A program made the translations under genes and the position numbers. A DNA stretch of 64,000 nt from Leptotrichia sp. oral taxon 847 (lineage in GTDB: Bacteria; Fusobacteriota; Fusobacteriia; Fusobacteriales; Leptotrichiaceae). Below, in pieces: positions 1 to 64,000 of this stretch (its first letter is position 1; each line of letters starts with the position of its first letter). The stretch is taken from positions 62,001 through 126,000 of the forward strand of contig NZ_CP014231.1 of the NCBI RefSeq assembly GCF_001553645.1. The letters run 5' to 3'. The notes under the pieces are model-generated. The model had not been told where the DNA came from. It searched no databases and was given only the letters and a program-made list of their open reading frames with translations.

Positions 1-179
1 TCTGAGCGTAAGCGAGTTTTTTGGCAGTACATAAAAATGTCGAAGACTAGCCGGGGTGCAGGGGTGCGGCGATGAGCACTTCTGCTTAAAAAAGAAAAAA
101 AAATTTTAGTAACTTTCTGGATTGAATGAAAAACTTAAAATAAGATTTTTTATTTACCCCTAACTATTTTACTCTGTCC
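1..179 (+). repeat. Long dispersed repeat, copy 1 (partial, cut by window edge)
   Basis: The first 179 bases match the last third of two further copies at 62631-63060 (same strand) and 48666-49134 (opposite strand). The shared parts are the GAGTTTTTTGGCAG hairpin arm, the G+C-rich GGGGTGCAGGGGTGCGGCG block, the TTAGTAACTTTCTGGATTG block and the terminal ACTCTGTC. No reading frame is conserved. The hairpin loop differs from the other two copies (GCGTAAGC in place of GCACGATTAGTGC) while pairing is kept, which points to a structured element rather than a gene. Whether it is a non-autonomous mobile element or an RNA is not known. Confidence 0.8.
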
Positions 180-195
180 TAGGTAATCAAAAATC

Positions 196-224
196 TTGAA
201 AAAGAATAAAAAATAGATTATAAT
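196..224 (+). promoter_or_regulatory. Promoter for alkD-hisB
   Basis: TTGAAA (196-201), a 17-base spacer and TATAAT (219-224) form a near-consensus sigma70 promoter about 115 bases upstream of alkD. The block around it is nearly identical to the promoter at 1737-1765, so the two look like duplicates. Confidence 0.7.
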
Positions 225-338
225 TATAATACTTACAGTTATAAGTCTAGAAAATATAATAAATTGAAAGAATAAAATTAAAAATTGAAAGGAAAGATTT
301 TTGGAAGAATAAAAACTAAATTCAGAAAGGGAATTAAA

Positions 339-1013
339 ATGGAAATACAAAAAGAGCTATTTTTATTACAAGATAAGGAATATGCAAAATTTTCAAATAA
401 ATTATCGCCTAATGTTGCACAGGATACAATTATTGGAGTGAGGATTCCTGAAATAAGAAAATTGGCTAAAAAGTTGATTAAAAATAATGAATATCAGGAT
501 TTTTTGAAAGAACTTCCACATAAATATTATGATGAAAATTTGTTACATGGAGCGATAATTTCAGATATTAAAAATTTTGATAACTGCATTGAGTTACTTG
601 ATATTTTTTTACCGTTCATAGACAATTGGGCAGTTTGTGATACAATTTCTCCAAAAATTTTTAAAAAGAATAAAGTAGAATTGATAAAAAAGATAAAAGA
701 GTGGACTAATTCAGATAAAACATATATTTGCAGGTTTGGTATAGAAATGTTAATGACACATTTTTTAAATGAAGATTTTAAAAAAGAATATTTGGAAATG
801 GTTGCTAATATTCATTCTAAAGAATATTATGTGAATATGGTAATCTCTTGGTTTTTTGCAACAGCGCTTGCAAAGCAATGGGATTCCACGGTAGTTTATT
901 TGGAAAATGATAAATTAGATGTCTGGGTTCATAATAAGACGATACAAAAAGCTCGCGAAAGTTTTAGAATAACGAAAGAGCAAAAAGATTACCTGAAAGG
1001 ATTAAAAAGATGA
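339..1013 (+). CDS. alkD: DNA alkylation repair protein, AlkD-like DNA glycosylase
   Basis: This is a 224-residue HEAT-like repeat protein of the AlkD family, which excises positively charged alkylated purines such as 3-methyl- and 7-methylguanine without base flipping. The diagnostic stretch NWAVCDTISPK (Trp97, Asp101) matches the family's catalytic Trp/Asp region, and a further conserved Trp lies in VISWFFATAL. The start at 339 is preferred over an upstream in-frame codon at 285 because it has AGAAAGG 8 bases upstream and because the decayed copy at 2599 begins with the same residues. Its stop overlaps the hisB start (ATGA), so the two are translationally coupled although functionally unrelated. 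Confidence 0.85.
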   Translation: MEIQKELFLLQDKEYAKFSNKLSPNVAQDTIIGVRIPEIRKLAKKLIKNNEYQDFLKELPHKYYDENLLHGAIISDIKNFDNCIELLDIFLPFIDNWAVCDTISPKIFKKNKVELIKKIKEWTNSDKTYICRFGIEMLMTHFLNEDFKKEYLEMVANIHSKEYYVNMVISWFFATALAKQWDSTVVYLENDKLDVWVHNKTIQKARESFRITKEQKDYLKGLKR

Positions 1014-1600
1014 GAAAATCAAGAATTGAAAGAAATACATTTGAAACGAAAATAAAAATTGAATTGAATATTGATGGAACTGGGAAATATGAAAATAATA
1101 CTGGTGTTGGTTTTTTAGATCATATGCTTGATTTATTTGCAAAACATGGAAGATTTGATTTGAAAGTACATTGCAACGGAGATACACAAGTGGATGATCA
1201 TCACAGTACGGAAGATATTGGAATTGCACTTGGGAAATGTTTTTACGAGGCTTTAGGTAATCTAAAAGGGGTTAAAAGATATGGAAATTTTCTTTTGCCA
1301 ATGGATGAGGCACTGACATTGATTGCAGTTGATTTGAGCGGAAGATATTTTTTGAATTTTGATGTGAATATTCCGACTGAAAAAGTTGGGACTTTTGATA
1401 CAGAGTTGGTGGAAGAGTTTTTTATTGGATTTACACGGAATCTGAATGCAACACTACATATAAAGAATATGGCTGGAACAAATTCACACCATATTATTGA
1501 ATCGATTTTTAAAGGAGTTGCCAGAGCTTTGGCAGATGCTGTGAGTATTGATGAAAAGTATAAAGATGAGATTCCGTCGACTAAAGGAGTATTAGTTTAA
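1010..1600 (+). CDS. hisB: Imidazoleglycerol-phosphate dehydratase
   Basis: This 196-residue protein catalyses the dehydration of imidazole glycerol phosphate to imidazole acetol phosphate, step six of histidine biosynthesis. It has the normal monofunctional length, with no phosphatase domain. The Mn-binding motifs are present: GFLDHMLDLFAKHG near residue 35, VDDHHSTEDIGIALG near 64 and AGTNSHHIIESIFKG near 155. It overlaps alkD by four bases and is followed by a terminator. The phosphatase for the next-but-one step is separate (6294-7148), and hisIE, hisF, hisA and hisH lie at 39-45 kb, so the pathway is split into several transcription units. Some genes (hisG, hisD, hisC) are not in the window. 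Confidence 0.95.
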   Translation: MRKSRIERNTFETKIKIELNIDGTGKYENNTGVGFLDHMLDLFAKHGRFDLKVHCNGDTQVDDHHSTEDIGIALGKCFYEALGNLKGVKRYGNFLLPMDEALTLIAVDLSGRYFLNFDVNIPTEKVGTFDTELVEEFFIGFTRNLNATLHIKNMAGTNSHHIIESIFKGVARALADAVSIDEKYKDEIPSTKGVLV

Positions 1601-1651
1601 TCAAATTTATTAACAGCTCAAAATAATTTTTTTTCTAGTCAAAATATTTTT

Positions 1652-1683
1652 TTGAGTGTCATGCGTAGCACTCAACTTTTTTT
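1652..1683 (+). terminator. Intrinsic terminator after hisB
   Basis: A 7-bp stem TTGAGTG/CACTCAA with a 10-base loop is followed by a T-rich run. It lies about 50 bases after the hisB stop. Confidence 0.65.
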
Positions 1684-1736
1684 CTTTATAAATAAAATAT
1701 AAAATAGAATCTGATTAGTTTGAATAGCTAAAAATC

Positions 1737-1765
1737 TTGAAAAAAATAAAAAAATAGATTATACT
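1737..1765 (+). promoter_or_regulatory. Promoter for the secreted protein at 1839
   Basis: TTGAAA (1737-1742), a 17-base spacer and TATACT (1760-1765). The surrounding block duplicates the alkD promoter region at 190-225. Confidence 0.7.
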
Positions 1766-1838
1766 ATTATAATTAAAGTCATTAAGAAAAGCAAAAAATC
1801 AAAAAATAAATAGATAGAAAGAAGAGGGAAGAGAAAAA

Positions 1839-2504
1839 ATGAAAAAGATATTATTAGGATTATTTATTTTAGGAACATTGGGAATGGCACAAAACCATTA
1901 TGAAGTTTACATAAAAAACGGAGTAAATATTTCACAAAATGAAGTTGATAACGCTAGCGATCAAATTAAAGGAATTGTTGATAAAATGATTAGTGACTTT
2001 GAAAATCATGACAAAAAAATTATGCTTGAAAAATTTAAAATTATGATATCAAGAGAAATGAAAAACGATGATGACTATAAAAAATTTAGTGCAAAAGATA
2101 AAGAATTTTACGATAGAATGAATAAAATTATAGCAGATGGAATGATAAATAGCTTAGATAAATCTGTTAAATATATTCCAAAATCTATTTCTTTTACAGG
2201 AAAAAATATAGCTAAAGTGGAAATAACAGAAATATCGCCTGATTTTGAAAACGAAAATAATGATAGTGATGAGAACTTTAATAATGCACTGGAAAAAGCG
2301 GGAGTTACAGATGAAGAAATGGAGAATTTAGAGCATATTAGTGATTTAAGTGATCAAAAAAAAGAGAGATTTTTTAAATATCTTAGAGATGAAATAAAAA
2401 AAGATTTGACGGAAACTACAGTAGAGAGTCGTATTCTTGAATTTAGAAAAGTAAATGGAAAATGGCAGACAAAAGATGAATTATATGAAATACCCCAAAT
2501 TTAG
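1839..2504 (+). CDS. Secreted protein of unknown function
   Basis: This is a 221-residue protein with a clear Sec signal peptide (MKKILLGLFILGTLGMAQN; cleavage probably after the Ala at about 17). The mature part is charged and mostly helical in character. A segment near residues 60-110 is rich in Lys/Asp and one near 130-150 is strongly acidic. The C-terminal LEFRKVNGKWQTKDELYEI resembles the closing strand of small periplasmic proteins with NTF2- or DUF4878-like folds, but I do not recognise the family. AGAGGGAAGAG provides the ribosome binding site, and a promoter sits at 1737. It is probably periplasmic and its function is unknown. Confidence 0.8.
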   Translation: MKKILLGLFILGTLGMAQNHYEVYIKNGVNISQNEVDNASDQIKGIVDKMISDFENHDKKIMLEKFKIMISREMKNDDDYKKFSAKDKEFYDRMNKIIADGMINSLDKSVKYIPKSISFTGKNIAKVEITEISPDFENENNDSDENFNNALEKAGVTDEEMENLEHISDLSDQKKERFFKYLRDEIKKDLTETTVESRILEFRKVNGKWQTKDELYEIPQI

Positions 2505-2598
2505 ACAACAATTAAATATTTAAAGCGATAAAGTAAAGATTGAATAACAGCAATATTTATAAATGACTAGAAGATAAACTTAAATAGGAGAAATTAAA

Positions 2599-2899
2599 AT
2601 GGAAATACAAAAAGAACTATTTGCACTTCAAGATAAAGAATATATGAAATTTTTAAGTAAATTAACGCTAAACATATCAGAGGATACAATCTGAAGAGTA
2701 TTATGTGAAAATGGTAGTTGCTTGGTTTTTTGCAACGGCACTTGCAAAATAGTGGGATTATACAGTAATTTATTTAGAAAATAACAGATTGGATGTTTTG
2801 GTGCATAATAAGACGATACAGAAGGCCCGAGAAAGTTTGAGGATTTTGGAAGACAAGAAGGGGTATTTGAAGAGGTTGAAAAGAAAGAAGGAGAATTAA
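2599..2899 (+). pseudogene. Decayed second copy of alkD (internal deletion)
   Basis: The first 29 codons (starting MEIQKELFALQDKEYMKF) mirror the N-terminus of the AlkD protein at 339. The sequence then jumps, after an in-frame-lost ATACAATC, to the AlkD C-terminal third (EEYYVKMVVAWFFATALAK, then a TAG where AlkD has Gln, then the VHNKTIQKARES region). About 370 bases of the middle are missing, the frame is lost at the junction, and a nonsense codon follows. The ribosome binding region upstream is also duplicated. It is not functional. Confidence 0.85.
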
Positions 2900-2903
2900 T
2901 TTA

Positions 2904-3713
2904 ATGAAAATCACAAAAGTTATGTTTGTAGGATTGATTTCTTTGTTGTGTTCAATAAATTCATTTACAAATACAAATTCTGAAAATGATTTTAAAAAGT
3001 ATGTACTAGAAAAATTAAAAGAAATAAAAAAAATTGATATTTATAACAATGATACGACTACTAAATATCACAATAGGAATGAAGAAAATTCAAAAAGGTC
3101 TGAATTAAAAAAATTTATAATTGATAATTTTCCTGAAAAAAGTAGCGAATTATTAGAAAAAAATAATGAAAGTTGGGATGCTGTTTGAAAAAATAATATT
3201 TCTTTTCTTGATGATTTAAAAAGAAAATATGGCTTTAATACGAATTTGTATGAATTTTATAGAGAAGAAGATAATAAGAAAATAAAAAAATTAATGGAGT
3301 TAGCTATAAAATTAAAAAACAAAAAAAGTTTATCTTTTGATCAATTGAGAAAGTCAAAAGAAGAATATGAAACGGAGAATAAAAAAATGAATGATAAGTA
3401 TACTGAATTACATGATTTAATGGGAGATGAATATGTAGATTATGGTGGAACGATTGGTTATGGATGCTATCCTAGACATTATTATAGCAATTTAGAAAAT
3501 TTTCAAGAAAAATGGTTAAAATTTAGAGAAGATGAAGCATTATTTTATTCTGAATTGACAAATAAAAAAGATGAGAAAATTTATTTTGGAAAACTTTTTG
3601 AAATAACAAAAAAACAGAACGAATACTTTCAGGATATTATAAATAGTATAAAAAAAGCGATAGATATAAAGAAGAAAAATATAAAAGACAAAATATTGAA
3701 ATTTGGGAAATAA
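2904..3713 (+). pseudogene. Secreted hypothetical protein interrupted by an in-frame TGA
   Basis: One continuous frame of 269 sense codons is interrupted only by TGA at 3186-3188. The first part (2904-3188) has a signal peptide (MKITKVMFVGLISLLCSINS) and a basic, helical mature region. The second part (3189-3713) continues in the same frame with KNNISFLDDLKRKYGF and then a coiled-coil-like helical domain. It has a small Tyr/Gly-rich patch (DYGGTIGYGCYPRHYYSN) near its centre. With no ribosome binding site before 3189, the second half is unlikely to be made separately; a TTG at 3246 is the only nearby start. I do not recognise the family. It could be a recent nonsense mutation or a sequencing error. 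Recoding is unlikely because TGA is used as a normal stop elsewhere here. Confidence 0.6.
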
Positions 3714-3755
3714 CGAATACTAGTAAAAAAGATTATGCAAAAGAAAGGAGATAAA

Positions 3756-6074
3756 ATGGAAAAAGAATTAAAATCTGAAACTTTATTTGAAAAAGAAAAC
3801 GCAAATATTAAAAAGACTGAAAATTCAAAAGTTAAAAATACGCTTTTTACTATTTTAAATGGTGAAAGAGTTGATTTAGAAATTGAAGAGATTTTCGATA
3901 GTAACAGGTTTTATGAGATAAAGGCTGTTACGTTTTCGGCTGAGGAAAGTTTTTTGAATAAATATTTGACTCTATTTAAAAGTGTTGATTTGATCATCGG
4001 AATACAAGATACGGATGTTCAAGCTAGGGGATTAAAAGCACTAAAAAATGAGACTAAAAATTTGATTGAAAGTCAGAAGCGGATTATAAAAAAAGAGCAA
4101 ATTAGATTTTTTGAAAATCTTTCAAGAGAAAATCAGGAAAATTTTATCAATGAAAGGTGGAAATTGAAAGTTCCAATAAATTCGACAATTCACAGTAAAT
4201 TTTATCTTTTAAAAAATGACTTTGAAACAAGATTGATTTTAGGGTCAGCCAATTTATCATTTCAGGCTTTTTCAAACAGCAGAAATCAATTTGAAAATAT
4301 TGTAATTTTTGATAATTCAGAATTATTTTTTCAATTTGAGAAATATTTTAGTGAAATTAACGCCACTTGTACAGATTTTATTACTTCGGCTTTGAAAAAG
4401 AAAGCACAAAATAAAATTGAAATTATGAAAGAAAATAACAGTAAAAATCAAGAAGAAACGTTTTCTGTGAGATTTACACAAGATGAAAGTGCTAAATTAC
4501 AAATTGACATTTCAAAAGACGTTGTTAAAAAATTTAACGACGTTATTGTCAAGGAAGAGGACAGCATTGCTTTTCCAATAATTGAAGAAATAAAATCGAT
4601 TGATGAAAAGCAGAAAATAATTGAAAGCGAAAAAAAAGAAGAGTTTGAGGTTGAGAAATTTGCTTATGAATTGTCGATTAATACGATTTCACGACAGGCT
4701 AAGAAAAAAGAGAGTATGATTGTAGCACCCGAAACATTTGCAAAAAAGATAAAACCTAAACTTGAAATTAAAATTGCACCGAAATTAAATCAAGCGACTC
4801 CTGAAAGAGAGTTGTTATTTTCAAAAGACACTGACCGTGGCTTTGGACGTTCAGGACTGTATATTGAAGAGAATGGAAGCACAAAACCTTTTGGGCAAAA
4901 AGCTGGAAAAGAAGAAATTCAAAATTCTATTGAAAGTATCGTAAGATTGATTGATAACTATAAAAAGTATGTAATTGACTACAATGATAATTATGGTTCA
5001 AGAATTATTGAGATTATTTTGTATACGTTTACTTCGCCCTTTATCCAAGATATTAGGTTTAAATTGGAATCCGATTCAGAAAAATTAGATGTTCCACAAT
5101 TTTTGTTTATTGGAGGAACTGCTGGTTCAGGAAAAAGTAATTTATTACAAATTTTACAAAAAATGCTGGGACTTTCAAAATCAAAGCCTATTTTGTACAA
5201 CAACATTATTCCGACAGGAAGAACGAAAAAAGCAGATACGATAACACAAATTCAATTGTGGATGAATGAAAATAACGTGGCTCCAATTTTGATTGACGAA
5301 ATTGATGAGGAATTTTTTTCAAATAAAGACAGAGGAAATAACTTAATTGTAAATGTTTCAAATCTTTCTACTTCAAATTTTGATTTCACACCTTGTTTTA
5401 TTGGTACGACAAATGCTTTGGAATATTCACTGCCACAACGGGCACAAAGAAGATCATATTATGTGAAAAATGATAAAGTTTTTGATACGGAGCTTAAGAA
5501 AAAATCTGTGAAAGCGTATACTGAAGTACTAGAAATTATTAATGACACTCTTTTTCAAGATTTCGTTATTCGATTTGCAGAAAAGTTGACAGATGATAAT
5601 TTGAGCTGGAAAAATTATTCGCTACATTCTTCGACTGGATTGATAGATTTCCTTTATTGGTCACGTGAAATTTTTAAGGAGTATTTTAAAATCGCCGGAA
5701 TTGAGTTGCCAGCGTGGTTTCCTGAAACTAGATATGATGATACTGTAGAAAATAATCAGTCTTTATGGAGAAAATTATATGAATATAATCGTCAAGATTT
5801 TAAAGTGCAAAAAGAAAAAGGTGTATATTTGTTTAGACTAAAAAGTTTGGATAGTGAAGAAAGCCAGAGTAACAGATTCGGGACAAAAATCCTTCCATCG
5901 ACAAAATATTTGAATGCGTTATCGCAAAAATGTAAGAATGATAACAATTCTTCGGACATTATTGAGATAAAAATAAAAGAATTTCACAGATGGATAGAAG
6001 TGCCTATTCCAAAGGAACTAGAACCTAAAAAAACGATTTTTAATTTCTTTAAAAAAAATAAAAATGAAAAATAA
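3756..6074 (+). CDS. PLD-like nuclease fused to AAA+ ATPase
   Basis: This is a 772-residue protein in three parts. Residues about 40-210 form a single phospholipase D-type half-site: H146-x-K148-(x6)-D155 in TIHSKFYLLKND, followed by GSANLS (163-168) and a downstream Glu near 180. Residues about 210-400 are a charged, low-complexity linker. Residues about 400-650 are an AAA+-type ATPase with Walker A GTAGSGKS (454-461), Walker B ILIDEIDEE (Asp514, Glu515), a sensor-1-like IGTTNA and an arginine-rich RAQRRS. The start at 3756 has AAAGGAG at the right distance, unlike the earlier ATG at 3735. One PLD half-site implies dimerisation, as in other bacterial PLD nucleases. A nuclease coupled to an ATPase suggests nucleic-acid processing or phage defence, but this is inference and I do not know a named family with this exact architecture. 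Confidence 0.8.
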   Translation: MEKELKSETLFEKENANIKKTENSKVKNTLFTILNGERVDLEIEEIFDSNRFYEIKAVTFSAEESFLNKYLTLFKSVDLIIGIQDTDVQARGLKALKNETKNLIESQKRIIKKEQIRFFENLSRENQENFINERWKLKVPINSTIHSKFYLLKNDFETRLILGSANLSFQAFSNSRNQFENIVIFDNSELFFQFEKYFSEINATCTDFITSALKKKAQNKIEIMKENNSKNQEETFSVRFTQDESAKLQIDISKDVVKKFNDVIVKEEDSIAFPIIEEIKSIDEKQKIIESEKKEEFEVEKFAYELSINTISRQAKKKESMIVAPETFAKKIKPKLEIKIAPKLNQATPERELLFSKDTDRGFGRSGLYIEENGSTKPFGQKAGKEEIQNSIESIVRLIDNYKKYVIDYNDNYGSRIIEIILYTFTSPFIQDIRFKLESDSEKLDVPQFLFIGGTAGSGKSNLLQILQKMLGLSKSKPILYNNIIPTGRTKKADTITQIQLWMNENNVAPILIDEIDEEFFSNKDRGNNLIVNVSNLSTSNFDFTPCFIGTTNALEYSLPQRAQRRSYYVKNDKVFDTELKKKSVKAYTEVLEIINDTLFQDFVIRFAEKLTDDNLSWKNYSLHSSTGLIDFLYWSREIFKEYFKIAGIELPAWFPETRYDDTVENNQSLWRKLYEYNRQDFKVQKEKGVYLFRLKSLDSEESQSNRFGTKILPSTKYLNALSQKCKNDNNSSDIIEIKIKEFHRWIEVPIPKELEPKKTIFNFFKKNKNEK

Positions 6075-6160
6075 ATAGTGGCATAATAGCAATATATAAA
6101 AAAAGATAAAAGTTAGTTGATTTAATCTAATATTATTTAAAATAATTCAAGAAAAGCAAT

Positions 6161-6189
6161 TTGAAACAAGTATTTACATATGTTATAAT
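6161..6189 (+). promoter_or_regulatory. Promoter for histidinol phosphatase
   Basis: TTGAAA (6161-6166), a 17-base spacer and TATAAT (6184-6189), giving a 5' leader of about 100 bases before the start at 6294. Confidence 0.7.
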
Positions 6190-6293
6190 AAAACTATATA
6201 AAATTTTAAATTAAGACAACAGATAAAAAATTCCAAAAATTGAATTACAAATTTTTTATTTAATAGAAATTTTAAAGAAGGGATTAAATAAAT

Positions 6294-7148
6294 ATGGAAA
6301 AGCAGAAAAATATATCTTTTCCGTCAAATTTACACGGACATACAACTTATTGTGATGGGAAAAATAAAGCTGAGGAATATATCTTAAAGGCAATTGGAAA
6401 AAATTTTATAAGTATTGGACTTTCAGGACATTCTTATGTTTATTTTGATAAAGAGCCCAATATGTCTTTGGATGGCACGCTTAAGTATATTGAAGAAATG
6501 AAATTTTTAAAAGAAAAATATAAAAATAAAATACAAGTTTACATTGGAATTGAAGCTGATTTTTATTCAGGATTTAATCCAAAAGTTGATAAAAATTTGG
6601 GACTTGATTATAGAATAGGTTCAGTTCATTATGTAAAAGATAAAGTAAAAGACGAATATTACTGTGTTGACGCCACTCCAGAAATTTTGGCTTATGCAAT
6701 TAAAAATTACGATAATGGCGATGAAAAATCTTTAATTTTAGCATATTATAACAATATTATTGAAATGATTCATACTCAAAAGCCAGATATTTTGGGACAT
6801 TTAGATTTAGTGAGAAAGTTTAATAGCGATGGTAGATATTTTGATGAAAATTCAGAATGGTATAACAGAAAAGTTGACGAAGTATTAGATGAAATTGCAA
6901 AAGCTGACATAATTGTAGAAATAAATACGGGTGGAATTTCAAGAGGATGGACTAAAACACCATATCCAAGTGTTTCGATATTAGAAAAAATTTTTAAAAG
7001 AAATATTCCAATCACACTTTCTTCAGACGCACATACCGTAGAAAATATCGACTATTATTTTAGGGAAAGTGTAGAAATTGCTAAAAAAGTTGGATTTAAA
7101 AGTCTTAAAATTATGAGAGATGGGAAATTTTACGATTTTGAAATTTAG
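6294..7148 (+). CDS. hisJ: Histidinol-phosphatase, PHP family
   Basis: This 284-residue metal-dependent PHP-domain phosphatase hydrolyses L-histidinol phosphate to histidinol. Metal-binding motifs seen in order are HGHTTYCDG (near residue 15), GLSGHS (near 44), IGIEADF (near 83), GSVHYV (near 104), LGHLDLVRKF (near 169) and SSDAHT (near 244). These match the HisJ/HisK type rather than the HAD-type HisB phosphatase, consistent with the monofunctional HisB at 1010. The gene stands alone with its own promoter. A generic PHP hydrolase is possible, but the presence of other his genes supports this role. The symbol hisK is also used for this family. Confidence 0.85.
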   Translation: MEKQKNISFPSNLHGHTTYCDGKNKAEEYILKAIGKNFISIGLSGHSYVYFDKEPNMSLDGTLKYIEEMKFLKEKYKNKIQVYIGIEADFYSGFNPKVDKNLGLDYRIGSVHYVKDKVKDEYYCVDATPEILAYAIKNYDNGDEKSLILAYYNNIIEMIHTQKPDILGHLDLVRKFNSDGRYFDENSEWYNRKVDEVLDEIAKADIIVEINTGGISRGWTKTPYPSVSILEKIFKRNIPITLSSDAHTVENIDYYFRESVEIAKKVGFKSLKIMRDGKFYDFEI

Positions 7149-7276
7149 GTTTAATTTTTAAATAAGAATTAGATATTTGAAAATAATTTTTATAAAAATC
7201 AATTGAATTTTTTTACTATAAAATATATAAAAATTTTTATAAATAATAAAAAAATTTAATTTAGAAGGAGAAAAAA

Positions 7277-8035
7277 ATGTCAAGAAATGTATTTATAACA
7301 GGAGCATCAAGCGGAATTGGAAAAGCGATTGCCTATTCATTTGGAAAAAATGGCGACGATTTGATTTTATGCGCCAGAAGAATTGGAAAATTAGAAGAGA
7401 TTAAAATTGATATTGAGAGAAGATTTGGAGTGAATGTCTATATTTTTGAGTTGGACGTAACGAAATATGAAAAAGTTTCAAAAACTGTGAAAAAGATTTT
7501 GGAAAAGGTTTCTAAAATAGATATTTTGGTAAATAATGCAGGACTAGCTTTGGGACTTGATAAATTTCAAAATTATAGCATTACGGATATGGAAATAATG
7601 ATAGACACCAATGTAAAAGGACTTTTGTATGTAAGTCGTGAAATTATACCAAATATGGTGGAAAATAATACAGGGCATATAATTAATATGGGTTCGACAG
7701 CTGGAATTTATGCTTATGCAGGAGCGGCAGTCTATTGTGCGACAAAAGCGGCAGTGAAATTTTTAAGTGACGGAATTAGAATTGATACTATTGACAAAAA
7801 TATCAAAGTAAGTACGTTACAGCCAGGAATTGTTGAAACAGATTTTAGCAAAGTTAGATTTCATGGGGATAAAGATCGGGCAAAAAGTGTTTATGCGGGA
7901 ATTGAAGCATTGAAGCCGGAAGATATTGCAGATGTGGCGTTATATGTCGTAAATCAGCCAAAACACGTTCAAATTTCGGATGTAACGATAATGGCGACTA
8001 AGCAAGCTACAGGATTTATGGTATATAAAAAATAA
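7277..8035 (+). CDS. SDR family NAD(P)-dependent oxidoreductase, YdfG-like
   Basis: This is a 252-residue classical short-chain dehydrogenase. Visible motifs are the cofactor-binding TGASSGIGKA near residue 8, ARR after the second strand (suggesting NADP preference), DVTK, LVNNAG near 87, the catalytic Ser in NMGSTAG, and YCATK (Tyr-x-x-x-Lys) near 155. Length and the C-terminal QPKHVQISDVTIMAT block resemble YdfG, the NADP-dependent 3-hydroxy acid/serine dehydrogenase, but the substrate cannot be fixed from sequence. GAAGGAG ribosome binding site. It is monocistronic or weakly linked to the next gene 72 bases downstream. Confidence 0.85.
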   Translation: MSRNVFITGASSGIGKAIAYSFGKNGDDLILCARRIGKLEEIKIDIERRFGVNVYIFELDVTKYEKVSKTVKKILEKVSKIDILVNNAGLALGLDKFQNYSITDMEIMIDTNVKGLLYVSREIIPNMVENNTGHIINMGSTAGIYAYAGAAVYCATKAAVKFLSDGIRIDTIDKNIKVSTLQPGIVETDFSKVRFHGDKDRAKSVYAGIEALKPEDIADVALYVVNQPKHVQISDVTIMATKQATGFMVYKK

Positions 8036-8107
8036 TAATTTTAAAGCTATGTAAAAAAATTTTTTGTCTAAATGTTTTAAAATAAAATAGTAATAGAGAG
8101 GGTAAAA

Positions 8108-9634
8108 ATGTTAATCGGAAGCAATAAAACAACTAGATTGATTGACCGTTATGCGATAGATAATTTAAAAATACCAAGCATCGTTTTGATGGAAAATGCA
8201 GCAATTGATTTTGTCAGTGAAATTGATGACGAACTTGACAATTTTTTGATTGTCTGCGGAAAAGGAAATAATGGTGGCGATGGATATGTGATTGCACGGC
8301 AGCTTTGGTCAAAAGGTAAAAAAGTGAAAATATTTGGAGTTTCTTTTGAAAATTTGAGCTGTGATTGCGAAATTAATTATAACATCTGTAAAAATATTGG
8401 AATTGAGATGTCAAATGATATAGAAAAATTAAAAATTTGGATTTTACAAAGTGAGTGTGTAATTGAAGGAATTTTTGGAACAGGGCTTAATTCAGAAGTT
8501 AAAGGAATTTACCAAAAAATTATAGAAATTGTAAATAAGTATTCAAATCAAAAAAAAGTTTTTTCCATCGACATTCCGTCAGGTATAAGTGGAGATAATG
8601 GTGAAATTATGGGAACATGTATAAAGGCTGATAAGACCATTTCATTTGTAACTTATAAAAAAGCTTTTTTGAATATGAAAAATGCAAAATATTTTGGAGA
8701 AATTGTAATTAAAAATATTGGACTAAATCAAAATTTTTTGAAAAGTCTTGTAAACGAATATTACTTAGTAAAAACGGATATGAAAAGTTGGCACAAAACT
8801 CGGGACATAACTTCTCACAAGGGAGATTTTGGAAAAGTATTAATTTATGCAGGAAGTAAAGAATTTTCTGGTGCAAGCGTTTTAACCTCAAATTCTTGTG
8901 TTCGAGCGGGAGCAGGACTTGTTACTCTTCTGACAGCGGAAAATATTTTAAAAAATAACATTTTGTCTGAAGTTATGCTTTTAAATATAAACAATTCAGA
9001 AACAACTTCTGACGTTGATTTTGAAAATGAATTAAAAAAGATAGAAAATAATATTTTAAATTCAGATGTAATTGCAATAGGCCCTGGAATTGGGAAAACT
9101 AAGAAATCGTTGATGATTTTAGAAAAATTATTAAGTTATAAAAAAAATGATAAAAATAAAACGATAAATTTGGTGCTGGATGCGGATGCACTAAATTTAA
9201 TTTCAGAAAATCCTAAATTATTTGAAAAAATAGAAAATCGTGCAATATTTACTCCACATATTGTAGAATTTTCAAGACTTTCAGGATTATCGCCAGAAGA
9301 CATTCTTTTAGATAAATTTACAAAAGCAAAAGAATTTGCAAAAAAATATAAAATAGTTTTGCTTTTAAAAGGAAAAAATACGATAATTACTGATGGAAAT
9401 AAACTTTTTGTAAATAGTACAGGAAACTCGCATATGGCAAATGGTGGAATGGGAGACTGTCTTACTGGAATCATAACTTCATTTGTTGCACAAAATTACA
9501 GTTTAATTGAAAGTGCTTGTGTTGGAGCTTTTTTGCACGGATATATCGGAGATGAGCTCACAAAAGGGCAATATATCGTAAATGCAAGTCATATTATTGA
9601 AAATATTTCAAAATATATGAAAGAAATTTTTTAA
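8108..9634 (+). CDS. nnr: Bifunctional NAD(P)H-hydrate epimerase / ADP-dependent dehydratase
   Basis: This 508-residue protein repairs hydrated NAD(P)H. The N-terminal half (about 1-210) is the YjeF_N/NnrE epimerase with GKGNNGGDGYVIARQL near residue 55 and a conserved Asp-rich IDIPSGISGDNGE near 150. The C-terminal half (about 225-505) is the ribokinase-like NnrD dehydratase with HKGDFGKVLIYAGS, AIGPGIGK, DADALNLI, TPHIVEFSRL and the nucleotide-binding GGMGDCLTGI. Both halves are complete. The same fused arrangement is widespread in bacteria. Confidence 0.93.
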   Translation: MLIGSNKTTRLIDRYAIDNLKIPSIVLMENAAIDFVSEIDDELDNFLIVCGKGNNGGDGYVIARQLWSKGKKVKIFGVSFENLSCDCEINYNICKNIGIEMSNDIEKLKIWILQSECVIEGIFGTGLNSEVKGIYQKIIEIVNKYSNQKKVFSIDIPSGISGDNGEIMGTCIKADKTISFVTYKKAFLNMKNAKYFGEIVIKNIGLNQNFLKSLVNEYYLVKTDMKSWHKTRDITSHKGDFGKVLIYAGSKEFSGASVLTSNSCVRAGAGLVTLLTAENILKNNILSEVMLLNINNSETTSDVDFENELKKIENNILNSDVIAIGPGIGKTKKSLMILEKLLSYKKNDKNKTINLVLDADALNLISENPKLFEKIENRAIFTPHIVEFSRLSGLSPEDILLDKFTKAKEFAKKYKIVLLLKGKNTIITDGNKLFVNSTGNSHMANGGMGDCLTGIITSFVAQNYSLIESACVGAFLHGYIGDELTKGQYIVNASHIIENISKYMKEIF

Positions 9635-9646
9635 GATGAATAATAC

Positions 9647-9675
9647 TTGAAAAGTAATTTAAAATAATGTAAAAT
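9647..9675 (+). promoter_or_regulatory. Promoter for ribF-scpA
   Basis: TTGAAA (9647-9652), a 17-base spacer and TAAAAT (9670-9675), about 70 bases upstream of ribF. Confidence 0.55.
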
Positions 9676-9746
9676 TATAAAGTCCAATAATATTTTTATG
9701 TGAAAAATTTATTGATTTAATTTTATTGTAGAAAGTTGAACTAAAA

Positions 9747-10751
9747 ATGGGTATAAAAATAATTACTGAAAACTGTAATAATGTAATTGAGTTTTTAGAA
9801 TTTAAAAAAAGTGAGAATATCACTTGTTACAATTTAAGAGATAACTTGAGTGAATTTAAAGAAAATGGAACAGTTGTAATTTTAGGAAATTTTGATGGAG
9901 TTCACAAGGCTCATAAGAAAATTTTGCAAAAAGGCGTAAAAAAGGCACAAGAAAAGGGATATAAGACAGTTGTTTATACATTTAACGAGTATCCAAACAA
10001 AAAGCACACAAGGATAACAAATCAGTCCGAAAAAGCTTTTATCATGGAAAAAAATGGAATTGATTACTTGTATTTAGAGGAATTTGAAAAGGTCAGAAAT
10101 TATACTCCTGAAAATTTTGTGGAAAAGATTTTAATCGAAAAATTAAATGCAAAAGAAGTTTTGTGTGGCTTTAATTTTACTTTTGGTAAAAAAAAATCAG
10201 GAGATGCTAAACTTTTAAAGTCAATTTTGGAAAAAAATGGAATTAATCTTAAAGTGCAGGAGCCAGTTTTAGATAATGAACTGGAAATTATTAGCAGTAC
10301 GAATATACGAAAGTATATAAAAAAAACAAATTTAAAAAAAGTAAAAGAATTACTTGATCACAATCTTTTGATTTTGGGAAAAGTTGTGCACGGAAAGCAG
10401 CTTGGGAGAACGATCGGTTTTCCAACGGCAAATTTGAAATTTGAAAATAAAGTTTATCCAAGTTTTGGAGTTTATGGCGTAAAAATTTATTTTTATGAAA
10501 ATGGGATTTTTAAAACTTATGCAGGGGTTATGAATATTGGGAGAAATCCTACCGTCGACAAAGATAATCTTAGCGTAGAAACACATATTTTTGATTTTGA
10601 CGAAGATATTTATGGAAAATATATTTTGATCGAAATTTTTGAGAATATCAGAAAAGAAGTTAAATTTAATTCGCTTAATGAATTAAAAAATCAAATTAAT
10701 AAAGACAGTATATATTGGAGAAATAAAGTTAAGGAAATGAATGGATTATGA
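9747..10751 (+). CDS. ribF: Bifunctional riboflavin kinase / FAD synthetase
   Basis: This 334-residue protein phosphorylates riboflavin to FMN and adenylylates it to FAD. The N-terminal nucleotidyltransferase domain shows VILGNFDGVHKAHKK near residue 48 (the GxFDGVHxGH signature with the second Gly replaced by Lys), GFNFTFGKKKSG near 145 and ISSTNIRKYI near 185. The C-terminal flavokinase has GRTIGFPTANLK near 215 and MNIGRNPTVD near 257. It overlaps scpA by four bases. No FMN riboswitch was seen in the short leader. The ribosome binding site is weak. Confidence 0.93.
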   Translation: MGIKIITENCNNVIEFLEFKKSENITCYNLRDNLSEFKENGTVVILGNFDGVHKAHKKILQKGVKKAQEKGYKTVVYTFNEYPNKKHTRITNQSEKAFIMEKNGIDYLYLEEFEKVRNYTPENFVEKILIEKLNAKEVLCGFNFTFGKKKSGDAKLLKSILEKNGINLKVQEPVLDNELEIISSTNIRKYIKKTNLKKVKELLDHNLLILGKVVHGKQLGRTIGFPTANLKFENKVYPSFGVYGVKIYFYENGIFKTYAGVMNIGRNPTVDKDNLSVETHIFDFDEDIYGKYILIEIFENIRKEVKFNSLNELKNQINKDSIYWRNKVKEMNGL

Positions 10752-11461
10752 TAAAAGATACAATTAATGTAAAAATTGACAATTTTGAAGGACCTTTGGA
10801 TTTACTCATTCATTTGATTGAAAAAAAGAAAATGGACATTCATAAAATCAATATTTCTCAAATAATTGACGATTATTTGGAGTATATCCACAGTCAAAAA
10901 GAAAAAAATTTGCGAATAAAAGTGGAGTTTCTTGTAATGGCTACGGATTTAGTGGAAATAAAGGCGTATTCGGTTCTGAATGAAAACAAAAAAACTGAAA
11001 AAGTTGAAAATTTAGAAAAAAAGATTTTGGAATATAAGTTATTTAAGGAAATTTCTCAGCTATTTGCAGAAAAAGAAAATGAATATAACATCAGTCATTT
11101 AAGAATGGGAAATCAAAATTTTAAAGACAAAGTTGTAGAGTACGATATCTCTAGTTTGACTTTAGAAAATTTGATTTCAAGTTTTAAAAATATCTTAAAT
11201 TTAAAAAATAAAAAAATATCTGAAGATGAAAATATGAAATTGAATTTGGAAGAGGAGTACACCACAAAAGAAGCTCATTTTGAAATTACAGAAAGCATAA
11301 AAAAAGAAAAAAAAGTTCTGTTTAATCATTTATTAAAAAATAAATTTTCAAAAATACGGATAGTAACAATGTTTTTATGTATTTTAGATATGTTCAAAAA
11401 CGGTGAAATTGATATAATAGTGGAACAGAGCAATTTTTTTGTAAAAAAAATTATTCAGTGA
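10748..11461 (+). CDS. scpA: Segregation and condensation protein A
   Basis: This is a 237-residue kleisin subunit of the bacterial Smc-ScpA-ScpB condensin. The N-terminal signature DNFEGPLDLLIHLIEKKKMDI near residues 10-30 is clear, followed by the helical linker and a C-terminal winged-helix (VTMFLCILDMFKNGEIDI) that binds the Smc cap. It starts within the last codons of ribF, so translation is coupled. The usual partner scpB is not adjacent; the next gene is murJ. Confidence 0.9.
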   Translation: MIKDTINVKIDNFEGPLDLLIHLIEKKKMDIHKINISQIIDDYLEYIHSQKEKNLRIKVEFLVMATDLVEIKAYSVLNENKKTEKVENLEKKILEYKLFKEISQLFAEKENEYNISHLRMGNQNFKDKVVEYDISSLTLENLISSFKNILNLKNKKISEDENMKLNLEEEYTTKEAHFEITESIKKEKKVLFNHLLKNKFSKIRIVTMFLCILDMFKNGEIDIIVEQSNFFVKKIIQ

Positions 11462-11565
11462 TTTTTTTACTTTTTAAAAGCAAATTTCATATAAAAGAGG
11501 TGATTTACCAAAAGGATTATGCGTTATCCATAAAAATGCAAATTTATATTTTAAAGGAAATTTAA

Positions 11566-13068
11566 ATGTTTAAATCTAGTTTTATAGTAATGATAATAAA
11601 TATGTTAAGCCGAATTTTAGGACTTATAAGAGAAATGATTATCGGAAGTGTTTTTGGAGCAACAGGAATGACAGATGCCTATGTCAGTGCCACAAAAATT
11701 CCCAATTTTTTTACAACATTATTTGGAGAAGGTTCACTAGGAACAGTATTTATTCCTATTTATAATCGTGGAATGGCAGAAAAAGGAAAGGAAAGAACAG
11801 ATGACTTTGTATTTTCACTTTTAAATTTAATAGTTGCATTTACATCAACACTTTCGATTATTATGATATTTTTTTCCAGACCAATTTTAAAAATAACGAC
11901 AGGTTTTAACGACCCGCAAAGATTTGAAGCAGCAAATATATTGCTAAAAATAGTAGCTTTTTATTTTTTATTTATTGCGTTATCTGGAGTTGTATCTTCA
12001 CTATTAAATAACTACAAAAAATTCGCAGTTTCGGCATCAATGGGAATTGTATTTAATTTGACAATTATAATAGGAACTTTGCTATTAAAAAATAAAATGG
12101 GAATTTATGGACTTGGAATAGCTTATTTACTTTCTGGAGTTTTTCAGTTAGTTATAATGTTGCCACAATTTTTTCAGATAATGAAAAAATATAAATTTAT
12201 TTTAAACTTAAAAGATGAATATGTAAAAGAAATGTTTGTTTTAATGGTTCCTACATTAGTCGGAATCTTTGGATATCAAATAAATGAAATCGTGGACAAT
12301 AGATTTGCAACTTCGTTACCTGCAGGAACTGCAAGTGCCTTAAATTATGCAAGTAGACTATATTTACTTCCTATTGGAGTTTTTGCAATTTCATTGGCAG
12401 TCGTAATTTTTCCGACACTCTCAAAAGCAGTTGTAAAAAATGACAATAGAACAGTAAAAAGAGTTATACATCAAGGATTATATATGTTGTCTTTTCTAAT
12501 TGTCCCATCTAGTGTTATTTTATTTGGTTACGCTAAAGAGATTGTAACTCTGGTTTATAAAAGAGGACATTTTACTGACAGAGCTGTAACTGTTACTTCA
12601 GAAACTTTACAATTTTATGCTCTGGGACTTTTATTTTTCTCTACAATACATTTGCTTACGAGAAGTCATTATGTCTATAAGGATAGGAAATTACCAGTAA
12701 TTTCATCATTTACAGCAATATTTATAAATATAATACTGGATGCGTTATTATACAAACAGTTTCAACATAAAGGACTGACATTTGCCACATCATTTTCTGC
12801 AATGGTAAACTTTATAATTTTATATATTTCGTTAGATAAAAGATATGTAAAATTAAGAAATTTAAAATATATCGCAATTTTAGGTGTAACATTTGTAACT
12901 TCAGTAATTTCATATTGGATTTCAAGTATGTTAAAATTTCAAAATAAATTTGGAATTGTAATAAATTTGGTGGTATTTGCAGCAGTATATTTAATTATCT
13001 GGTTCATTTTGATTTACATTTTCAGAAAAGATCTGATAAAAAGATTTTTAGGAAATAGAAAATGGTAA
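11566..13068 (+). CDS. murJ: Lipid II flippase MurJ (MviN family)
   Basis: This is a 500-residue polytopic membrane protein of the MOP superfamily with about 14 hydrophobic segments. It moves lipid II across the inner membrane for peptidoglycan synthesis. Family signatures near the N-terminus are LSRILGLIREMIIGSVFG, TDAYVSATKIPNFF and LFGEGSLGTVFIPIY. AAAGGAAA precedes the ATG. An in-frame 21-codon reading frame (11500-11565) runs directly into the start and ends with TAA just before it; I treat it as leader sequence rather than a gene. Confidence 0.93.
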   Translation: MFKSSFIVMIINMLSRILGLIREMIIGSVFGATGMTDAYVSATKIPNFFTTLFGEGSLGTVFIPIYNRGMAEKGKERTDDFVFSLLNLIVAFTSTLSIIMIFFSRPILKITTGFNDPQRFEAANILLKIVAFYFLFIALSGVVSSLLNNYKKFAVSASMGIVFNLTIIIGTLLLKNKMGIYGLGIAYLLSGVFQLVIMLPQFFQIMKKYKFILNLKDEYVKEMFVLMVPTLVGIFGYQINEIVDNRFATSLPAGTASALNYASRLYLLPIGVFAISLAVVIFPTLSKAVVKNDNRTVKRVIHQGLYMLSFLIVPSSVILFGYAKEIVTLVYKRGHFTDRAVTVTSETLQFYALGLLFFSTIHLLTRSHYVYKDRKLPVISSFTAIFINIILDALLYKQFQHKGLTFATSFSAMVNFIILYISLDKRYVKLRNLKYIAILGVTFVTSVISYWISSMLKFQNKFGIVINLVVFAAVYLIIWFILIYIFRKDLIKRFLGNRKW

Positions 13069-13072
13069 AATT

Positions 13073-13441
13073 ATGATAAAAGAAAAATTGAGATATACAA
13101 AGACAGGAAAAAGAATAGAAATCTATGAATTTGAAGCAAAGCTACACCAAAAGGTCGTGATGGACAAATTTCAGTTTGAGAATCATATTTTGGTAAAACA
13201 TCCAGAAATAACGATTGATATAATAAAAGAAGTGCTTAAAAATCCCGATATGGTAACAAAACAGTCAAAATCAAAAAAAGAGCATTTTTATCAGAAAAAA
13301 ATAAAAAATTTGAATTATTTTGTTGTAATTTGTCAAAATCCAAGCATAAGAAAATTAAGATTTGTCGTAACAGCTTTTATGACAAAAGATACAAATTTTT
13401 TAAAAGAGAAAAATAAATATGTGAGATATAAAACAAAATAA
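13073..13441 (+). CDS. Small protein of unknown function, possibly nuclease-like
   Basis: This 122-residue basic protein begins four bases after murJ and is probably cotranscribed. The central NHILVKHPEITIDIIKEVLKNPDMV followed by a beta-rich tail (LNYFVVIC, LRFVVTAFMT) recalls the RHPE-x-NPD layout of small barnase/RelE-like nuclease families found in phages (PBECR type). That assignment rests on pattern memory only. No antitoxin or partner gene is adjacent. The weak ribosome binding site suggests translation coupled to murJ. Confidence 0.5.
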   Translation: MIKEKLRYTKTGKRIEIYEFEAKLHQKVVMDKFQFENHILVKHPEITIDIIKEVLKNPDMVTKQSKSKKEHFYQKKIKNLNYFVVICQNPSIRKLRFVVTAFMTKDTNFLKEKNKYVRYKTK

Positions 13442-13551
13442 ATTGAGCTTAAAAAATTACATTCAAGTTCGACAAAAAAATAAAGATATTGTATTTATTA
13501 TAAAAATTATTAATTATGAAAATGTAAAAGATAGAAGGAAGAGAGGAAAAA

Positions 13552-13932
13552 ATGTTTAAAGAATTTAAAGAGTTTATTTCAAAAGGAAATGTGTTAGACT
13601 TAGCAGTTGGTGTTATTATTGGAGGAGCTTTCGGGAAAATTGTAACTTCTTTAGTAGATGATATAATTATGCCAATTGTAGGACTTATCATAGGAGGAAT
13701 TAATTTTTCAGGATTAAGTTTTAAAATAGGAGATGCGACTGTAAAATATGGAATGTTCATCCAAAACATCGTAAACTTTTTAATCATCGCATTTTCTATA
13801 TTTTTAGTAATAAAAGCGGTAAATAAAATGAGAAGAATTAACCCTGAAAAAGAAGAAGCGCCAGTTGAACAAAAAAAATCTAATGAAGAAATTTTGTTAA
13901 CTGAAATAAGAGATTTGTTGAAAAATAAATAA
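13552..13932 (+). CDS. mscL: Large-conductance mechanosensitive channel
   Basis: This is a 126-residue homopentameric inner-membrane channel that opens on osmotic downshock. The N-terminal amphipathic helix and TM1 carry [36 protein letters not shown], which matches the MscL consensus. TM2 is [24 protein letters not shown]. The C-terminal helix with [15 protein letters not shown] forms the cytoplasmic bundle. Length is normal and the ribosome binding site is GGAAGAGAGG. Confidence 0.95.
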
Positions 13933-13954
13933 AGTATTTAAAGTTAAATTTTTA

Positions 13955-14052
13955 AAAATCAGAAAAAATCCTATTGAGGCAGAAAATGGATTAAAACTGA
14001 ACAATAGTGAAGTAAACAGTATCTATGATGAAAAAGATATGATAAATGCCAA
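13955..14052 (+). pseudogene. Upstream remnant of the CdiA-like gene in another frame
   Basis: Between mscL and the long frame at 14053, a short open frame reads NPIEAENGLKLNNSEVNS and ends DMINAK before a TGA at 14053-14055 region. Its style matches exoprotein repeats and it abuts the long frame in a different phase, so the parental haemagglutinin gene was truncated and frameshifted here. Confidence 0.5.
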
Positions 14053-17000
14053 GTGAATGAAAATTCAAGTATAACTTACAACAATGTAAACAACATAACT
14101 TATCAGGGGACACAGGCACAAGGCGGAACATTTATCTACAACAATGTAAAAAATATTCGGAAGGAAGCAGTAGAACTTCATAATAGCAACAGTTCAAGAA
14201 GTTCAAATTTTGGAATAAGTACGGGAGCGACAATTGGATATGGCTACAGAACACAAATTACTGGAAATGGTGGAAGTGTTTCTGCAAATAGAAGTAATCA
14301 AAATACAACTGAAACTATTTATCAAAATGGTAATTTTCAAAATGTAAATGAAGTTCACAATAATACTGGTACAATGACACTTTCAGGATTTAATCAGGAA
14401 GGCGGAAAAGTTACAGGTAATATCGACAAGCTGGTTGTAGAAAGTAGACAGAACACAAGCACGACAACTGGAAGCAGTAGTGGAATAGGAATTGGAATAA
14501 GTGCGAATGGAATGCCAAATTCCGTAAATGTAAATGGAAGCAGAACAAATGGAAGTAGAGCATTTGTAGATAATCAAAGCAGCTTTATTGTTGGAGAGGG
14601 AAGTAATCTTCATGTTGGTACAGTTGAAAATACTGGAGCTATTATTGGAAAACAGAGTGAAAATGGTACTACATTTAAAGCTGATAAGTATATTGGCCAC
14701 GATATTCAAAACTACGATACAATGACAACAACAGGAGTTTCAGTAGGGAGTTCATTAGGTAGATCTCCTAGAGTTACAAATATCGGATTTAATCAAGATG
14801 ACAGGGATAAACAAGGAATTACTAGAAATACGGTAGTTGGAAATGTAGAAATAGGCGAAGCTTCTGGAAGTCCAATAAATAAGGATGTTACAAAAGCTAA
14901 TGAAGTTACAAAAGATGTGCAGCATTCTACGAATGTTAATGTTGAGAGCCAGACTATTGAGTATGCTACTAATCCAACAAAATTTAAAGAAGATTTGGAA
15001 GTAGCAATACTTGAAGGAAAAGCGACAGGTGAAACAGTTTTAAAAACAATAGAAAATCTTGTAAATGGTGGAAAAGAAGACATCGGAGATCCTGAAAGAA
15101 GAAGCTTAAACGAAATCAAGGAAGCTGTAATAAGGGTTAAGACAGCACCTGAAATGAATTTGATAGCAACAGGAGATTTAAACTCGCAGGAAGTGCTGGA
15201 TACTTTAAAAATAAATGGAATAGAAAAATTTAATCCTGATGATCCTGATTTGCCAGAAAATGTAAAGGAAAGACTTGATGAAGTAAGAAAAAGTGGTGGA
15301 GAAATCGAAGCATTTTATGATAAAACGACAAATAAAATATTTATCAATGAAAATGTGGAAGATGGCGAAACAAGAGCCTTGGTTGCAAGAGAATGGAAAA
15401 TCTCTGAAGATTTAAAAGATGGAAAAGGAAAAGCAAATGATGAAGGTCAATTAAAAGCGACTGTTGCAGGGGAACTGGCTTATGATGATATGATGAAAAG
15501 GGCTGGGGAAGGTAAGACTGGAAGTATTAGTACAGGAGAGCTTAGTGAGGCTGTTATGGATGTTAATAGTGAGGTTACATCTGACAATGTATTAGGTTGG
15601 ATAGGTGCTCAGTATAAAAAAGTAAAGAAAAAAGTAGAAAACTCTCCTACGTATAAGAAAATTAGAAAAGAAATACAGAAAATTCAAGATAATCCTATTG
15701 GTTATGCGAAAAGTTTAGCAGAGCAAGGAAGTAACCACGCTGCACATAAGTGGACGGTAACAAAAAATAATGCAAAAAAATTCTATAACAATGTAGCAGG
15801 ATTTATTACAGGAGAAAATAAAAATGTAACTAGATCAAAAAATGCAAAACTGGATGACGCTAACAAAAGAAGTGAAAATGAAAGAAACAAAAGAGATAAA
15901 CGATCACAAAATAATTTTATCGCCGAAACAAAAAATAAAGTAGCAAAAAAGAATAGAGATAAAGAAAGTAAGAAAGCTATAAATTCTTTAAAAGAACAAA
16001 TTAAGGCGACAAGAGATCCTAAAAAGAGAAAAAAATTGCAGGATCAATTAGAAATTGTAGAGCCACATACTTTTCGAGAAGGATTAAAATCAGCTGGAAA
16101 AGTTTTAAAAGACACAGTTGCTTCAGCACCATTTATACCAGTTGTAGAAAAAGTAGGAAAAGTTGTATTAGCTAGTCCATCATTGACAGTAGGAGGTTTA
16201 TTTCTTTTAACTTCACAAAATATGGGAACTAATGATCAATTTCCCCCCCACCTAAAAAACTTAAATAATGAAAAATATTCCTTGAAAGAAAGTGAATATA
16301 TAAAAAATAATTATCCATATTATTATAAAGATTATGAAGTTTCAAAAAAGACAACAACTAAAAAAAATACTTTTGACAAGAAAAAAATTGATTTAGAAAT
16401 TGCTGGAAAATACAGTGATAAATGGAAAAAAGAAGAAAATGCTAGGGCAATAGGTGAAATAGCAGGTGGATTTTTAGGCGGGGCAGTAGCAAAGGGCATT
16501 TCGAAAACTATTGTTAAAAAAAGTGAAAATCTTAATATAGGAAAATTATTTGAAAAAGTCAAAACTGCACCTGTGGTCAAGAATTATTATAATGTTATAG
16601 GGACGACTAAAGAAGAAAATTTTAAAATCAGAAATATAACGTCTAAATATGACGATTTCTACGGATATGAATACAATGCCTATACAAATCCAGGACCATT
16701 AGCAGAATTAAATGATCATCCCCATTTGAATTTTTATGGTGGTCGATATAACAGCAGAGTTTTGACAGAAGATACGATTTATTATAGGGCTGGAGATGCT
16801 AATAACAAATATGGAAGATATTTTGTCGAAACTCCACCAAAATCAGTAATTCAAGTAAGAATGGATACAGCAGTTAAGCCTTATTGGACTAATAAACGAA
16901 CTGGAATGTGGGAAAAAAATGATTTAGGAATAGATATATCAGGAAAATCAAAAATAGAGAAGATATATACAGTTAGAGTGCCAGCAGGAACGGTTATATA

Positions 17001-17115
17001 TGAAGGTCCAGTTGCACCACAAGGTGGAATGTATTTAGGAGGAATGGAAACAAATCAGATATTTTTACCTGATACTAGACTGCCAGGAATTGAATTTTTT
17101 GAATATGTTAAATAG
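14053..17115 (+). pseudogene. C-terminal part of a CdiA-like exoprotein with toxin domain, 5'-truncated
   Basis: This 1020-codon open frame lacks the signal peptide and TPS secretion domain expected of a two-partner exoprotein. It begins at a GTG with no ribosome binding site. Residues about 1-300 are Asn/Gly/Thr-rich beta-helix repeats (NSNSSRSSNFGIS, GNVEIGEASGSP). Residues about 300-480 are a pre-toxin segment (KIFINENVEDGETRALVARE), followed by a very basic helical region with many Lys/Arg (about 510-680) and a hydrophobic stretch. Residues about 860-1020 form a compact toxin-like domain: YGYEYNAYTNPGPLAEL, GGRYNSRVL, IYYRAG, SVIQVRMDTAVKPYW and VPAGTVIYEGPV ending QGGMYLGGMETNQIF. The Arg/Gly-rich start and GGxxxGG-Q end resemble TNT/ART-type NAD-directed toxins, by inference only. 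The last domain is nearly repeated at 18243-18732. The following gene is the likely immunity partner. Confidence 0.7.
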
Positions 17116-17142
17116 AATAAATATGATTAGGAAGTGAAAAAA

Positions 17143-17550
17143 TTGGAAATATATTTAAAATTAAAAAAGACAATAGAAAATTTTTTGGAAGTAAGAAAAA
17201 ATTCTATTCAGGAAATGAAATTAAAAGAATCAAATGGATTAAATATTCAGTATTATTTGTATTTAGTTAATTGTTTAATATATGAACAGCTAGAGAAAAT
17301 TCCGAAAAATTTTAAAGATGAATTAAAAGAAGAAATATTAAACTGGACAAGATATAGAGCTAGTTATGGGAAATATGATCCTTTAGAAGATTATAATCTT
17401 TTAAGCGATTCTTATGGTTGGGACGATAAAGAAAAAATGGAAAAATTAAGGAAAATTAATGTAAAATTATCAGAACTTATAAAAGATATTACAAAAATAA
17501 GTACAGAAATATTAGAGAATAAACTTTATCCTTTTGAAGATTCAGAATAA
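17143..17550 (+). CDS. Candidate immunity protein to the 14053-17115 toxin
   Basis: This 135-residue acidic, all-helical protein immediately follows the toxin domain (28 bases). The start is taken as TTG 17143 rather than GTG 17134: AGGAAG lies 8 bases upstream, and the product then begins MEIYLKLKKTIENFLEVRKN, aligning with MEKYVELKKAIEEFLELRKN of the paralogue at 18759. The two paralogues also share a YDPLxDY-type segment (KYDPLEDYNLL / KFDPLLDYYFV) and a C-terminal coiled-coil-like helix. Position after the toxin and co-duplication with it are the basis for the immunity call. I do not recognise the family. Confidence 0.65.
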   Translation: MEIYLKLKKTIENFLEVRKNSIQEMKLKESNGLNIQYYLYLVNCLIYEQLEKIPKNFKDELKEEILNWTRYRASYGKYDPLEDYNLLSDSYGWDDKEKMEKLRKINVKLSELIKDITKISTEILENKLYPFEDSE

Positions 17551-17784
17551 TTTAAATATTAAACAATTGACTGAGCTTTTATTTGTGTAACTTCGACTGT
17601 TTGACAGACGATAGGACGGAGTTTCGGAGTTATGCAAATTGGAGATTGAGTGCACGCGATGTGAAACGTGAAATGGCGCCCTTTTCACATAAAATGATAA
17701 ATTTACTTCAAATGATAAAATAATCCAAAATCTCCTTAAAATTAATACAAATTATGGTATTATATTAAATAATAACTTAATTAA
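17551..17784. other. Noncoding spacer with fragments of the dispersed repeat
   Basis: This spacer has no credible gene. At 17598-17640 the string CGACTGTTTGACAGACG, followed by GAGTTTCGG, resembles the GACTGTTTGAACGAAGTGAGTTTCGG core of the long dispersed repeats, so it is probably a diverged fragment. GTGAAA/TTTCAC arms at about 17660-17690 flank a GGCGCC core and can form a hairpin. Local G+C is clearly above the neighbours. Confidence 0.4.
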
Positions 17785-18732
17785 CTGGTAAATGGATTAA
17801 GTTTCGTAGGTTCAATAGCAACTGCACCTGTGAGGGCGGCACTTAAACCTGTAGCGACTTCTGCAAAAGCAGAAGCAACGGTGACAAGATATGATAATGG
17901 CTACACACAAAGAAACACGTCATCGCCAGTTTATGACAATGGATATGCACAAAGGCTGGAAACAATCAACTACACGAATTCATCTGTTGTATACGATGCA
18001 AGCGAAAAAGTGTATCGCTATGCACCACAGCCATCAAATTGGAACATAGGTGTGGCAAAATCAATTACTTCAACTGGAAATACATATAGCTACGTACCAC
18101 AGGTGCCAGGACTGTCGGAACCGTTAAGAACAGGCATAATACCGCTTACAACCCCTGAAAGTTATAAGGCGACAGAGCAGATAACAAATACTGTAAGAAA
18201 TACATTTGGAGATGAAACAAAAGGAAAAAGTCTCTTTGAAGATGGAAACTTTACATCGAAATATAATGATTTCTACGGATATGAATACAATGCCTATACA
18301 AATCCTGGACCTTTGGCAGAATTAGAACAAAATAATAATTTTTATGGAGGAAGATATAACAGTAGAGTTTTAAGAGAAAATATAGTTCTATATAGAGCTG
18401 GTGAAAATGGTCCAAAAAAAGAATTGGGACAATATTTTGTCAAAACTCCACCACAGTCAGTAATTCAAGTGAGAACTGATACAGCTGTTAAGCCTTACTG
18501 GCCTGATAAAAGAACTAATGTTTTTTATGTGGATGAAGAAGGGAAAACAAAAGTTTATAAATCTCCTATTGAAAAAGTATATGCAATTGAAATACCAGCA
18601 GGTACAACAATTTATGAAGGACCAGTAGGATATCAAGGTGGGATGTATCTGGGTGGAATGGAAACCGAACAAATATTTATACAAGAGCCTTGGAAAATAC
18701 CAGGAATTAAAGTCTTGAAATATCCAAAATAG
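17785..18732 (+). pseudogene. Orphan toxin C-terminal cassette (second copy)
   Basis: An open frame runs from about 17785 (LVNGLSFVGSIATAP) with no start codon or ribosome binding site; the first usable codon is GTG 17830. Residues about 1-130 (counted from 17830) are a Tyr/Asn/Thr-rich spacer with repeated YDNGY(T/A)QR and VPQVPG motifs, quite unlike the first copy. From about residue 140 the toxin domain parallels the one at 16630-17115: YGYEYNAYTNPGPLAEL, GGRYNSRVL, LYRAG, QYFVKTPPQSVIQVR, DTAVKPYW, IPAGTTIYEGPV and GGMYLGGMETEQIF. Such promoterless cassettes downstream of cdiA are known as orphan cdiA-CT modules and can recombine into the parental gene. A specific immunity paralogue follows. 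Confidence 0.7.
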
Positions 18733-18758
18733 TTAAAAATTAAGGAAGGAAATATAAA

Positions 18759-19151
18759 ATGGAAAAATATGTAGAATTAAAAAAAGCAATAGAAGAATTT
18801 TTAGAACTAAGAAAAAATTTAAACAATAGAAAAGATATTAAAGAGTCACATAGTTTATCCTTAATAAGTTATTTATGTATAGTTAACTATTTAGTATACG
18901 GAAAAATTAGCAGATTTCGTGAAGATGTAAAAAAGGATATAGAAGAAGAATTTCGAAAATGGAGTCAAAATTTAGGAAAATTTGATCCATTGTTAGATTA
19001 TTATTTTGTATCTGTTACTTCAGACGGAAAAGATTCAGAAAAAAATGAAGAAATAAGACAAATTAATATAAAAGTTGGAGAATTAACACATAAAATAAAA
19101 AAACTTAGTATTGAAATTTATATAAATGATCTTATACCTTGGAGAAATTAA
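18759..19151 (+). CDS. Candidate immunity protein, paralogue of 17143-17550
   Basis: This 130-residue helical, charged protein has a good ribosome binding site (AAGGAAGG) and begins MEKYVELKKAIEEFLELRKN. It is clearly homologous to the protein at 17143 along its length but has diverged, as expected if each immunity protein matches its own toxin variant. It lies 26 bases after the second toxin cassette. It stays intact although the toxin upstream lacks a start, a usual sign of retained protective function. Confidence 0.65.
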   Translation: MEKYVELKKAIEEFLELRKNLNNRKDIKESHSLSLISYLCIVNYLVYGKISRFREDVKKDIEEEFRKWSQNLGKFDPLLDYYFVSVTSDGKDSEKNEEIRQINIKVGELTHKIKKLSIEIYINDLIPWRN

Positions 19152-19505
19152 ATAAACTTGAAGCATACTGCACCCAAAATTTAGCTAGAAGTCTAAATTT
19201 ATATATAATGAAGCTGAGGGACCTGATAGGGAACTCGGAGAGGACGACAGACGGAATAAAGAGAATACTGAAACATACTGAAGAGCGTGGAAGCGGAAAG
19301 TGCTGTACAGAAGTTCATGAGGATAGGATACGTTGACACGAAAGGCAAGACACAGCAGCAGGTGAAGCAGGAGGAGGATAAAATAAAAAAAGAAGCAGCT
19401 AGAAAGGCAATGAATAAAGCATTAAAAGACATGGAAAAATCTCCTAATGATTCTAATAGAGCAAAAGGACAGCCTAGTAAAGGAGGAGGAAATAAAAAAA
19501 GATGA
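19152..19505 (+). pseudogene. Toxin/exoprotein fragment, degraded
   Basis: This segment of broken reading frames is distinctly richer in G+C than its surroundings (about half G+C by eye between 19208 and 19370). Open pieces include NEAEGPDRELGEDDRR and, in another frame from 19287, a basic helical tail (RIGYVDTKGKTQQQVKQEED, ending SKGGGNKKR) that stops at the start of the next gene. It looks like the end of a third exoprotein toxin that has lost most of its body. Composition suggests a different origin. Confidence 0.5.
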
Positions 19506-20059
19506 TGACAGAAACTTTTATAAATGAAACTTATGGAATAAATGGAATAACAAGAATATCATTAAAAAAAATAATAAAAGTATTTTCATTTCCGAATGAA
19601 ATAAATATAAAGTTTTCTAATAAAAAAAAATCAATAGATATAAAGTTTATTTATGATGGATTAGAAGTCTATTATATGCTGTATTTTTTTTCAGAAAATA
19701 TTGAAAAACCTGAATATCAAACATTATATTTTGATGTAAAATATATACATTTAAATGATGATAGCATAAAAATAGGTGATGAAATAAAAACTGTAATTCC
19801 AAAAATAAAAAAATATTTAAAAAGAAATAAGAAAAATATAAACTTTGAATACGATGAAGATAAATATACAGGGAGATATTTATTTGATAATAAAAATATT
19901 GATATATTTTTTGAAAAATGCAGAAATAAAAAAATTGTTGATGGTATAATGATAAGCTTACCTTATGAAGATATTTTGCCAGAAAATAAAGATATTTTAA
20001 ATGAAATAGAAGATATTATAGAAATAAAAAATAAAATTGATAATCTTTTTTGGAAATAA
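19502..20059 (+). CDS. Candidate orphan immunity protein
   Basis: This is a 185-residue acidic, soluble protein of unknown family with an AAAGGAGGAGG ribosome binding site just upstream. Its ATG overlaps the stop of the degraded toxin tail (ATGATG context), the coupling typical of toxin-immunity pairs. Composition is dominated by Ile, Lys, Asn, Asp and Glu. It has beta-rich early segments (NEINIKFSNKKKSIDIKFIY) and a helical C-terminus. No catalytic motif is visible. The immunity role is inferred from position only. Confidence 0.55.
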   Translation: MMTETFINETYGINGITRISLKKIIKVFSFPNEINIKFSNKKKSIDIKFIYDGLEVYYMLYFFSENIEKPEYQTLYFDVKYIHLNDDSIKIGDEIKTVIPKIKKYLKRNKKNINFEYDEDKYTGRYLFDNKNIDIFFEKCRNKKIVDGIMISLPYEDILPENKDILNEIEDIIEIKNKIDNLFWK

Positions 20060-20465
20060 AGAAATACCTTCATAGGAAAATACGATCTGTTAAATTTATT
20101 CCTTTTTAGAGGAATACTACATATGAATAATCAATATATTAATTTTTAAAAGTTTTATTTCAAATAAAACAAAAATTGTAAACTTGTTTTAATAGCAAAT
20201 TAAATTTTAAAATAATCGTTGTTGTAGAAGACAGCGGTTATTTTTCTCTCATTTTTAGACATTCCAAATTAACAAAAAATTTTGATTATCTCAAATTCAC
20301 CCATATAACCTCTACAAGCCAAAATTTTTATTTAAGGCATTTTTATACCGAAAATTGATTTTTTGAACTGTATGTATGTTATATGGGCTTTTAAAATGAT
20401 ATTTTTTAAAATTTATAATAAAAGTTAAAAGTTTTAATTTCTTTCTTTAAAGCAGACATTTACAT
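20060..20465. other. Intergenic region with a terminator; otherwise nothing recognised
   Basis: AT-rich spacer. A hairpin with T-run at 20211-20247 is the one recognisable element. The rest (20250-20465) includes a short string CCATATAACCTCTACAAGCC and a long poly-T/A stretch without coding potential. Confidence 0.4.
20211..20247 (+). terminator. Terminator-like hairpin, first copy of a cassette-end motif
   Basis: AATAATCGTTGT pairs with ACAGCGGTTATT (12 bp with two G-U pairs) around an 8-base loop, followed by TTTCTCTC. A related hairpin with the same left arm and loop occurs at 22556-22590, also at the end of a cassette. Confidence 0.6.
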
Positions 20466-20756
20466 TTGTATGTGATTAATGCTAAAATAATAAAAAAAGA
20501 ATGGAATATTGACATGACAAACAGGGATTTCTATATCAATATAGGAGCAAATGTCAGATATTCTACTTTTAATAATAATTTTTACACAATTGGAAATATT
20601 GAAATAGGCGAAGCTTCTGGAAGTCTGATAAACAGAGATGTTACAAATGAAATTTTTGCTAATGAAGTTTTAGGACATTTTTATACTTTTATGCAAGTTG
20701 CGTTGAAAGCAAAAGATAAGAAAGGATTATTTGATAAAAATGAAATTAAAAAATAA
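20466..20756 (+). pseudogene. Fragment of a CdiA-like exoprotein
   Basis: This 96-codon frame contains IGNIEIGEASGSLINRDVTN, matching VGNVEIGEASGSPINKDVTK of the long exoprotein frame near 14838-14890. The flanks are unrelated or decayed and the start (TTG) has no ribosome binding site. It is a recombination remnant of the shared pre-toxin region placed just before another small gene. Confidence 0.7.
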
Positions 20757-21291
20757 AATACAACGGTTATTATTAATTTTATTATTTATATTTAATTGTA
20801 ATTTATTTTCTTCAAGTTATTTATCTGTTAGTTACTATGTGGGTGGAAATGGTTTAATGAATGTAAAAGTTTCGTATAAAATTTATGATAACAAAATAGA
20901 AGTAGAATCATATATTCGAAACAAATTTTTATATTCAATAGAAAGATCATATAAAAAATATCAAGATAAAAAGAAATTAGAAAATTTAATAAAAAATAAT
21001 GACAATCTTTTAAAAAAAGAAAATTTTAATTTTTTAAAAAGATGTATAAAAAATTGTAAAAAAACTAATACAAATGTTGTATTAACAGCAGAATTTATAG
21101 AAGAAAAAATGCCTGAATTTACAAATTTTTTGGTCTATAAAAATGAATTATATGAAGGGAAAAATATAAAATTTTACAAAATAAAATTTAAAAATGAGGA
21201 ATATTTAATTTTTGATGATTTAAAATTATATAAAAATTCAAAAATAAAAAAAATACTTTTGGCGTTATCAGGATTAAAAAATTATAATTAA
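20740..21291 (+). CDS. Secreted or membrane-anchored protein, candidate immunity
   Basis: This 183-residue protein has a hydrophobic N-terminus (KIQRLLLILLFIFNCNLFSSS) that could be a signal peptide or a lipoprotein signal (LFIFNC-type). The mature part is Lys/Asn/Tyr-rich with a pair of cysteines (RCIKNCKK). AAAGGA at 20721 fits either a TTG at 20731 or this ATG. It overlaps the preceding exoprotein fragment, the usual place for an immunity gene, but family and function are unknown. If it is immunity, its export suggests a target in the envelope. Confidence 0.55.
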   Translation: MKLKNKIQRLLLILLFIFNCNLFSSSYLSVSYYVGGNGLMNVKVSYKIYDNKIEVESYIRNKFLYSIERSYKKYQDKKKLENLIKNNDNLLKKENFNFLKRCIKNCKKTNTNVVLTAEFIEEKMPEFTNFLVYKNELYEGKNIKFYKIKFKNEEYLIFDDLKLYKNSKIKKILLALSGLKNYN

Positions 21292-21307
21292 TATAATCAA
21301 TTGTTAA

Positions 21308-21643
21308 AGTAAATTATGTAAAATTATCAAAAATTCCAAAACAGATGTATACGCTTTTGTCAAAATATTTAAAAAAACTGGAGAAATTTGGGTACTTGAT
21401 AGTAAACAGATTGCAAAATCAGGAAATATGAGTGTATCAAATAAAGGGGCAGGTGGAGCTAGACAAATGTCTCCTGACTGGGTAAGAAATGTATCAAGTA
21501 AACTAGACAAAAATAATCCAGTAAAAAAAGCAATTGATGAAGCAATAGATAAAGGAAAAATAAATACTGGATTAGTAGGAATTGATAAGAAAACAGGAGA
21601 GTTAATTTTTATTCCAACAAGAATTACTAATATAAAAAAATAA
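21308..21643 (+). pseudogene. Orphan toxin C-terminal fragment, possibly nuclease-fold
   Basis: An open frame without start or ribosome binding site reads VYAFVKIFKKTGEIWVLDSK, then GAGGARQMSPDWVRNVSSKL and later GLVGIDKKTGELIFIPTRIT. The pattern of a beta strand ending in Asp-Ser-Lys, a Gly-rich loop, Gln-Met-Ser and a Trp-Val helix recalls restriction-endonuclease-fold polymorphic toxins, where the D-x-K dyad is catalytic. This assignment is tentative. It is followed 18 bases later by an Imm49-like gene. Confidence 0.55.
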
Positions 21644-21661
21644 TGAAGAGAGGAAAAAACT

Positions 21662-22546
21662 ATGAAAAACATATTAGCAGGAGAGAAAAAATACAAAAAA
21701 GGGTACATAAAAGTTAGTCATGAATATTTAGATGAAGAGGCTGAAAAAAGAAGATTAGAATATATATCAAATAAAAAAGGGGATCAGTTTGGATGTATGT
21801 GGACTTTTTCTAGTGATTATTGTGGTATATCATCTAAAAATTTATTAATAGAGAAAAATATTGAAAAACATAGATTAAATTGCTATATAGGTGGGAAACT
21901 AAGAATACTCTCTACAGGTAGATCAAGTATGCTTGTTACTCACCCAACTCAAATGTTTGAAATGTTTATGTCTAATAATCCAGATTTTATAACATTTTTC
22001 AAAAATAATATTGATATGATAATGCCTGATGATTATGATAGTAAAAAAAATAAATATGGTTATTTAAAAAATGATTATGGAACATTTTTCTTAATTCGTG
22101 TAATTCTTCATGCAATAAGAGGAGATTTTGAAGAAGTCAAAAAAAGATGTACTGTATATTTGAAAAATCCATTGAAAGACAGTTATTATAAATATGGGGA
22201 ACTGCACTATGAATTTTTAGGTGCTTTGGCAGATAAAGATATTGATGGAATGAAAAAAGCGATAGACGGGATGATGGAACAAAAAGTGGCAAGAAAATTT
22301 TCAAATGATAATAATCCAAACTATGAATTTTACTTGCATGTATATGTCATAATATACGCCAAAATAGCATTATATCACGGAATAGACTTGGAAATTGACA
22401 ATGAAGTAGCACCAAAAGAATTAATAGACATAACTCCGCTTGAAAAATATGAAGATCCGTATGATTTTATGAAAGATTTTGATTTGGCAACAGTAACACC
22501 GAAAGAATGGAAAGAATGGAAAAATAGCTGGAATTTGAATTTATAA
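21662..22546 (+). CDS. Immunity protein, Imm49-like
   Basis: This 294-residue soluble helical protein is preceded by AAGAGAGG and follows the toxin fragment by 18 bases. The C-terminal part (YVIIYAKIALYHGIDLEIDN, then APKELI) and the preceding repeat-like helices (LADKDIDGMKKAIDGMMEQK) resemble the Imm49 family of polymorphic-toxin immunity proteins. The N-terminus has a Cys/Trp-containing segment (GCMWTFSSDYCG). Family assignment is by recall and needs a profile search. The gene is intact despite its fragmentary toxin, consistent with an orphan immunity function. Confidence 0.6.
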   Translation: MKNILAGEKKYKKGYIKVSHEYLDEEAEKRRLEYISNKKGDQFGCMWTFSSDYCGISSKNLLIEKNIEKHRLNCYIGGKLRILSTGRSSMLVTHPTQMFEMFMSNNPDFITFFKNNIDMIMPDDYDSKKNKYGYLKNDYGTFFLIRVILHAIRGDFEEVKKRCTVYLKNPLKDSYYKYGELHYEFLGALADKDIDGMKKAIDGMMEQKVARKFSNDNNPNYEFYLHVYVIIYAKIALYHGIDLEIDNEVAPKELIDITPLEKYEDPYDFMKDFDLATVTPKEWKEWKNSWNLNL

Positions 22547-22555
22547 AATTTTCAA

Positions 22556-22590
22556 ATAATCGTTGTTGTAAAAGACAGCGCTTTTTTTTC
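22556..22590 (+). terminator. Terminator at the end of the toxin/immunity island
   Basis: CGTTGT/ACAGCG stem with loop TGTAAAAG followed by eight T. It shares its left arm and loop with the hairpin at 20211-20247. Confidence 0.65.
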
Positions 22591-22642
22591 TTACATTAGT
22601 GAATTTTTGCAAAAGACGAATTGCAGATTTATAAATACACAG

Positions 22643-22671
22643 TTGTTTTTGAAAAATAAGTATGATAAAAT
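22643..22671 (+). promoter_or_regulatory. Promoter for lepA
   Basis: TTGTTT (22643-22648), 17-base spacer, TAAAAT (22666-22671), about 55 bases before lepA. Confidence 0.5.
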
Positions 22672-22726
22672 AATACGAAGAAGATAAAAAAACATTAGAT
22701 AAAAGATTTAATTAATTGGAGGAAAA

Positions 22727-24523
22727 ATGTTAAATCAAAAAAACAAAAGAAATTTTTCTATAATTGCACATATTGATCATGGTAAATCAACAATTGCTGA
22801 TAGATTATTAGAATTTACTGGAACGGTAACAAAAAGAGAAATGGTTGACCAAGTATTAGATAGTATGGATTTAGAGCGTGAAAAAGGTATAACGATAAAG
22901 GCCCAAGCTGTTACACTTAATTATAAAGCTAAAAATGGTGAAATTTACGAATTAAATTTAATTGACACTCCTGGACATGTGGATTTTATTTACGAAGTTT
23001 CCCGTTCACTTGCAGCATGTGATGGAGCGCTTTTAGTAGTCGATGCAGCTCAAGGGATAGAAGCGCAAACTTTAGCAAATGTTTATTTGGCTTTGGAAAA
23101 TGACTTGGAGATACTTCCTGTAATCAATAAAATTGATTTGCCGTCAGCTGACCCTGACAAAGTGAAACTGGAAATAGAAGATGTGATAGGACTTCCAGCT
23201 GATGAAGCAGTTCTGGTTTCTGGAAAAACTGGAATTGGAATTGAAGATTTGTTAGAAGCGATAATTGAATATATTCCTGCGCCAAAAGGTGATGTAAATA
23301 AACCGTTAAAAGCGTTGATATTTGATTCTCACTATGATGATTTTAGAGGAGTTATCACATATATTAGAATTGTTGACGGAAAAATTTCTAAAGGAGATAG
23401 AATTAAAATTATGTCAACTGATAAAGAATTTGACGTCCTTGAAGTTGGAATTTTTTCACCAAAGATGAAAGAAACGAAAGAATTGACAGTCGGGTCAGTC
23501 GGATATATCATCACAGGAATAAAATCAATTAAAGATACACAAGTTGGAGATACGATTACTCACATTGATAATCCTACAGATTCGGCACTGGAAGGATATA
23601 GACCAGCACTAAGTATGGTTTTTGCTGGAATTTACCCAGTTTCCACTGATGATTATGAAGATTTGAGAGAAGCTCTTGAAAAATTACAGTTAAATGACGC
23701 TTCTTTGTCTTATGCGCCTGAAACATCACTTGCATTGGGATTTGGCTTTAGATGTGGATTTTTAGGCCTACTTCATATGGAAATCGTTGTGGAAAGGCTT
23801 AGACGAGAGTTTAACATTGACTTAATTTCTACAGCTCCGTCAGTTAAATATCACGTAACATTGGAACAGCAGCAAATGCAAGTTATAGATAATCCCGCTG
23901 AATTTCCTGAAGGGAAAAAATATATTGAAGAGCCTTATGTAAAAGGTACAATTATTGTTCCAAAAGACTATGTTGGAAATGTGATGGAACTTTGTCAGGA
24001 AAAAAGAGGAACTTTTTTAAATATGAATTATCTTGATGAAACGAGAACTATGATTAGTTACGATTTACCACTTGCAGAAATCGTAATCGATTTTTACGAC
24101 AAGTTAAAATCTCGAACAAAAGGTTACGCTTCGTTTGAATATGAAATGATTGGCTACAAAGAATCAGATTTAGTAAAAGTTGATATTTTAGTCAGCGGAA
24201 ATCCTGTGGATGCTTTTTCATTTATCGCACATAAGGATAATGCTTATTACAGAGGTCGTGCGATAGTTGAAAAATTAAAAGACGTAATTCCAAGACAACA
24301 ATTTGAAATACCACTTCAAGCTGCACTTGGAACAAAAATAATTGCAAGAGAAACAATAAAGGCACTTCGTAAAAATGTTCTTGCAAAATGTTACGGTGGA
24401 GATATTACCCGTAAGAAAAAATTGTTAGAAAAACAAAAAGAAGGAAAAAAACGGATGAAAGCGATTGGAAATGTTGAAATTCCGCAAGAAGCATTTTTAT
24501 CAGTTTTAAAATTAAATGACTAA
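22727..24523 (+). CDS. lepA: Elongation factor 4 (LepA)
   Basis: This 598-residue ribosome-associated translational GTPase helps recover stalled or mis-translocated ribosomes. Motifs: G1 AHIDHGKST near residue 15, G3 DTPGH near 82, G4 NKID near 136, and the LepA-specific C-terminal region ([21 protein letters not shown]-like) ending in the KGKKRMK-type basic tail ([18 protein letters not shown]). Length is standard. TTGGAGGAAAA gives a strong ribosome binding site. Confidence 0.97.
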
Positions 24524-24586
24524 TTTTTGAATAAATATTTGAATAAGATAAAATAAAATAGAAGAAAAAAGAGAAAGAGAAAAAAA

Positions 24587-25204
24587 GTGAATAAAGATAA
24601 AAATTTAAATAAAAATATTATATTTTTTGATGTAGAGACAAATGGATTTCAGGGAAGTTCTGTTTTATCTATGTCAGCAATAAAAGTAAATTATAATTTT
24701 GGAAAAAGTGAATGGTTAAAAGTTTCAGAATTTAACCGTTTTTATTTTAGAGAAGAAGACGAAGAAATGAATGAAGGGGCAATTAATGTAAATGGACTAA
24801 CTGACGAAGTAATTGCACTTGAACGAAAAAAACTTAAAGATAAAATAGGAGATTATCCTTTGACTTTTAAAAAAGATATGGACAATTTTTTTATGTTTTG
24901 TCAGGATACTGACCATTTTGTAGCTCATAATATAAAGTTTGACAGAAGTTTTGTGGATTTTTCACTAAAAAATCAGTTTGATACAATGAAAGAAAATATT
25001 GATATTTTAAAAATTGAAAACGACTATGGAAATTATAAATGGCCAAAACTTATTGAATGTGCTAAATATTATAAAGTTCCATTTGAAGAAAATCAGTTTC
25101 ACGGAAGTTATTACGATGTTTTAATCATGTTTAGAATTTTTTATAAAATGACTAAAAATGAAATTTCTAAAAATCGAATATTTGATTTTTTGGAAAAAGA
25201 ATGA
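24587..25204 (+). CDS. DEDDh-type 3'-5' exonuclease
   Basis: This 205-residue protein belongs to the DnaQ/PolC-epsilon exonuclease superfamily. ExoI motif FFDVETNGF has the first catalytic Asp15 and Glu17; ExoII HFVAHNIKFDRSF carries the next Asp; ExoIII HGSYYDVLIMFRIF has the His and final Asp of the DEDDh type. It starts with GTG. It lies 28 bases before the PLD-helicase gene on the same strand, suggesting an operon. It is not the replicative PolC or epsilon subunit (too short, no polymerase), so a repair or defence role linked to the helicase is inferred. Confidence 0.85.
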   Translation: MNKDKNLNKNIIFFDVETNGFQGSSVLSMSAIKVNYNFGKSEWLKVSEFNRFYFREEDEEMNEGAINVNGLTDEVIALERKKLKDKIGDYPLTFKKDMDNFFMFCQDTDHFVAHNIKFDRSFVDFSLKNQFDTMKENIDILKIENDYGNYKWPKLIECAKYYKVPFEENQFHGSYYDVLIMFRIFYKMTKNEISKNRIFDFLEKE

Positions 25205-25232
25205 TTAATATAAATAGGGGATCTGTTTTAAA

Positions 25233-28200
25233 ATGAGTATACTTTTGCAAAAAGATGATCTGAATTTAAAAAATGAAAGTCAAAAAATTGTAGAAATTAA
25301 AGACTATGAAGAAAAATTAAAATTTGAGTTAATTGAGTATTTCTCAAAAGAAATTTCTTTTTTAATAAAAGATGGCAGCTATCAAGATGCTATAGATTTT
25401 GTTCAAAATAGACTAAATATTCGTTTTGAAATTCCATTAAAACAGAAAGAAAAAGATATAACAGGAAATTTAAACGAGCTTATTTTAAATGAAAAGACAA
25501 AATTCAAAAATTTTTTTATCTATTTAAAAAATGAATTATTAAATTGTAAAAAATTTCATTTTATCGTGAGTTTTATAAGATATTCAGGACTTCAAATACT
25601 TTTGAGTACATTGGACGAACTTGAAAAAAAAGGAATCAAAGGTGAAATTATAACTTCTGTTTATTTAAATATAACAGATTCAAAATCACTAAGAAAACTT
25701 CTCAGTTACAAAAATATAAAAGTGAAAATTTATAATAATTCAAGCGAGAGTTTTCATACAAAAGCGTATTTATTTGAAAAAAATAAATATCATACTTGCA
25801 TAATAGGTTCTTCGAATATTAGTCAAAGCGCTTTGTATTCTGCAGAAGAATGGAATGTTAAACTTACAGAAAGTAATTTTTTTGAAATTTATAAAAAATC
25901 AATTTCACAATTTAAAAATCTTTGGAATAGTGACAAAGCCATTGAACTCAGCGAAGATTTTATTTTTGAGTATGAAAATTATAAAAATAATTTGAAACTT
26001 CAAAAGACCTTTGATTATAGAAAAGTAAAAAATAATAAAAATTATTTTGAACCGAATAGTATGCAAAAAGAACTTTTGGAAAAGTTAAAAAATACTAGGA
26101 AATCAGGGAATAAAAAAGGACTTGTGGTTGCTGCGACTGGAACTGGGAAAACGTATCTTGCAGCGATGGATATAAAAAATTTTTTTGAAAAGAAAGAAAA
26201 AAAATTTTTGTTTTTAGCACATAGAGAAGAGCTTTTGGAAAATGCGATTTTAGTTTGTAAAAAGATTATGAAAATTGGAGAAAATAAAGTTGGAAGAATT
26301 TTTGGAGGAAAAAAAGAAACTGAGAAAAAAATTATTTTTGCAACTGTTCAATCGCTTCAAAATAATTATCTTGAATTTTCTAAAGATTATTTTGACTATA
26401 TTGTAATTGATGAATTTCATCATTCAAGTGCCAAAAGTTACACAAAAATTCTAAATTATTTTAATCCAAAATTTCTTCTGGGCCTTACTGCAACACCTGA
26501 AAGAATGGATGGAAAGGACATCTTAGAACTTTGTGATTATAATTTAGTTGGCGAAATGGGTTTGAAACGAGCAATGGAACAGGATTTACTTGCACCTTTT
26601 CACTATTTTGGAATAAATGACGAAACATTTGATTATGAGAAAATTCCTTACAAAAATGGAAAATATCAAGAAGATATTTTAGTTAAAAATTTGTTGAATA
26701 ATAAAAGAGTCGATTATATAATTGAAAAAATAAAAAAAATCGGATTTGATGGCGAAAAGATGAGTTGCATAGCATTTTGTGAAAATATCAACCACGCTAA
26801 TTTTATGAATAAAAATTTTAATAAAAATGGATATATTTCAGAAATTTTAACTTCAAGAACTTCAAAATTTGAAAGAGAAAAGATTTTAGAAGATTTTAAA
26901 AATAAAAAATCTGAAATTTTGTGCGTTGTAGATATTTTAAACGAAGGAATTGATATTCCAAATATAAATTTGCTTTTATTTTTAAGACCAACTTTTTCTT
27001 CCACAATTTTTACGCAACAAATTGGACGAGGACTTAGAAAATGTGAAAATAAAGATTTTGTGACAATTATAGATTTTATTGGAAATCATAAGAAAGATTA
27101 TATCATTGCAAAATTTTTTTATGAAGAAATGTTAAACAATAAAAATATTTTGTATATCAAAAAAGAAAAATTGATAAAAGAAATAAAAACTAATTTTGAA
27201 AGTGTTCCAATGGCATCATATGTCGAACTGGATAGAATTTGTCAAGAACGAATAATTAATAAAATAGAAAAAATCAATTTTAATTCCAAAATAATGTTAA
27301 AGGAAGCATATGACAGCTTTAAAAATGAAATCGGAAAAAATGATGACGAAATTTTAGAAATTTTAGATTTTGATAGAAATATTGAATTATTTATCGAGTT
27401 AAGCTCAAAATACGATTCTTTTTACACAGCGCAAAAAAATTTAGAAAGTAATTCAATTGATGAATTAAATTTTTCAAATATCGAATTTTTATCATATTTA
27501 GAAAAAAAATTAACTTTGGTTGAACCTTTTACTTATTTGATTGTTGATTTATTTTTGGATAAAAAAACAGAAAATATTACAGAAAGTGATGTTTTGAAAA
27601 AATATAAAAATTATTTTAATATTTTGGAATTTAAAAATACTTATTTAATAAAACGAATTTTAAAAGAATTACTAGAAGATAAAATTTTAGATTTTGAATC
27701 AAATTCTGAATTTAAAAACAAAAAAAATTATAAACTTTCAAAAAAATATAAAGATAATTTTTTTAAAGATAAAAATTTTTTGAAAAGATTAAAACAGCTC
27801 ATAATTTTAGGTTTGTCGGAATTTAAAAATAATGATATTAGTCAATTTAACGAAAACATCTTAATAAATTACAAGGAATATAAACGAATTGAGTTACAGA
27901 TTTTGCTGGATTCAAAAGTTCCAAAAGGAAGCTGGAGAGCTGGATATGCAAATACTGAAAAAGATATTTGCCTTTTTGTAACTTACGACAAATCTCATAT
28001 TTTACAAGAAAATTTAAAATATGATAATTCGCTACATTCAGATGACATAATTCAATGGATAAGCCAACCCAAAACTTACCACACCTCAAGTGTCGGCCAA
28101 ATGTTTATAAAACACAGAGAAAAAGGTATAAAAGTTCATATTTTTGTAAGAAAATTTGCATTTTTGGACAATAAAAAGACAAACCCATTTATTTATCTAG

Positions 28201-28304
28201 GAAACGCAAATTATTACAAAAGTTATGGCGACAAGCCAATGACAATACTTTGGAAACTAAAAAATAAAATTCCTTTTGAAATAATTAAAGATGTAGTCAT
28301 ATAA
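25233..28304 (+). CDS. PLD-domain/superfamily 2 helicase with C-terminal DUF3427
   Basis: This 1023-residue protein has an N-terminal PLD-like nuclease half-site (SFHTKAYLF near residue 180, GSSNIS near 195). A superfamily 2 helicase core follows, with Walker A ATGTGKT (302-307), DEFHH (393-397), TATPER and a C-terminal RecA lobe with QQIGRGLRK. A long C-terminal module has GSWRAGYAN, YHTSSVGQMF, VHIFVRK and YLGNANYYKS typical of DUF3427. This combination recurs in bacteria and is often found near restriction or defence genes; the biochemical target is not established. It is probably cotranscribed with the exonuclease upstream. No methyltransferase is adjacent. Confidence 0.88.
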   Translation: MSILLQKDDLNLKNESQKIVEIKDYEEKLKFELIEYFSKEISFLIKDGSYQDAIDFVQNRLNIRFEIPLKQKEKDITGNLNELILNEKTKFKNFFIYLKNELLNCKKFHFIVSFIRYSGLQILLSTLDELEKKGIKGEIITSVYLNITDSKSLRKLLSYKNIKVKIYNNSSESFHTKAYLFEKNKYHTCIIGSSNISQSALYSAEEWNVKLTESNFFEIYKKSISQFKNLWNSDKAIELSEDFIFEYENYKNNLKLQKTFDYRKVKNNKNYFEPNSMQKELLEKLKNTRKSGNKKGLVVAATGTGKTYLAAMDIKNFFEKKEKKFLFLAHREELLENAILVCKKIMKIGENKVGRIFGGKKETEKKIIFATVQSLQNNYLEFSKDYFDYIVIDEFHHSSAKSYTKILNYFNPKFLLGLTATPERMDGKDILELCDYNLVGEMGLKRAMEQDLLAPFHYFGINDETFDYEKIPYKNGKYQEDILVKNLLNNKRVDYIIEKIKKIGFDGEKMSCIAFCENINHANFMNKNFNKNGYISEILTSRTSKFEREKILEDFKNKKSEILCVVDILNEGIDIPNINLLLFLRPTFSSTIFTQQIGRGLRKCENKDFVTIIDFIGNHKKDYIIAKFFYEEMLNNKNILYIKKEKLIKEIKTNFESVPMASYVELDRICQERIINKIEKINFNSKIMLKEAYDSFKNEIGKNDDEILEILDFDRNIELFIELSSKYDSFYTAQKNLESNSIDELNFSNIEFLSYLEKKLTLVEPFTYLIVDLFLDKKTENITESDVLKKYKNYFNILEFKNTYLIKRILKELLEDKILDFESNSEFKNKKNYKLSKKYKDNFFKDKNFLKRLKQLIILGLSEFKNNDISQFNENILINYKEYKRIELQILLDSKVPKGSWRAGYANTEKDICLFVTYDKSHILQENLKYDNSLHSDDIIQWISQPKTYHTSSVGQMFIKHREKGIKVHIFVRKFAFLDNKKTNPFIYLGNANYYKSYGDKPMTILWKLKNKIPFEIIKDVVI

Positions 28305-28371
28305 AAATTATAAATAAAAATAAAATCGAAATATTTAAACTAAAGATTTATTAAATAGTTCAATTTTATTT

Positions 28372-29733
28372 GAGAGTGTCCAGAATTTTGTGTAAACTCA
28401 AAATATAATATATGGTACAGGATGGTATTTTTATCATCCTGTTTTTAAATCCTTCCTTCAAAATAAATACTTAACTGAGAATATATTTCTCCCCAGCCCG
28501 GTATTCTTCCAGTCCATTTCCTTGTTGCTTCCTTTAAACTTAAATATACTGACTTCATCAATGCTTCATCTGTCGGATAAAGTGATTTTGTCTTCGTATA
28601 CTTTCTTAATTGTCTGTTTAAGCTTTCTATCGGGTTTGTCGTATATATCAGCTTTCTTATCTTTGTATCATATTTAAAGTATGTTGTCAACTCATTCCAG
28701 TTACTTCTCCAGGAATTAATTACTGCCATATACTTTTTACCCCATTTTTCTTCTAGTTCATCCAGTTTAAACTCTGCCTGTTCCAGTGTTGGTGCATTGT
28801 ACATTTCTTTTAAGTCTGATGTAAATTCCCTTACATCTTTGTAAGATATGTATCTTATGCTGTTTCTAATTTGATGAACCACACATTTTTGAATTTCTGT
28901 CTTAGGGAACACCGAAGATATTGCTTCGCTGAACCCTTTTAAATTATCAACAGACATAATTAGTATATCCTGAACTCCTCTGTTTTTTAATTCATTTAAA
29001 ACATTTAGCCAGTACTTGCTTGATTCATTTTCTCCTATCCAAAATCCTAAGACCTCCTTTCGCCCTTCCTTATCTATTCCTATAGCTAAATATACCGCCT
29101 TTTTAACAACAACTCCATCTTTTCTTACGCTGTAATGGATAGCATCCATAAAAACTATTGGGTATACATCCTCAAGCTGTCTAGACTGCCATTCCCTAAT
29201 TTCAGGTATAATTTTATCTGTAATTTTACTGATCATAGATGGCGAAACATCAATTCCATAAAGATTATTGAGATGGTCCTCGATATCTCTATTGCTCATT
29301 CCTTTAGCATAAAGAGAAAGAATCTGTCCTTCAATGCCAGTAATTTCTCTTTGATATTTAGGGATGATTTGAGGCTCAAACTCAGCATTTCTATCTCTAG
29401 GAATATCTAAATCAAGATTGCCATACTCACTTCTAACAGTTTTCTTGGAATGTCCATTTCTAGCATTAGAAGTAGTCTTATCTTTCATAGAATGTTTAGC
29501 ATACCCCAGTTCATGCTCAATTTCAGCTTCAAGCATGGTTTGGATAGTACCCGAAAGCAAATCCTTAAGCATATCCTTAATATCATTAGTATCTTTAATA
29601 TTGTAATCCTCAATCAGTGTTTTAAAAATTTCGTTGTCAATTTTCTTTTTAGTCATAACAAAAACCTCCAAATATTATACAGTTATTTTACCATATATTA
29701 TCTAGAGGTTTACACAAAAATTTTTACACACCC
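28372..29733 (-). mobile_element. IS256-family insertion sequence, copy 1
   Basis: This 1362-bp element has imperfect terminal inverted repeats (GAGAGTGTCCAGAATTTTG at one end and GGGTGTGTAAAAATTTTTG at the other). It is flanked by a perfect 8-bp target duplication TTTTATTT (28364-28371 and 29734-29741). It carries one transposase gene and an ACAGGATG/CATCCTGT hairpin after it. The second copy at 49936 encodes the same protein, so transposition was recent. It sits between the helicase and a surface protein gene, about 55 bases from the latter's stop. Confidence 0.93.
28445..29656 (-). CDS. IS256-family transposase
   Basis: This is a 403-residue DDE transposase of the mutator/IS256 type, starting at the ATG 8 bases after TTTGGAGG. 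The catalytic triad is visible as MDAIHYSVR (first Asp), MSVDNLKGFSEAI (second Asp) and TTNPIESLNRQLR (Glu). The N-terminal IEHELGYAKH and LDIPRDR blocks are characteristic of the family. It is identical in sequence to the second copy. Confidence 0.95.
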   Translation of the reverse strand: MTKKKIDNEIFKTLIEDYNIKDTNDIKDMLKDLLSGTIQTMLEAEIEHELGYAKHSMKDKTTSNARNGHSKKTVRSEYGNLDLDIPRDRNAEFEPQIIPKYQREITGIEGQILSLYAKGMSNRDIEDHLNNLYGIDVSPSMISKITDKIIPEIREWQSRQLEDVYPIVFMDAIHYSVRKDGVVVKKAVYLAIGIDKEGRKEVLGFWIGENESSKYWLNVLNELKNRGVQDILIMSVDNLKGFSEAISSVFPKTEIQKCVVHQIRNSIRYISYKDVREFTSDLKEMYNAPTLEQAEFKLDELEEKWGKKYMAVINSWRSNWNELTTYFKYDTKIRKLIYTTNPIESLNRQLRKYTKTKSLYPTDEALMKSVYLSLKEATRKWTGRIPGWGEIYSQLSIYFEGRI

Positions 29734-29787
29734 TTTTATTTTTTTATTTTTCTTTATTTTTTATAAATTTTTTAAAATTTTGTTGCA

Positions 29788-30831
29788 CTATTTTTTTACA
29801 ATAGTTGCATTAATTACAGCATACAAATTTTTTGCATCTTTTTCAAATTTTACACTATATTTATAACCTTTTTCAGTTTTTTCAATATTTTCAGGTAATT
29901 TATTCAATTCAAGTCCATTTTCTGCATTAATTAAAATAATTTTTAAATTTCGTATATTTTTTGAAGGTTTATTTTGAAAAATTACATTTATATCAAGATT
30001 AATCGCTTTATTTTTTTTAGCCAATATTTTTTCTTTTTCAGTTTCAGATATATCTGTAACTTTTGAAGAAATTTTTACAATTTCAGGATTTTCTGGAGCT
30101 ACTCCTTCGCTATTTGTAAGTATCAATATTTTGTCATTTTGTCTATTTGCATTAGATATTTCAAATACAATTTTTTCAAAATTCTTAATATCTTTCACTT
30201 TCACATTTTTTGCCTTTAGATCCAGTGTGTTTCCAGTTATCACATCAATAGGTGCAGGTTTATTATCCTTCACATTTATATTACGGCTTCCTCTTCCTCC
30301 AAAGAGTATACTTTCTTTTCCAAACAATACAGAATTGCCTTCTATTACAATTTTATTATTTATGACAGAACCTCTATGGCTATAACCACCATAAACATTG
30401 CCACCAATTTTTGAATTACCTTTTATTATTATTTCATTGTCACTAACTACTGAATTTTGTCCAGCGCCACCATAAACACTTCCACCTCTTACTGTTTTTA
30501 CTCCATCTCTTTCCCAAAACCCATTTGTTGCAAGAACTCCACCATTAATAATTACCTTATTATTTTTTATTTCAGGAAATTTATTGTTGTTGTCTTCCAC
30601 TGCTCCAAAAACACGTTCAAGAGGCTTTCCACCTGAATTAATATAAACAGTATTTCCTTTGGCACTTGAAGAAATACCAAATGAATTTTCCAGTTTTACA
30701 AATCCTAACGCTTGAGTAGCTTTATTATCTTTTGGATATGTTACTATTTCCTTTGCAACAAGACTCGTACTCAGCATTGCAATCCCTGCTAAAACAATTA
30801 ATCCTTTTTTTAATTGACTTCTCATTTTCAT
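29788..30831 (-). CDS. Secreted beta-helix surface protein, autotransporter passenger-like
   Basis: This is a 347-residue protein with a signal peptide (KKGLIVLAGIAMLSTSLVAKE). Residues about 80-185 carry repeats of the form KNNKVIINGGVL, GGSVYGGAGQNSV, SDNEIIIKGNSKIGG and NVYGGYSHRGS, typical of fusobacterial autotransporter passengers (adhesin-like beta-helix). There is no C-terminal 12-strand beta-barrel: the protein ends VINATIVKK shortly before the IS. It may be a truncated autotransporter, with the remainder lost before or at IS insertion, or a short secreted form. A strong promoter (30909-30937) and AGGAGG site drive it, so it is probably expressed. Confidence 0.65.
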   Translation of the reverse strand: MKMRSQLKKGLIVLAGIAMLSTSLVAKEIVTYPKDNKATQALGFVKLENSFGISSSAKGNTVYINSGGKPLERVFGAVEDNNNKFPEIKNNKVIINGGVLATNGFWERDGVKTVRGGSVYGGAGQNSVVSDNEIIIKGNSKIGGNVYGGYSHRGSVINNKIVIEGNSVLFGKESILFGGRGSRNINVKDNKPAPIDVITGNTLDLKAKNVKVKDIKNFEKIVFEISNANRQNDKILILTNSEGVAPENPEIVKISSKVTDISETEKEKILAKKNKAINLDINVIFQNKPSKNIRNLKIILINAENGLELNKLPENIEKTEKGYKYSVKFEKDAKNLYAVINATIVKK

Positions 30832-30908
30832 AATATCCTCCTAAAAAAGTATTTTTTCTAAATTAAATTTTAAACACAAAAAATTTAATCTTAGATAAGT
30901 TTAAATAT

Positions 30909-30937
30909 ATTTTACTCCTAATTAGTTTGAATGTCAA
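30909..30937 (-). promoter_or_regulatory. Promoter for the surface protein at 29788-30831
   Basis: Reading leftward: TTGACA (30937-30932), 17-base spacer, TAAAAT (30914-30909). It is nearly consensus and lies about 80 bases from the start codon. Confidence 0.75.
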
Positions 30938-31010
30938 TTATTAAGTTAATAAAAATATTTTTAAATTTTTATAATCCTAAAAAATTATTCTTTTTATTAC
31001 AAAAAAAATA

Positions 31011-31019
31011 TGATATAAT
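31011..31019 (+). promoter_or_regulatory. Extended -10 promoter for the integrase
   Basis: TGATATAAT gives an extended -10 (TGn before TATAAT at 31014-31019). The -35 region is only T-rich. The start codon is 37 bases downstream. Confidence 0.5.
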
Positions 31020-31055
31020 AAAATTGAAAAATATTAAAACAAGGAGAATCTTAAA

Positions 31056-32141
31056 ATGCCAGTTTATTACAATGCGGATAAAAAGACTTGGTATACTACG
31101 TTTTATGCAAAAGATTATAAAGGTATAAACAAAAAATATAAAAAAACTGGATTTAAAAAGAAAAAAGATGCACAGCAATATGAATACGAATTTAAGTTAA
31201 AAATTTCAAAGTCAATGAATATGACTTTTAATTCTTTATACGAAATATATTTCGATGACTATAAAAAAAGATATAAGCCAACTACGGTAAATACAACGCA
31301 GACTCTTTTTAGTACACATATTTTACCTTTTTTGGGGAAAATGGAGCTTTGCAAAATTACTCCTTTTGTAATTCGGGAATGGCAAAATGAAATACTTGAA
31401 AAGAAAAATAACAATAAAAAACTCAGTGAAAATACGAAGTCAAGTTTATTTTCTGCACTAAAAAGTTTATTTAGCTGGGCTGTGAAATATCAGGGATTAA
31501 ATGAAAATCCATGTAAAAATTTAGGCTCATTTGGAACAAAAAAAAATCAAAATGAAATGAATATTTGGTCATTTGAAGAATTTGATATATTTATAAACAA
31601 ATTAAACGAATTTGGGAAAAAATATTTTGTAGAAATGATGGCTTTTAAAACATTATTTTGGACCGGAATGAGAGTTGGTGAACTTATGGCTTTAACATTT
31701 GGAGATGTAGATCTTGAAAATAAAATGATAAATATCAATAAGACACTTTCAAAAGTTAAAGGAAAAGTTTATATTACTGCTCCAAAAACTTTAGGTTCAA
31801 AGAGAAAAATTTTAATTCCGGAAATTTTATTAAATGATTTAAAATACTACTTCGAGAATTTTGATATTGTATCTACAAAACGAATTTTTGAAATAAAAAC
31901 TGCAAGACTTCGATATATTTTGACAAAGTTTACAAATGTGCTAGGCTTAAAAAGAATAAGGATTCATGACTTTAGACATTCCCACGCTTCATATTTGCTT
32001 TTTTTGAAAGCTGACATTACAGCAATAAGCAAGCGATTAGGACATGACAATTTACAGACGACAATAAATACATATTCACATCTGTATAAAGATGCAAATA
32101 CTCAATTAATTGACAAAATAAATAACACAAAAATAAAATAA
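31056..32141 (+). CDS. Tyrosine recombinase / phage-type integrase
   Basis: This 361-residue site-specific recombinase has an N-terminal Arm-type domain (residues about 1-55, VYYNADKKTWYTTFYAKDY), a SAM-like core-binding domain (about 60-150) and a catalytic domain with TGMRVGELMAL (Arg), a Lys in APKTLGSKR, HDFRHSHASYLL (His-x-x-Arg), RLGHDNLQTT (His) and the nucleophile in NTYSHLY. All catalytic residues are present. The architecture is that of Tn916/phage integrases, but no excisionase, phage or conjugation gene is adjacent and no tRNA target is seen. It looks like the surviving end of a lost element. AAGGAG site before the ATG. Confidence 0.9.
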   Translation: MPVYYNADKKTWYTTFYAKDYKGINKKYKKTGFKKKKDAQQYEYEFKLKISKSMNMTFNSLYEIYFDDYKKRYKPTTVNTTQTLFSTHILPFLGKMELCKITPFVIREWQNEILEKKNNNKKLSENTKSSLFSALKSLFSWAVKYQGLNENPCKNLGSFGTKKNQNEMNIWSFEEFDIFINKLNEFGKKYFVEMMAFKTLFWTGMRVGELMALTFGDVDLENKMININKTLSKVKGKVYITAPKTLGSKRKILIPEILLNDLKYYFENFDIVSTKRIFEIKTARLRYILTKFTNVLGLKRIRIHDFRHSHASYLLFLKADITAISKRLGHDNLQTTINTYSHLYKDANTQLIDKINNTKIK

Positions 32142-32524
32142 TTTTTATAAAATAGAACTTTTCTAGAACTTTTTTAAATTTTAAAATACATCCAAAAGCC
32201 TAAATTAATTTAATTAAATACATTTTTTCTATTTATGTTTGACATAAATAGAATTTGATTTAAAAAAATTGACGATAAATTTTTAAAGATTTTTTCGTTG
32301 ATTTTTTTTATAATATTTTTTGATTTTCAAAAAATATTATATCTTCATATATCGATTTTAAGGACAAATTTTTCTTCCGTTCGATATCTAAGTCAAGATT
32401 TTTATTTTTCTTCCTAAAACGGCTTTATTTTGGAAATTTAAAAATTTTACTATTTTTTTATGAATATTATGACTTCTTTTAATTTAAAAAATTGAAAAAA
32501 TGAAAAATTAAATTTTATTCAATA
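32142..32524. other. Noncoding region with two long perfect palindromes
   Basis: No gene. An 11-bp inverted repeat TTCTATTTATG/CATAAATAGAA with a 5-base loop lies at 32227-32253. A 15-bp AT-only-armed inverted repeat with a 3-base loop lies at 32309-32341. The first could be a transcription terminator for the integrase; the second is unusually long and symmetrical. A recombinase core or operator is possible. See findings. Confidence 0.6.
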
Positions 32525-32552
32525 TTGACTTTTCATAAAAATGTGCGATAAT
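32525..32552 (+). promoter_or_regulatory. Promoter for pckA
   Basis: TTGACT (32525-32530), 16-base spacer, GATAAT (32547-32552), followed by a leader of about 97 bases. Confidence 0.6.
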
Positions 32553-32656
32553 ATTATTGTTAGAAAAAATTAAGATGGATATATAAATTTATTAAATTAA
32601 CATTATCTAAATAATTTTTTTGAAAACGCGTAAAGAAAATATACGGAGGAGATATT

Positions 32657-34252
32657 ATGAAAAAATTGACAAAAGATTTGGAAAAGATGGGAATAGTTAA
32701 TATATCAAGAATTTATAGAAATTTGGCACCAGCTGAACTTGTTGAGCATGCACTGGAGAGAAAAGAAGGGATGTTATCCAAAACTGGTGCTTTGGTTGTA
32801 CAAACTGGAAAATATACAGGACGTTCACCTAAAGATAAATATATAGTTGATACGCCGCAAATTCATGATAAAATTGCTTGGGGAAATGTGAATAAACCTA
32901 TTGAAAAACAAAAATTTGAGTCCATTTATAGCAAATTGATTGCATATTTACAAAATAGGGAAATATTTATATTTGATGGAATGGCTGGAGCTGATCCTGC
33001 TTGCAGAAAAAAATTTAGAATTATAAATGAACTGGCGAGTCAAAATTTATTTATTCACCAGTTATTAATACGTCCAACAGAAGAAGAATTAAATGACTAT
33101 GGACACGCTGACTTCACGATAATTGCGGCTCCTGGCTTTAAATGCAATGCCAAAATTGATGGAATAAATTCGTCGGCTGCAATAATTATCAATTACGAAG
33201 AAAAGATTGGAATTATTTGTGGAACTGGATATTCTGGGGAAATTAAAAAGAGTGTTTTTTCAATAATGAATTTTGTAATGCCTGAAATTGACGTTCTGCC
33301 GATGCACTGCTCTGCTAATATGGATCCTAAGACAGGAGAAACTGCGATATTTTTTGGACTTTCAGGAACAGGGAAAACTACGCTTTCAGCAGATCCTAAC
33401 CGTAAATTAATAGGTGATGACGAACACGGTTGGTCAGATCACAGTATTTTTAATTTTGAGGGTGGATGTTATGCAAAATGTATAAATCTTGATCCTAGAG
33501 ACGAACCGGATATTTTTAACGCAATAAAATTTGGAAGTTTAGTGGAAAATGTTGTGATGAATCCTAAAACACGTGAATTTGATTTTTTTGATAAAAGTTT
33601 AACTGAAAATACAAGAGTTGGTTATCCAGTTGATCATATAAGAAATGCTCAAATTCCAGGAATTGGAGGAATTCCAAATGTTATAATATTTTTGACTGCG
33701 GATGCTTTTGGTGTTTTGCCGCCTGTTTCTAGACTTTCAAGAGATGCTGCCATTTATCACTTTGTAACAGGATTTACTTCTAAATTAGCTGGAACGGAAC
33801 GTGGAATTACAGAACCACAACCTACATTTTCAACATGTTTTGGAGAACCGTTTATGCCACTTGATCCGTTAGTTTACGCTGAAATGCTAGGTAAAAAAAT
33901 AGAATTGCACAATACAAAAGTATTTTTAATAAATACAGGATGGTCTGGAGGCCCTTATGGCGTGGGAAACCGTATAAATTTGGAGTACACAAGGGCAATG
34001 GTTACTGCAGCGCTAAATGGAGAATTGGATGAAGTAGAATACAGACATGATGATATTTTTAATGTAGAAATTCCTCAATATTGTCCAAACGTTCCAAGTG
34101 ATTTATTAAATCCAATGGACACTTGGGCAAATAAAGACGCATATGATGCTGCGGCTAGAAAATTGGCAAAAATGTTTAGAGAAAATTTTTTAGAAAAGTA
34201 TCCACATATGCCAGAACATATTGTAAATGCTGGACCAGCGTTTTTTGAATAA
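32657..34252 (+). CDS. pckA: Phosphoenolpyruvate carboxykinase (ATP)
   Basis: This 531-residue cytosolic enzyme interconverts PEP plus CO2 plus ADP with oxaloacetate plus ATP. Signatures are GRSPKDKYIVD near residue 55, the kinase-1a loop GLSGTGKTTLSADPNR near 235-250, and the metal-binding GDDEHGWSD just after. In a fermenter it probably runs in the PEP-to-oxaloacetate direction, making ATP, or supplies oxaloacetate to the Na+-pumping decarboxylase encoded downstream. ACGGAGGAG ribosome binding site. Confidence 0.96.
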   Translation: MKKLTKDLEKMGIVNISRIYRNLAPAELVEHALERKEGMLSKTGALVVQTGKYTGRSPKDKYIVDTPQIHDKIAWGNVNKPIEKQKFESIYSKLIAYLQNREIFIFDGMAGADPACRKKFRIINELASQNLFIHQLLIRPTEEELNDYGHADFTIIAAPGFKCNAKIDGINSSAAIIINYEEKIGIICGTGYSGEIKKSVFSIMNFVMPEIDVLPMHCSANMDPKTGETAIFFGLSGTGKTTLSADPNRKLIGDDEHGWSDHSIFNFEGGCYAKCINLDPRDEPDIFNAIKFGSLVENVVMNPKTREFDFFDKSLTENTRVGYPVDHIRNAQIPGIGGIPNVIIFLTADAFGVLPPVSRLSRDAAIYHFVTGFTSKLAGTERGITEPQPTFSTCFGEPFMPLDPLVYAEMLGKKIELHNTKVFLINTGWSGGPYGVGNRINLEYTRAMVTAALNGELDEVEYRHDDIFNVEIPQYCPNVPSDLLNPMDTWANKDAYDAAARKLAKMFRENFLEKYPHMPEHIVNAGPAFFE

Positions 34253-34260
34253 ATAAGAAA

Positions 34261-34378
34261 AGACAGTTTAGTAAAATTCAAACTATTTTCATATAAAGTA
34301 TATATTTTTTAAATTTAAAAAGTTTGAGTGCACTATAACTGTCTGTTTTAACAATTTGTTTACTAAACTAAAAGGAGG
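34261..34378 (+). promoter_or_regulatory. Structured leader between pckA and oadA with alternative pairings
   Basis: AGACAGTT (34261-34268) and TCAAACT pair with AGTTTGA and AACTGTCT (34321-34343), making an imperfect long hairpin. The same left segment AGTTTAGTAAA (34265-34275) is also perfectly complementary to TTTACTAAACT (34359-34369), directly before the AAAGGAGG of oadA. The two pairings exclude each other, as in an attenuator or translational switch. No known riboswitch consensus is recognised. Confidence 0.45.
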
Positions 34379-34384
34379 ATTTTT

Positions 34385-35779
34385 ATGAAAGTAAAAATAA
34401 CAGAAACATCACTACGAGATGGGCATCAATCACTTATAGCAACGAGAATGACAACTTCTGAAATGCTTCCAATTATAGAAACTATGGATAAAGTTGGATA
34501 TTATGCAATGGAAGTTTGGGGTGGTGCCACTTATGATGCAGAAATTAGATTTTTGCACGAAGATCCTTGGGAAAGGCTCAGAGAAATTAGAAAAAGAGCT
34601 AAAAATACTAAATTACAAATGCTTTTAAGGGGGCAAAATTTATTGGGATATAGACATTATGCTGACGATGTCGTTGAAGAATTTGTAAAGTTTTCTATAA
34701 AAAATGGCATTGATATTATTCGGACTTTTGATGCATTAAATGACACAAGAAATATTAGAAAAGTTGTTGAAAGTACCAAAAAATATGGTGGAGACAGTCA
34801 ACTTGCAATTTGTTATACGATAAGTCCTGTTCACACAATAGAATATTATAAAAAATTGGCACTTGAAATGCAAAATATGGGAGCAGATTCTGTTGCAATA
34901 AAAGATATGTCAGGAATTTTGCTGCCAGATGTTGCTTATAAACTTGTAAGCGAACTAAAAAGTATTTTAAAAGTACCACTTGAGCTACATACTCACGAAA
35001 CAGCTGGAATGGCTGAAATGAGTGTTTTAAAAGCTATTGAAGCTGGTGTAGATGTTGTAGACACTGCAATTTCACCTTTTGGAGGTGGAACATCTCAACC
35101 GCCCACAGAATCACTTGTACGAGCATTGCAAAAAACGAAATATGATACAGGATTAAATCTAGAACTTTTAAAAGAAGTAGCGGAATACTTTAAACCAATA
35201 AGAAAGAAATATATTGATAACGGAACATTAAATACTAAAGCTCTGGGAATAGAGCCTAATATTGTGGAATACCAATTGCCAGGTGGAATGCTCTCAAATT
35301 TGTTATCTCAGTTAAAAGCACAAAATGCTGAAAATAAATACGAGGAAGTTCTTCGAGAAATTCCGAAAGTTCGTAGAGATTTGGGATATCCGCCATTGGT
35401 TACCCCAATGAGTCAGATGGTTGGAACTCAAGCTGTCTTTAATGTTTTAACTGGAAAAAGATATCAGATGATTCCAAAAGAAATTAAAGATTATGTGAGA
35501 GGAATGTATGGGAAATCGCCTGTTCCAATTTCTGATGAAATAAAAAAAATCATAATTGGGAATGAAAAAATATTTACAGGAAGACCTGCCGATTTGTTAA
35601 AAAATGAATATGAAATAATGAAAAAAGAAATTGGAAATTTGGCAAAATCCGATGAAGACGTTTTAACTTATGCCTGTTTTCCACAAATTGCAAAAGAATA
35701 TTTAGAAAAAAAATATTCAAAAGAAAAAACACAAAATAAAGAAAAAATTGAAATTCATAACATTAATGTGATTTTTTAA
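34385..35779 (+). CDS. oadA: Oxaloacetate decarboxylase alpha subunit (carboxyltransferase)
   Basis: This is a 464-residue carboxyltransferase subunit that moves the carboxyl group of oxaloacetate to protein-bound biotin. The pyruvate-carboxylase-type TIM barrel shows TETSLRDGHQSL at the start, MEVWGGATYD, IKDMSG (Lys that is carboxylated lies in this region), LHTHETAGMAE and DTAISPFGGGTSQPPTE. It lacks the C-terminal biotinyl domain present in classic OadA; that domain is the separate protein at 36272. It heads an oadA-oadG-carrier-oadB-birA cluster. A pyruvate or methylmalonyl enzyme is possible, but pckA upstream favours oxaloacetate. Confidence 0.9.
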   Translation: MKVKITETSLRDGHQSLIATRMTTSEMLPIIETMDKVGYYAMEVWGGATYDAEIRFLHEDPWERLREIRKRAKNTKLQMLLRGQNLLGYRHYADDVVEEFVKFSIKNGIDIIRTFDALNDTRNIRKVVESTKKYGGDSQLAICYTISPVHTIEYYKKLALEMQNMGADSVAIKDMSGILLPDVAYKLVSELKSILKVPLELHTHETAGMAEMSVLKAIEAGVDVVDTAISPFGGGTSQPPTESLVRALQKTKYDTGLNLELLKEVAEYFKPIRKKYIDNGTLNTKALGIEPNIVEYQLPGGMLSNLLSQLKAQNAENKYEEVLREIPKVRRDLGYPPLVTPMSQMVGTQAVFNVLTGKRYQMIPKEIKDYVRGMYGKSPVPISDEIKKIIIGNEKIFTGRPADLLKNEYEIMKKEIGNLAKSDEDVLTYACFPQIAKEYLEKKYSKEKTQNKEKIEIHNINVIF

Positions 35780-35892
35780 AAATATTTTCGGAGTACAATA
35801 AATTATTTTGTTGATGTTGCTTTTATGAAAATAGTTATATTTTTGAAAAAATTTAATTTGAATAAAATTTTTTGAAAGGAATAATTTGAAAT

Positions 35893-36243
35893 ATGAAAAG
35901 TATTTTATTTGGAAATTCAGCTGTGTCGTTTGGAGATGCAATCTACATTACCATTGTAAGTATGTCAATTGTTTTTTTTATATTGCTGCTAATTTCATTC
36001 GTATTGTCATTTTTTAAATATTTTTCAAATAAGGAAAATCAGAATGTTGTAAATGAAAAAATAAATAATGGTAACACTTTAAAAAATTCAGAATCCAAGA
36101 ATTTAAATACAAATGAAAAATTCAGTATGGAAAAAGTAAAAGATGAAACAATGCTGGTAGCTTTACTGACAGCTCTCATTGACGCATCTGAAAATAACGA
36201 AAATTGTGAAATAAAGGTAAGAAATATAAAGGAAATTAAATAA
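35893..36243 (+). CDS. oadG: Oxaloacetate decarboxylase gamma subunit, OadG family
   Basis: This 116-residue membrane protein has one transmembrane helix (ITIVSMSIVFFILLLISFVLSF, about residues 18-40), a polar linker and a C-terminal segment (KVKDETMLVALLTALIDASE). OadG anchors the alpha subunit and carrier to the membrane beta subunit and may bind Zn. Its position between the carboxyltransferase and biotin carrier genes supports the call. Confidence 0.8.
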   Translation: MKSILFGNSAVSFGDAIYITIVSMSIVFFILLLISFVLSFFKYFSNKENQNVVNEKINNGNTLKNSESKNLNTNEKFSMEKVKDETMLVALLTALIDASENNENCEIKVRNIKEIK

Positions 36244-36271
36244 GATTGAAATGCAAAGGGGTATGACAAGT

Positions 36272-36658
36272 ATGATTAAATTATATAAAATCAAAATTGG
36301 AGAAAAAGTTTATGAAGTGGAAGTGGAAGCTGTTAACGAAAAAGAAGGTTCTATTTCAACTTCGGTTAATTTAAATAATGAGAAAAAAATGAAGGAGGAA
36401 AATGATTTTACACAAAATGAGAATAAAAATTCTATTGAGGATGGAGAAACAATAAAAGCCCCTATGCAGGGACTTATTGTAGATGTAAAAGTTAAAGCTG
36501 GACAAAGGGTAAAAACTGGAGATGAAATTGTAATTCTGGAAGCTATGAAAATGGAAAATCCCATTGTAGCTCCTAAAGATGGAACTATTAGCGCAATTAA
36601 AGTATCCAAGGGAGATAACGTAAATTTTGATGATATTTTGGCAATATTGTCTGAATAA
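36272..36658 (+). CDS. Biotin carboxyl carrier protein of the decarboxylase
   Basis: This is a 128-residue carrier with a variable N-terminal part (residues 1-60) and a biotinyl domain at about 62-128: IKAPMQGLIVDVKVKAGQ, the biotinylation motif EAMKMEN (the Lys receives biotin), and FDDILAILS. The ATG at 36272 is chosen because AAAGGGG lies 10 bases upstream; in-frame ATGs at 36251 and 36263 lack a placed site. It supplies the domain missing from OadA. The N-terminus KLYKIKIGEKVYEVEVEAV matches the small separate carriers of Na+ decarboxylases. Confidence 0.92.
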   Translation: MIKLYKIKIGEKVYEVEVEAVNEKEGSISTSVNLNNEKKMKEENDFTQNENKNSIEDGETIKAPMQGLIVDVKVKAGQRVKTGDEIVILEAMKMENPIVAPKDGTISAIKVSKGDNVNFDDILAILSE

Positions 36659-36754
36659 ATTATTGTTTGAAATTTTATAAAATATTTTAACTTTATTAAT
36701 TATAACAATAATTTAACCTATGAAAAGCTCTCTAAAGAAAGGAATGGTTTTAAT

Positions 36755-37873
36755 ATGGAATTACTAAAAATCCTTTATGGAACGACAGGACTGTCAATGA
36801 TAACTATAAAACAGATTATTATGATAATAATCGCTTTAATTTTATTATATTTGGCAATAAAAAAACAATATGAACCCTATTTATTGCTTCCGATTTCCTT
36901 TGGAATGTTGCTGGCGAATTTACCTGCTGTGGCAAATGAAGGACTTATGGAAAAAGGAGGACTTTTGTATTACTTGTATCAAGGGGTTAAACTTGGAATT
37001 TATCCACCATTAATATTTTTGGCAATAGGTGCGAGTACTGATTTTGGGCCTCTTATTGCAAATCCAAAAAGCTTGTTACTGGGCGCTGCTGCACAATTTG
37101 GAATTTTTGTGGCATTTATCGGAGCAATTTTGCTTGGACTAACAGGAAAAGAAGCTGCTTCAATTGGAATTATTGGAGGAGCTGACGGTCCCACTGCTAT
37201 TTACTTAACTACAAAACTTGCGCCTCATTTACTAGGTTCAATCGCTATTGCAGCTTATTCCTATATGGCTTTAGTTCCAGTAATTCAACCACCAATTATA
37301 AAATTGCTTACGACGAAAAAAGAAAGAATCGTGGAAATGACACAACTTAGATTTGTAAGTCAAAGGGAAAAAATAATCTTCCCAATTGCAGTAACAATTA
37401 TTGTAATTCTTTTGGTTCCATCATCAGCTCCGTTAATTGGAATGTTAATGCTGGGAAATCTTATAAAAGAAGTTGGAATAGTTTCAAACTTGGTTGAACA
37501 TGTAAGAGGAGCATTGTTATATTGTATTACAATAGTTTTAGGAATGACAGTTGGTGCAACTGCCAATGCGGAAAATTTTTTAAGCCTTACAACAATAAAA
37601 ATTATTATTCTAGGATTAATTGCGTTTTCTTTTGGAACAGTTGGAGGTGTATTATTTGGAAAAATAATGTATAAATTTACAAAAGGAAAAGTAAATCCAA
37701 TGATTGGTGCAGCAGGAGTTTCGGCAGTTCCTATGGCAGCAAGAGTTGTTCAAAAAATAGGACAAGAAGAAAATCCCAAAAATTTTTTATTGATGCATGC
37801 AATGGGACCGAATATAGCTGGAGTAATAGGTTCAGCAGTTGCAGCAGGAGTTCTTTTGATCATATTTAGATAA
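36755..37873 (+). CDS. oadB: Oxaloacetate decarboxylase beta subunit (Na+ pump)
   Basis: This 372-residue polytopic membrane protein decarboxylates carboxybiotin and exports Na+. Signature regions are FLAIGASTDFGPLIANPK and GIIGGADGPTAIYLTTKLAP, the latter carrying the conserved Asp of the ion channel. About ten hydrophobic segments are visible. Length is slightly below classic OadB. AAAGGAATGG ribosome binding site. Confidence 0.93.
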   Translation: MELLKILYGTTGLSMITIKQIIMIIIALILLYLAIKKQYEPYLLLPISFGMLLANLPAVANEGLMEKGGLLYYLYQGVKLGIYPPLIFLAIGASTDFGPLIANPKSLLLGAAAQFGIFVAFIGAILLGLTGKEAASIGIIGGADGPTAIYLTTKLAPHLLGSIAIAAYSYMALVPVIQPPIIKLLTTKKERIVEMTQLRFVSQREKIIFPIAVTIIVILLVPSSAPLIGMLMLGNLIKEVGIVSNLVEHVRGALLYCITIVLGMTVGATANAENFLSLTTIKIIILGLIAFSFGTVGGVLFGKIMYKFTKGKVNPMIGAAGVSAVPMAARVVQKIGQEENPKNFLLMHAMGPNIAGVIGSAVAAGVLLIIFR

Positions 37874-37892
37874 GAAAATAAGAGGAGATAAA

Positions 37893-38639
37893 ATGAAAGA
37901 AAATATAAAAATATATAAATTTGATACAATCGATTCAACAAATGATTATTTACGAAGAGATCACAGTAATCACGAGGAATTTGATGTTATTTCCGCTGGT
38001 ATTCAAACACATAGCAAGGCTCGTAGACACAATGATTGGGTTTCGCTTGAAGGAATGGCTACGTTTAGTTTCTTTTTAAACGAAAAAAAAGAGATAAAAA
38101 TGGAAGATTATTTAAAACTGCCACTCCTTGCTGGACTTGCTGTAGTAAAAGGGTTAAAAAAAATTGAGAATTTGGAATATAAATTTAAATGGACAAACGA
38201 TGTTTATTTAAAAAATAAAAAATTATGTGGAATTTTGATGGAAAAAGCAGATGATGTTTATATCGTGGGAATCGGTATAAATGTAAACAATACTTTACCA
38301 AAAAATTTGGAAAATAAAGCTATTTCGTTAACTCAAATAAAAAATAAAAAATATGAAATTGATAAAATTATTACAAGTATTGTATTAGAATTCAAGATAT
38401 TATGTAGAAATTTAGAAAACGGATTTTGGGATGAAATTTTAAATCAAATTAATGAAATAAATTACTTAAAAAATAAAAATATTGAATTAAAATTTGGAAA
38501 TAAAATTATTTCAGGAATTGCTCAAGAAATCAATAAAGAAGGAGAAATCGAAGTTTTAATCTCTCAAAATGAAGCACAAAAAGATAAGATTGAAAGTTTC
38601 TCTGTTGGGGAAATTTTTGAAAAAATTAAGATATTTTAA
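37893..38639 (+). CDS. birA: Biotin-protein ligase
   Basis: This 248-residue enzyme attaches biotin to the carrier Lys via biotinyl-AMP. TIDSTNDYLRRD near residue 12 and KWTNDVYLKNKKLCGILMEK near 95-115 are the family motifs. The usual GRGRxGRxW loop that holds biotinyl-AMP is altered to KARRHNDWVSLEG. There is no N-terminal DNA-binding domain, so it is not a repressor. Linked to oadB (20 bases), so ligase and substrate are made together. Confidence 0.88.
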   Translation: MKENIKIYKFDTIDSTNDYLRRDHSNHEEFDVISAGIQTHSKARRHNDWVSLEGMATFSFFLNEKKEIKMEDYLKLPLLAGLAVVKGLKKIENLEYKFKWTNDVYLKNKKLCGILMEKADDVYIVGIGINVNNTLPKNLENKAISLTQIKNKKYEIDKIITSIVLEFKILCRNLENGFWDEILNQINEINYLKNKNIELKFGNKIISGIAQEINKEGEIEVLISQNEAQKDKIESFSVGEIFEKIKIF

Positions 38640-38679
38640 AAGTCACAAAATCAATTTTAACAAAATAAGTCAATTTCAA

Positions 38680-38717
38680 AAAATGTATCAAATTATTTTA
38701 TATATTTGATACATTTT
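38680..38717. terminator. Bidirectional terminator between birA and yhfC-like gene
   Basis: Perfect 14-bp inverted repeat AAAATGTATCAAAT/ATTTGATACATTTT with a 10-base loop, A-rich on the left and T-rich on the right, so it can end transcripts from both strands. It overlaps the stop of the minus-strand gene. Confidence 0.8.
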
Positions 38718-39513
38718 TATATATCTTTTTATAGACAATAATAAAAGCAACTAGCGAAAAAACAAATATTAAAATTTCTGCCGATGTTAAATTTGTTAAT
38801 ATTTTGGCCTGATAAAAACCTGCAATTGTATCAATAAATACATGTAATAAAATAGCTATCAAAAACAATGATTTTTTATTTTCAAAATGTACCCCCAAAA
38901 AAACAAGTATCGAACAAGTTATGTGCATTAGTATCGCACCAATTCTTTCAATTAATGAGATTCCTAAAGTTCCAAAAGAGATAGAAGCTATTAATTGAGG
39001 TATTGCTTGCAATGATTTAAGTTGAACTTGATTATTGCTTTCCTGTTCCAAAAATTTTACAAACTGTCCTGAATTAATCATTTGAGCAAATACTAGACAT
39101 TGTATACCAGCAAAAGTAAGTATAAATATCATTTCAATCCCACTATGTCCTATCCCATATGAAATAGCAGTTTTCTTATTTTTTCTTCTCTTTAATAAAA
39201 ACCTGAATGCAACAAATCTTCCAGTTTCTTCAAATATTCCTGCAAGTAGTGCCGAAATAATTACAACGAGCCATTTATTACTTGTAATATAATTACTAAT
39301 AGGATTTTTAATTTGGAATAAAAATATTTTTGGTATAGATTCTAAAATAATTGCAAATAGAATAAATGTTGCAGCTCCAGTAAATATCGTTGATAGAGGC
39401 TCTTTTGATTTAATTTTCCATATTGTAGTAATTATCACAGGTATAAGTATCCCAAGAATAATCATTAAATTTATTGAATTAATCGTATTAATTCCAATTG
39501 TTTCATAATTCAT
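38698..39513 (-). CDS. YhfC-family intramembrane metalloprotease-like protein
   Basis: This 271-residue membrane protein has about seven transmembrane segments. It shows GIFEETGRF (Glu-Glu-x-x-Arg) near residue 93, GIGHSGIEM near 122, a His in ILMHITCS near 196 and HVFID near 226: the four-motif layout of the CPBP/YhfC superfamily of intramembrane proteases. It begins 14 bases after hisIE on the same strand and is likely cotranscribed. Substrate unknown. Not a histidine enzyme. Confidence 0.75.
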   Translation of the reverse strand: MNYETIGINTINSINLMIILGILIPVIITTIWKIKSKEPLSTIFTGAATFILFAIILESIPKIFLFQIKNPISNYITSNKWLVVIISALLAGIFEETGRFVAFRFLLKRRKNKKTAISYGIGHSGIEMIFILTFAGIQCLVFAQMINSGQFVKFLEQESNNQVQLKSLQAIPQLIASISFGTLGISLIERIGAILMHITCSILVFLGVHFENKKSLFLIAILLHVFIDTIAGFYQAKILTNLTSAEILIFVFSLVAFIIVYKKIYKNVSNI

Positions 39514-39527
39514 AAAAAATCACCTTT

Positions 39528-40184
39528 CTAATTTTTTTCTCCGCCCATTTTTTCCTGTTTTACTTTGTGATCAATCACATGTCTTTTAGCAAGTTCATCT
39601 TTCACATCTTGAATAGTAAGCCCCTGTTCAATCATTAAAACCAAAGTATGATAATATAAATCTGCAATTTCATATCTCAATTCATCATTATCGTTATTTT
39701 TAGCACCGATTATAACTTCTGTACACTCTTCCCCAACTTTTTTTAGAATTTTATCAAGCCCTTTTTCAAACAAATAAGTCGTGTACGATTTTTCACTTGG
39801 ATTAATTTTTCTATCTTTTATCAATTCATAAAGTTTTTCAGGTGTAAAACTGCTATAATCTTCCGCTTCAAACATCGAATTAAAAAAACAGCTCTCAGCG
39901 CCAGTATGACAGGCAGGCCCATCCTTTTTCACTTCCACAAGCAAAGCATCTGCATCGCAGTCATATTTTATTGAAACAACATTCTGATAATTTCCCGAAG
40001 TTTCTCCTTTTAACCAAAGTTTTTGTCTACTTCTACTGAAAAAACAAGTTTTCTTATCTCTTAAAGTTATTTCTAGACTTTCTTTATTCATATACGCAAG
40101 TGTCAGCACTTCTTTTGTATAATAATCTTGTATTATTGCGGGAACAAGCCCTTTTTCGTCAAATTTTATTTGTTCTATATTCAT
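39528..40184 (-). CDS. hisIE: Phosphoribosyl-AMP cyclohydrolase / phosphoribosyl-ATP pyrophosphatase
   Basis: This is a 218-residue bifunctional enzyme for steps two and three of histidine synthesis. The N-terminal HisI half has YMNKESLEITL, SRSRQKLWLKGETSGN and the Zn site YDCDADALLVEV with GPACHTG. The C-terminal HisE half (from about residue 120) shows EKSYTTYLFEKGLDKILKK and EECTEVIIGAKN. The ATG lies three bases after the stop of the HepT toxin gene, and its ribosome binding site (AGAGG) is inside hepT, so translation is coupled to the toxin-antitoxin module. Confidence 0.95.
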   Translation of the reverse strand: MNIEQIKFDEKGLVPAIIQDYYTKEVLTLAYMNKESLEITLRDKKTCFFSRSRQKLWLKGETSGNYQNVVSIKYDCDADALLVEVKKDGPACHTGAESCFFNSMFEAEDYSSFTPEKLYELIKDRKINPSEKSYTTYLFEKGLDKILKKVGEECTEVIIGAKNNDNDELRYEIADLYYHTLVLMIEQGLTIQDVKDELAKRHVIDHKVKQEKMGGEKN

Positions 40185-40187
40185 TTT

Positions 40188-40562
40188 TTACCTCTTTTCT
40201 AATTTTTCTCTTAACACATAAATATATTTTAGCAAATCTTCCATTTCAAAAATAGAAACTTCATAAAGCATTTCCAAACTAGTTCCCCAATATTCATGAA
40301 TAAGTCTGTTTCTCATTCCTTTTATATTTTCCCAATAAGAATAATTTGAAAAAGTCTCTATTAAAATATTTTTATCTAATTTTTGAATTTGTGAAACAGC
40401 TTCACCTATTTTTTCTAACTGTCTTTCTATATAACCAATTGTCTTCCTATCATTAATAAACCCTTCAAATGAAATTTCTGAAACCTCATCTTGTATTATA
40501 TCAATACATTCTTCAATATCATAAGTAAATTGTAATATGTTTCTTCTTCCTTTTTTACACAT
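40188..40562 (-). CDS. hepT: HepT-like toxin (HEPN/DUF86)
   Basis: This 124-residue helical HEPN-domain protein has the RNase motif R-x4-H-x-Y (RNRLIHEYWG) near residue 90. HepT RNase activity is silenced by AMPylation of the motif's Tyr by the cognate MntA. It overlaps the mntA stop by eight bases (ATGTGTAA). It sits directly in front of hisIE. Confidence 0.85.
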   Translation of the reverse strand: MCKKGRRNILQFTYDIEECIDIIQDEVSEISFEGFINDRKTIGYIERQLEKIGEAVSQIQKLDKNILIETFSNYSYWENIKGMRNRLIHEYWGTSLEMLYEVSIFEMEDLLKYIYVLREKLEKR

Positions 40563-40881
40563 AAATTACACTCCGCAAAATTTCTTCCTTTATCTCATCT
40601 TTGTATTTCTGAACTTTCGGATTTTTAAATTTATATTCAAACATACTTTCATCAACTAAATCTACTTTTTTTTGAAAAATTTCTTCCAATTTTTTATGTA
40701 AACTACAAAAATTTTGATACATTCCCTTCTTAAATTCCATTTTTACAAGAATATCAATATCGCTATCATTTGTATTAATATTTTTTGAAAAACTTCCAAA
40801 AAGACCTAATTTTAAAATCGAATATTTCTCTTTATTAATCTCTTTTAGTTTTTTTAAAATTTCTTCTTTTCTTATATTCAT
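40555..40881 (-). CDS. mntA: MntA-like nucleotidyltransferase antitoxin
   Basis: This 108-residue minimal nucleotidyltransferase has the G-S-x10-D-x-D motif (GSFSKNINTNDSDIDILV) near residues 29-46, which binds ATP and Mg for AMPylating HepT. The usual Arg-Gly after GSF is Lys-Asn here, but the metal ligands are intact. First gene of an mntA-hepT-hisIE-yhfC unit. Confidence 0.85.
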   Translation of the reverse strand: MNIRKEEILKKLKEINKEKYSILKLGLFGSFSKNINTNDSDIDILVKMEFKKGMYQNFCSLHKKLEEIFQKKVDLVDESMFEYKFKNPKVQKYKDEIKEEILRSVIYV

Positions 40882-40933
40882 CTTTTTGTCCTTTCTAAAA
40901 ATTCAAAATTTAGTTTTATTGTGACATAATTTA

Positions 40934-40942
40934 TGGTATAAT
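40934..40942 (+). promoter_or_regulatory. Extended -10 promoter for the Phd/ParE pair
   Basis: TGGTATAAT: TGn followed by TATAAT at 40937-40942. The start at 40980 is 38 bases downstream. The divergent mntA start lies 53 bases to the left, so both TA operons share this control region. Confidence 0.55.
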
Positions 40943-40979
40943 ATAGATATAAATAATACATAAAGGAGTGTGTTTACTT

Positions 40980-41237
40980 ATGAAAATTATCCCTATTCGT
41001 GATTTAAAAAATACAGTCGAAATTGAAAAATACTGTTCCGAAGAACAAGGGCCTGTATTTATAACTAAAAACGGTTATGGACGCCTAGTTGTAATGGATA
41101 TTGAATATTATGAACGAACTATGCGTGAAATTGAAGAAGCAAAACTTCTGCTTGATGGAATAAAAGATGTTCAAAATAACAATATTTTAGACGGCAAAAA
41201 TACTATTAATGAATTAAGAGGTAAATATGGAATCTAA
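40980..41237 (+). CDS. Phd/YefM-type antitoxin
   Basis: This 85-residue protein begins MKIIPIRDLKNTVEIEKYCSE and has FITKNGYGRLVVMDIEYYER, the usual Phd/YefM DNA-binding fold, with a C-terminal helix (NTINELRGKYGI) that would wrap the toxin. The ATG at 40980 is favoured over GTG 40968, which lies inside the AAAGGAG site. It overlaps the toxin start by 11 bases and probably represses its own promoter. Confidence 0.85.
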   Translation: MKIIPIRDLKNTVEIEKYCSEEQGPVFITKNGYGRLVVMDIEYYERTMREIEEAKLLLDGIKDVQNNNILDGKNTINELRGKYGI

Positions 41238-41559
41238 ATATTCTTATCAATTTACTAAAAGTGCTAAAAATGATTTAGAACAAATTCTTCATTACATCAA
41301 AATAGATTTAGGCAATCCAACAGCTGCATTTTCTTTTATGAATAAATTTCAAGAAGCTGTTAGTAATATTCAATTATTTCCAAACAGTTGTCCAAAAGTT
41401 ATAAATAAATTTTTATCTGAATCTATTATTATTAGAAAAAAATTGATTAGCAACTACGTTTTATATTATTCTGTAAATGATAATTTAAAAAGTATAATTA
41501 TTTTGCGTATTGTTTTTAGCCATAGAGATATAGACTCTATTTTTAAAAATAAAAACTAA
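41227..41559 (+). CDS. ParE/RelE-superfamily toxin
   Basis: This 110-residue protein has the ParE-type layout: YQFTKSAKNDLEQILHYI (strand, helix), GNPTAAFSFMNKFQEAVSNI, FPNSCPKV and a C-terminal strand region LRIVFSHRDIDSIF. The FPNSCP helix-end motif favours ParE (gyrase poison) over RelE (mRNase). The overlap with the antitoxin gene supports a type II module. Terminated at 41561. Confidence 0.85.
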   Translation: MESKYSYQFTKSAKNDLEQILHYIKIDLGNPTAAFSFMNKFQEAVSNIQLFPNSCPKVINKFLSESIIIRKKLISNYVLYYSVNDNLKSIIILRIVFSHRDIDSIFKNKN

Positions 41560-41560
41560 T

Positions 41561-41587
41561 GAGAGATTATCTTATCTCTCTTTTTTA
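41561..41587 (+). terminator. Terminator after ParE-type toxin
   Basis: GAGAGAT/ATCTCTC stem with a 6-base loop and TTTTTTATTT directly after. Confidence 0.8.
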
Positions 41588-41611
41588 TTTTAAAATTAAA
41601 TATCAACTATA

Positions 41612-42367
41612 TCAAATCCTCATTTCCACTCCATTATCCCTCAAATACCTTTTCAGCTCCATAATTTCCACTTCTTTAAAATGAAAAATCGAAGCCGCCA
41701 GCCCTGCATCAATTCCTGATATTTTAAATAATTCCTTAAAATGTTCCATATTTCCAGCTCCACCTGATGCAATTATCGGAATTGATAATTTTTTAGCCAA
41801 AATTGATAAAAGTTCTAAATCAAAGCCAGTTTTAACGCCATCCGTATCAATACTGTTCACGACAACTTCCCCAGCGCCGTTTTCCTGCCCCTGCACAAAC
41901 CACTCTATCGCATCAATTCCAGTATTTTCCCTGCCACCTTTTGCAAAAACTTTAAATTTTCCATCAACTCGCTTTACATCGACTGACAAAACAACACACT
42001 GATTTCCATATTTTTTTGCAGCTTCTTCAATTAATTTTGGATTTCTTATTGCTCCTGAATTGACACTCACTTTATCTGCCCCCGCTTTTAGCACTCTGTC
42101 AAAATCATCTAGTGTGTTTATCCCGCCGCCAACAGTAAGTGGAATAAATATCTGACTTGCCACTTCCTTTAAAATATCAGTAAAAAGCCCTCTTTCCTCA
42201 ACAGTTGCTGTAATGTCATAAAAAACAAGTTCATCTGCACCAGATTTATTATAAAACTTTGCTAACTCAACAGGATTGTCAACCTCTTTTATCCCAGTAA
42301 AATTAACGCCTTTTACCACTTTCCCGTTTCTCACGTCCAAACAGGGAACAATTCTCTTTGCAAGCAT
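41612..42367 (-). CDS. hisF: Imidazole glycerol phosphate synthase cyclase subunit
   Basis: This 251-residue TIM barrel pairs with HisH to make imidazole glycerol phosphate and AICAR. The start MLAKRIVPCLDVRNGKVVKG is the family N-terminus; a GTG 12 bases earlier is less likely. Catalytic Asp in PCLDV and the second Asp in NSIDTDGVKTGFD are present, with SVNSGAI and ASGGAGN phosphate-binding loops. Follows hisA by about 60 bases. Confidence 0.96.
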   Translation of the reverse strand: MLAKRIVPCLDVRNGKVVKGVNFTGIKEVDNPVELAKFYNKSGADELVFYDITATVEERGLFTDILKEVASQIFIPLTVGGGINTLDDFDRVLKAGADKVSVNSGAIRNPKLIEEAAKKYGNQCVVLSVDVKRVDGKFKVFAKGGRENTGIDAIEWFVQGQENGAGEVVVNSIDTDGVKTGFDLELLSILAKKLSIPIIASGGAGNMEHFKELFKISGIDAGLAASIFHFKEVEIMELKRYLRDNGVEMRI

Positions 42368-42426
42368 TTTTACACCCACTTTCTTTTAATATGCAATATT
42401 TATTTCATTTGAACAATTTCAAAATA

Positions 42427-43143
42427 TTATTTGCTAACTTCTAACACTTCTTTCAAATCAAGATTTCCAGAATAAATCGCTTTTCCAACAATAGCTCCAT
42501 AAACTCCATTTTCATTAAGTTCCTTTATTTCATCTAAAAATGTAATTCCGCCTGAAGCTATAATATCTGATTTTACTATTTTGGACAACTTTTTATAAAT
42601 TTCAAGATTTGTACCATTTAACATTCCATCTTTTGAGATGTCAGTATAAATTATTGTTTTTACTCCGATATCCGATAATTTTTTGCAAAATTCAACTGAA
42701 TTTAATTCAACAGTTTCAGTCCATCCCTTTACAGCAACTTTTTCATCTTTCGCATCCACAGAAACTGCGATTTTATCTCCATATTTTTTCACCATTTCTC
42801 TTAAAAACTCTTCATTTTCAACAGCAATCGTTCCCAAAATAACTCTATTTACACCAAGTTCAATATATTTTTTTATTCTTTCTTCATCACGGATTCCGCC
42901 ACCAACTTGAACAAAAAAATCACTCTTTTCTACAAGTTCCTTTATAACTTCATAATTCTTAGTATTTCCATCTTTTGCCCCATCCAAATCTACAATATGA
43001 AGATTTTTTGAATTATTCTTATTAAAGAAATCCAAAACTTCGACAGGATTTTTAAAAAACACTTCCACTTGATTATAATCGCCTTGTTTTAATCTAACTG
43101 CCTGTCCGTTATGTAAGTCTATCGCTGGGAAAATTTCTATCAT
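42427..43143 (-). CDS. hisA: ProFAR isomerase (HisA)
   Basis: This 238-residue TIM-barrel isomerase opens the ribose of ProFAR to PRFAR, the substrate of HisHF. Motifs: PAIDLHNGQAVRLKQGD (catalytic Asp), VGGGIRDEE, YTDISKDGMLNG (second catalytic Asp) and ASGGITFLDE. AAGGAG lies before the start, with a TATAAT-like box about 30 bases upstream, so it may be read from its own promoter after the terminator at 43214. Confidence 0.96.
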   Translation of the reverse strand: MIEIFPAIDLHNGQAVRLKQGDYNQVEVFFKNPVEVLDFFNKNNSKNLHIVDLDGAKDGNTKNYEVIKELVEKSDFFVQVGGGIRDEERIKKYIELGVNRVILGTIAVENEEFLREMVKKYGDKIAVSVDAKDEKVAVKGWTETVELNSVEFCKKLSDIGVKTIIYTDISKDGMLNGTNLEIYKKLSKIVKSDIIASGGITFLDEIKELNENGVYGAIVGKAIYSGNLDLKEVLEVSK

Positions 43144-43213
43144 AATTTAATCTCCTTAAAATATTATATACTTTTATTTTATAACTCTATTTTTTACGTA
43201 CTGCAAAATTTAT

Positions 43214-43242
43214 CAAAAAAAGTTAGGTCATTATTCTAACTT
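43214..43242 (-). terminator. Terminator between the 43263 gene and hisA
   Basis: Read leftward: AAGTTAG, 9-base loop, CTAACTT, then a run of T. It separates hisH plus the hypothetical gene from hisA-hisF. Confidence 0.7.
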
Positions 43243-43262
43243 TGATAAAAACTCTCAAAATA

Positions 43263-44117
43263 TTAATCAAGCATTCTTATTTTATCCAGATTTTTTTGAA
43301 ATATTTTCTTATTATTGTAAAAATTATTTTTATTCGCCTTTGCCAGTTCTGATTTTATATACCAGTTTTGATATCTATTGTAATACAATATTTCTTCACT
43401 TGGCTTATTTTTTCCTTCAAAATTTTCATAATAAAAATCAATTGCATCCTGCGTACGGTTCTCATTTAAATAAAAACTTATCGCAAACCATCCCATAGTT
43501 AATTTATATGCCCACGCCTGCTCGTCAGAAATATGTGATTCTTCCGTTTTTGTTTTATCATCGCACATTTTCATAATGGAATTTAAACTTGCAAGTGCTG
43601 CTTTCTCATCAGTTTTCAAAACATTCCAAATGGCATCTTCTCCTATTGCATATGTTACAGCAATTCTAGTGATTAGATAATCAGGATATTCTTTTTTAAG
43701 TTTTTCATAATTTTTATCAAACGCTGCTGTATCTCCTTTGTTAGAATAGTACATATTTGAAAAAAATAATTTTGACACTTCATAAGGATTATATTTTTCA
43801 TACCGCTTTAAATTATTTAATTTTTCAGCATCACTTTTTCCAAGTGCATTATAAATATTTATCAAATTTTCTGATAATACAAAATTTTTCTCATTCTTTT
43901 TCAGCAATTCTTCAATTTTTAATGCCAGATTTTTTACTTTTTCCCTATCAGGTTCACTCACTACATTAGGTATTTCTTTATCCAGTTCTATTGTTTTTAC
44001 TATTATTTCCTGAGAAACTCCTAATTTTGACAAATCCTGCCTTATCATTTCACTTCGGCTTTTAGCATTCATTTTCACTGCTACAAGAACACTCATCAAT
44101 AATATTATCTTCTTCAT
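43263..44117 (-). CDS. Exported protein of unknown function within the his cluster
   Basis: This is a 284-residue protein with a signal peptide (KKIILLMSVLVAVKMNAKS; probably cleaved after Ala). The mature part is helical with TPR-like spacing (YNPYEVSKLFFSNMYYSNKG, AWAYKLTMGWFAISFYLNEN). I do not recognise the family. It is not a known histidine enzyme and is followed by a terminator. Confidence 0.7.
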   Translation of the reverse strand: MKKIILLMSVLVAVKMNAKSRSEMIRQDLSKLGVSQEIIVKTIELDKEIPNVVSEPDREKVKNLALKIEELLKKNEKNFVLSENLINIYNALGKSDAEKLNNLKRYEKYNPYEVSKLFFSNMYYSNKGDTAAFDKNYEKLKKEYPDYLITRIAVTYAIGEDAIWNVLKTDEKAALASLNSIMKMCDDKTKTEESHISDEQAWAYKLTMGWFAISFYLNENRTQDAIDFYYENFEGKNKPSEEILYYNRYQNWYIKSELAKANKNNFYNNKKIFQKNLDKIRMLD

Positions 44118-44201
44118 AAATACCTCTTTTCCAATAAAAAATAAATTATCAAAACCAACCCAAAAATGAATAAATTAAGTAAAATAATTACAATTTCACT
44201 T

Positions 44202-44831
44202 TTACTTTACTAATTCTCCCCAATTTTTCAATAACTTCAATCCAGTATCACCGCTTTTTTCAGGATGAAACTGCATTCCATAGACATTTTCATTTTTTAC
44301 AATTCCAGGTATTTTTGTTCCGTACTCTGAATATGTGACAATGTTTTTCATATCAGTTTTTGCAAAATATGAATGAACATAATAAACATATTCATTATTG
44401 TCTACATCTTTTAAAATTTTATCATCCTTAAATCTCTCATTTATAATTAAACTATTCCATCCCATATGAGGTATTTTCAAATCAGAGTTTTCTGGAATAT
44501 ATTTTTTTATCTCCTCAACAGTTCCATTTATAAGCCCAAGCCCTTCATATTCACCATATTCATAACTTTTCTCAAAAAGCATTTGCATTCCAAGGCAAAT
44601 TCCTAAAAACGGCTTCCCATTTTTCGCTTCACTTATCAAAGTCTCTTTTAGCCCGTATTTTTCCAAATTCCCAACAGCATCTCTAAAGGCCCCAACTCCT
44701 GGCAATATTATCCCCTTAGCATTTTTTATCTCTTCAATATCGTTAGTCAGCTTTGTATCCAGTCCGACATAGTTTAAAGAAGAAAGTAAGGAAAAAAGAT
44801 TTCCTACTCCATAATCAATCACTGCTATCAT
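44202..44831 (-). CDS. hisH: Imidazole glycerol phosphate synthase glutaminase subunit
   Basis: This 209-residue class I glutaminase supplies ammonia to HisF. The triad is visible: Cys in PFLGICLGMQMLFE near residue 80, His in GMQFHPEKSG near 190 and Glu two residues on. DYGVGNLFSL near the start and GVGAFRDAV form the oxyanion/interface region. It is 17 bases after the MarR gene, so probably cotranscribed. Confidence 0.96.
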   Translation of the reverse strand: MIAVIDYGVGNLFSLLSSLNYVGLDTKLTNDIEEIKNAKGIILPGVGAFRDAVGNLEKYGLKETLISEAKNGKPFLGICLGMQMLFEKSYEYGEYEGLGLINGTVEEIKKYIPENSDLKIPHMGWNSLIINERFKDDKILKDVDNNEYVYYVHSYFAKTDMKNIVTYSEYGTKIPGIVKNENVYGMQFHPEKSGDTGLKLLKNWGELVK

Positions 44832-44848
44832 AAGTAAAAAAATCCTTT

Positions 44849-45331
44849 CTATTTTATTGTTTGTTCATTTGTTATTTTCTTTAAATTTTCAGTTATTTTA
44901 TGCAGCTTTTTAACCAAAAAATCATATTCTTCAAAATTATCACAAATATCTATTCCAATTGAATTTGCACAATTTGAAACCTCATTTATAATATTTTCTT
45001 TTTCAAATTTTGTCTTTTCTGTAAGATGAACAACAAGCTGCCTTTTGTCATTTTCAGGATGTTCTCTTGTAATCCAGCTTTTATCTTCCAGTCTTTTCAA
45101 GAGCGGAGTTAAAGTATTACTTTTCAAATCTGTCTTTTTGCTTAACTTTCTCAATGTCTGATGATCTTCTTGCCACAATTCCAGCAAAATCACATATTGA
45201 GGATAAGTAAGCCCAAATTTTTTCAAAGCCTTCTGATAAAATTTGTTATAAGTCCTGTCCGCTTCATAAATTGCATAACACAATAAATTTTGTATATTTT
45301 CATATTTCTTTTTATCTGTATTATTATTCAT
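44849..45331 (-). CDS. MarR/OhrR-family transcriptional regulator
   Basis: This is a 160-residue winged-helix regulator. LLCYAIYEADRTYNKFYQ followed by LTYPQYVILLELWQED and SNTLTPLLKRLEDKSWITRE closely follow OhrR, the organic-peroxide sensor, including the N-terminal Cys (about residue 18) that is oxidised, and the DKRQLV beta-wing. The divergent gene at 45564 is a redox-enzyme remnant, a plausible former target. It leads the hisH unit, so his expression may come under its autoregulated promoter (45395-45423). Confidence 0.88.
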   Translation of the reverse strand: MNNNTDKKKYENIQNLLCYAIYEADRTYNKFYQKALKKFGLTYPQYVILLELWQEDHQTLRKLSKKTDLKSNTLTPLLKRLEDKSWITREHPENDKRQLVVHLTEKTKFEKENIINEVSNCANSIGIDICDNFEEYDFLVKKLHKITENLKKITNEQTIK

Positions 45332-45394
45332 TCATTCTCCGATCTTCGATTTTTTAATTTTTTCATTTAGTTAAAAATTTACTTATGTACATTT

Positions 45395-45423
45395 ATTATA
45401 CAATTTTATTTTAAAAAAAACAA
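45395..45423 (-). promoter_or_regulatory. Promoter for the MarR-hisH unit
   Basis: Leftward TTGTTT (45423-45418), 17-base spacer, TATAAT (45400-45395). Confidence 0.6.
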
Positions 45424-45510
45424 TAAAATAAATCTTTGTATTTTAAATTTAAAATTTTTTAAATATGTGTTGATAAATATAAATTTTTCTGATAATATAA
45501 TCTTGAAAGA

Positions 45511-45528
45511 TTAATCATTAACGATTAA
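45511..45528. promoter_or_regulatory. Possible MarR/OhrR operator
   Basis: Inverted repeat TTAATC-ATTAAC-GATTAA between the divergent regulator and the redox pseudogene. The AT-rich dyad resembles MarR-family sites, but no consensus match is claimed. Confidence 0.35.
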
Positions 45529-45563
45529 ATATAAATTTAAATGTTGAAAGAAGGTAAAAAATA

Positions 45564-45942
45564 ATGAACTATAATTATGATGTAATATTTATCGGTGGTG
45601 GCCATGCTACGATACACGGAGCAAATATTTTAAATGCTACGGACAAAAAAGTTTTGATTGTTGAAAAAAATAGAATGGGTGGTACTTGTACTACTTATGG
45701 ATGTGATCCGAAAATACTTTTGGATGCCCCCCTTTGAAATAATGGATCAGGTTGCTCATTATGATAAAAAAGGAATTGCTGAATTAGATGAAATTGCAGC
45801 CAAAATTAATAATGGCTTTGTAACTAAAAATATGATTCAAGAATTTATTCTTGGAGAAAAAGAACATTTTGACTGGGTTAGACAAGATGTTAAACTTATC
45901 AAATTAGTTGGTTTGGAAAATTATATGTTAGAACAATTATAA
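45564..45942 (+). pseudogene. Chimeric remnant: disulfide reductase start joined to ferritin-like end
   Basis: From 45564 one frame reads DVIFIGGGHATIHGANIL and GGTCTTYGCDPKILLD, the FAD-binding and redox CxxxxC region of pyridine nucleotide-disulfide oxidoreductases. It stops at TGA in CCCCCCTTTGA near 45738. Directly past that point a different frame continues FEIMDQVAHYDKKGIAELDE and GEKEHFDWVRQDVKLIKLVG, which resembles the final helices of bacterioferritin-like proteins. A deletion has joined two genes out of frame. Neither is functional. Confidence 0.75.
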
Positions 45943-45983
45943 TAATTCATAATTTACAATATAAATAAAAAATACGAATAAAA

Positions 45984-46023
45984 AAGAGCTATCTTACAAT
46001 TCAAGATTGTTCTTTTTTTATAA
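45984..46023 (+). terminator. Terminator-like hairpin after the chimeric pseudogene
   Basis: AAGAGCTATCTT pairs with AAGATTGTTCTT (one mismatch, one G-U) around ACAATTC, followed by seven T. Confidence 0.65.
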
Positions 46024-46219
46024 TTAAAAAAGACCCTATTTTTTTAAATAAGACCTTTTTGCTCCCCTGCCAAGGAACACAATTTTACATTATTTTTAAT
46101 ATAATGTCAATCCTTTAGTTAATTTTAAATTTTTTATGTTTCAATAATAAATTTTATAATTTATTTAAAAAAATTTTTTAGTGTTTCATAAGATTATATT
46201 TTACTTTAACTTTCTTTTT
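46024..46219. other. Noncoding spacer
   Basis: AT-rich, with no gene and no clear signal apart from short A and T runs. Confidence 0.4.
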
Positions 46220-46385
46220 TCAAAATGCCATTCCAGTAATATACAATTTTTTTACTCCATGTTCTTTTAATAAAATAGGATATTTCTTATCTTCAATTTG
46301 ACATAATGCTTCTTCTGCTTTTTACCTAAGCTCTTCTTCAGTTTTAGCCACTTTAAACTCAAATATATATTCAATATTTTATTTA
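46220..46385 (-). pseudogene. Remnant of an AAA-ATPase/PDDEXK protein
   Basis: Reading leftward from about 46385: EYIFEFKVAKTEEELR, a TAG, then KAEEALCQIEDKKYPILLKE and VKKLYITGMAF before a TGA. This parallels the C-terminal nuclease part of the gene at 52506-54170 (YLMEFKISKTKKGMEERAQK, LKIGVAF). Only the last 55 residues survive. Confidence 0.75.
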
Positions 46386-46423
46386 TCGATTCTAAAGCTT
46401 TGTCAAAATTTAAAAATGAAATT

Positions 46424-46918
46424 TTATTCGTAATTTTTCAAAATATCTTTTAAGTTTTCAGAAGCGTAAAGATAAACACTTATAAAAGTATGATTTTCCA
46501 TTCTATATATTTCAATTGCCTTTTTTGAATTGTACATTATCAAGGTTCCGTTATGCTCTTTTACATTTAATTTCTCTTTTAAAACTTTACTCGCATTATT
46601 TTTGTAATCTTCGATTATTTTTGCATGTTCCTCATCTGTCGTAACCGAATCAAAAACTGCTGAAAATAACTGATTTTCGTCGAAAGCAAAGCTATTTAAC
46701 TGTCTTTTTATACCCAATGGATCCTCCACATTTGCATAATAATAAACAGCATAATCGCCATTATCATGTGAATTTGATAGTGGCTTACTTTTTACAATAT
46801 TTTTTAGTTCATTTGGAGAAATTCCAAAATTGATTTTATTTGTAACTTTTGCATTAGTAGTATTTGCAAATACTGTTACTGAAAATAGCATCATCATAAA
46901 TAATAAAAACTTTTTCAT
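46424..46918 (-). CDS. Secreted protein of unknown function
   Basis: This 164-residue protein has a signal peptide (KKFLLFMMMLFSVTVFANT). The mature part starts KINFGISPNELKNIVKSK, a pattern seen in small periplasmic proteins with a repeated FGxSxxE(L/V) motif, followed by beta-rich segments (YAVYYYANVED, AIEIYRMENHTFISVYLY). Family not recognised. Preceded by AGGAGTG. Confidence 0.75.
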   Translation of the reverse strand: MKKFLLFMMMLFSVTVFANTTNAKVTNKINFGISPNELKNIVKSKPLSNSHDNGDYAVYYYANVEDPLGIKRQLNSFAFDENQLFSAVFDSVTTDEEHAKIIEDYKNNASKVLKEKLNVKEHNGTLIMYNSKKAIEIYRMENHTFISVYLYASENLKDILKNYE

Positions 46919-47016
46919 TTTATCACTCCTAATAAATTATCTTTAAAATTAATTCAATAATAAGTATACTATATAAAAAGCAAAAATCCTAATTAAAATA
47001 AAATTAAATGATTAAC

Positions 47017-47051
47017 ATAAAAAAAGAGAATTTAATATTAACAATTCTCTT
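47017..47051 (-). terminator. Terminator after gltX
   Basis: Read leftward: AAGAGAATT, 10-base loop, AATTCTCTT, then seven T. Perfect 9-bp stem, 12 bases after the gltX stop. Confidence 0.85.
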
Positions 47052-47063
47052 AAAAACATTTTT

Positions 47064-48581
47064 TTATAATTTTCCCAAAATATTATTTACTCTCTTCAAA
47101 GTTCTCTCTTTTCCAATAATCGCAATTACAGTGTATAAGTCTGCACCTCTTGTTTTTCCTGTAATAACTGCTCTAAGTGGCATTAACACAGCTCCAGGTC
47201 CTTCTCCAATTTCATCTTGTAATTCATGCAAAACTTGTTTTGCTTCATCTTCTGAAATTTCTTCATTCAACGCATTAATTTTTTCAATAAATAATGCAAT
47301 CGCTTTTTTACCAGTTTCAGTTTCTACTGATTTTCTGAGTTTTTCCACCGATTTTCTAGCTTTGCTGTTCATTCCTTCTTCAACAAATGGAAGTTCAAAC
47401 TCATCTTCAAAATAAATTGAAGAATTTATTGGCAACTCTTTTAATGTATGTGAGCCTTCTCTATTTATTTCCACAATTCTTTTTAATTTTGAAAATTCTT
47501 CATCTGGCAAATTTTCATTTTCATAATAACCAGCTTGCACAAAATATGGAATAGCCAATTTTGTCAACTCATCCAAATCTTTCATTCTCATATGATGATT
47601 ATTTACCCAGCCTAATTTAACCAAGTCAAACACTGGGCCTCCAAGCGAAATTTTATCAAAAGAGAAATTTTGTATCATTTCATCAATAGTAAAAATTTCC
47701 TTGTTTTCCCCAAAGCTCCATCCCATAAGTGCAAGGAAGTTTAGAAGTCCTTCTTTCAAATAACCTTCTTCTCTGTAATAATTCAATGAAACTGGATTTT
47801 TTCTCTTAGAAATTTTAGTCTTATCCGCATTTCTCAAAAGTGGCATATGATACCATTTAGGCTCATCCCAACCAAACGCTTTGTACAATTGAATATGTTT
47901 AGGTGTAGATGAAATCCATTCTTCAGCTCTAATAACATGTGTGATTCCCATCAAATGGTCATCCACGATATTAGCCAAATGATAAGTTGGGAATCCATCA
48001 GATTTTAATAACACTTGATCGTCAATTTTACTGTTTTCAAATCTAATTTCTCCTCTTAATCCATCATTTACAATAGTTTCCCCTTCATAAGGCATTTTAA
48101 GTCTAATAACATAAGGCTCACCAGCCGCTAATTTTGCTTCAACTTCTTCTTTTGACAAATTTCTGCAATGACCGTCATATCCAGGTGCTTGTTTCATTGC
48201 AGCTTGTCTTTCTCTCAATTTTTGCAATCTATCAGGTGTACAGAAACAGTAATACGCTTCACCTTTTTCCACCAGTTTTTTGGCATATTCTTTATATATT
48301 TCAAATCTTTCTGATTGTCTATAAGGACCTCTATCCCCACCAACATCTGGGCCTTCATCATAATTAAGTCCAAGCCATTTCATCGCATCAAAAATTTGTT
48401 GTTCCGAATCTTCAGAAAATCTTGTTCTATCTGTATCTTCAATTCTCAATAAAAAATCTCCACCATTATGTTTCGCAAATACATAATTAAAAAGCCCAAT
48501 GTAGGCAGTTCCCACATGTGGATCTCCAGTCGGAGATGGTGCTATTCTAACTCTTACTTTTTTATTATCACTGTTTGACAT
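47064..48581 (-). CDS. gltX: Glutamyl-tRNA synthetase
   Basis: This 505-residue class I synthetase charges tRNA-Glu. The HIGH-type motif appears as [13 protein letters not shown] near residue 12, [11 protein letters not shown] near 43, and the KMSKS-type loop as TKISKRKNP near 255. The C-terminal helical anticodon-binding part is complete. Own promoter at 48622 and terminator at 47017, so it is monocistronic. Confidence 0.97.
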
Positions 48582-48621
48582 TTTTTTCTTTTTTCTCCTA
48601 TCTATTTGTTGTTCTTTTTAT

Positions 48622-48650
48622 ATTATATAATAAAATGAATTATTGTGCAA
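48622..48650 (-). promoter_or_regulatory. Promoter for gltX
   Basis: Leftward TTGCAC (48650-48645), 17-base spacer, TATAAT (48627-48622), about 40 bases before the start codon. Confidence 0.75.
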
Positions 48651-48665
48651 CAACTATTGTGCAAA

Positions 48666-49134
48666 TTGACAGAGTAAAATAGTTAGGGTTAAATAAAAAA
48701 TCTTATTTTAAGTTTTTCATTCAATCCAGAAAGTTACTAAAATAATTTTTTCTTTTTTAAGCAGAAGTGCTCATCGCCGCACCCCTGCACCCCGGCAAGG
48801 CTCAAGACATTTTTATGCACTGCCAAAAAACTCGCACTAATCGTGCTCAAACAGTTTTGTCAGCACATAAAAATGCTCCGACGGTTTAAATTTTACTACC
48901 ATATAAAAGTGTCGTGATTTTTTGGGAATAAAGACGACTGTTTGAACGAAGTGAGTTTCGGCTTTGCTTCAAAAAAATGCTTAGACGAGCGTGGGGATTA
49001 TAAGGGGAAATGACGGTCCTTTCCCCTTATGTAAAAAATAAAAAAATAATATTAAACAAAATAACATCTTGTAATCAAAAATAAGCTAAAAAATTTGAAA
49101 TTAAAAAATCTGCCCCTAAAATTTTTAAACCATC
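48666..49134 (-). repeat. Long dispersed repeat, copy 2 (inverted)
   Basis: Reverse complement of the copy at 62631-63060, and matches 1-179 for its last third. Shared blocks include AAGGGGAAAGGACCG, GCTCGTCTAAGCATTTTTT, CGAAACTCACTTCGTTCAAA, ATATGGTAGTAAAATTTAAA and GGGGTGCAGGGGTGCGGCG. This copy carries about 45 extra bases near its start (around 49069-49112) relative to copy 3. No coding frame. Confidence 0.9.
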
Positions 49135-49342
49135 TGTGCAAATTCCAAATTTAATGGGTTTTTATGTATAAAGTAATTTAAAATCTAAAAAATTTAATCA
49201 GAAATCTTATCTTTATAGAATATATAAAAATAAGTTCTATCCAATAATTAATTTTTTAGAAGAACTAACTTTAAAAAACGATACTTTGAATTTGAAAAGC
49301 AATTTAAATTAGAAGAAAAAAATACAGTCTATGGATATATTC
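49135..49342. other. Spacer, possible decayed coding remnant
   Basis: A stretch near 49230-49290 can be read as FYPIINFLEELTLKN but is broken by stops. Nothing identifiable. Confidence 0.3.
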
Positions 49343-49840
49343 TCATTTACTATCACTTATTTCTTTAATAATTTTTTGACATATATTATGATCTCTTACT
49401 TTAATATTTACATGATCTTCATAACCACGAAACTTAAAAATTGTATCCCAGCTTTCACAATTATTATTATAGAATACAATTTCTTCATTTTTATCATTGT
49501 AAAAATAATATTTTTGATCAAAAGAAATATCATAAGGATAGGTTTTTTTAAAAATATTTGAAAAATTTAACTCCTTTAGGAAAATATTTTTTAAATCTTT
49601 AGAATATACAATTTCCTTGCCATTTTCTGAGTAATAAATTTTTGAATTTTTTATTTTATTCCTAAAAATAGAAACTTCTTTATAGTATGATAACACTACT
49701 GAAGTATAATAAAGAAAATATATCCCAATAAATAAAGAAAATATAAGAATCATTATTTTTTCTAAATTTTTTAAAAGAAATATTTCTTTTAAATTAATTA
49801 TTTTGAAATCTAAATTTTTCAAATAAAAACCATCACTCAT
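49343..49840 (-). CDS. Membrane-anchored hypothetical protein
   Basis: This 165-residue protein has one strong transmembrane segment (EKIMILIFSLFIGIYFLYYTSVVL, about residues 29-52) after a short basic N-terminus, then a soluble part with a Tyr/Asn-rich region (KYYFYNDKNEEIVFYNNN). No ribosome binding site is evident before the ATG. It lies between repeat copy 2 and the IS. Family not recognised; could be a relic. Confidence 0.45.
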   Translation of the reverse strand: MSDGFYLKNLDFKIINLKEIFLLKNLEKIMILIFSLFIGIYFLYYTSVVLSYYKEVSIFRNKIKNSKIYYSENGKEIVYSKDLKNIFLKELNFSNIFKKTYPYDISFDQKYYFYNDKNEEIVFYNNNCESWDTIFKFRGYEDHVNIKVRDHNICQKIIKEISDSK

Positions 49841-50012
49841 TATATATATTATAAAAATAGCGATAAAGGAAAAAATTTAAATTTTATAAAAAAAGAATAC
49901 TATAAAGATTATTATTAAAATACAAAGTAATATTTGGGTGTGTAAAAATTTTTGTGTAAACCTCTAGATAATATATGGTAAAATAACTGTATAATATTTG
50001 GAGGTTTTTGTT

Positions 50013-51224
50013 ATGACTAAAAAGAAAATTGACAACGAAATTTTTAAAACACTGATTGAGGATTACAATATTAAAGATACTAATGATATTAAGGATATGC
50101 TTAAGGATTTGCTTTCGGGTACTATCCAAACCATGCTTGAAGCTGAAATTGAGCATGAACTGGGGTATGCTAAACATTCTATGAAAGATAAGACTACTTC
50201 TAATGCTAGAAATGGACATTCCAAGAAAACTGTTAGAAGTGAGTATGGCAATCTTGATTTAGATATTCCTAGAGATAGAAATGCTGAGTTTGAGCCTCAA
50301 ATCATCCCTAAATATCAAAGAGAAATTACTGGCATTGAAGGACAGATTCTTTCTCTTTATGCTAAAGGAATGAGCAATAGAGATATCGAGGACCATCTCA
50401 ATAATCTTTATGGAATTGATGTTTCGCCATCTATGATCAGTAAAATTACAGATAAAATTATACCTGAAATTAGGGAATGGCAGTCTAGACAGCTTGAGGA
50501 TGTATACCCAATAGTTTTTATGGATGCTATCCATTACAGCGTAAGAAAAGATGGAGTTGTTGTTAAAAAGGCGGTATATTTAGCTATAGGAATAGATAAG
50601 GAAGGGCGAAAGGAGGTCTTAGGATTTTGGATAGGAGAAAATGAATCAAGCAAGTACTGGCTAAATGTTTTAAATGAATTAAAAAACAGAGGAGTTCAGG
50701 ATATACTAATTATGTCTGTTGATAATTTAAAAGGGTTCAGCGAAGCAATATCTTCGGTGTTCCCTAAGACAGAAATTCAAAAATGTGTGGTTCATCAAAT
50801 TAGAAACAGCATAAGATACATATCTTACAAAGATGTAAGGGAATTTACATCAGACTTAAAAGAAATGTACAATGCACCAACACTGGAACAGGCAGAGTTT
50901 AAACTGGATGAACTAGAAGAAAAATGGGGTAAAAAGTATATGGCAGTAATTAATTCCTGGAGAAGTAACTGGAATGAGTTGACAACATACTTTAAATATG
51001 ATACAAAGATAAGAAAGCTGATATATACGACAAACCCGATAGAAAGCTTAAACAGACAATTAAGAAAGTATACGAAGACAAAATCACTTTATCCGACAGA
51101 TGAAGCATTGATGAAGTCAGTATATTTAAGTTTAAAGGAAGCAACAAGGAAATGGACTGGAAGAATACCGGGCTGGGGAGAAATATATTCTCAGTTAAGT
51201 ATTTATTTTGAAGGAAGGATTTAA
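50013..51224 (+). CDS. IS256-family transposase
   Basis: Same 403-residue protein as at 28445-29656, with intact DDE residues (MDAIHYSVR, SVDNLKGF, NPIESLNRQLR). The ATG is placed 8 bases after TTTGGAGG; a TTG at 49998 overlaps that site and is rejected. TATAAT at 49990-49995 may serve as -10. Both copies look active. Confidence 0.95.
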   Translation: MTKKKIDNEIFKTLIEDYNIKDTNDIKDMLKDLLSGTIQTMLEAEIEHELGYAKHSMKDKTTSNARNGHSKKTVRSEYGNLDLDIPRDRNAEFEPQIIPKYQREITGIEGQILSLYAKGMSNRDIEDHLNNLYGIDVSPSMISKITDKIIPEIREWQSRQLEDVYPIVFMDAIHYSVRKDGVVVKKAVYLAIGIDKEGRKEVLGFWIGENESSKYWLNVLNELKNRGVQDILIMSVDNLKGFSEAISSVFPKTEIQKCVVHQIRNSIRYISYKDVREFTSDLKEMYNAPTLEQAEFKLDELEEKWGKKYMAVINSWRSNWNELTTYFKYDTKIRKLIYTTNPIESLNRQLRKYTKTKSLYPTDEALMKSVYLSLKEATRKWTGRIPGWGEIYSQLSIYFEGRI

Positions 51225-51391
51225 AAACAGGATGATAAAAATACCATCCTGTACCATATATTATATTTTGAGTTTACACAAAATTCTGGACACTCTCTAT
51301 TTTGAAGGAAGGATTTAAAAACAGGATGATAAAAATACCATCCTGTACCATATATTATATTTTGAGTTTACACAAAATTCTGGACACTCTC
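51204..51391 (+). repeat. 94-bp tandem duplication of the IS right end
   Basis: Two exact 94-base units (51204-51297, 51298-51391), each with the last transposase codons, the ACAGGATG/CATCCTGT hairpin and the terminal inverted repeat. Copy 1 of the IS has a single unit. Confidence 0.95.
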
Positions 51392-51433
51392 TAATATTTT
51401 TTTCTTACACATCTCAATTTCTCCTTCTATTTG

Positions 51434-51732
51434 AATTTTAAACTTTTTCTGACAGTTCTTCCATTAATTCATTTACATTTACTTTTCTAGTATAAACGCA
51501 TTGTTTTTTCTACTTCTTTCATTTCTTTTTATTATAAACGTTCTCTCATCTAAAAATTTTTTTTAAAGTCTTCAAACATTTTTTGAACTTCATTATCATT
51601 ATAAATATCTTTATAGGCAACAACAATAATTTCAAGTTCTTTTAAAAAATTTTCTTTAGAAATTATCTCGACATTCATTTCTTCTCTAGAGTTTCTGAAT
51701 CTTTCTTCTTTTAAATCATTAATATTTTTATA
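51434..51732 (-). pseudogene. Decayed coding remnants downstream of the 51733 gene
   Basis: Leftward from 51732 the frame of the gene at 51733-52491 continues past its TAA as YKNINDLKEERFRNSREEMN and ELEIIVVAYKDIY. It then shifts near 51600 (YDNEVQKMFEDFKKNF) before a TAG at 51551. A further short piece, RKVNVNELMEELSEKV, ends near 51470. So the gene originally extended beyond 51733, and a small antitoxin-like frame followed. Confidence 0.5.
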
Positions 51733-52491
51733 TTACAATAATGCAACATCACTTTTTTCAAGTTTTTCTTTGTATTGAAACCCTACTATACCTCTACTAT
51801 CATGATATTCTAATTCAATATTTTTATATTCTATTTCAATTTTATTTTTCAAAATATTTATAATAAATTTTTCTAAGTTCGTTTTAGGCAATGTATACTT
51901 TTTTTCTTTTTTATTCAAAATTTCTTTTAATTTTCCTTCTTTTAATAAAAACGAATAAAATTTTTTTAATATATTGATATCCCAATAATTGATATATTTC
52001 CTATTAAAGTTTATGAAATTATAATTATAAATATTTTCTTTTTTGTTATATTCAATCAGAAAATTTCTTAATTTATCTCTATTAAAAAAATCATTTAAAT
52101 CAAATTTTATCTTATATTTTTTCAAATTATCTGTATATTGTGTATAATTATACAATTCTTGTTCAATAAAAAGCATAAAATCACTATAATCTGCCATATT
52201 TTTTAGATAATATAAATAAAAATTATAAAATAACTCCTCATACGAATAATATACTCTGATTTCCTTAGCTTCATTTAGTTCTGCTATGTACAAAGAACTT
52301 TCATTACTAATATAATAACCATAATTTTCAATAATACTTGTTTTAACTTCTCCACTTTTATAAATTTCAGAAATTAAAAAAGCAAAATTTCCTATTTCAT
52401 TTACTAAATTATTAAAAAAATCATATTTATTCATTTTTAAATTTTCAAAATAATTATCTTTTATTTTTTTTAAGCTCACTTTATTTCCCAC
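51733..52491 (-). CDS. Hypothetical protein, probably truncated by a nonsense codon
   Basis: This 252-residue protein is rich in Tyr, Asn, Lys and Ile (INFNRKYINYWDINILKKFY, KTNLEKFIINILKNKIEIEY). It begins at a GTG 14 bases after the AAA-ATPase gene. No family recognised. The same frame continues beyond the TAA at 51733-51735, so the present stop looks secondary. Its place directly behind the AAA-ATPase/PDDEXK gene suggests cotranscription. Confidence 0.5.
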   Translation of the reverse strand: MGNKVSLKKIKDNYFENLKMNKYDFFNNLVNEIGNFAFLISEIYKSGEVKTSIIENYGYYISNESSLYIAELNEAKEIRVYYSYEELFYNFYLYYLKNMADYSDFMLFIEQELYNYTQYTDNLKKYKIKFDLNDFFNRDKLRNFLIEYNKKENIYNYNFINFNRKYINYWDINILKKFYSFLLKEGKLKEILNKKEKKYTLPKTNLEKFIINILKNKIEIEYKNIELEYHDSRGIVGFQYKEKLEKSDVALL

Positions 52492-52505
52492 CTTTACTTA
52501 AACCT

Positions 52506-54170
52506 CTATTTAAAAACAACCTTCACTTCTTTCCCATAAAACGCAACCCCAATCTTCAAAATATTCTTTATCCCTCTTGCCTTAAGCTTCGTATCATATT
52601 TCTTCTCATCAATCTGTTTCAACGCCTTCTGTGCTCTCTCTTCCATCCCCTTTTTCGTCTTCGATATTTTAAATTCCATAAGATACGCCTTCTCATTGCT
52701 TTTTATCGGAATCATCGCAAGGTCATATCTCCCATATCCACTCTCATCATTTGAAATAATTTCATATTTCCCCATCAAAAATCCAACAAGTCCTATCATA
52801 AACACCTGATAAATCTTCTCCATTTCCTTGTCCAAGTCAAAATGACTTAACATATTTATCATTATTTCTCCCAATGTCTTCTCAAATTTCTTAATATCTC
52901 CATTTTCAAGTGCTTTTATCAAAATATTAGTTTTCACTTCTGTTCCAAAAAATCTATTTAAAAACATATTCCCAAAATATTTTCGTATTTCCTTGTTTGG
53001 AATTCTCAAGTTATAAACATCTGTATATTCTGAAGTTACATCTATTTCCTTCTGCTTTTCATCTTTTGTCAAATACCCACTGTATAAGAGTAATTGCCAT
53101 ATCTCATCATCATTATTTAAAAGACTTTTTATCGTAGTTCCATCCGAAATATATTTTTCAATACTTTCTCCATCAGTAAACCGTTTTAAATCATCATAAG
53201 CACTTTCTCCAGCATGATCAAGCATATTTTCCAGAAGTGTATTCCCTGAAACATTTGCCCAGTATGCCTTAATTTCTTTTTCTCTTACATAATTTACAAT
53301 AGACCAGGGATTGTACACTTTACTTTCTCCAAAAATATACCCATTATACCATTCTCTAACTTCTTCGATTTTGTATTTCATATCAAAATACTCAAGCATT
53401 TCAATTACTTCGCTTTCAAGAAGTCCAAAATATTCTGAATAATCCTTACTTAAAATTGTATTCACATAAAGATTGTTTAAACCAGAGAATATCCCTTCTT
53501 TTATGATTCTAGTTATTCCTGTTAAAACACCATATTTCAAGGAATTGTTTGTCTTTAGTGCTGAACTGTAAAATGTTTGAAAAAAGTTTATCGCTTCATT
53601 ATAGTATCCTTTATCAAAAGCATTTATTATTGGAGCATCATATTCATCTATCAAAATTATTACACTTCTTCTATAATATTCGTACAAATAATTTGATAGA
53701 TTTTTAAGAGAATAAATCCAGTCAGCCTCTTCTTTTTCCATAACTACCTTTTCAAAATCATTTTTAAAAATAGGATTCAATTTATCTTTTAAATCATAAA
53801 ATTCCATGTATAAGTTTTTTATATGTTTTTTTATCAACATAAAATTTTCTTCCCAAGTATTTCCTTTTAAATCCTTCAGTGAAATGAAAATTACAGGATA
53901 TTTCCCTTGTTCACTCATATATTCACTATTATATATTTTCAAATTTTCAAAAAGCTTTTTATTTTCTTCTTTATCTTTTACATCAAAAAAATATTTCAAC
54001 ATCGACATATTCAATGTTTTTCCAAATCTACGTGGTCTTGTAAATAATGTAACTTTTGATTTATTCATTAACATTTCATCTATTAATAAAGTTTTATCTA
54101 CATAATAATATTCATCTTGTATCAACTCTTTAAAATCTTCAATTCCCACAGGAACAGCTTTTTTTCTCAT
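52506..54170 (-). CDS. AAA-ATPase-like / PD-(D/E)XK nuclease fusion (DUF1703 type)
   Basis: This 554-residue protein belongs to a family greatly expanded in Fusobacteria and Bacteroidetes. The N-terminal part reads VPVGIEDFKELIQDEYYYVD, a Walker A-like TRPRRFGKTLNMSML near residue 45 and Walker B IILIDEYDAPI near 175. The C-terminal PDDEXK_9 nuclease has GRYDLAMIP, YLMEFKISK (catalytic Asp and Glu-x-Lys) and KNILKIGVAFYGKEVKVV. The biological role is not established. A remnant of a relative lies at 46220-46385. Confidence 0.88.
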   Translation of the reverse strand: MRKKAVPVGIEDFKELIQDEYYYVDKTLLIDEMLMNKSKVTLFTRPRRFGKTLNMSMLKYFFDVKDKEENKKLFENLKIYNSEYMSEQGKYPVIFISLKDLKGNTWEENFMLIKKHIKNLYMEFYDLKDKLNPIFKNDFEKVVMEKEEADWIYSLKNLSNYLYEYYRRSVIILIDEYDAPIINAFDKGYYNEAINFFQTFYSSALKTNNSLKYGVLTGITRIIKEGIFSGLNNLYVNTILSKDYSEYFGLLESEVIEMLEYFDMKYKIEEVREWYNGYIFGESKVYNPWSIVNYVREKEIKAYWANVSGNTLLENMLDHAGESAYDDLKRFTDGESIEKYISDGTTIKSLLNNDDEIWQLLLYSGYLTKDEKQKEIDVTSEYTDVYNLRIPNKEIRKYFGNMFLNRFFGTEVKTNILIKALENGDIKKFEKTLGEIMINMLSHFDLDKEMEKIYQVFMIGLVGFLMGKYEIISNDESGYGRYDLAMIPIKSNEKAYLMEFKISKTKKGMEERAQKALKQIDEKKYDTKLKARGIKNILKIGVAFYGKEVKVVFK

Positions 54171-54304
54171 AGAATCACTCCCTCTTTTATTTTCCTATAA
54201 ATAATTCCAATATATGTTAATTATACCACAACTTGATATTTAAAATAAAGTCGTTTGAACGCTCTGTGACGCTTTCTTTTTAAATTTGAGGATTTGAAAT
54301 AATT

Positions 54305-54694
54305 TTATAAATCATTTATTTCAACTTCAAGATAACTATTTATATCTCTCGGCATTTCTAAAAACTTCTTTTTTCCTAATAAAGCTTTTGTAAATTCTTC
54401 TATTGCACAACTCCAATCATCATAGTCTCCAAACCAATCTATAAAATCTACTTTATTTTTATACATATAGTAATCCATTGTTTCTGTTCCTGCTTCATAA
54501 CAAGTTAAAATACCTTTTTCTAATTTGTCTATAATTTTGAGTGATTCATTTATACCTTTATCTGAAATTATAAACAATAATCTTCCTAAATATATCGAAT
54601 ATCCTATATTATATTTTTTCGCATCTACTATAGCACCTGAATTCATATACATTTTCCCAACAGGGTCTAATTCATAACAAAATTTCATTTTCAT
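54305..54694 (-). CDS. Small protein, candidate immunity protein
   Basis: This 129-residue acidic protein has an AAGGAGG site. It begins KMKFCYELDPVGKMYMNSGA and has WFGDYDDWSCAIEEFTKAL. It lies behind the 54779 gene and the degenerate toxin cassette at 54999-55759 on the same strand, the usual slot for immunity genes. Family not recognised. Confidence 0.5.
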   Translation of the reverse strand: MKMKFCYELDPVGKMYMNSGAIVDAKKYNIGYSIYLGRLLFIISDKGINESLKIIDKLEKGILTCYEAGTETMDYYMYKNKVDFIDWFGDYDDWSCAIEEFTKALLGKKKFLEMPRDINSYLEVEINDL

Positions 54695-54778
54695 TTTATA
54701 CCTCCTTCATAAATAGGCTATCCTAATGTATGATTATAATTAATACATCCTTGCATTTGTATTCTTAATTCTAATTTT

Positions 54779-54994
54779 TTAAATATACATCATAATTTTT
54801 TCTTTATATTCCTTTAATTCTTCTTCTGTCATTTTATTCGGTATTTTTAACTTAGAAAATTCATTAACAAAATATTTAAATAAAAATCTATCTTTCATAT
54901 TTAATATTTCTATCAAACGATTTTTGTCTTGTTCTTCGCAATATTTTTCTATAAATTTTCTTAATATTGCATATTCTTCTATCCAACCTTTCAT
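54779..54994 (-). CDS. Small helical protein, candidate immunity protein
   Basis: This 71-residue helical protein (MKGWIEEYAILRKFIEKYCE, EFSKLKIPNKMTEEELKEYK) starts four bases after the stop of the toxin remnant, using AGAGG within the toxin's last codons. Tight coupling supports an immunity role; nothing else identifies it. Confidence 0.5.
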   Translation of the reverse strand: MKGWIEEYAILRKFIEKYCEEQDKNRLIEILNMKDRFLFKYFVNEFSKLKIPNKMTEEELKEYKEKIMMYI

Positions 54995-54998
54995 AATG

Positions 54999-55759
54999 TT
55001 ACCTCTTTTCTCTTAATATTAAATCTATTCTTGGATTTGGTAAAATATCCAATTTATCATATTTTATATCCATTTTATCAACAGGAAGCAATTGAAAAGC
55101 ACCACCTTGACCATGTTCGGGATACGATATAGTAAACGGTTCCAACTCTTTTCCGGTATCTCCCTTAGTATAGGGTATTCTTACTTTTGGATTTCCTTTA
55201 CTATCAAATAATTGCAGTGTATCAAAAGTTCCTCTTACAGAAGCATTACTCCAAGTATGATTTTGATTATTATTATAATAATCATACGCTATCTAGTATC
55301 TGTCTCTTACCTGATATGCAGTATCAATTTTTTCAAATCCAAAATAGGATAATGGACCAGACATTTCTTTTTTAGTAGCTTCATACTAGTTATACTATTT
55401 AGAAATCCATATACCTATATGCCGTTGCTGGCAATGTGCTACTTGCTCCATTTGGACCTACGTAAAAATCTGGTTTAATTATTACTGGTTTAATATACTC
55501 ATAAAGTTTAGGTACATTAAAATAGTTAGTTGTATTTAATGCTACTGCTATTTAGACCATTATTTTGAGACTTGAATTCATAATTTTGAGTACTGTTATT
55601 TCTATGAATATTTTCCCTGTTCGCAAATGGTGGCACTTCATTTGAAGTCTTTCCTCTGTTATAATTTTCAAGATAACTTCCGTTTCCTATTCTTGAAGTT
55701 CTTCCCATTCCACCTTTTGCCATATCGTCGATTATGTATGCTGGCGGTCTGTCTGACAT
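54999..55759 (-). pseudogene. Degenerate CdiA-type toxin C-terminal cassette
   Basis: Leftward from 55759 the frame begins MSDRPPAYIIDDMAKGGMGR and ends at 55526. After frameshifts, pieces continue: IKPDFYVGPNGASSTLPATA with YRYMDF, then SGPLSYFGFEKIDTAYQVRD, a TAG, and NASVRGTFDTLQLFDSKG, EPFTISYPEHGQGGAFQLLP, to a final LILREKR. The APATxYRY, GxFDTLQ and GQGGAxQ elements resemble TNT-like polymorphic toxin domains. At least three lesions make it nonfunctional, but the two small genes after it are intact. Confidence 0.65.
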
Positions 55760-55859
55760 ATGTTTTTATATTGTTATGGTAGTGTTCTCATCTATTTTTT
55801 TTATGATTTTAACATTCTGTCAGTGTTATTGAATTTAAAAATTCCTAAATATTTTATTT

Positions 55860-56615
55860 TCAATTAATTTGTATATTTTCAATTTTTGTTTCTAATTTTT
55901 TTCTTTTTTCATTATTTTTATCCTGTTCTTTTTCAAATTGTGTTACAAATTCTCCTTTTTCTCTATATTCAAAATATTCTTTTGGAATTTTATCTTTAAA
56001 TAACTTAAATATTTTTTCTACAAATTTCTTTTCATAACTCAGTAAATAAGGACTTTTTTTATGAATTATCTTATTTTCAGTAAATATTGTAAATTCTTCA
56101 TTAATAGTTGATATAGGATAGTACCCTTCTTCTTCAAAATAATCAAATTTATCATATAGACTTGAAGGAATTACTTTATCAAAGAAATAAACTTTTTTTA
56201 TTTCAATATCATCTTTATTAATATAATATAATTCTAATTTTGTTGAATTTTTAAATTTTAAATTATCCCAAACTAATTTTCCATATAAAAACTTCTCTCC
56301 ATTTTTTAGTGGAATATACTCTCTAGAATAATATTCCTCTATTTTTTTAGATAAAAAAAATTTGAGTGCATCATAATTTTTTATATATTCAACACCATAC
56401 GAATTTTCTGGATTTTCATATACCTTAAAATACATAACATATGTATTAAAATTATCATTGTTTAAAACATAATCAAATCCACCCATTATTTCAGCACCAA
56501 TTGCTGATTCATCTTTTTTCATACTATGTAATCCCAAATTAATTAACTTATTTGAGTTACAATATACAATACTTTGAAATAAAATAATTAACAATATTAT
56601 GTATTTTTTCCTCAT
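55860..56615 (-). CDS. Secreted protein, possibly an orphan immunity protein
   Basis: This 251-residue protein has a signal peptide (KKYIILLIILFQSIVYCNSN; the Cys may act as a lipidation site). The mature part is beta/helix mixed (YGVEYIKNYDALKFFLSKK, EYYPI-like segments), ending in a charged helix. AGGAGG ribosome binding site. A 34-codon coding fragment (QSSNQKNPKVIKFNGKEIYI) ends at 56626 just upstream, reminiscent of toxin tails before immunity genes. Function unknown. Confidence 0.55.
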   Translation of the reverse strand: MRKKYIILLIILFQSIVYCNSNKLINLGLHSMKKDESAIGAEIMGGFDYVLNNDNFNTYVMYFKVYENPENSYGVEYIKNYDALKFFLSKKIEEYYSREYIPLKNGEKFLYGKLVWDNLKFKNSTKLELYYINKDDIEIKKVYFFDKVIPSSLYDKFDYFEEEGYYPISTINEEFTIFTENKIIHKKSPYLLSYEKKFVEKIFKLFKDKIPKEYFEYREKGEFVTQFEKEQDKNNEKRKKLETKIENIQIN

Positions 56616-56882
56616 AAATTACCTCCTATTTTTTTATATTTGATTTTTGTTCTATATAAATTTCTTTTCCATTAAACTTAATAACTTTAGGATTTTTCTG
56701 ATTGGAACTTTGATTTTTTACAATATTTTTTCAGAAATTATATCTTTAATTATAATTAAGTTCATCTATATCTCTTTTTAAAATTAAAAAAAATTAAATA
56801 TTTAAAATACTTGTTGAAAAAAATAAAAACAATGGTATAATTAAATCAAATAAGAAAATAAAAAATATTAGAGGTGTTTTTT
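56616..56882. other. Spacer with a short coding remnant on the minus strand
   Basis: On the minus strand a frame of 34 codons ends with TAG at 56626-56628 (KFNGKEIYIEQKSNIKK). The rest is AT-rich and holds the promoter region of the next plus-strand gene (TTGTTG/TATAAT-like boxes near 56813-56840). Confidence 0.35.
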
Positions 56883-57221
56883 ATGAAAAAGTTATTTAAT
56901 AAATCGAAAATTTATATTATAAAATTTTTTAAATATTTGTCAAAAGACGAGATCAAACCATATGAAGATATAATAAAAAGTTATTTTAAAAATATTGGTG
57001 AAAAAGCAATGAAAAAAGAACTTTTCAGAAAAAAATATAGCAACTCTTCAAAAAAAGAAACTAATGTTGGTTTAAAAATTTTAGTAGCATTTGCTTCATT
57101 TTTTATAGCTCTTATATCTTTCCCATTAATATTTATTTTCGGACCTTTTTGGATTATTATATATTTTTCACTAAACACTTCCGTTTTATATGCTTTCTTT
57201 TCAAATAAATTTGAGGACTAA
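56883..57221 (+). CDS. Small membrane protein of unknown function
   Basis: This 112-residue protein has a basic N-terminal half (KKLFNKSKIYIIKFFKYLSK) and two adjacent hydrophobic helices (ILVAFASFFIALISFPLIFI and FGPFWIIIYFSLNTSVLYAF). ATG 56883 is 8 bases after AGAGG. Family not recognised. Ends in a terminator that overlaps its stop. Confidence 0.6.
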   Translation: MKKLFNKSKIYIIKFFKYLSKDEIKPYEDIIKSYFKNIGEKAMKKELFRKKYSNSSKKETNVGLKILVAFASFFIALISFPLIFIFGPFWIIIYFSLNTSVLYAFFSNKFED

Positions 57222-57236
57222 TTAAGTCCTCTTTTC
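57213..57236 (+). terminator. Terminator overlapping the stop of the 56883 gene
   Basis: GAGGACT/AGTCCTC stem, 5-base loop, then CTTTTCT. Confidence 0.65.
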
Positions 57237-57275
57237 TAAAATATACCTTATTTTTTACTGACAAATAAAAACTTT

Positions 57276-57692
57276 TTATTTCCCTTTATGTTTCTGTTTC
57301 TTTTTCTCCTGTTTCAATAAAAATTTTCTCTGTTTTTCAAGTTCTTTTTCTTTTTTTGTTTTAATTTTTCTTTCTTTTTTATTTTCTTCATACTGTAGTT
57401 TTAAAATTTCTTCCAATTTTTTCAAAAATTTTTTACTTTGAAGTTCTTTTTTTATTTCTCGTTGTCTCCGTTTTGGATTTTTTGCTTTCTCCCCAAAATT
57501 TGATTTCATTTCATTACTAAATTGAAGATTATAGAACTTTTTTAATATAAAATTATAAATTTCATATTCTTTAGGTTTTGAACCAAAAGTTACTTTACAA
57601 ACTGACAAATTATCATTTTCAAAATTTTCAAAAATTCCTACCCAAAACGGATTTTCAAAAAAAATTGTCAATTTTCCTGAAATTTTTTTCAT
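57276..57692 (-). CDS. yjdF: YjdF family protein (DUF2992)
   Basis: This 138-residue protein reads ISGKLTIFFENPFWVGIFEN, VCKVTFGSKPKEYEIYNFIL and NLQFSNEM, the YjdF signature, followed by a very basic Lys/Glu-rich tail (about residues 70-138) that is typical of the family. YjdF genes in Firmicutes and Fusobacteria are controlled by the yjdF riboswitch, which binds azaaromatic compounds. The role of the protein is not known. AAAGGAGG precedes the ATG and is the target of the leader described next. Confidence 0.88.
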   Translation of the reverse strand: MKKISGKLTIFFENPFWVGIFENFENDNLSVCKVTFGSKPKEYEIYNFILKKFYNLQFSNEMKSNFGEKAKNPKRRQREIKKELQSKKFLKKLEEILKLQYEENKKERKIKTKKEKELEKQRKFLLKQEKKKQKHKGK

Positions 57693-57700
57693 AATTTCAG

Positions 57701-57815
57701 CCTCCTTTAAAAAATTTATAATAAAGAATGGACAACCTAAGGAGGCAGGTTACTTACATTACTGCGTCTGGACTACCAACCAGAACTGTGTTTTTATCTT
57801 TATCATTCTATGTAT
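57701..57815 (-). promoter_or_regulatory. Probable yjdF riboswitch
   Basis: The leader of yjdF contains a conserved-looking G+C-richer block (GGTTGGTAGTCCAGACGCAG, then GTAACCTGCC). A hairpin AACCT/AGGTT (57734-57751) carries GCCTCCTT in its loop, which is complementary to the AAGGAGGC of the ribosome binding site at 57700-57708. Masking of that site gives translational control. The class is inferred from the downstream gene; the consensus was not computed. Confidence 0.7.
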
Positions 57816-57824
57816 CAAATAAAA

Positions 57825-57966
57825 CTACTCAACAATCTCATAAATTTCCGAAAGTTCTGTTCTAGTTTTCGGAATAATCTCTTCATCTCTGTATCTAAAA
57901 TTTATAAGATATGAAATTCTATATTTTTTCAAATCAAACACATCTTTTTTTAGAAAAATATTTCCT
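57825..57966 (-). pseudogene. C-terminal nitroreductase fragment
   Basis: The sequence KDVFDLKKYRISYLINFRYRDEEIIPKTRTELSE matches in pattern the end of the nitroreductase at 59305 (GVFDLKEYGISYFVSFGYRDE). Only the last 45 codons remain, joined to the end of the lipoprotein gene upstream. Tandem copies at 58525 and 59305 are intact. Confidence 0.75.
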
Positions 57967-57969
57967 ATT

Positions 57970-58473
57970 TTAAAATCTTGTGGCTCTTGCATATTTAGAA
58001 AAGCCTTCTTGCAATGCTTTTTTATAATCTTTATCTTCATATTCAATTTCTAAAATATGAGAATGATACATTGACTGACTAATTCGTTTATCTTGTTCTT
58101 TGTCAAAAAAAGCAACGAAGATAACTTTAAATTCTATTCCTTTACTTTTACACCATTCTCCGATAGTATCAGTAATATCGGGTCTTTCTATTGCTACTTC
58201 TTTCGCAGTTTGTTCTTTGTTTTTAGGATTGGTAACGTATTTACTTATAAAAAATCTGCCATCTTTTGTTACAGCTGTTACTCCTAAATTTTTAAAATTT
58301 TTTTTAAGCATTTTTTTTATCTCTTTTATATCATTTTTACTTAATTGTTTTGAATCATCATACCCATTAATTTTTAAATTCATTAATTCTTCTTCATATA
58401 TTTTTTCTGTTTTATTCTCGCCGCACGACACTGTTAATAATAAAATTAACGCAATTAAAAGTCTTCTTTTCAT
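57970..58473 (-). CDS. Lipoprotein of unknown function
   Basis: This 167-residue protein has a lipobox signal (LLIALILLLTVSCGEN; Cys is the lipidated residue). The mature part is helical and charged (KKMLKKNFKNLGVTAVTKDG, a beta segment RFFISKYVTN). The end (GFSKYARATRF) runs into the nitroreductase fragment, so its true C-terminus may have been replaced by the deletion that created the junction. AAGGAGC site. Confidence 0.7.
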   Translation of the reverse strand: MKRRLLIALILLLTVSCGENKTEKIYEEELMNLKINGYDDSKQLSKNDIKEIKKMLKKNFKNLGVTAVTKDGRFFISKYVTNPKNKEQTAKEVAIERPDITDTIGEWCKSKGIEFKVIFVAFFDKEQDKRISQSMYHSHILEIEYEDKDYKKALQEGFSKYARATRF

Positions 58474-58524
58474 TCAAAGCTCCTTTTTATTTTTTTCATA
58501 TCGTAATTTTAGAATTTCTATAAA

Positions 58525-59199
58525 TTATTCAATTATTTCCAAAACTTCTGAAAGCGGTTTTCTTATCTTTTTAGGCTGTTCTTCATCTCTATACCCAAAA
58601 CTTACCATCACAGAAACTCCGTATTCACTTAAGTCAAGAAGCCCCATATCTGACAAATATTTTTCTACTTTTTCTTTATTAAATCCTTCAATTGCACAGC
58701 TGTCAATTCCCAAATAAGCAGCAACAGTCATCATATTTCCAAGTGCAATGTAAGTCTGTTTTGAAGCCCAATCAAAAAGAGTTCTTTCGTTTTCCAACAA
58801 TTTCATATTTTCTTCCTGTAACATTGAAAAACTATTTTTCTTAATTTCAAAAACATCATCTGGCAATTTTTTTACATCTTTATAGCTATGTCTAAAAAAT
58901 TCACTATCCGCAGTAATCCCCTTTTTAGCTAAAATTATTACAATTTCTGTCGCTCCATTCAAGCTATTTATAGCTCCAGTTGAGAACTTCTTAAAATCTT
59001 CTCTCATCTTTTCATTTCTTAACAATAAAAATTTCCAAGGTTCAAGCCCAAACGAACTTGGTGATAATCTTGCACTTTCTAAAATTATTTTCAAATCTTC
59101 ATCAGATACTCTCTTTTTTGTACTAAATTTTTTACACGCGTATCTTCTATTGAATATTTCTATAATTTCTTTTCTTTTTAATTCTATATCTTTTGACAT
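58525..59199 (-). CDS. Nitroreductase family protein
   Basis: This is a 224-residue FMN-dependent NAD(P)H nitroreductase. NRRYACKKFSTKK and LSPSSFGLEPWKFLLLRNE form the FMN/active-site region. WASKQTYIALGNMMTVAAYLG and SCAIEGFNKEKVEKYL are characteristic of the NfsB/YfkO-type enzymes. ATG 59199 is chosen because the preceding GTG lies too close to the ribosome binding site. It is a tandem duplicate of 59305-59979. Confidence 0.9.
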   Translation of the reverse strand: MSKDIELKRKEIIEIFNRRYACKKFSTKKRVSDEDLKIILESARLSPSSFGLEPWKFLLLRNEKMREDFKKFSTGAINSLNGATEIVIILAKKGITADSEFFRHSYKDVKKLPDDVFEIKKNSFSMLQEENMKLLENERTLFDWASKQTYIALGNMMTVAAYLGIDSCAIEGFNKEKVEKYLSDMGLLDLSEYGVSVMVSFGYRDEEQPKKIRKPLSEVLEIIE

Positions 59200-59304
59200 T
59201 TTTACCACTTCTTTCTTTAATAATATGACTAATTGTTAAAATATATCTGAAAATTTCAGATTTACATTATTTTTAATATTTTTCTCTAAAAAATTTATAA
59301 ATTA

Positions 59305-59979
59305 TTACTCAACAACCTCATAAACTTCCGAAAGTTTTCTTCTAGTTTTCGGAGTAATATCTTCATCTCTATACCCAAAACTTACGAAATATGAAATTCC
59401 ATATTCCTTCAAATCAAACACACCTTTTTCAGAAAAGTATTTTTCAGCCATTTCTTTATTAAATCCTTCAATTGCACAGCTGTCAATCCCAAGAGCCGCA
59501 GCCATATTCATCATATTTACTAATGCAATGTAAGTCTGTTTTGAAGCCCAGTCAAATAATGCTCTTTCACTTTCTAGCAATTTAAAATGCTCTTTTTGAA
59601 ATTTTATAAAAAATTCTTTTCTAATCTTAAAATTTTCATCAGAAATATTTATTATTTCCTTCCCAATTCTCTCAAAATACTTGCTATCACCAATAACACC
59701 TTTTCTAGCCAGCACCATAACAATATGGCTCGCTCCATTCAAGCTGTTAATTGCTCCCCAAGCAAACTCTCTCATGTCATTCAGCATTTCCTCATTCTTC
59801 ACAAGAATAAATTTCCAAGGCTCAAGCCCAAATGAACTAGGAGAAAGTCGCCCAGCCTCAATAATTGCCATAAAATCTTCGTCTGAAACAACTTTTGTCT
59901 TATTATATTTTTTGCACGCATATCTTCTGTTAAATATTTCAAACATTTCCTTTTTTGTTAATTCATTATTTTTTGTCAT
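59305..59979 (-). CDS. Nitroreductase family protein
   Basis: This 224-residue paralogue of the previous gene shares NRRYACKKY, LSPSSFGLEPWKFILVKNE, WASKQTYIALVNMM and DSCAIEGFNKE. Probably reduces quinones or nitro compounds with FMN. Tandem duplication with a third decayed copy at 57825. Start chosen as above (GGAAAGAAG site). Confidence 0.9.
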   Translation of the reverse strand: MTKNNELTKKEMFEIFNRRYACKKYNKTKVVSDEDFMAIIEAGRLSPSSFGLEPWKFILVKNEEMLNDMREFAWGAINSLNGASHIVMVLARKGVIGDSKYFERIGKEIINISDENFKIRKEFFIKFQKEHFKLLESERALFDWASKQTYIALVNMMNMAAALGIDSCAIEGFNKEMAEKYFSEKGVFDLKEYGISYFVSFGYRDEDITPKTRRKLSEVYEVVE

Positions 59980-60010
59980 TTTTATCACTTCTTTCCTAAA
60001 AATTATCCTT

Positions 60011-60919
60011 TTACTGATTTTTTATTTTCTCCATCACATCTTTGTCAAACTTTCCAGCTCTAAGCATCTCAATCTCAAATTTATACGGCGGAACTTTCTT
60101 AGCCTTTTTATCATCGCTCAAAGCCACATAAGGCGTTTCTAGAATTTTTGGCAAATGAGAAAATTTTTCAAAATGTGCAATTTTATTTAACACTTCAAAG
60201 CCAATGTTTCCAAATCCCAAATTTTCGTGTCTATCTTTATGCGCACCACACACATTCTTACTATCATTTAAGTGAATTACTGAAATTCTGTCAATTCCGA
60301 CAATTTTGTCAAACTGTTCAATAACTCCCTCAAAATCATTCACAATATCATAACCAGCATCATGAACATGGCAAGTATCAAAACATACTGTCAGTTTATC
60401 CTTTAATTTCACACCATCAATAATTTTTGCAATTTCTTCAAAACTTCTTCCACATTCTGTACCTTTTCCAGCCATCGTCTCAAGTGCTACAGTCGTTTTC
60501 TGATCTTTTGTCAAAACTTCATTCAATCCTTCAATAATCTTATTAATCCCAACTTCCTCACCTTCCCCAACATGAGCACCTGGATGAAGAACAATTCTTT
60601 TTGCTCCAATAGCATCTGTCCTTTCAATCTCTGTTCTCAAAAACTGCACTGCAATCTCAAATGTTTCAGGCTTTATCGCATTCCCTAGATTAATTATGTA
60701 AGGAGCATGCACAACAATATCATCAATGTCAATATGATTCTCCTTCATAAGTTTAAGCCCTGCTTCAATATTCAGTTCTTCAATTGGTTTTCTTCGAGTA
60801 TTTTGCGGAGCTCCAGTATAAATCATAAATGTATTTGAGCCGTAAGAAATTGCTTCTTTCACAGAACCCAAAAACATATCTTTTCCACCCATTCCCACAT
60901 GTGATCCTATTTTAAACAT
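60011..60919 (-). CDS. nfo: Endonuclease IV
   Basis: This 302-residue AP endonuclease of base excision repair has a TIM-barrel with three Zn ions. GSHVGMGG near the start, [11 protein letters not shown] near residue 68, [10 protein letters not shown] near 108, [11 protein letters not shown] near 145, [13 protein letters not shown] near 180, [20 protein letters not shown] near 213 and ILETPY near 260 carry the His, Glu and Asp Zn ligands. Ends about 20 bases before the nitroreductase, so they may be cotranscribed. Confidence 0.95.
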
Positions 60920-61143
60920 TTTAAATTTTTACCTTTCTTTATATTTTAGTTTTTTTCAAATATTTCATAGTAGTATTATACCAAACGATTTTAAGATATG
61001 CAAACATATTTATTTTTATCAAAACAAATCTATTGATTTTTTTTCCTTTAAATGTTATCATTTAATTTAGCAGCAAAAAAATATTATTTTAAAAAGATAA
61101 GAGCAAAAAATTCGATTTATTCTATAGAAAAGGAGAGATTTTT

Positions 61144-62496
61144 ATGTTATTTTCAAAACAATCGTCAGAAGAACGCCGTGATATGATTTTAAATGGGAAT
61201 ATTTTAAAAACACTTTTATTTTTATCCATCCCAACTCTTATGGTTGGAATAATACAAGCATTAATTCCACTTTCAGACGGACTTTTTTTAAATAATTTAG
61301 GCGGTGTACTTGTTGCAAGTTCAGTTTCTTTTAGTCAGCCTATTTTAAATATAATGATAGCACTCTCACAAGGACTCGGTGTCGCCGCAATGGCGATGAT
61401 TGGAAATCTTTATGGACGTGGAATTATTCGTGCTGTAAAAGAGACATCACTTCAAATTTTTGTATTCAGCTTTTTGGTTGGACTAGGACTAATTCCAGTT
61501 TGTATAATTTTGGCTTTTTTTATTGCCGAATATACAACTCCAGAAATAAAAAGCAACGTGTTTATCTATATTTCGCTTTATTCTTTAGTTATTCCATTTA
61601 ATTTTTTAGCTTCAATTTATAACGCAGCAAAAAATTCAATTGGACGTCCAGAAGTTCCGCTTATAAGAGTTTTTATCCTACTTATATTAAAAATTATTTT
61701 TAACACAATTTTTCTATATTTTTTTAAACTAAAAATAGTTGGCGCTGTAATTGCAACACTTTGTTCCTACGTTATTGTAACAATTTGGATGTATCACGAT
61801 TTATTTATAAAAAAAAGCGATATGCGTCTGGAAATAAAAAATTATAAATTTATTCCTCCCATCGTAAAAAAACTACTTCGAATAGGTTTTCCATCAATGA
61901 TAAGTTATATGTTAATTCAATTAGGATTTTTCTTAATAAATACAGAAGTGGAAAAATATGGTGCAATATCTTTAAACGCGCAAGGAATTGCAGCAAATAT
62001 AAATTCAATTTGCTTTATATTGCCATCTTCCATTGGAACAACTGTAACAAGTATGGTAAGTATGAATATGGGAATTGATAACATAAAAAAATCAAAAAAC
62101 ATTTTTTACTACGGAATAGCAACAAGTATAGTCATAGCAATTTTAATAATATCTTTGGTTCTTCCTTTAGATGAAACATTAACACTGTCCTTCACAAGAG
62201 AAAAAGCAGTTTTAGATATTGCAAATAAAGCCTTAAATATTTATACGTATTCTGTAATAAGTTTTGGAATTTTCTGTGTCTGTCAAGGAGTTTTTATAGC
62301 ACTTGGCCGAACAAAAGTACCGATGTTTATGTCAATTTTAAGAATTTGGTTTTTTAGATATTTGTTCATACTTTTTACAAAATCGTTTTTAGGAGTCTAC
62401 TCTGTTTTTTGGGGAAATTTATTTTCAAATATGTGTGCCGGAATTCTATTTTTCATTTTAGTTTTAAAGCTAGATTGGTCTAAAAAATATGTTTAA
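61144..62496 (+). CDS. MATE family efflux transporter
   Basis: This 450-residue protein has 12 predicted transmembrane helices of the multidrug and toxin extrusion family. The N-terminus ILKTLLFLSIPTLMVGIIQA and PLSDGLFLNNLGG, and RPEVPLIRVF in the middle, fit bacterial MATE (NorM/DinF-like) transporters. It would export cationic drugs by Na+ or H+ antiport. AAAGGAGAG site. Confidence 0.9.
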   Translation: MLFSKQSSEERRDMILNGNILKTLLFLSIPTLMVGIIQALIPLSDGLFLNNLGGVLVASSVSFSQPILNIMIALSQGLGVAAMAMIGNLYGRGIIRAVKETSLQIFVFSFLVGLGLIPVCIILAFFIAEYTTPEIKSNVFIYISLYSLVIPFNFLASIYNAAKNSIGRPEVPLIRVFILLILKIIFNTIFLYFFKLKIVGAVIATLCSYVIVTIWMYHDLFIKKSDMRLEIKNYKFIPPIVKKLLRIGFPSMISYMLIQLGFFLINTEVEKYGAISLNAQGIAANINSICFILPSSIGTTVTSMVSMNMGIDNIKKSKNIFYYGIATSIVIAILIISLVLPLDETLTLSFTREKAVLDIANKALNIYTYSVISFGIFCVCQGVFIALGRTKVPMFMSILRIWFFRYLFILFTKSFLGVYSVFWGNLFSNMCAGILFFILVLKLDWSKKYV

Positions 62497-62630
62497 TTAA
62501 TAAAAATTGAAATAATAAATGGTGATTTTTTTATTTATAAGGAAATTATACTAAACCCCATTTGAATAGCGAATACATTATAAATCTTTTTAGTAGGTTA
62601 AATCTAATATTTATTTTCAAATAATTAGAA
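62497..62630. other. Spacer before repeat copy 3
   Basis: AT-rich with no gene. No convincing terminator for the MATE gene. Confidence 0.3.
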
Positions 62631-63060
62631 GATGGTTTAAAAATTTTAGGGGCAGAATGTTATTTTGTTTAATATTATTTTTTTATTTTTTTACATAAGG
62701 GGAAAGGACCGCCATTTCCCCTTATAATCCCCACGCTCGTCTAAGCATTTTTTGGAAGCAAAGCCGAAACTCACTTCGTTCAAACAGTCGTCTTTACTCC
62801 CAAAAAATCACGACACTTTTATATGGTAGTAAAATTTAAACCGTCGGAGCATTTTTATGTGCTGACAAAACTGTTTGAGCACGATTAGTGCGAGTTTTTT
62901 GTCAGTGCATAAAAATGACTTGAGCCTTGCCGGGGTGCAGGGGTGCGGCGATGAGCACTTCTGCTTAAAAAAGAAAAAAATATTTTAGTAACTTTCTGGA
63001 TTGAATGAAAAACTTAAAACTAAGATTTTTTATTTGCCTCTATATTTTTTACTCTGTCAT
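62631..63060 (+). repeat. Long dispersed repeat, copy 3
   Basis: The most complete copy, about 430 bases, in inverse orientation to 48666-49134. It contains a strong cruciform (62862-62905): outer arms CTGACAAAA/TTTTGTCAG and inner arms GCAC/GTGC around GATTA, a short inverted repeat AAGGGGAAA...TTTCCCCTT at its left, and a G+C-rich GGGGTGCAGGGGTGCGGCG. No coding frame. Confidence 0.9.
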
Positions 63061-63214
63061 AATTAGAATAAATATTCGCTTTTTAAACGAGGGAATAGTA
63101 TAACATTAAAATATTTATATTTTTAGTTATGTGGTTTTAATATTATTTTTTTATAAAAAATAACGTCCGATAATGTTTGTTTAATTTGAAAAAATTTTTA
63201 TACTATTAATAAAC
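63061..63214. other. Spacer
   Basis: No gene; short AT-rich spacer between repeat copy 3 and the terminator of the last gene. Confidence 0.3.
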
Positions 63215-63276
63215 CTAAAAAAACTCTAGTACATTATTTATAGTCAAATATTAATCTATAAATAACTACTAGAGTT
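63215..63276 (-). terminator. Long hairpin terminator of the 63291 gene
   Basis: Two nested 10-bp perfect arms, AACTCTAGTA/TACTAGAGTT and TTATTTATAG/CTATAAATAA, separated by a small internal loop, with a 12-base apical loop. On the minus strand a T-run follows the outer arm. Confidence 0.8.
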
Positions 63277-63290
63277 AAAAATTTATTTTA

Positions 63291-63956
63291 TTATTGTATA
63301 TTATTATTCGTTATCACTCTTGACATAAAATTTGAAATTATTATTTCATATCCGTAAAACAAAATACACATAATTCCTATGATTATTCTCAAAATGGCTG
63401 TAATATCTGCGTCAAAGTCCAACCAAATCATTACTGCATTTGAAAAAGTCAACACTGAAATTACTATTAAGAAAAAATTTTTTGTGTTACACATACAAAA
63501 GAATAAAGAAATTGAAAAAAATATATATGCCACTCTTACTAATCCTATTCGTGTTGTCAATCCTTGTGAAGAAGTTACTAAATCATTAAAGTATGGTGAA
63601 CTTTCCAAATAAACTCTTGAAATGTCCACAAGCATTGAAACTACAATAAAAATTAAAAACATTATATTAAATCCCAAATTTTCTCTATTTCCTTTTTTAT
63701 AAAAAGAAAAAATTGTCCAAAAAAGAAAAATCCAAAAAAGAAAACTTACCATAACTAAATGGCTTGTTATATAATGAATTTTATCATTGGGAAACTCTTT
63801 AAAAACAGTGTTATAAAAATCTAAATTTAATGTTATAAAACGAAAAGATATAAGTATTCCCACCAAATTTCTAAATAAATTTAAAAGTTTTTTTATTTCT
63901 GATGGATTTTCTCTAAACTTTTTTATTATTTTTTCCTCTATTTTTTTAGTTTTCAT
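63291..63956 (-). CDS. Polytopic membrane protein of unknown function
   Basis: This 221-residue protein has about six hydrophobic segments (NLVGILISFRFITLNL, LVMVSFLFWIFLFWTIF, LGFNIMFLIFIVVSMLVDIS, FFSISLFFCM, FLIVISVLTFSNAVMIW, IIGIMCILFYGYEIII), a basic N-terminus, and no recognisable motif. AGGAGAG site. Family unknown. Confidence 0.65.
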   Translation of the reverse strand: MKTKKIEEKIIKKFRENPSEIKKLLNLFRNLVGILISFRFITLNLDFYNTVFKEFPNDKIHYITSHLVMVSFLFWIFLFWTIFSFYKKGNRENLGFNIMFLIFIVVSMLVDISRVYLESSPYFNDLVTSSQGLTTRIGLVRVAYIFFSISLFFCMCNTKNFFLIVISVLTFSNAVMIWLDFDADITAILRIIIGIMCILFYGYEIIISNFMSRVITNNNIQ

Positions 63957-64000
63957 AAAAAACTCTCCTGACTAACTTTCTTTTTCAATAAATCTTTTGA

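Follow-up and report, generated by a model that had tools for sequence, protein, structure and literature searches.

A Leptotrichia PLD nuclease-AAA+ ATPase related to the haloarchaeal Argonaute partner AgaP, with a possible role in restricting invading DNA

What might a bacterial protein that joins a single PLD nuclease site to an AAA+ ATPase act on, and for what? The window analyzed here, the whole 64,000-nucleotide stretch of Leptotrichia sp. oral taxon 847 DNA, carries one intact gene for such a protein, 772 residues long. A first-pass annotation made from the sequence alone had placed a PLD half-site and a complete AAA+ core in this one protein, and the reading frame, motifs and coordinates proved to be as it claimed. 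A ribosome-binding site, AAAGGAG, lies at 3744–3750 ahead of the ATG at 3756; a start at 3735, which would give a longer ORF, is less likely. The protein has a single-site PLD (HKD) nuclease at its N-terminus and an AAA+ ATPase at its C-terminus, joined by a largely helical middle. The middle region, earlier described as a long linker, is present, but in the AlphaFold2 model it is partly folded helix rather than disordered.

Table 1. Features of the PLD nuclease-AAA+ ATPase gene and its decayed neighbors; positions are those of the window.
Feature	Position	Strand	Basis
Decayed second alkD copy, internal deletion of ~380 bp	2599–2904	+	blastn against intact alkD of a congener
LprI-like secreted-protein gene, in-frame TGA at 3186–3188	2904–3713	+	ORF list, Pfam, congener comparison
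PLD nuclease-AAA+ ATPase gene	3756–6074	+	ORF, motifs, Pfam, AlphaFold2 model
N-terminal PLD nuclease domain, ~residues 29–230	3840–4445	+	Pfam PLDc_2, RE_NgoFVII; AlphaFold2/Foldseek match to NgoAVII R-protein and SauUSI
HxK motif H146-S147-K148; counterpart of AgaP H105/K107	4191–4199	+	H in 28/28, K/R in 28/28 homologues; AgaP alignment
GSxN motif G163–N166; counterpart of AgaP G157/S158/N160	4242–4253	+	Homologue conservation; AgaP alignment
E180, conserved acidic PLD-site residue; Asn in AgaP	4293–4295	+	27/28 homologues
Middle region, mostly helical, low-confidence loops	4446–4880	+	AlphaFold2 model
Walker A GTAGSGKS, residues 454–461	5115–5138	+	G459, K460 invariant
Walker B ILIDE, residues 511–515	5286–5300	+	D514 in 28/28, E515 in 27/28 homologues
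Sensor 1/SF3 motif C, TTN 551–553	5406–5414	+	N553 in 28/28 homologues; alignment with D5-type SF3 helicases
R566, invariant Arg after sensor 1, candidate arginine finger	5451–5453	+	28/28 homologues
C-terminal small alpha/beta domain, ~residues 680–750, putatively winged-helix-like	5793–6005	+	AlphaFold2 models

HSKFYLLKND spans residues 146–155 of the nuclease, with GSANLS at 163–168, and IDEIDE occupies residues 513–518 of the ATPase. Across 28 diverse homologues H146, S164, G459, K460, D514, N553 and R566 are invariant, N166 and E180 are nearly so, and residue 148 is either Lys or Arg; because these catalytic residues are kept, both enzymatic halves look active. Pfam recognized PLDc_2 (1e-8) and RE_NgoFVII (PF09565, 2e-6, 27.7 bits against a cut-off of 23.8) above threshold, while the AAA part drew only weak, sub-threshold P-loop matches. 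No whole-protein model was found in PADLOC 2.0, Pfam, NCBIfam or PHROGs. The best PADLOC match, ZacB (E 2.6e-5), covered the PLD part only, in agreement with the earlier remark that this architecture could not be matched to a named system.

AlphaFold2, run with 28 homologues, produced a full-length model of usable quality (pLDDT 78); its model of the C-terminal half was good (pLDDT 87). When the PLD part was compared with the PDB by Foldseek, the NgoAVII restriction nuclease came first and SauUSI was among the top matches. The ATPase was harder to place. Sequence searches of the PDB assigned it to no class, and its nearest Foldseek structures were SCCmec Cch (query TM 0.45), ASFV PrimPol, SaPI5 Rep, MPXV E5 and SV40 T antigen; generic AAA+ proteins (RFC, Rix7, Vps4) reached similar E-values at lower TM. 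Matches in BFVD, where named, were mostly D5-like primase-helicases. In HHalign the ATPase profile matched D5-type SF3 helicases (Prob 68, E 5e-5) in an alignment spanning Walker A to the Asn/Arg motifs, and Walker A, Walker B, the motif C Asn and the downstream Arg follow in SF3 order. A VapE-type ATPase (Prob 2.7) and BrxL (Prob 0.6) were both rejected, and another ATPase scored 0.1. We therefore regard the D5/SF3-type helicases as the nearest class, a moderately supported best label rather than a proven one, weakened by the generic AAA+ proteins that also match the fold.

A tblastn search with a clostridial member of the family led to haloarchaeal plasmids, in two of which a Piwi gene immediately precedes the match. 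A Piwi gene followed by agaP is the arrangement of the haloarchaeal APAP systems, in which AgaP helps its Argonaute partner to eliminate plasmids and is described as a protein with an N-terminal PLD domain (PMC11442185). AgaP is toxic by itself, and either H105A or K107A is enough to remove the toxicity; with both substitutions (H105A/K107A) plasmid restriction is lost; that paper makes no mention of an ATPase half (PMC11442185). We located an ORF of Natrinema pellirubrum (L142:3960-6113, 717 aa) that has 9/9 of the residues numbered in PMC11442185 at identical positions. In the annotation of its plasmid, pNATPE02, this agaP ORF appears as no more than a hypothetical protein of 375 aa, and spurious genes on the reverse strand cover the N-terminal part.

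The relationship to AgaP extends along the full length. Our family profile aligned with the haloarchaeal set over 613 columns (HHalign Prob 100, E 7.4e-40), and hmmsearch with it recovered three other haloarchaeal members and two from lactobacillar plasmids, with E-values of 1e-41 to 1e-54, shuffled and reversed controls giving E 0.4 or worse. The C-terminal profile alone matched the haloarchaeal members at E 1e-34 to 1e-44. H105, K107, G157, S158 and N160 of AgaP align one to one with H146, K148, G163, S164 and N166 of the window protein. The C-terminal half of AgaP has the P-loop, Asp, Asn and Arg in place and is homologous to the ATPase half of the window protein. To our knowledge, this shared P-loop half of AgaP has been unreported so far. 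The two proteins are thus alike in having a single N-terminal HxK/GSxN PLD site and a C-terminal P-loop half, but they are only ~14% identical. Walker A reads GKG in AgaP, with Ser changed to Gly, against an intact GKS in the window protein, and AgaP has a ~50-residue insertion between HxK and GSxN, where the window protein has 14 residues from K148 to G163. AgaP also has a long-A prokaryotic Argonaute as operon partner, whereas the window protein has none: searching with a profile made from the haloarchaeal Piwi genes, we found no Piwi gene in the window or in the neighborhoods of the bacterial members, and an Argonaute partner for these was rejected.

How widespread is the family? An alignment-based scan of genomes yielded 37 loci; scanning genome and viral collections with one sequence alone gave no match. 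The family is sporadic, occurring in ~1–2% of sampled species, with any match in 9/98 Fusobacteriota and 5/399 of the phylum sampled around the clostridial member. In the tree the clade of the window protein falls among Lactobacillaceae and Anaerococcus with 100/100 support, apart from the other fusobacterial copy, and this nesting makes it probable that the clade was acquired by transfer from Bacillota. A second, divergent PLD-AAA subfamily of ~740–770 aa (L127, L129, L134, L136, L138) is patchy in Limosilactobacillus, and similar proteins occur on plasmids of L. salivarius and L. intestinalis.

Within the genus of the window, 7/13 species have the gene; six congeners share it, five with intact copies (87–90% identity) and one with a frameshift. 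With the purifying selection described below, this puts the gene well outside what chance would give. All seven copies occupy a single position in the his operon, downstream of hisB, and congeners lacking the gene carry other cargo there. In one of these, ~45 nt of the start of the gene persist after alkD as a deletion scar. In one congener a type III-A CRISPR operon lies two genes from the PLD-AAA gene; at L018:10235-18000, in a congener, such an operon (Cas10, Csm3) is inserted at this his-operon site, preceded by a DUF1703-type ATPase. The decayed neighbors reported in the window proved real, namely the deleted second alkD copy and the TGA-broken LprI-like gene; the latter frame is intact in a congener, and the break looks recent since the remainder of the window frame is well kept. 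The his operon is itself split in the window, with hisB at 1010–1600 and hisH, hisA, hisF and hisI ~38 kb away on the other strand (39528–44831); congeners keep the his genes together around the PLD-AAA site.

Our next question was whether the neighborhoods point to defense. In the branch of shorter proteins (660–710 aa), defense operons lie within five genes at 5/11 independent loci, compared with 0/17 random windows of the same genomes (Fisher p 0.005, a value that depends on a short/long split drawn after seeing the tree). These are BREX, with the PLD-AAA gene 91 bp after brxL (L062); type III RM (L066); an McrB-like gene matched by PADLOC, with an McrC-like partner recognized by inspection (L124); a Shango-like/BrxD-BrxHI set with a PD-Lambda-4-like gene (L125); and an McrB-like gene with an SbcCD-like pair (L063). 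SbcCD/Mre11-Rad50-like pairs are found beside or close to family members of three lineages far apart from one another, Clostridiaceae, Arcobacter and Halobaculum (L062, L063, L143). The long-form branch, which includes the window protein, sits mostly in ordinary surroundings and shows no significant linkage, with 1/8 loci near a defense operon (p 0.32), the one case being an extra L. kribbianus copy with Cas9 nearby. With all loci pooled the result is borderline (5/20 vs. 0/17, p 0.05); the loci behind the pooled figure differ slightly from those behind the branch figures, and L003, an Arcobacter plasmid locus with no defense match, is not among the 11. Linkage to defense genes, a check proposed in the first-pass annotation, is seen in the sister branch and not significantly in the window's own.

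We consider it somewhat probable that the protein is an ATP-driven PLD nuclease, a stand-alone bacterial member of the AgaP family, that would restrict extrachromosomal or invading DNA. This reading is favored by the homology to AgaP, the restriction-type PLD fold, the active-looking motor and the defense neighbors of the sister branch. By analogy with the PLD superfamily, two PLD half-sites would probably pair to form one metal-independent active site, and DNA would be cleaved via a phosphohistidine. The AAA+ module would probably oligomerize, load on replicating or single-strand-containing DNA, hydrolyze ATP, and license and position cleavage, and it would fill the targeting or restraining role that Argonaute has for AgaP. 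DNA as the substrate, coupling to ATP, the oligomeric state and an immune role in this organism are all predicted here. The reading is weakened by the low identity to AgaP and by the latter's changed Walker A Ser and Argonaute partner. The anti-invader nuclease/NTPase of the first-pass annotation is partly supported, by the full-length homology to AgaP and by the defense operons beside one branch, and lacks significant linkage in its own branch.

A less probable but serious rival is that the window's branch was domesticated as a genome-maintenance nuclease-helicase acting at stalled forks, DNA ends or lesions, any defense role belonging to the other branch. Its strength comes from Limosilactobacillus, where 53/54 species keep an orthologue in a conserved metabolic, ordinary chromosomal neighborhood at a dN/dS of 0.02–0.05, as low as for housekeeping neighbors, and from the missing defense linkage of the branch. 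Such near-universal presence under strong constraint is unusual for a defense gene and also counts against restriction. The gene is under strong purifying selection in the window's genus as well (dN/dS 0.04–0.07, with synonymous divergence often near saturation, compared with 0.02–0.04 for hisB and 0.07–0.22 for alkD). Further points in favor are alkD, a DNA repair gene, which adjoins the gene in several congeners, and SbcCD/NurA-like neighbors in distant relatives. However, the gene is absent or deleted in 6/13 congeners, with the deletion remnant and the frameshifted copy noted above, and it occurs in only 6 of ~286 other sampled Lactobacillaceae genomes, three copies being broken. A repair function that was universal would be lost less readily. 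The observation that the first-pass annotation expected to count against defense, universal presence in the genus in a housekeeping context, was thus made by half: the genus is patchy yet uses one conserved his site, and near-universality is seen in Limosilactobacillus.

Regulation was also surveyed. SOS control was rejected, since upstream of the homologues just one LexA/DinR-like match turned up, a weak one with two mismatches allowed, at the extra copy linked to Cas9 in L. kribbianus. A promoter-like CTTGCAAAA-N6-TAAATANNCGAAAATA element precedes only the PLD-AAA gene at L042 and L044-L053 and is conserved across much of Limosilactobacillus; tried as a marker of a regulon, it revealed none, since it occurs once per genome where found.

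It is unlikely that the gene is a factor of plasmids or other mobile elements, serving inter-element competition or replication, with an SF3-type replication ancestry and chromosomal copies left as relics of integrated elements. Copies do occur on plasmids of Arcobacter, Athalassotoga, L. salivarius, haloarchaea and Aquifex, some near rep or par genes, and the ATPase resembles mobile-element replicative helicases. However, the Arcobacter, Athalassotoga and L. salivarius plasmids have rep genes of their own, and the chromosomal copies are strongly constrained with no mobile genes alongside. Phage carriage was rejected, as no phage record or viral contig has a PLD-AAA gene. That the gene is a passenger of a variable his-operon spot, either without function or acquired only recently, as the differing cargo of congeners and the decayed neighbors might suggest, is very improbable and largely refuted by the selection analysis, the catalytic residues all being kept.

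More tentatively, the restriction reading may be extended to the whole family. AgaP could be one twig of a wide bacterial and archaeal PLD-AAA+ family whose bacterial members restrict plasmid and phage DNA without Argonaute, a motor like SF3 replicative helicases, captured from mobile elements, finding replicating foreign DNA; one member would have become a core gene of Limosilactobacillus. A previously uncharacterized, unmodeled bacterial protein is now tied to AgaP, the only experimentally tested relative that we found, suggesting that having Argonaute as a partner is atypical of the family. AgaP in turn gains an overlooked motor-like domain, and with it a testable account of how plasmid DNA is singled out. 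A core barrier to plasmids or phages is predicted in Limosilactobacillus, where a knockout could alter transformability, and the family may illustrate a route from defense gene to fixed core gene.

Among known systems, the closest PLD folds are those of the restriction nucleases of the NgoAVII/SauUSI/BfiI type, consistent with the RE_NgoFVII match. In SauUSI the nuclease is accompanied by an SF2 helicase and in BfiI by a DNA-recognition domain, and we know of no SF3-like AAA+ module in either. Unlike enzymes of the BfiI/NgoFVII type, the window protein ends in an AAA+ module rather than a sequence-specific DNA-recognition domain, and the neighboring window ORFs that were scanned gave no methylase-family match that could represent a cognate methylase. 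With D5-type SF3 and mobile-element helicases (SCCmec Cch, SaPI5 Rep, the D5-like proteins of poxviruses and ASFV) it shares the AAA+ core, Walker A and B, the motif C Asn and the Arg, a remote likeness at Prob 68, but here the ATPase is joined to a PLD nuclease and not, as in those helicases, to a primase or origin-binding domain. BrxL-HKD of type I BREX likewise combines an AAA+ ATPase and an HKD nuclease in one defense protein (PMC12839542), and a Lys-to-Arg HKD variant is also found in some PLD-AAA+ homologues. The domain order is opposite, with the HKD nuclease C-terminal in BrxL-HKD and the PLD domain N-terminal in the window protein, and the PADLOC BrxL model does not match the latter; a PLD-AAA+ gene can nevertheless adjoin an ordinary BrxL, as it does at L062.

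What the first reader, a model, noticed from the sequence alone, without database searches (positions are those of the whole stretch)
13933..22590. Row of orphan toxin C-termini with intact immunity candidates
A truncated CdiA-like end with a toxin domain (14053-17115) is followed by at least three more toxin ends or fragments (17785-18732, 19152-19505, 21308-21643) and an exoprotein fragment (20466-20756). Each is followed at once by an intact small gene (17143, 18759, 19502, 20740, 21662). No toxin unit has a convincing start or ribosome binding site, while the followers mostly do. Known biology: orphan cdiA-CT/cdiI cassettes behind cdi loci act as a recombination store. Inference: this is such a store left after loss of the parental gene's 5' end, kept for immunity.
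Basis: partly seen in the sequence, partly recalled or inferred. Interest (0 to 1): 0.8.

Follow-up and report, generated by a model that had tools for sequence, protein, structure and literature searches.

The report
Stranded toxin tails, intact antidote genes
Between two housekeeping genes this bacterium carries a row of broken-off ends of contact-delivered antibacterial toxins, each followed by an intact and expressible antidote gene, which probably protects it from toxins of neighbouring bacteria; the arrangement is a known kind, found here away from any complete toxin gene.

Summary
An 8.6-kb row between mscL and lepA holds five CdiA/toxin remnants, each followed by an intact small gene. 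Toxin domains 1 and 2 belong to one toxin family (63% identical) that has no Pfam or NCBIfam model. The same domain ends an intact 3,095-aa FHA protein in a relative and an RHS protein on a Sphingomonas plasmid, with a small gene directly behind it there too. The last pair is the 3' half of a REase-like toxin plus an Imm49-like gene; an orphan copy with an extended toxin frame stands behind a full-length cdiA elsewhere in this genome. All five followers have ribosome-binding sites; the first starts of toxin units 1-4 do not. The row is an orphan cdiA-CT/cdiI array, a kind described in 2011. The mscL-lepA junction is empty in four relatives and holds a different, shorter remnant in the sister species, so the row was inserted and assembled piecemeal. 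Cassette 1 is shared with another genus (immunity dS 0.03 against 3.2 for lepA). 5' erosion of unit 1 is visible, but no relative shows a whole cdiA here. Most likely the row is kept for immunity to foreign toxins; protection is untested.

The parts
13552..13932 (+). mscL, left flank; the row begins directly after its stop codon
   Evidence: ORF; mscL-lepA adjacency in five relatives
14014..14052 (+). out-of-frame scrap of CdiA, joined to unit 1 by a ~480-bp internal deletion at a CCAA microhomology
   Evidence: 14014-14052 matches own CdiA (L023:10322-10360), 14049 onward matches L023:10839 onward
14053..17115 (+). unit 1: 3' part of a cdiA-like gene (hemagglutinin repeats, pre-toxin region, toxin domain 1 at 16621-17112), no usable 5' start
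17143..17550 (+). immunity gene 1 (135 aa, TTG start with Shine-Dalgarno)
   Evidence: 40% identical to immunity gene 2; 97% identical to the follower of the same toxin in G019; SD -4.9
17785..18732 (+). unit 2: pre-toxin stub plus toxin domain 2 (18235-18729), no start
   Evidence: 75% identical to a G019 orphan over 316 aa
18759..19151 (+). immunity gene 2 (130 aa)
   Evidence: paralogue of immunity gene 1; SD -7.3
19152..19505 (+). unit 3: frame-broken scrap of pre-toxin region joined to what looks like a toxin's last residues
   Evidence: 91% DNA match of 19272-19373 to G019 pre-toxin; frames
19502..20059 (+). immunity candidate 3 (185 aa)
   Evidence: SD -9.8; homologues in 10 of 80 related genomes, often solitary beside rlmB; paralogue behind a CdiA scrap at C1:1672k
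20209..20244 (+). terminator-like repeat T1, ends the first sub-row
   Evidence: 15-pair stem; 9 copies in the genome, most at the end of immunity runs
20466..20756 (+). exoprotein scrap; only 20590-20647 is recognisably CdiA
20740..21291 (+). immunity candidate 4 (183 aa), hydrophobic signal-like N-terminus, no relative found
   Evidence: SD -4.5; no homologue in 80 relatives
21329..21643 (+). unit 5: 3' half of a REase-like toxin
   Evidence: 71% identical to the orphan toxin at L027, whose frame continues 5' where this one stops
21662..22546 (+). Imm49-like immunity gene (294 aa)
   Evidence: Pfam Imm49 E 1.2e-5, slightly under the cut-off; 88% identical to the follower of the orphan toxin at L027
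22547..22597 (+). terminator-like repeat T2, ends the second sub-row
   Evidence: also present in G005, absent in G007
22727..24523 (+). lepA, right flank

Best explanation
The row is an orphan cdiA-CT/cdiI array that has settled at a housekeeping junction (mscL-lepA) and is turning into an immunity-only locus. Pieces of cdi loci, from this genome and from other genera, arrived by recombination or transfer. Their toxin parts lost their starts and are decaying (two complete domains, one half domain, two scraps), while the five downstream immunity genes keep their frames and ribosome-binding sites and are probably read as two short operons ended by the same terminator repeat. The immunity proteins bind and neutralise matching toxins delivered by neighbours; the toxin remnants are not secreted and mostly not made. 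Shown: anatomy, homologies, intact frames, empty site in relatives, inter-genus sharing of cassette 1. Inferred: transcription, translation, protection.
For: Toxin domain 1/2 sits at the C-terminus of an intact 3,095-aa FHA protein followed by a 131-aa gene in G055, of an RHS protein with follower on a plasmid, and near other followers, two of which match Pfam DUF6966 (E 4e-8 and 2e-8). A REase-like toxin end plus Imm49-like gene recurs behind long cdiA frames in this genome (L027) and in another genus (L103), and Zhang 2012 lists Imm49 with Tox-REase-1 in fusobacteria (PMC3482391). Followers have SD sites, the first starts of toxin units 1-4 do not. Immunity genes show dN/dS of 0.2-0.7, Imm49 0.22-0.28. 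Imm49-like and 19502-like genes persist as solitary genes at shared loci in several congeners without toxin. Empty or different site in relatives. Cassette 1: 95.7% DNA identity to another genus with immunity dS 0.03, against lepA dS 3.2. Poole 2011 showed for E. coli EC93 that orphan CdiI is made and works while the orphan toxin does not appear to be made (PMC3150448).
Against: No expression or protection data. Immunity candidates 3 and 4 are assigned mainly by position; candidate 4 has no relative at all. Unit 1 has one internal ATG with a fair ribosome-binding site (15556), so a cytosolic fragment with the toxin could be made. Toxin domains 1 and 2 are still complete (tox1 dN/dS against G019 0.20), which pure immunity-keeping does not require, although recent transfer explains it. 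Promoter-like sites are not above chance.
Confidence: 0.72

Rival explanations
1. Recombination store: the toxin/immunity modules are kept so that full-length cdiA genes elsewhere in the genome can pick up new toxin ends.
For: Unit 1 shares 1,535 bp at 93% with a full-length cdiA at C1:38.8k and about 950 bp at 93% with others; such exchange is described in Yersinia (PMC3150448). Toxin domains 1 and 2 are intact.
Against: Units 2 to 5 have no long tract shared with the genome's own full-length cdiA genes. The nearest cdiA lies about 35 kb away across genes that look essential, so deletion-type reloading is not viable. Units 3, 4 and 5 have no usable toxin left.
Confidence: 0.2
2. Pure decay: a transferred cdi fragment that has not yet been deleted, with no selection on the followers.
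For: Several frames are broken; G005 has a frameshifted REase tail at the same place; the sites in other relatives are empty.
Against: All five followers are intact with ribosome-binding sites while several toxin pieces around them are broken. Imm49 dN/dS is 0.22-0.28 across three comparisons. Solitary copies of the same immunity families are conserved in several species.
Confidence: 0.17
3. Assembly or sequencing frameshifts split one or more intact genes.
For: Long open frames without starts are a classic sign.
Against: Closed genome; segments match different source loci at different identities, with deletions and junctions shared with another genome; at least three loci share nearly the same truncated REase 5' end.
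Confidence: 0.02

Closest known systems
Orphan cdiA-CT/cdiI modules behind cdiBAI loci (Poole et al. 2011, PMC3150448)
   Same: Detached cdiA 3' fragments lacking translation starts, each followed by an intact immunity gene; varying amounts of upstream cdiA sequence; scraps without complete toxin.
   Different: No cdiB or full-length cdiA at the locus; the row sits at a housekeeping junction, and cassettes come from more than one source including another genus.
Polyimmunity loci (Zhang et al. 2012, PMC3482391)
   Same: Tandem, co-directional, unrelated immunity genes that may cover foreign toxins; content differs between close relatives.
   Different: Defined as never interrupted by toxin cassettes; here toxin remnants still stand between the immunity genes. 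Extended ones were not reported for fusobacteria in that paper.
Acquired interbacterial defence / orphan T6SS immunity clusters of Bacteroidales (for example PMC12247911)
   Same: Immunity genes without own toxin, horizontally shared.
   Different: Those answer T6SS effectors and, from general knowledge, often sit beside a recombinase; here the toxins are CdiA/polymorphic and no recombinase was seen in the row.
Imm49 with Tox-REase-1/6 (Pfam PF15575; PMC3482391)
   Same: Imm49-like gene directly behind a REase-like toxin end.
   Different: The toxin is only its 3' half here; Pfam score is slightly under the curated cut-off (25.4 against 30.1 bits).

Membership tests
Orphan cdiA-CT/cdiI array | cdiA 3' fragments homologous to full-length cdiA | tested here: met
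   Unit 1 is 88% identical over 533 aa to an own full-length CdiA
Orphan cdiA-CT/cdiI array | fragments lack translation initiation signals | tested here: met
   First starts of units 1-4 have no SD pairing; internal ATG 15556 in unit 1 is a caveat
Orphan cdiA-CT/cdiI array | each fragment followed by an intact immunity gene | tested here: met
   Five intact followers with SD; immunity function itself not tested
Orphan cdiA-CT/cdiI array | located downstream of a cdiBAI cluster | tested here: not met
   Flanked by mscL and lepA; nearest full-length cdiA about 35 kb upstream. The term is used here for the module type; position is usual rather than definitional in Poole 2011
Orphan cdiA-CT/cdiI array | VENN-type motif at the toxin boundary | tested here: inconclusive
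   No VENN seen by eye in unit 1; an SEVT[SA]D stretch precedes the variable region in three proteins only
Orphan cdiA-CT/cdiI array | toxin activity neutralised by the follower | not testable with these tools
   needs co-expression
Polyimmunity locus | no toxin cassettes between immunity genes | tested here: not met
   toxin remnants between all followers
Imm49 family | match to PF15575 above the gathering score | tested here: not met
   25.4 bits against 30.1; the L027 copy scores 28.7. Called Imm49-like only
TNT toxin family (PF14021) for toxin domains 1/2 | match to the PF14021 profile | tested here: not met
   no Pfam hit and none in the PF14021 search of the genome (controls silent too)
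TNT toxin family (PF14021) for toxin domains 1/2 | TNT fold | tested here: inconclusive
   AlphaFold2 model with three sequences had pLDDT 37, not searched further

The most novel reading that the evidence does not exclude
The genus keeps immunity genes of its contact-toxin systems as a dispersed stock at several housekeeping loci (mscL-lepA, beside rlmB, ridA-cls and others), filled by cassette exchange between genera, with each row passing from toxin/immunity array to bare immunity locus; and toxin domains 1 and 2 define an unmodelled toxin family shared by FHA and RHS toxins and by copies in Latilactobacillus and Enterococcus records.
Probability: 0.45. Interest if true: 0.55.

Novelty: new member of a known kind. 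Interest (0 to 1): 0.42.

Why it matters
It extends orphan CDI arrays to what is probably a host-associated fusobacterial lineage, for which I found no paper on them, and catches the step between toxin/immunity array and immunity-only locus, with an empty-site comparison and a recent exchange between genera. It also gives a toxin family with no model and a testable partner.

Tried and rejected
TNT identity of toxins 1/2 (suggested to me by motif resemblance): no support from Pfam, NCBIfam, PDB sequence search or the PF14021 genome search. Relatives of toxin 1 in viral contigs: none. Homology of the window's immunity genes 1/2 to the DUF6966-type followers: inconclusive (hhalign probability 8.5%, E 0.004). 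Defence-system (PADLOC) and Rfam matches: none. Interval 17560-17790 as a repeat: only one weak second copy. Frameshift or assembly artefact: rejected (see rivals). Promoter scan not above shuffles. The line for the CdiA part against L023 was out of frame and is not used.
Full report
What is there. The window is part of a closed 2,194,935-bp genome.

Unit 1. Frame 14053-17115 has hemagglutinin repeats (Pfam E 4.5e-13) and is 88% identical over 533 aa to a 3,246-aa CdiA of the same genome. DNA identity is 93% over 14049-15584. Just upstream, 14014-14052 matches the same cdiA about 480 bp further 5' (L023:10322-10360, then 10839 onward), so a frame-breaking deletion at a CCAA microhomology cut unit 1 from its 5' part. 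Beyond that scrap only mscL follows.

Toxin domains 1 and 2. 16621-17112 and 18235-18729 are 63% identical. No Pfam, NCBIfam or PDB sequence matches. The domain ends a 3,095-aa FHA protein in G055 with a 131-aa follower about 24 bp downstream, an RHS protein on a Sphingomonas plasmid with a follower, and occurs in Latilactobacillus, Enterococcus, Chimaeribacter and Paraburkholderia records. Two of those followers match DUF6966. That the domain is a delivered toxin follows from this architecture; its enzymatic activity is unknown. A TNT resemblance was my lead and was not supported.

REase/Imm49 pair. 21329-21643 is the 3' half of a REase-like toxin; the orphan copy at C1:375k (L027), which lies behind a 2,820-aa cdiA, has an upstream stretch that this one lacks. 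Three loci (window, L029, G005) start the REase remnant at nearly the same point, so the truncated form itself has probably been copied. The follower is Imm49-like, and Imm49 is the listed partner of Tox-REase-1 in fusobacteria (PMC3482391). An independent pair stands in another genus (L103).

Other pieces. 19152-19505 is a frame-broken pre-toxin scrap; 20466-20756 holds about 58 bp of CdiA. Follower 19502 has homologues in 10 of 80 relatives, several solitary next to rlmB, and a paralogue behind a CdiA scrap at C1:1672k. Follower 20740 has no relative and begins with a hydrophobic, signal-like stretch (sequence reading).

Expression signals. Followers pair with the anti-SD at -4.5 to -9.8 kcal/mol; the first starts of toxin units 1 to 4 do not. 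A terminator-like repeat (AAATAATCGTTGTTGTAAAAGACAGCGGTTATTTTT) stands at 20209-20244 and near 22554-22590. The genome has nine copies, at least six of which end runs of cdi immunity genes. The row therefore reads as two sub-rows.

History. mscL and lepA are adjacent with roughly 130-240 bp between them in G007, G017, G019 and G016; G005, the sister species, has about 2 kb there: a frameshifted REase tail 91.5% identical to ours, a different follower, and the same terminator repeat. No relative examined has a full-length cdiA between them. Thus the junction was most simply empty and then filled. 16631-17573 and 17645-17907 match G019, another genus, at 96% DNA. Synonymous divergence for immunity gene 1 is 0.03 against 3.2 for lepA in the same two genomes, so cassette 1 and the junction to unit 2 were exchanged between genera recently (direction unknown).

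Whole genome. There are four loci with long cdiA frames (2,539-3,246 aa within the stretches read), three of them with orphans behind them, and the ends differ from one another. Parentless rows or scraps also lie at C1:1603-1608k, 1672k and probably 2063-2066k. Congeners carry Imm49-like and 19502-like genes as solitary genes at shared loci.

How it works. Best supported: the followers are made and neutralise matching toxins delivered by neighbours, as shown for the orphan CdiI of E. coli EC93 (PMC3150448); the toxin remnants are passengers. A recombination store is less likely here because only unit 1 has a long tract shared with an own cdiA, and simple deletion across 35 kb would remove genes that look essential. 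Whether the toxins are made, and whether the followers protect, is untested.

Comparison and novelty. The row meets the module features of orphan cdiA-CT/cdiI arrays but not their usual position behind cdiBAI; it fails the definition of a polyimmunity locus because toxin remnants remain between the genes (PMC3482391). I rate it a new member of a known kind, with modest added interest from its parentless site, the inter-genus exchange and the unmodelled toxin family.

Noticed in passing
C1:1603-1608k of the own genome (L029:5384-10263): Second row without a full-length cdiA: CdiA scrap, several small genes, toxin-1-type 3' fragment with its immunity gene, REase tail with Imm49-like gene, ending in the same terminator repeat, next to rlmB.
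   Followed up: partly
C1:2063-2066k of the own genome (L064:3600-6060): Run of small genes including one 37% identical to the follower of the toxin-1 family in an Enterococcus record, beside a frame-broken fragment that looks like a toxin end, closed by the same terminator repeat.
   Followed up: partly
nine places in the own genome, for example window 20209-20244 and 22554-22590: A 35-40 bp terminator-like repeat mostly found at the end of cdi immunity runs; it could serve as shared sequence for exchange of the gene before it (G005 and the window differ exactly between toxin tail and this repeat).
   Followed up: partly
C1:30-43k of the own genome (L023:2464-15174): cdi locus with a 3,246-aa CdiA whose end reads like a deaminase (HAE...CxxC); its cdiB is in two frames.
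   Followed up: no
loci L097, L099, L101 (G010, G008, G006): Solitary Imm49-like gene between a ridA-like and a cardiolipin-synthase-like gene in three species, no toxin nearby.
   Followed up: partly
L053:5413-5873 (G007): mscL with a frameshift near its 3' end at the otherwise empty mscL-lepA junction.
   Followed up: no
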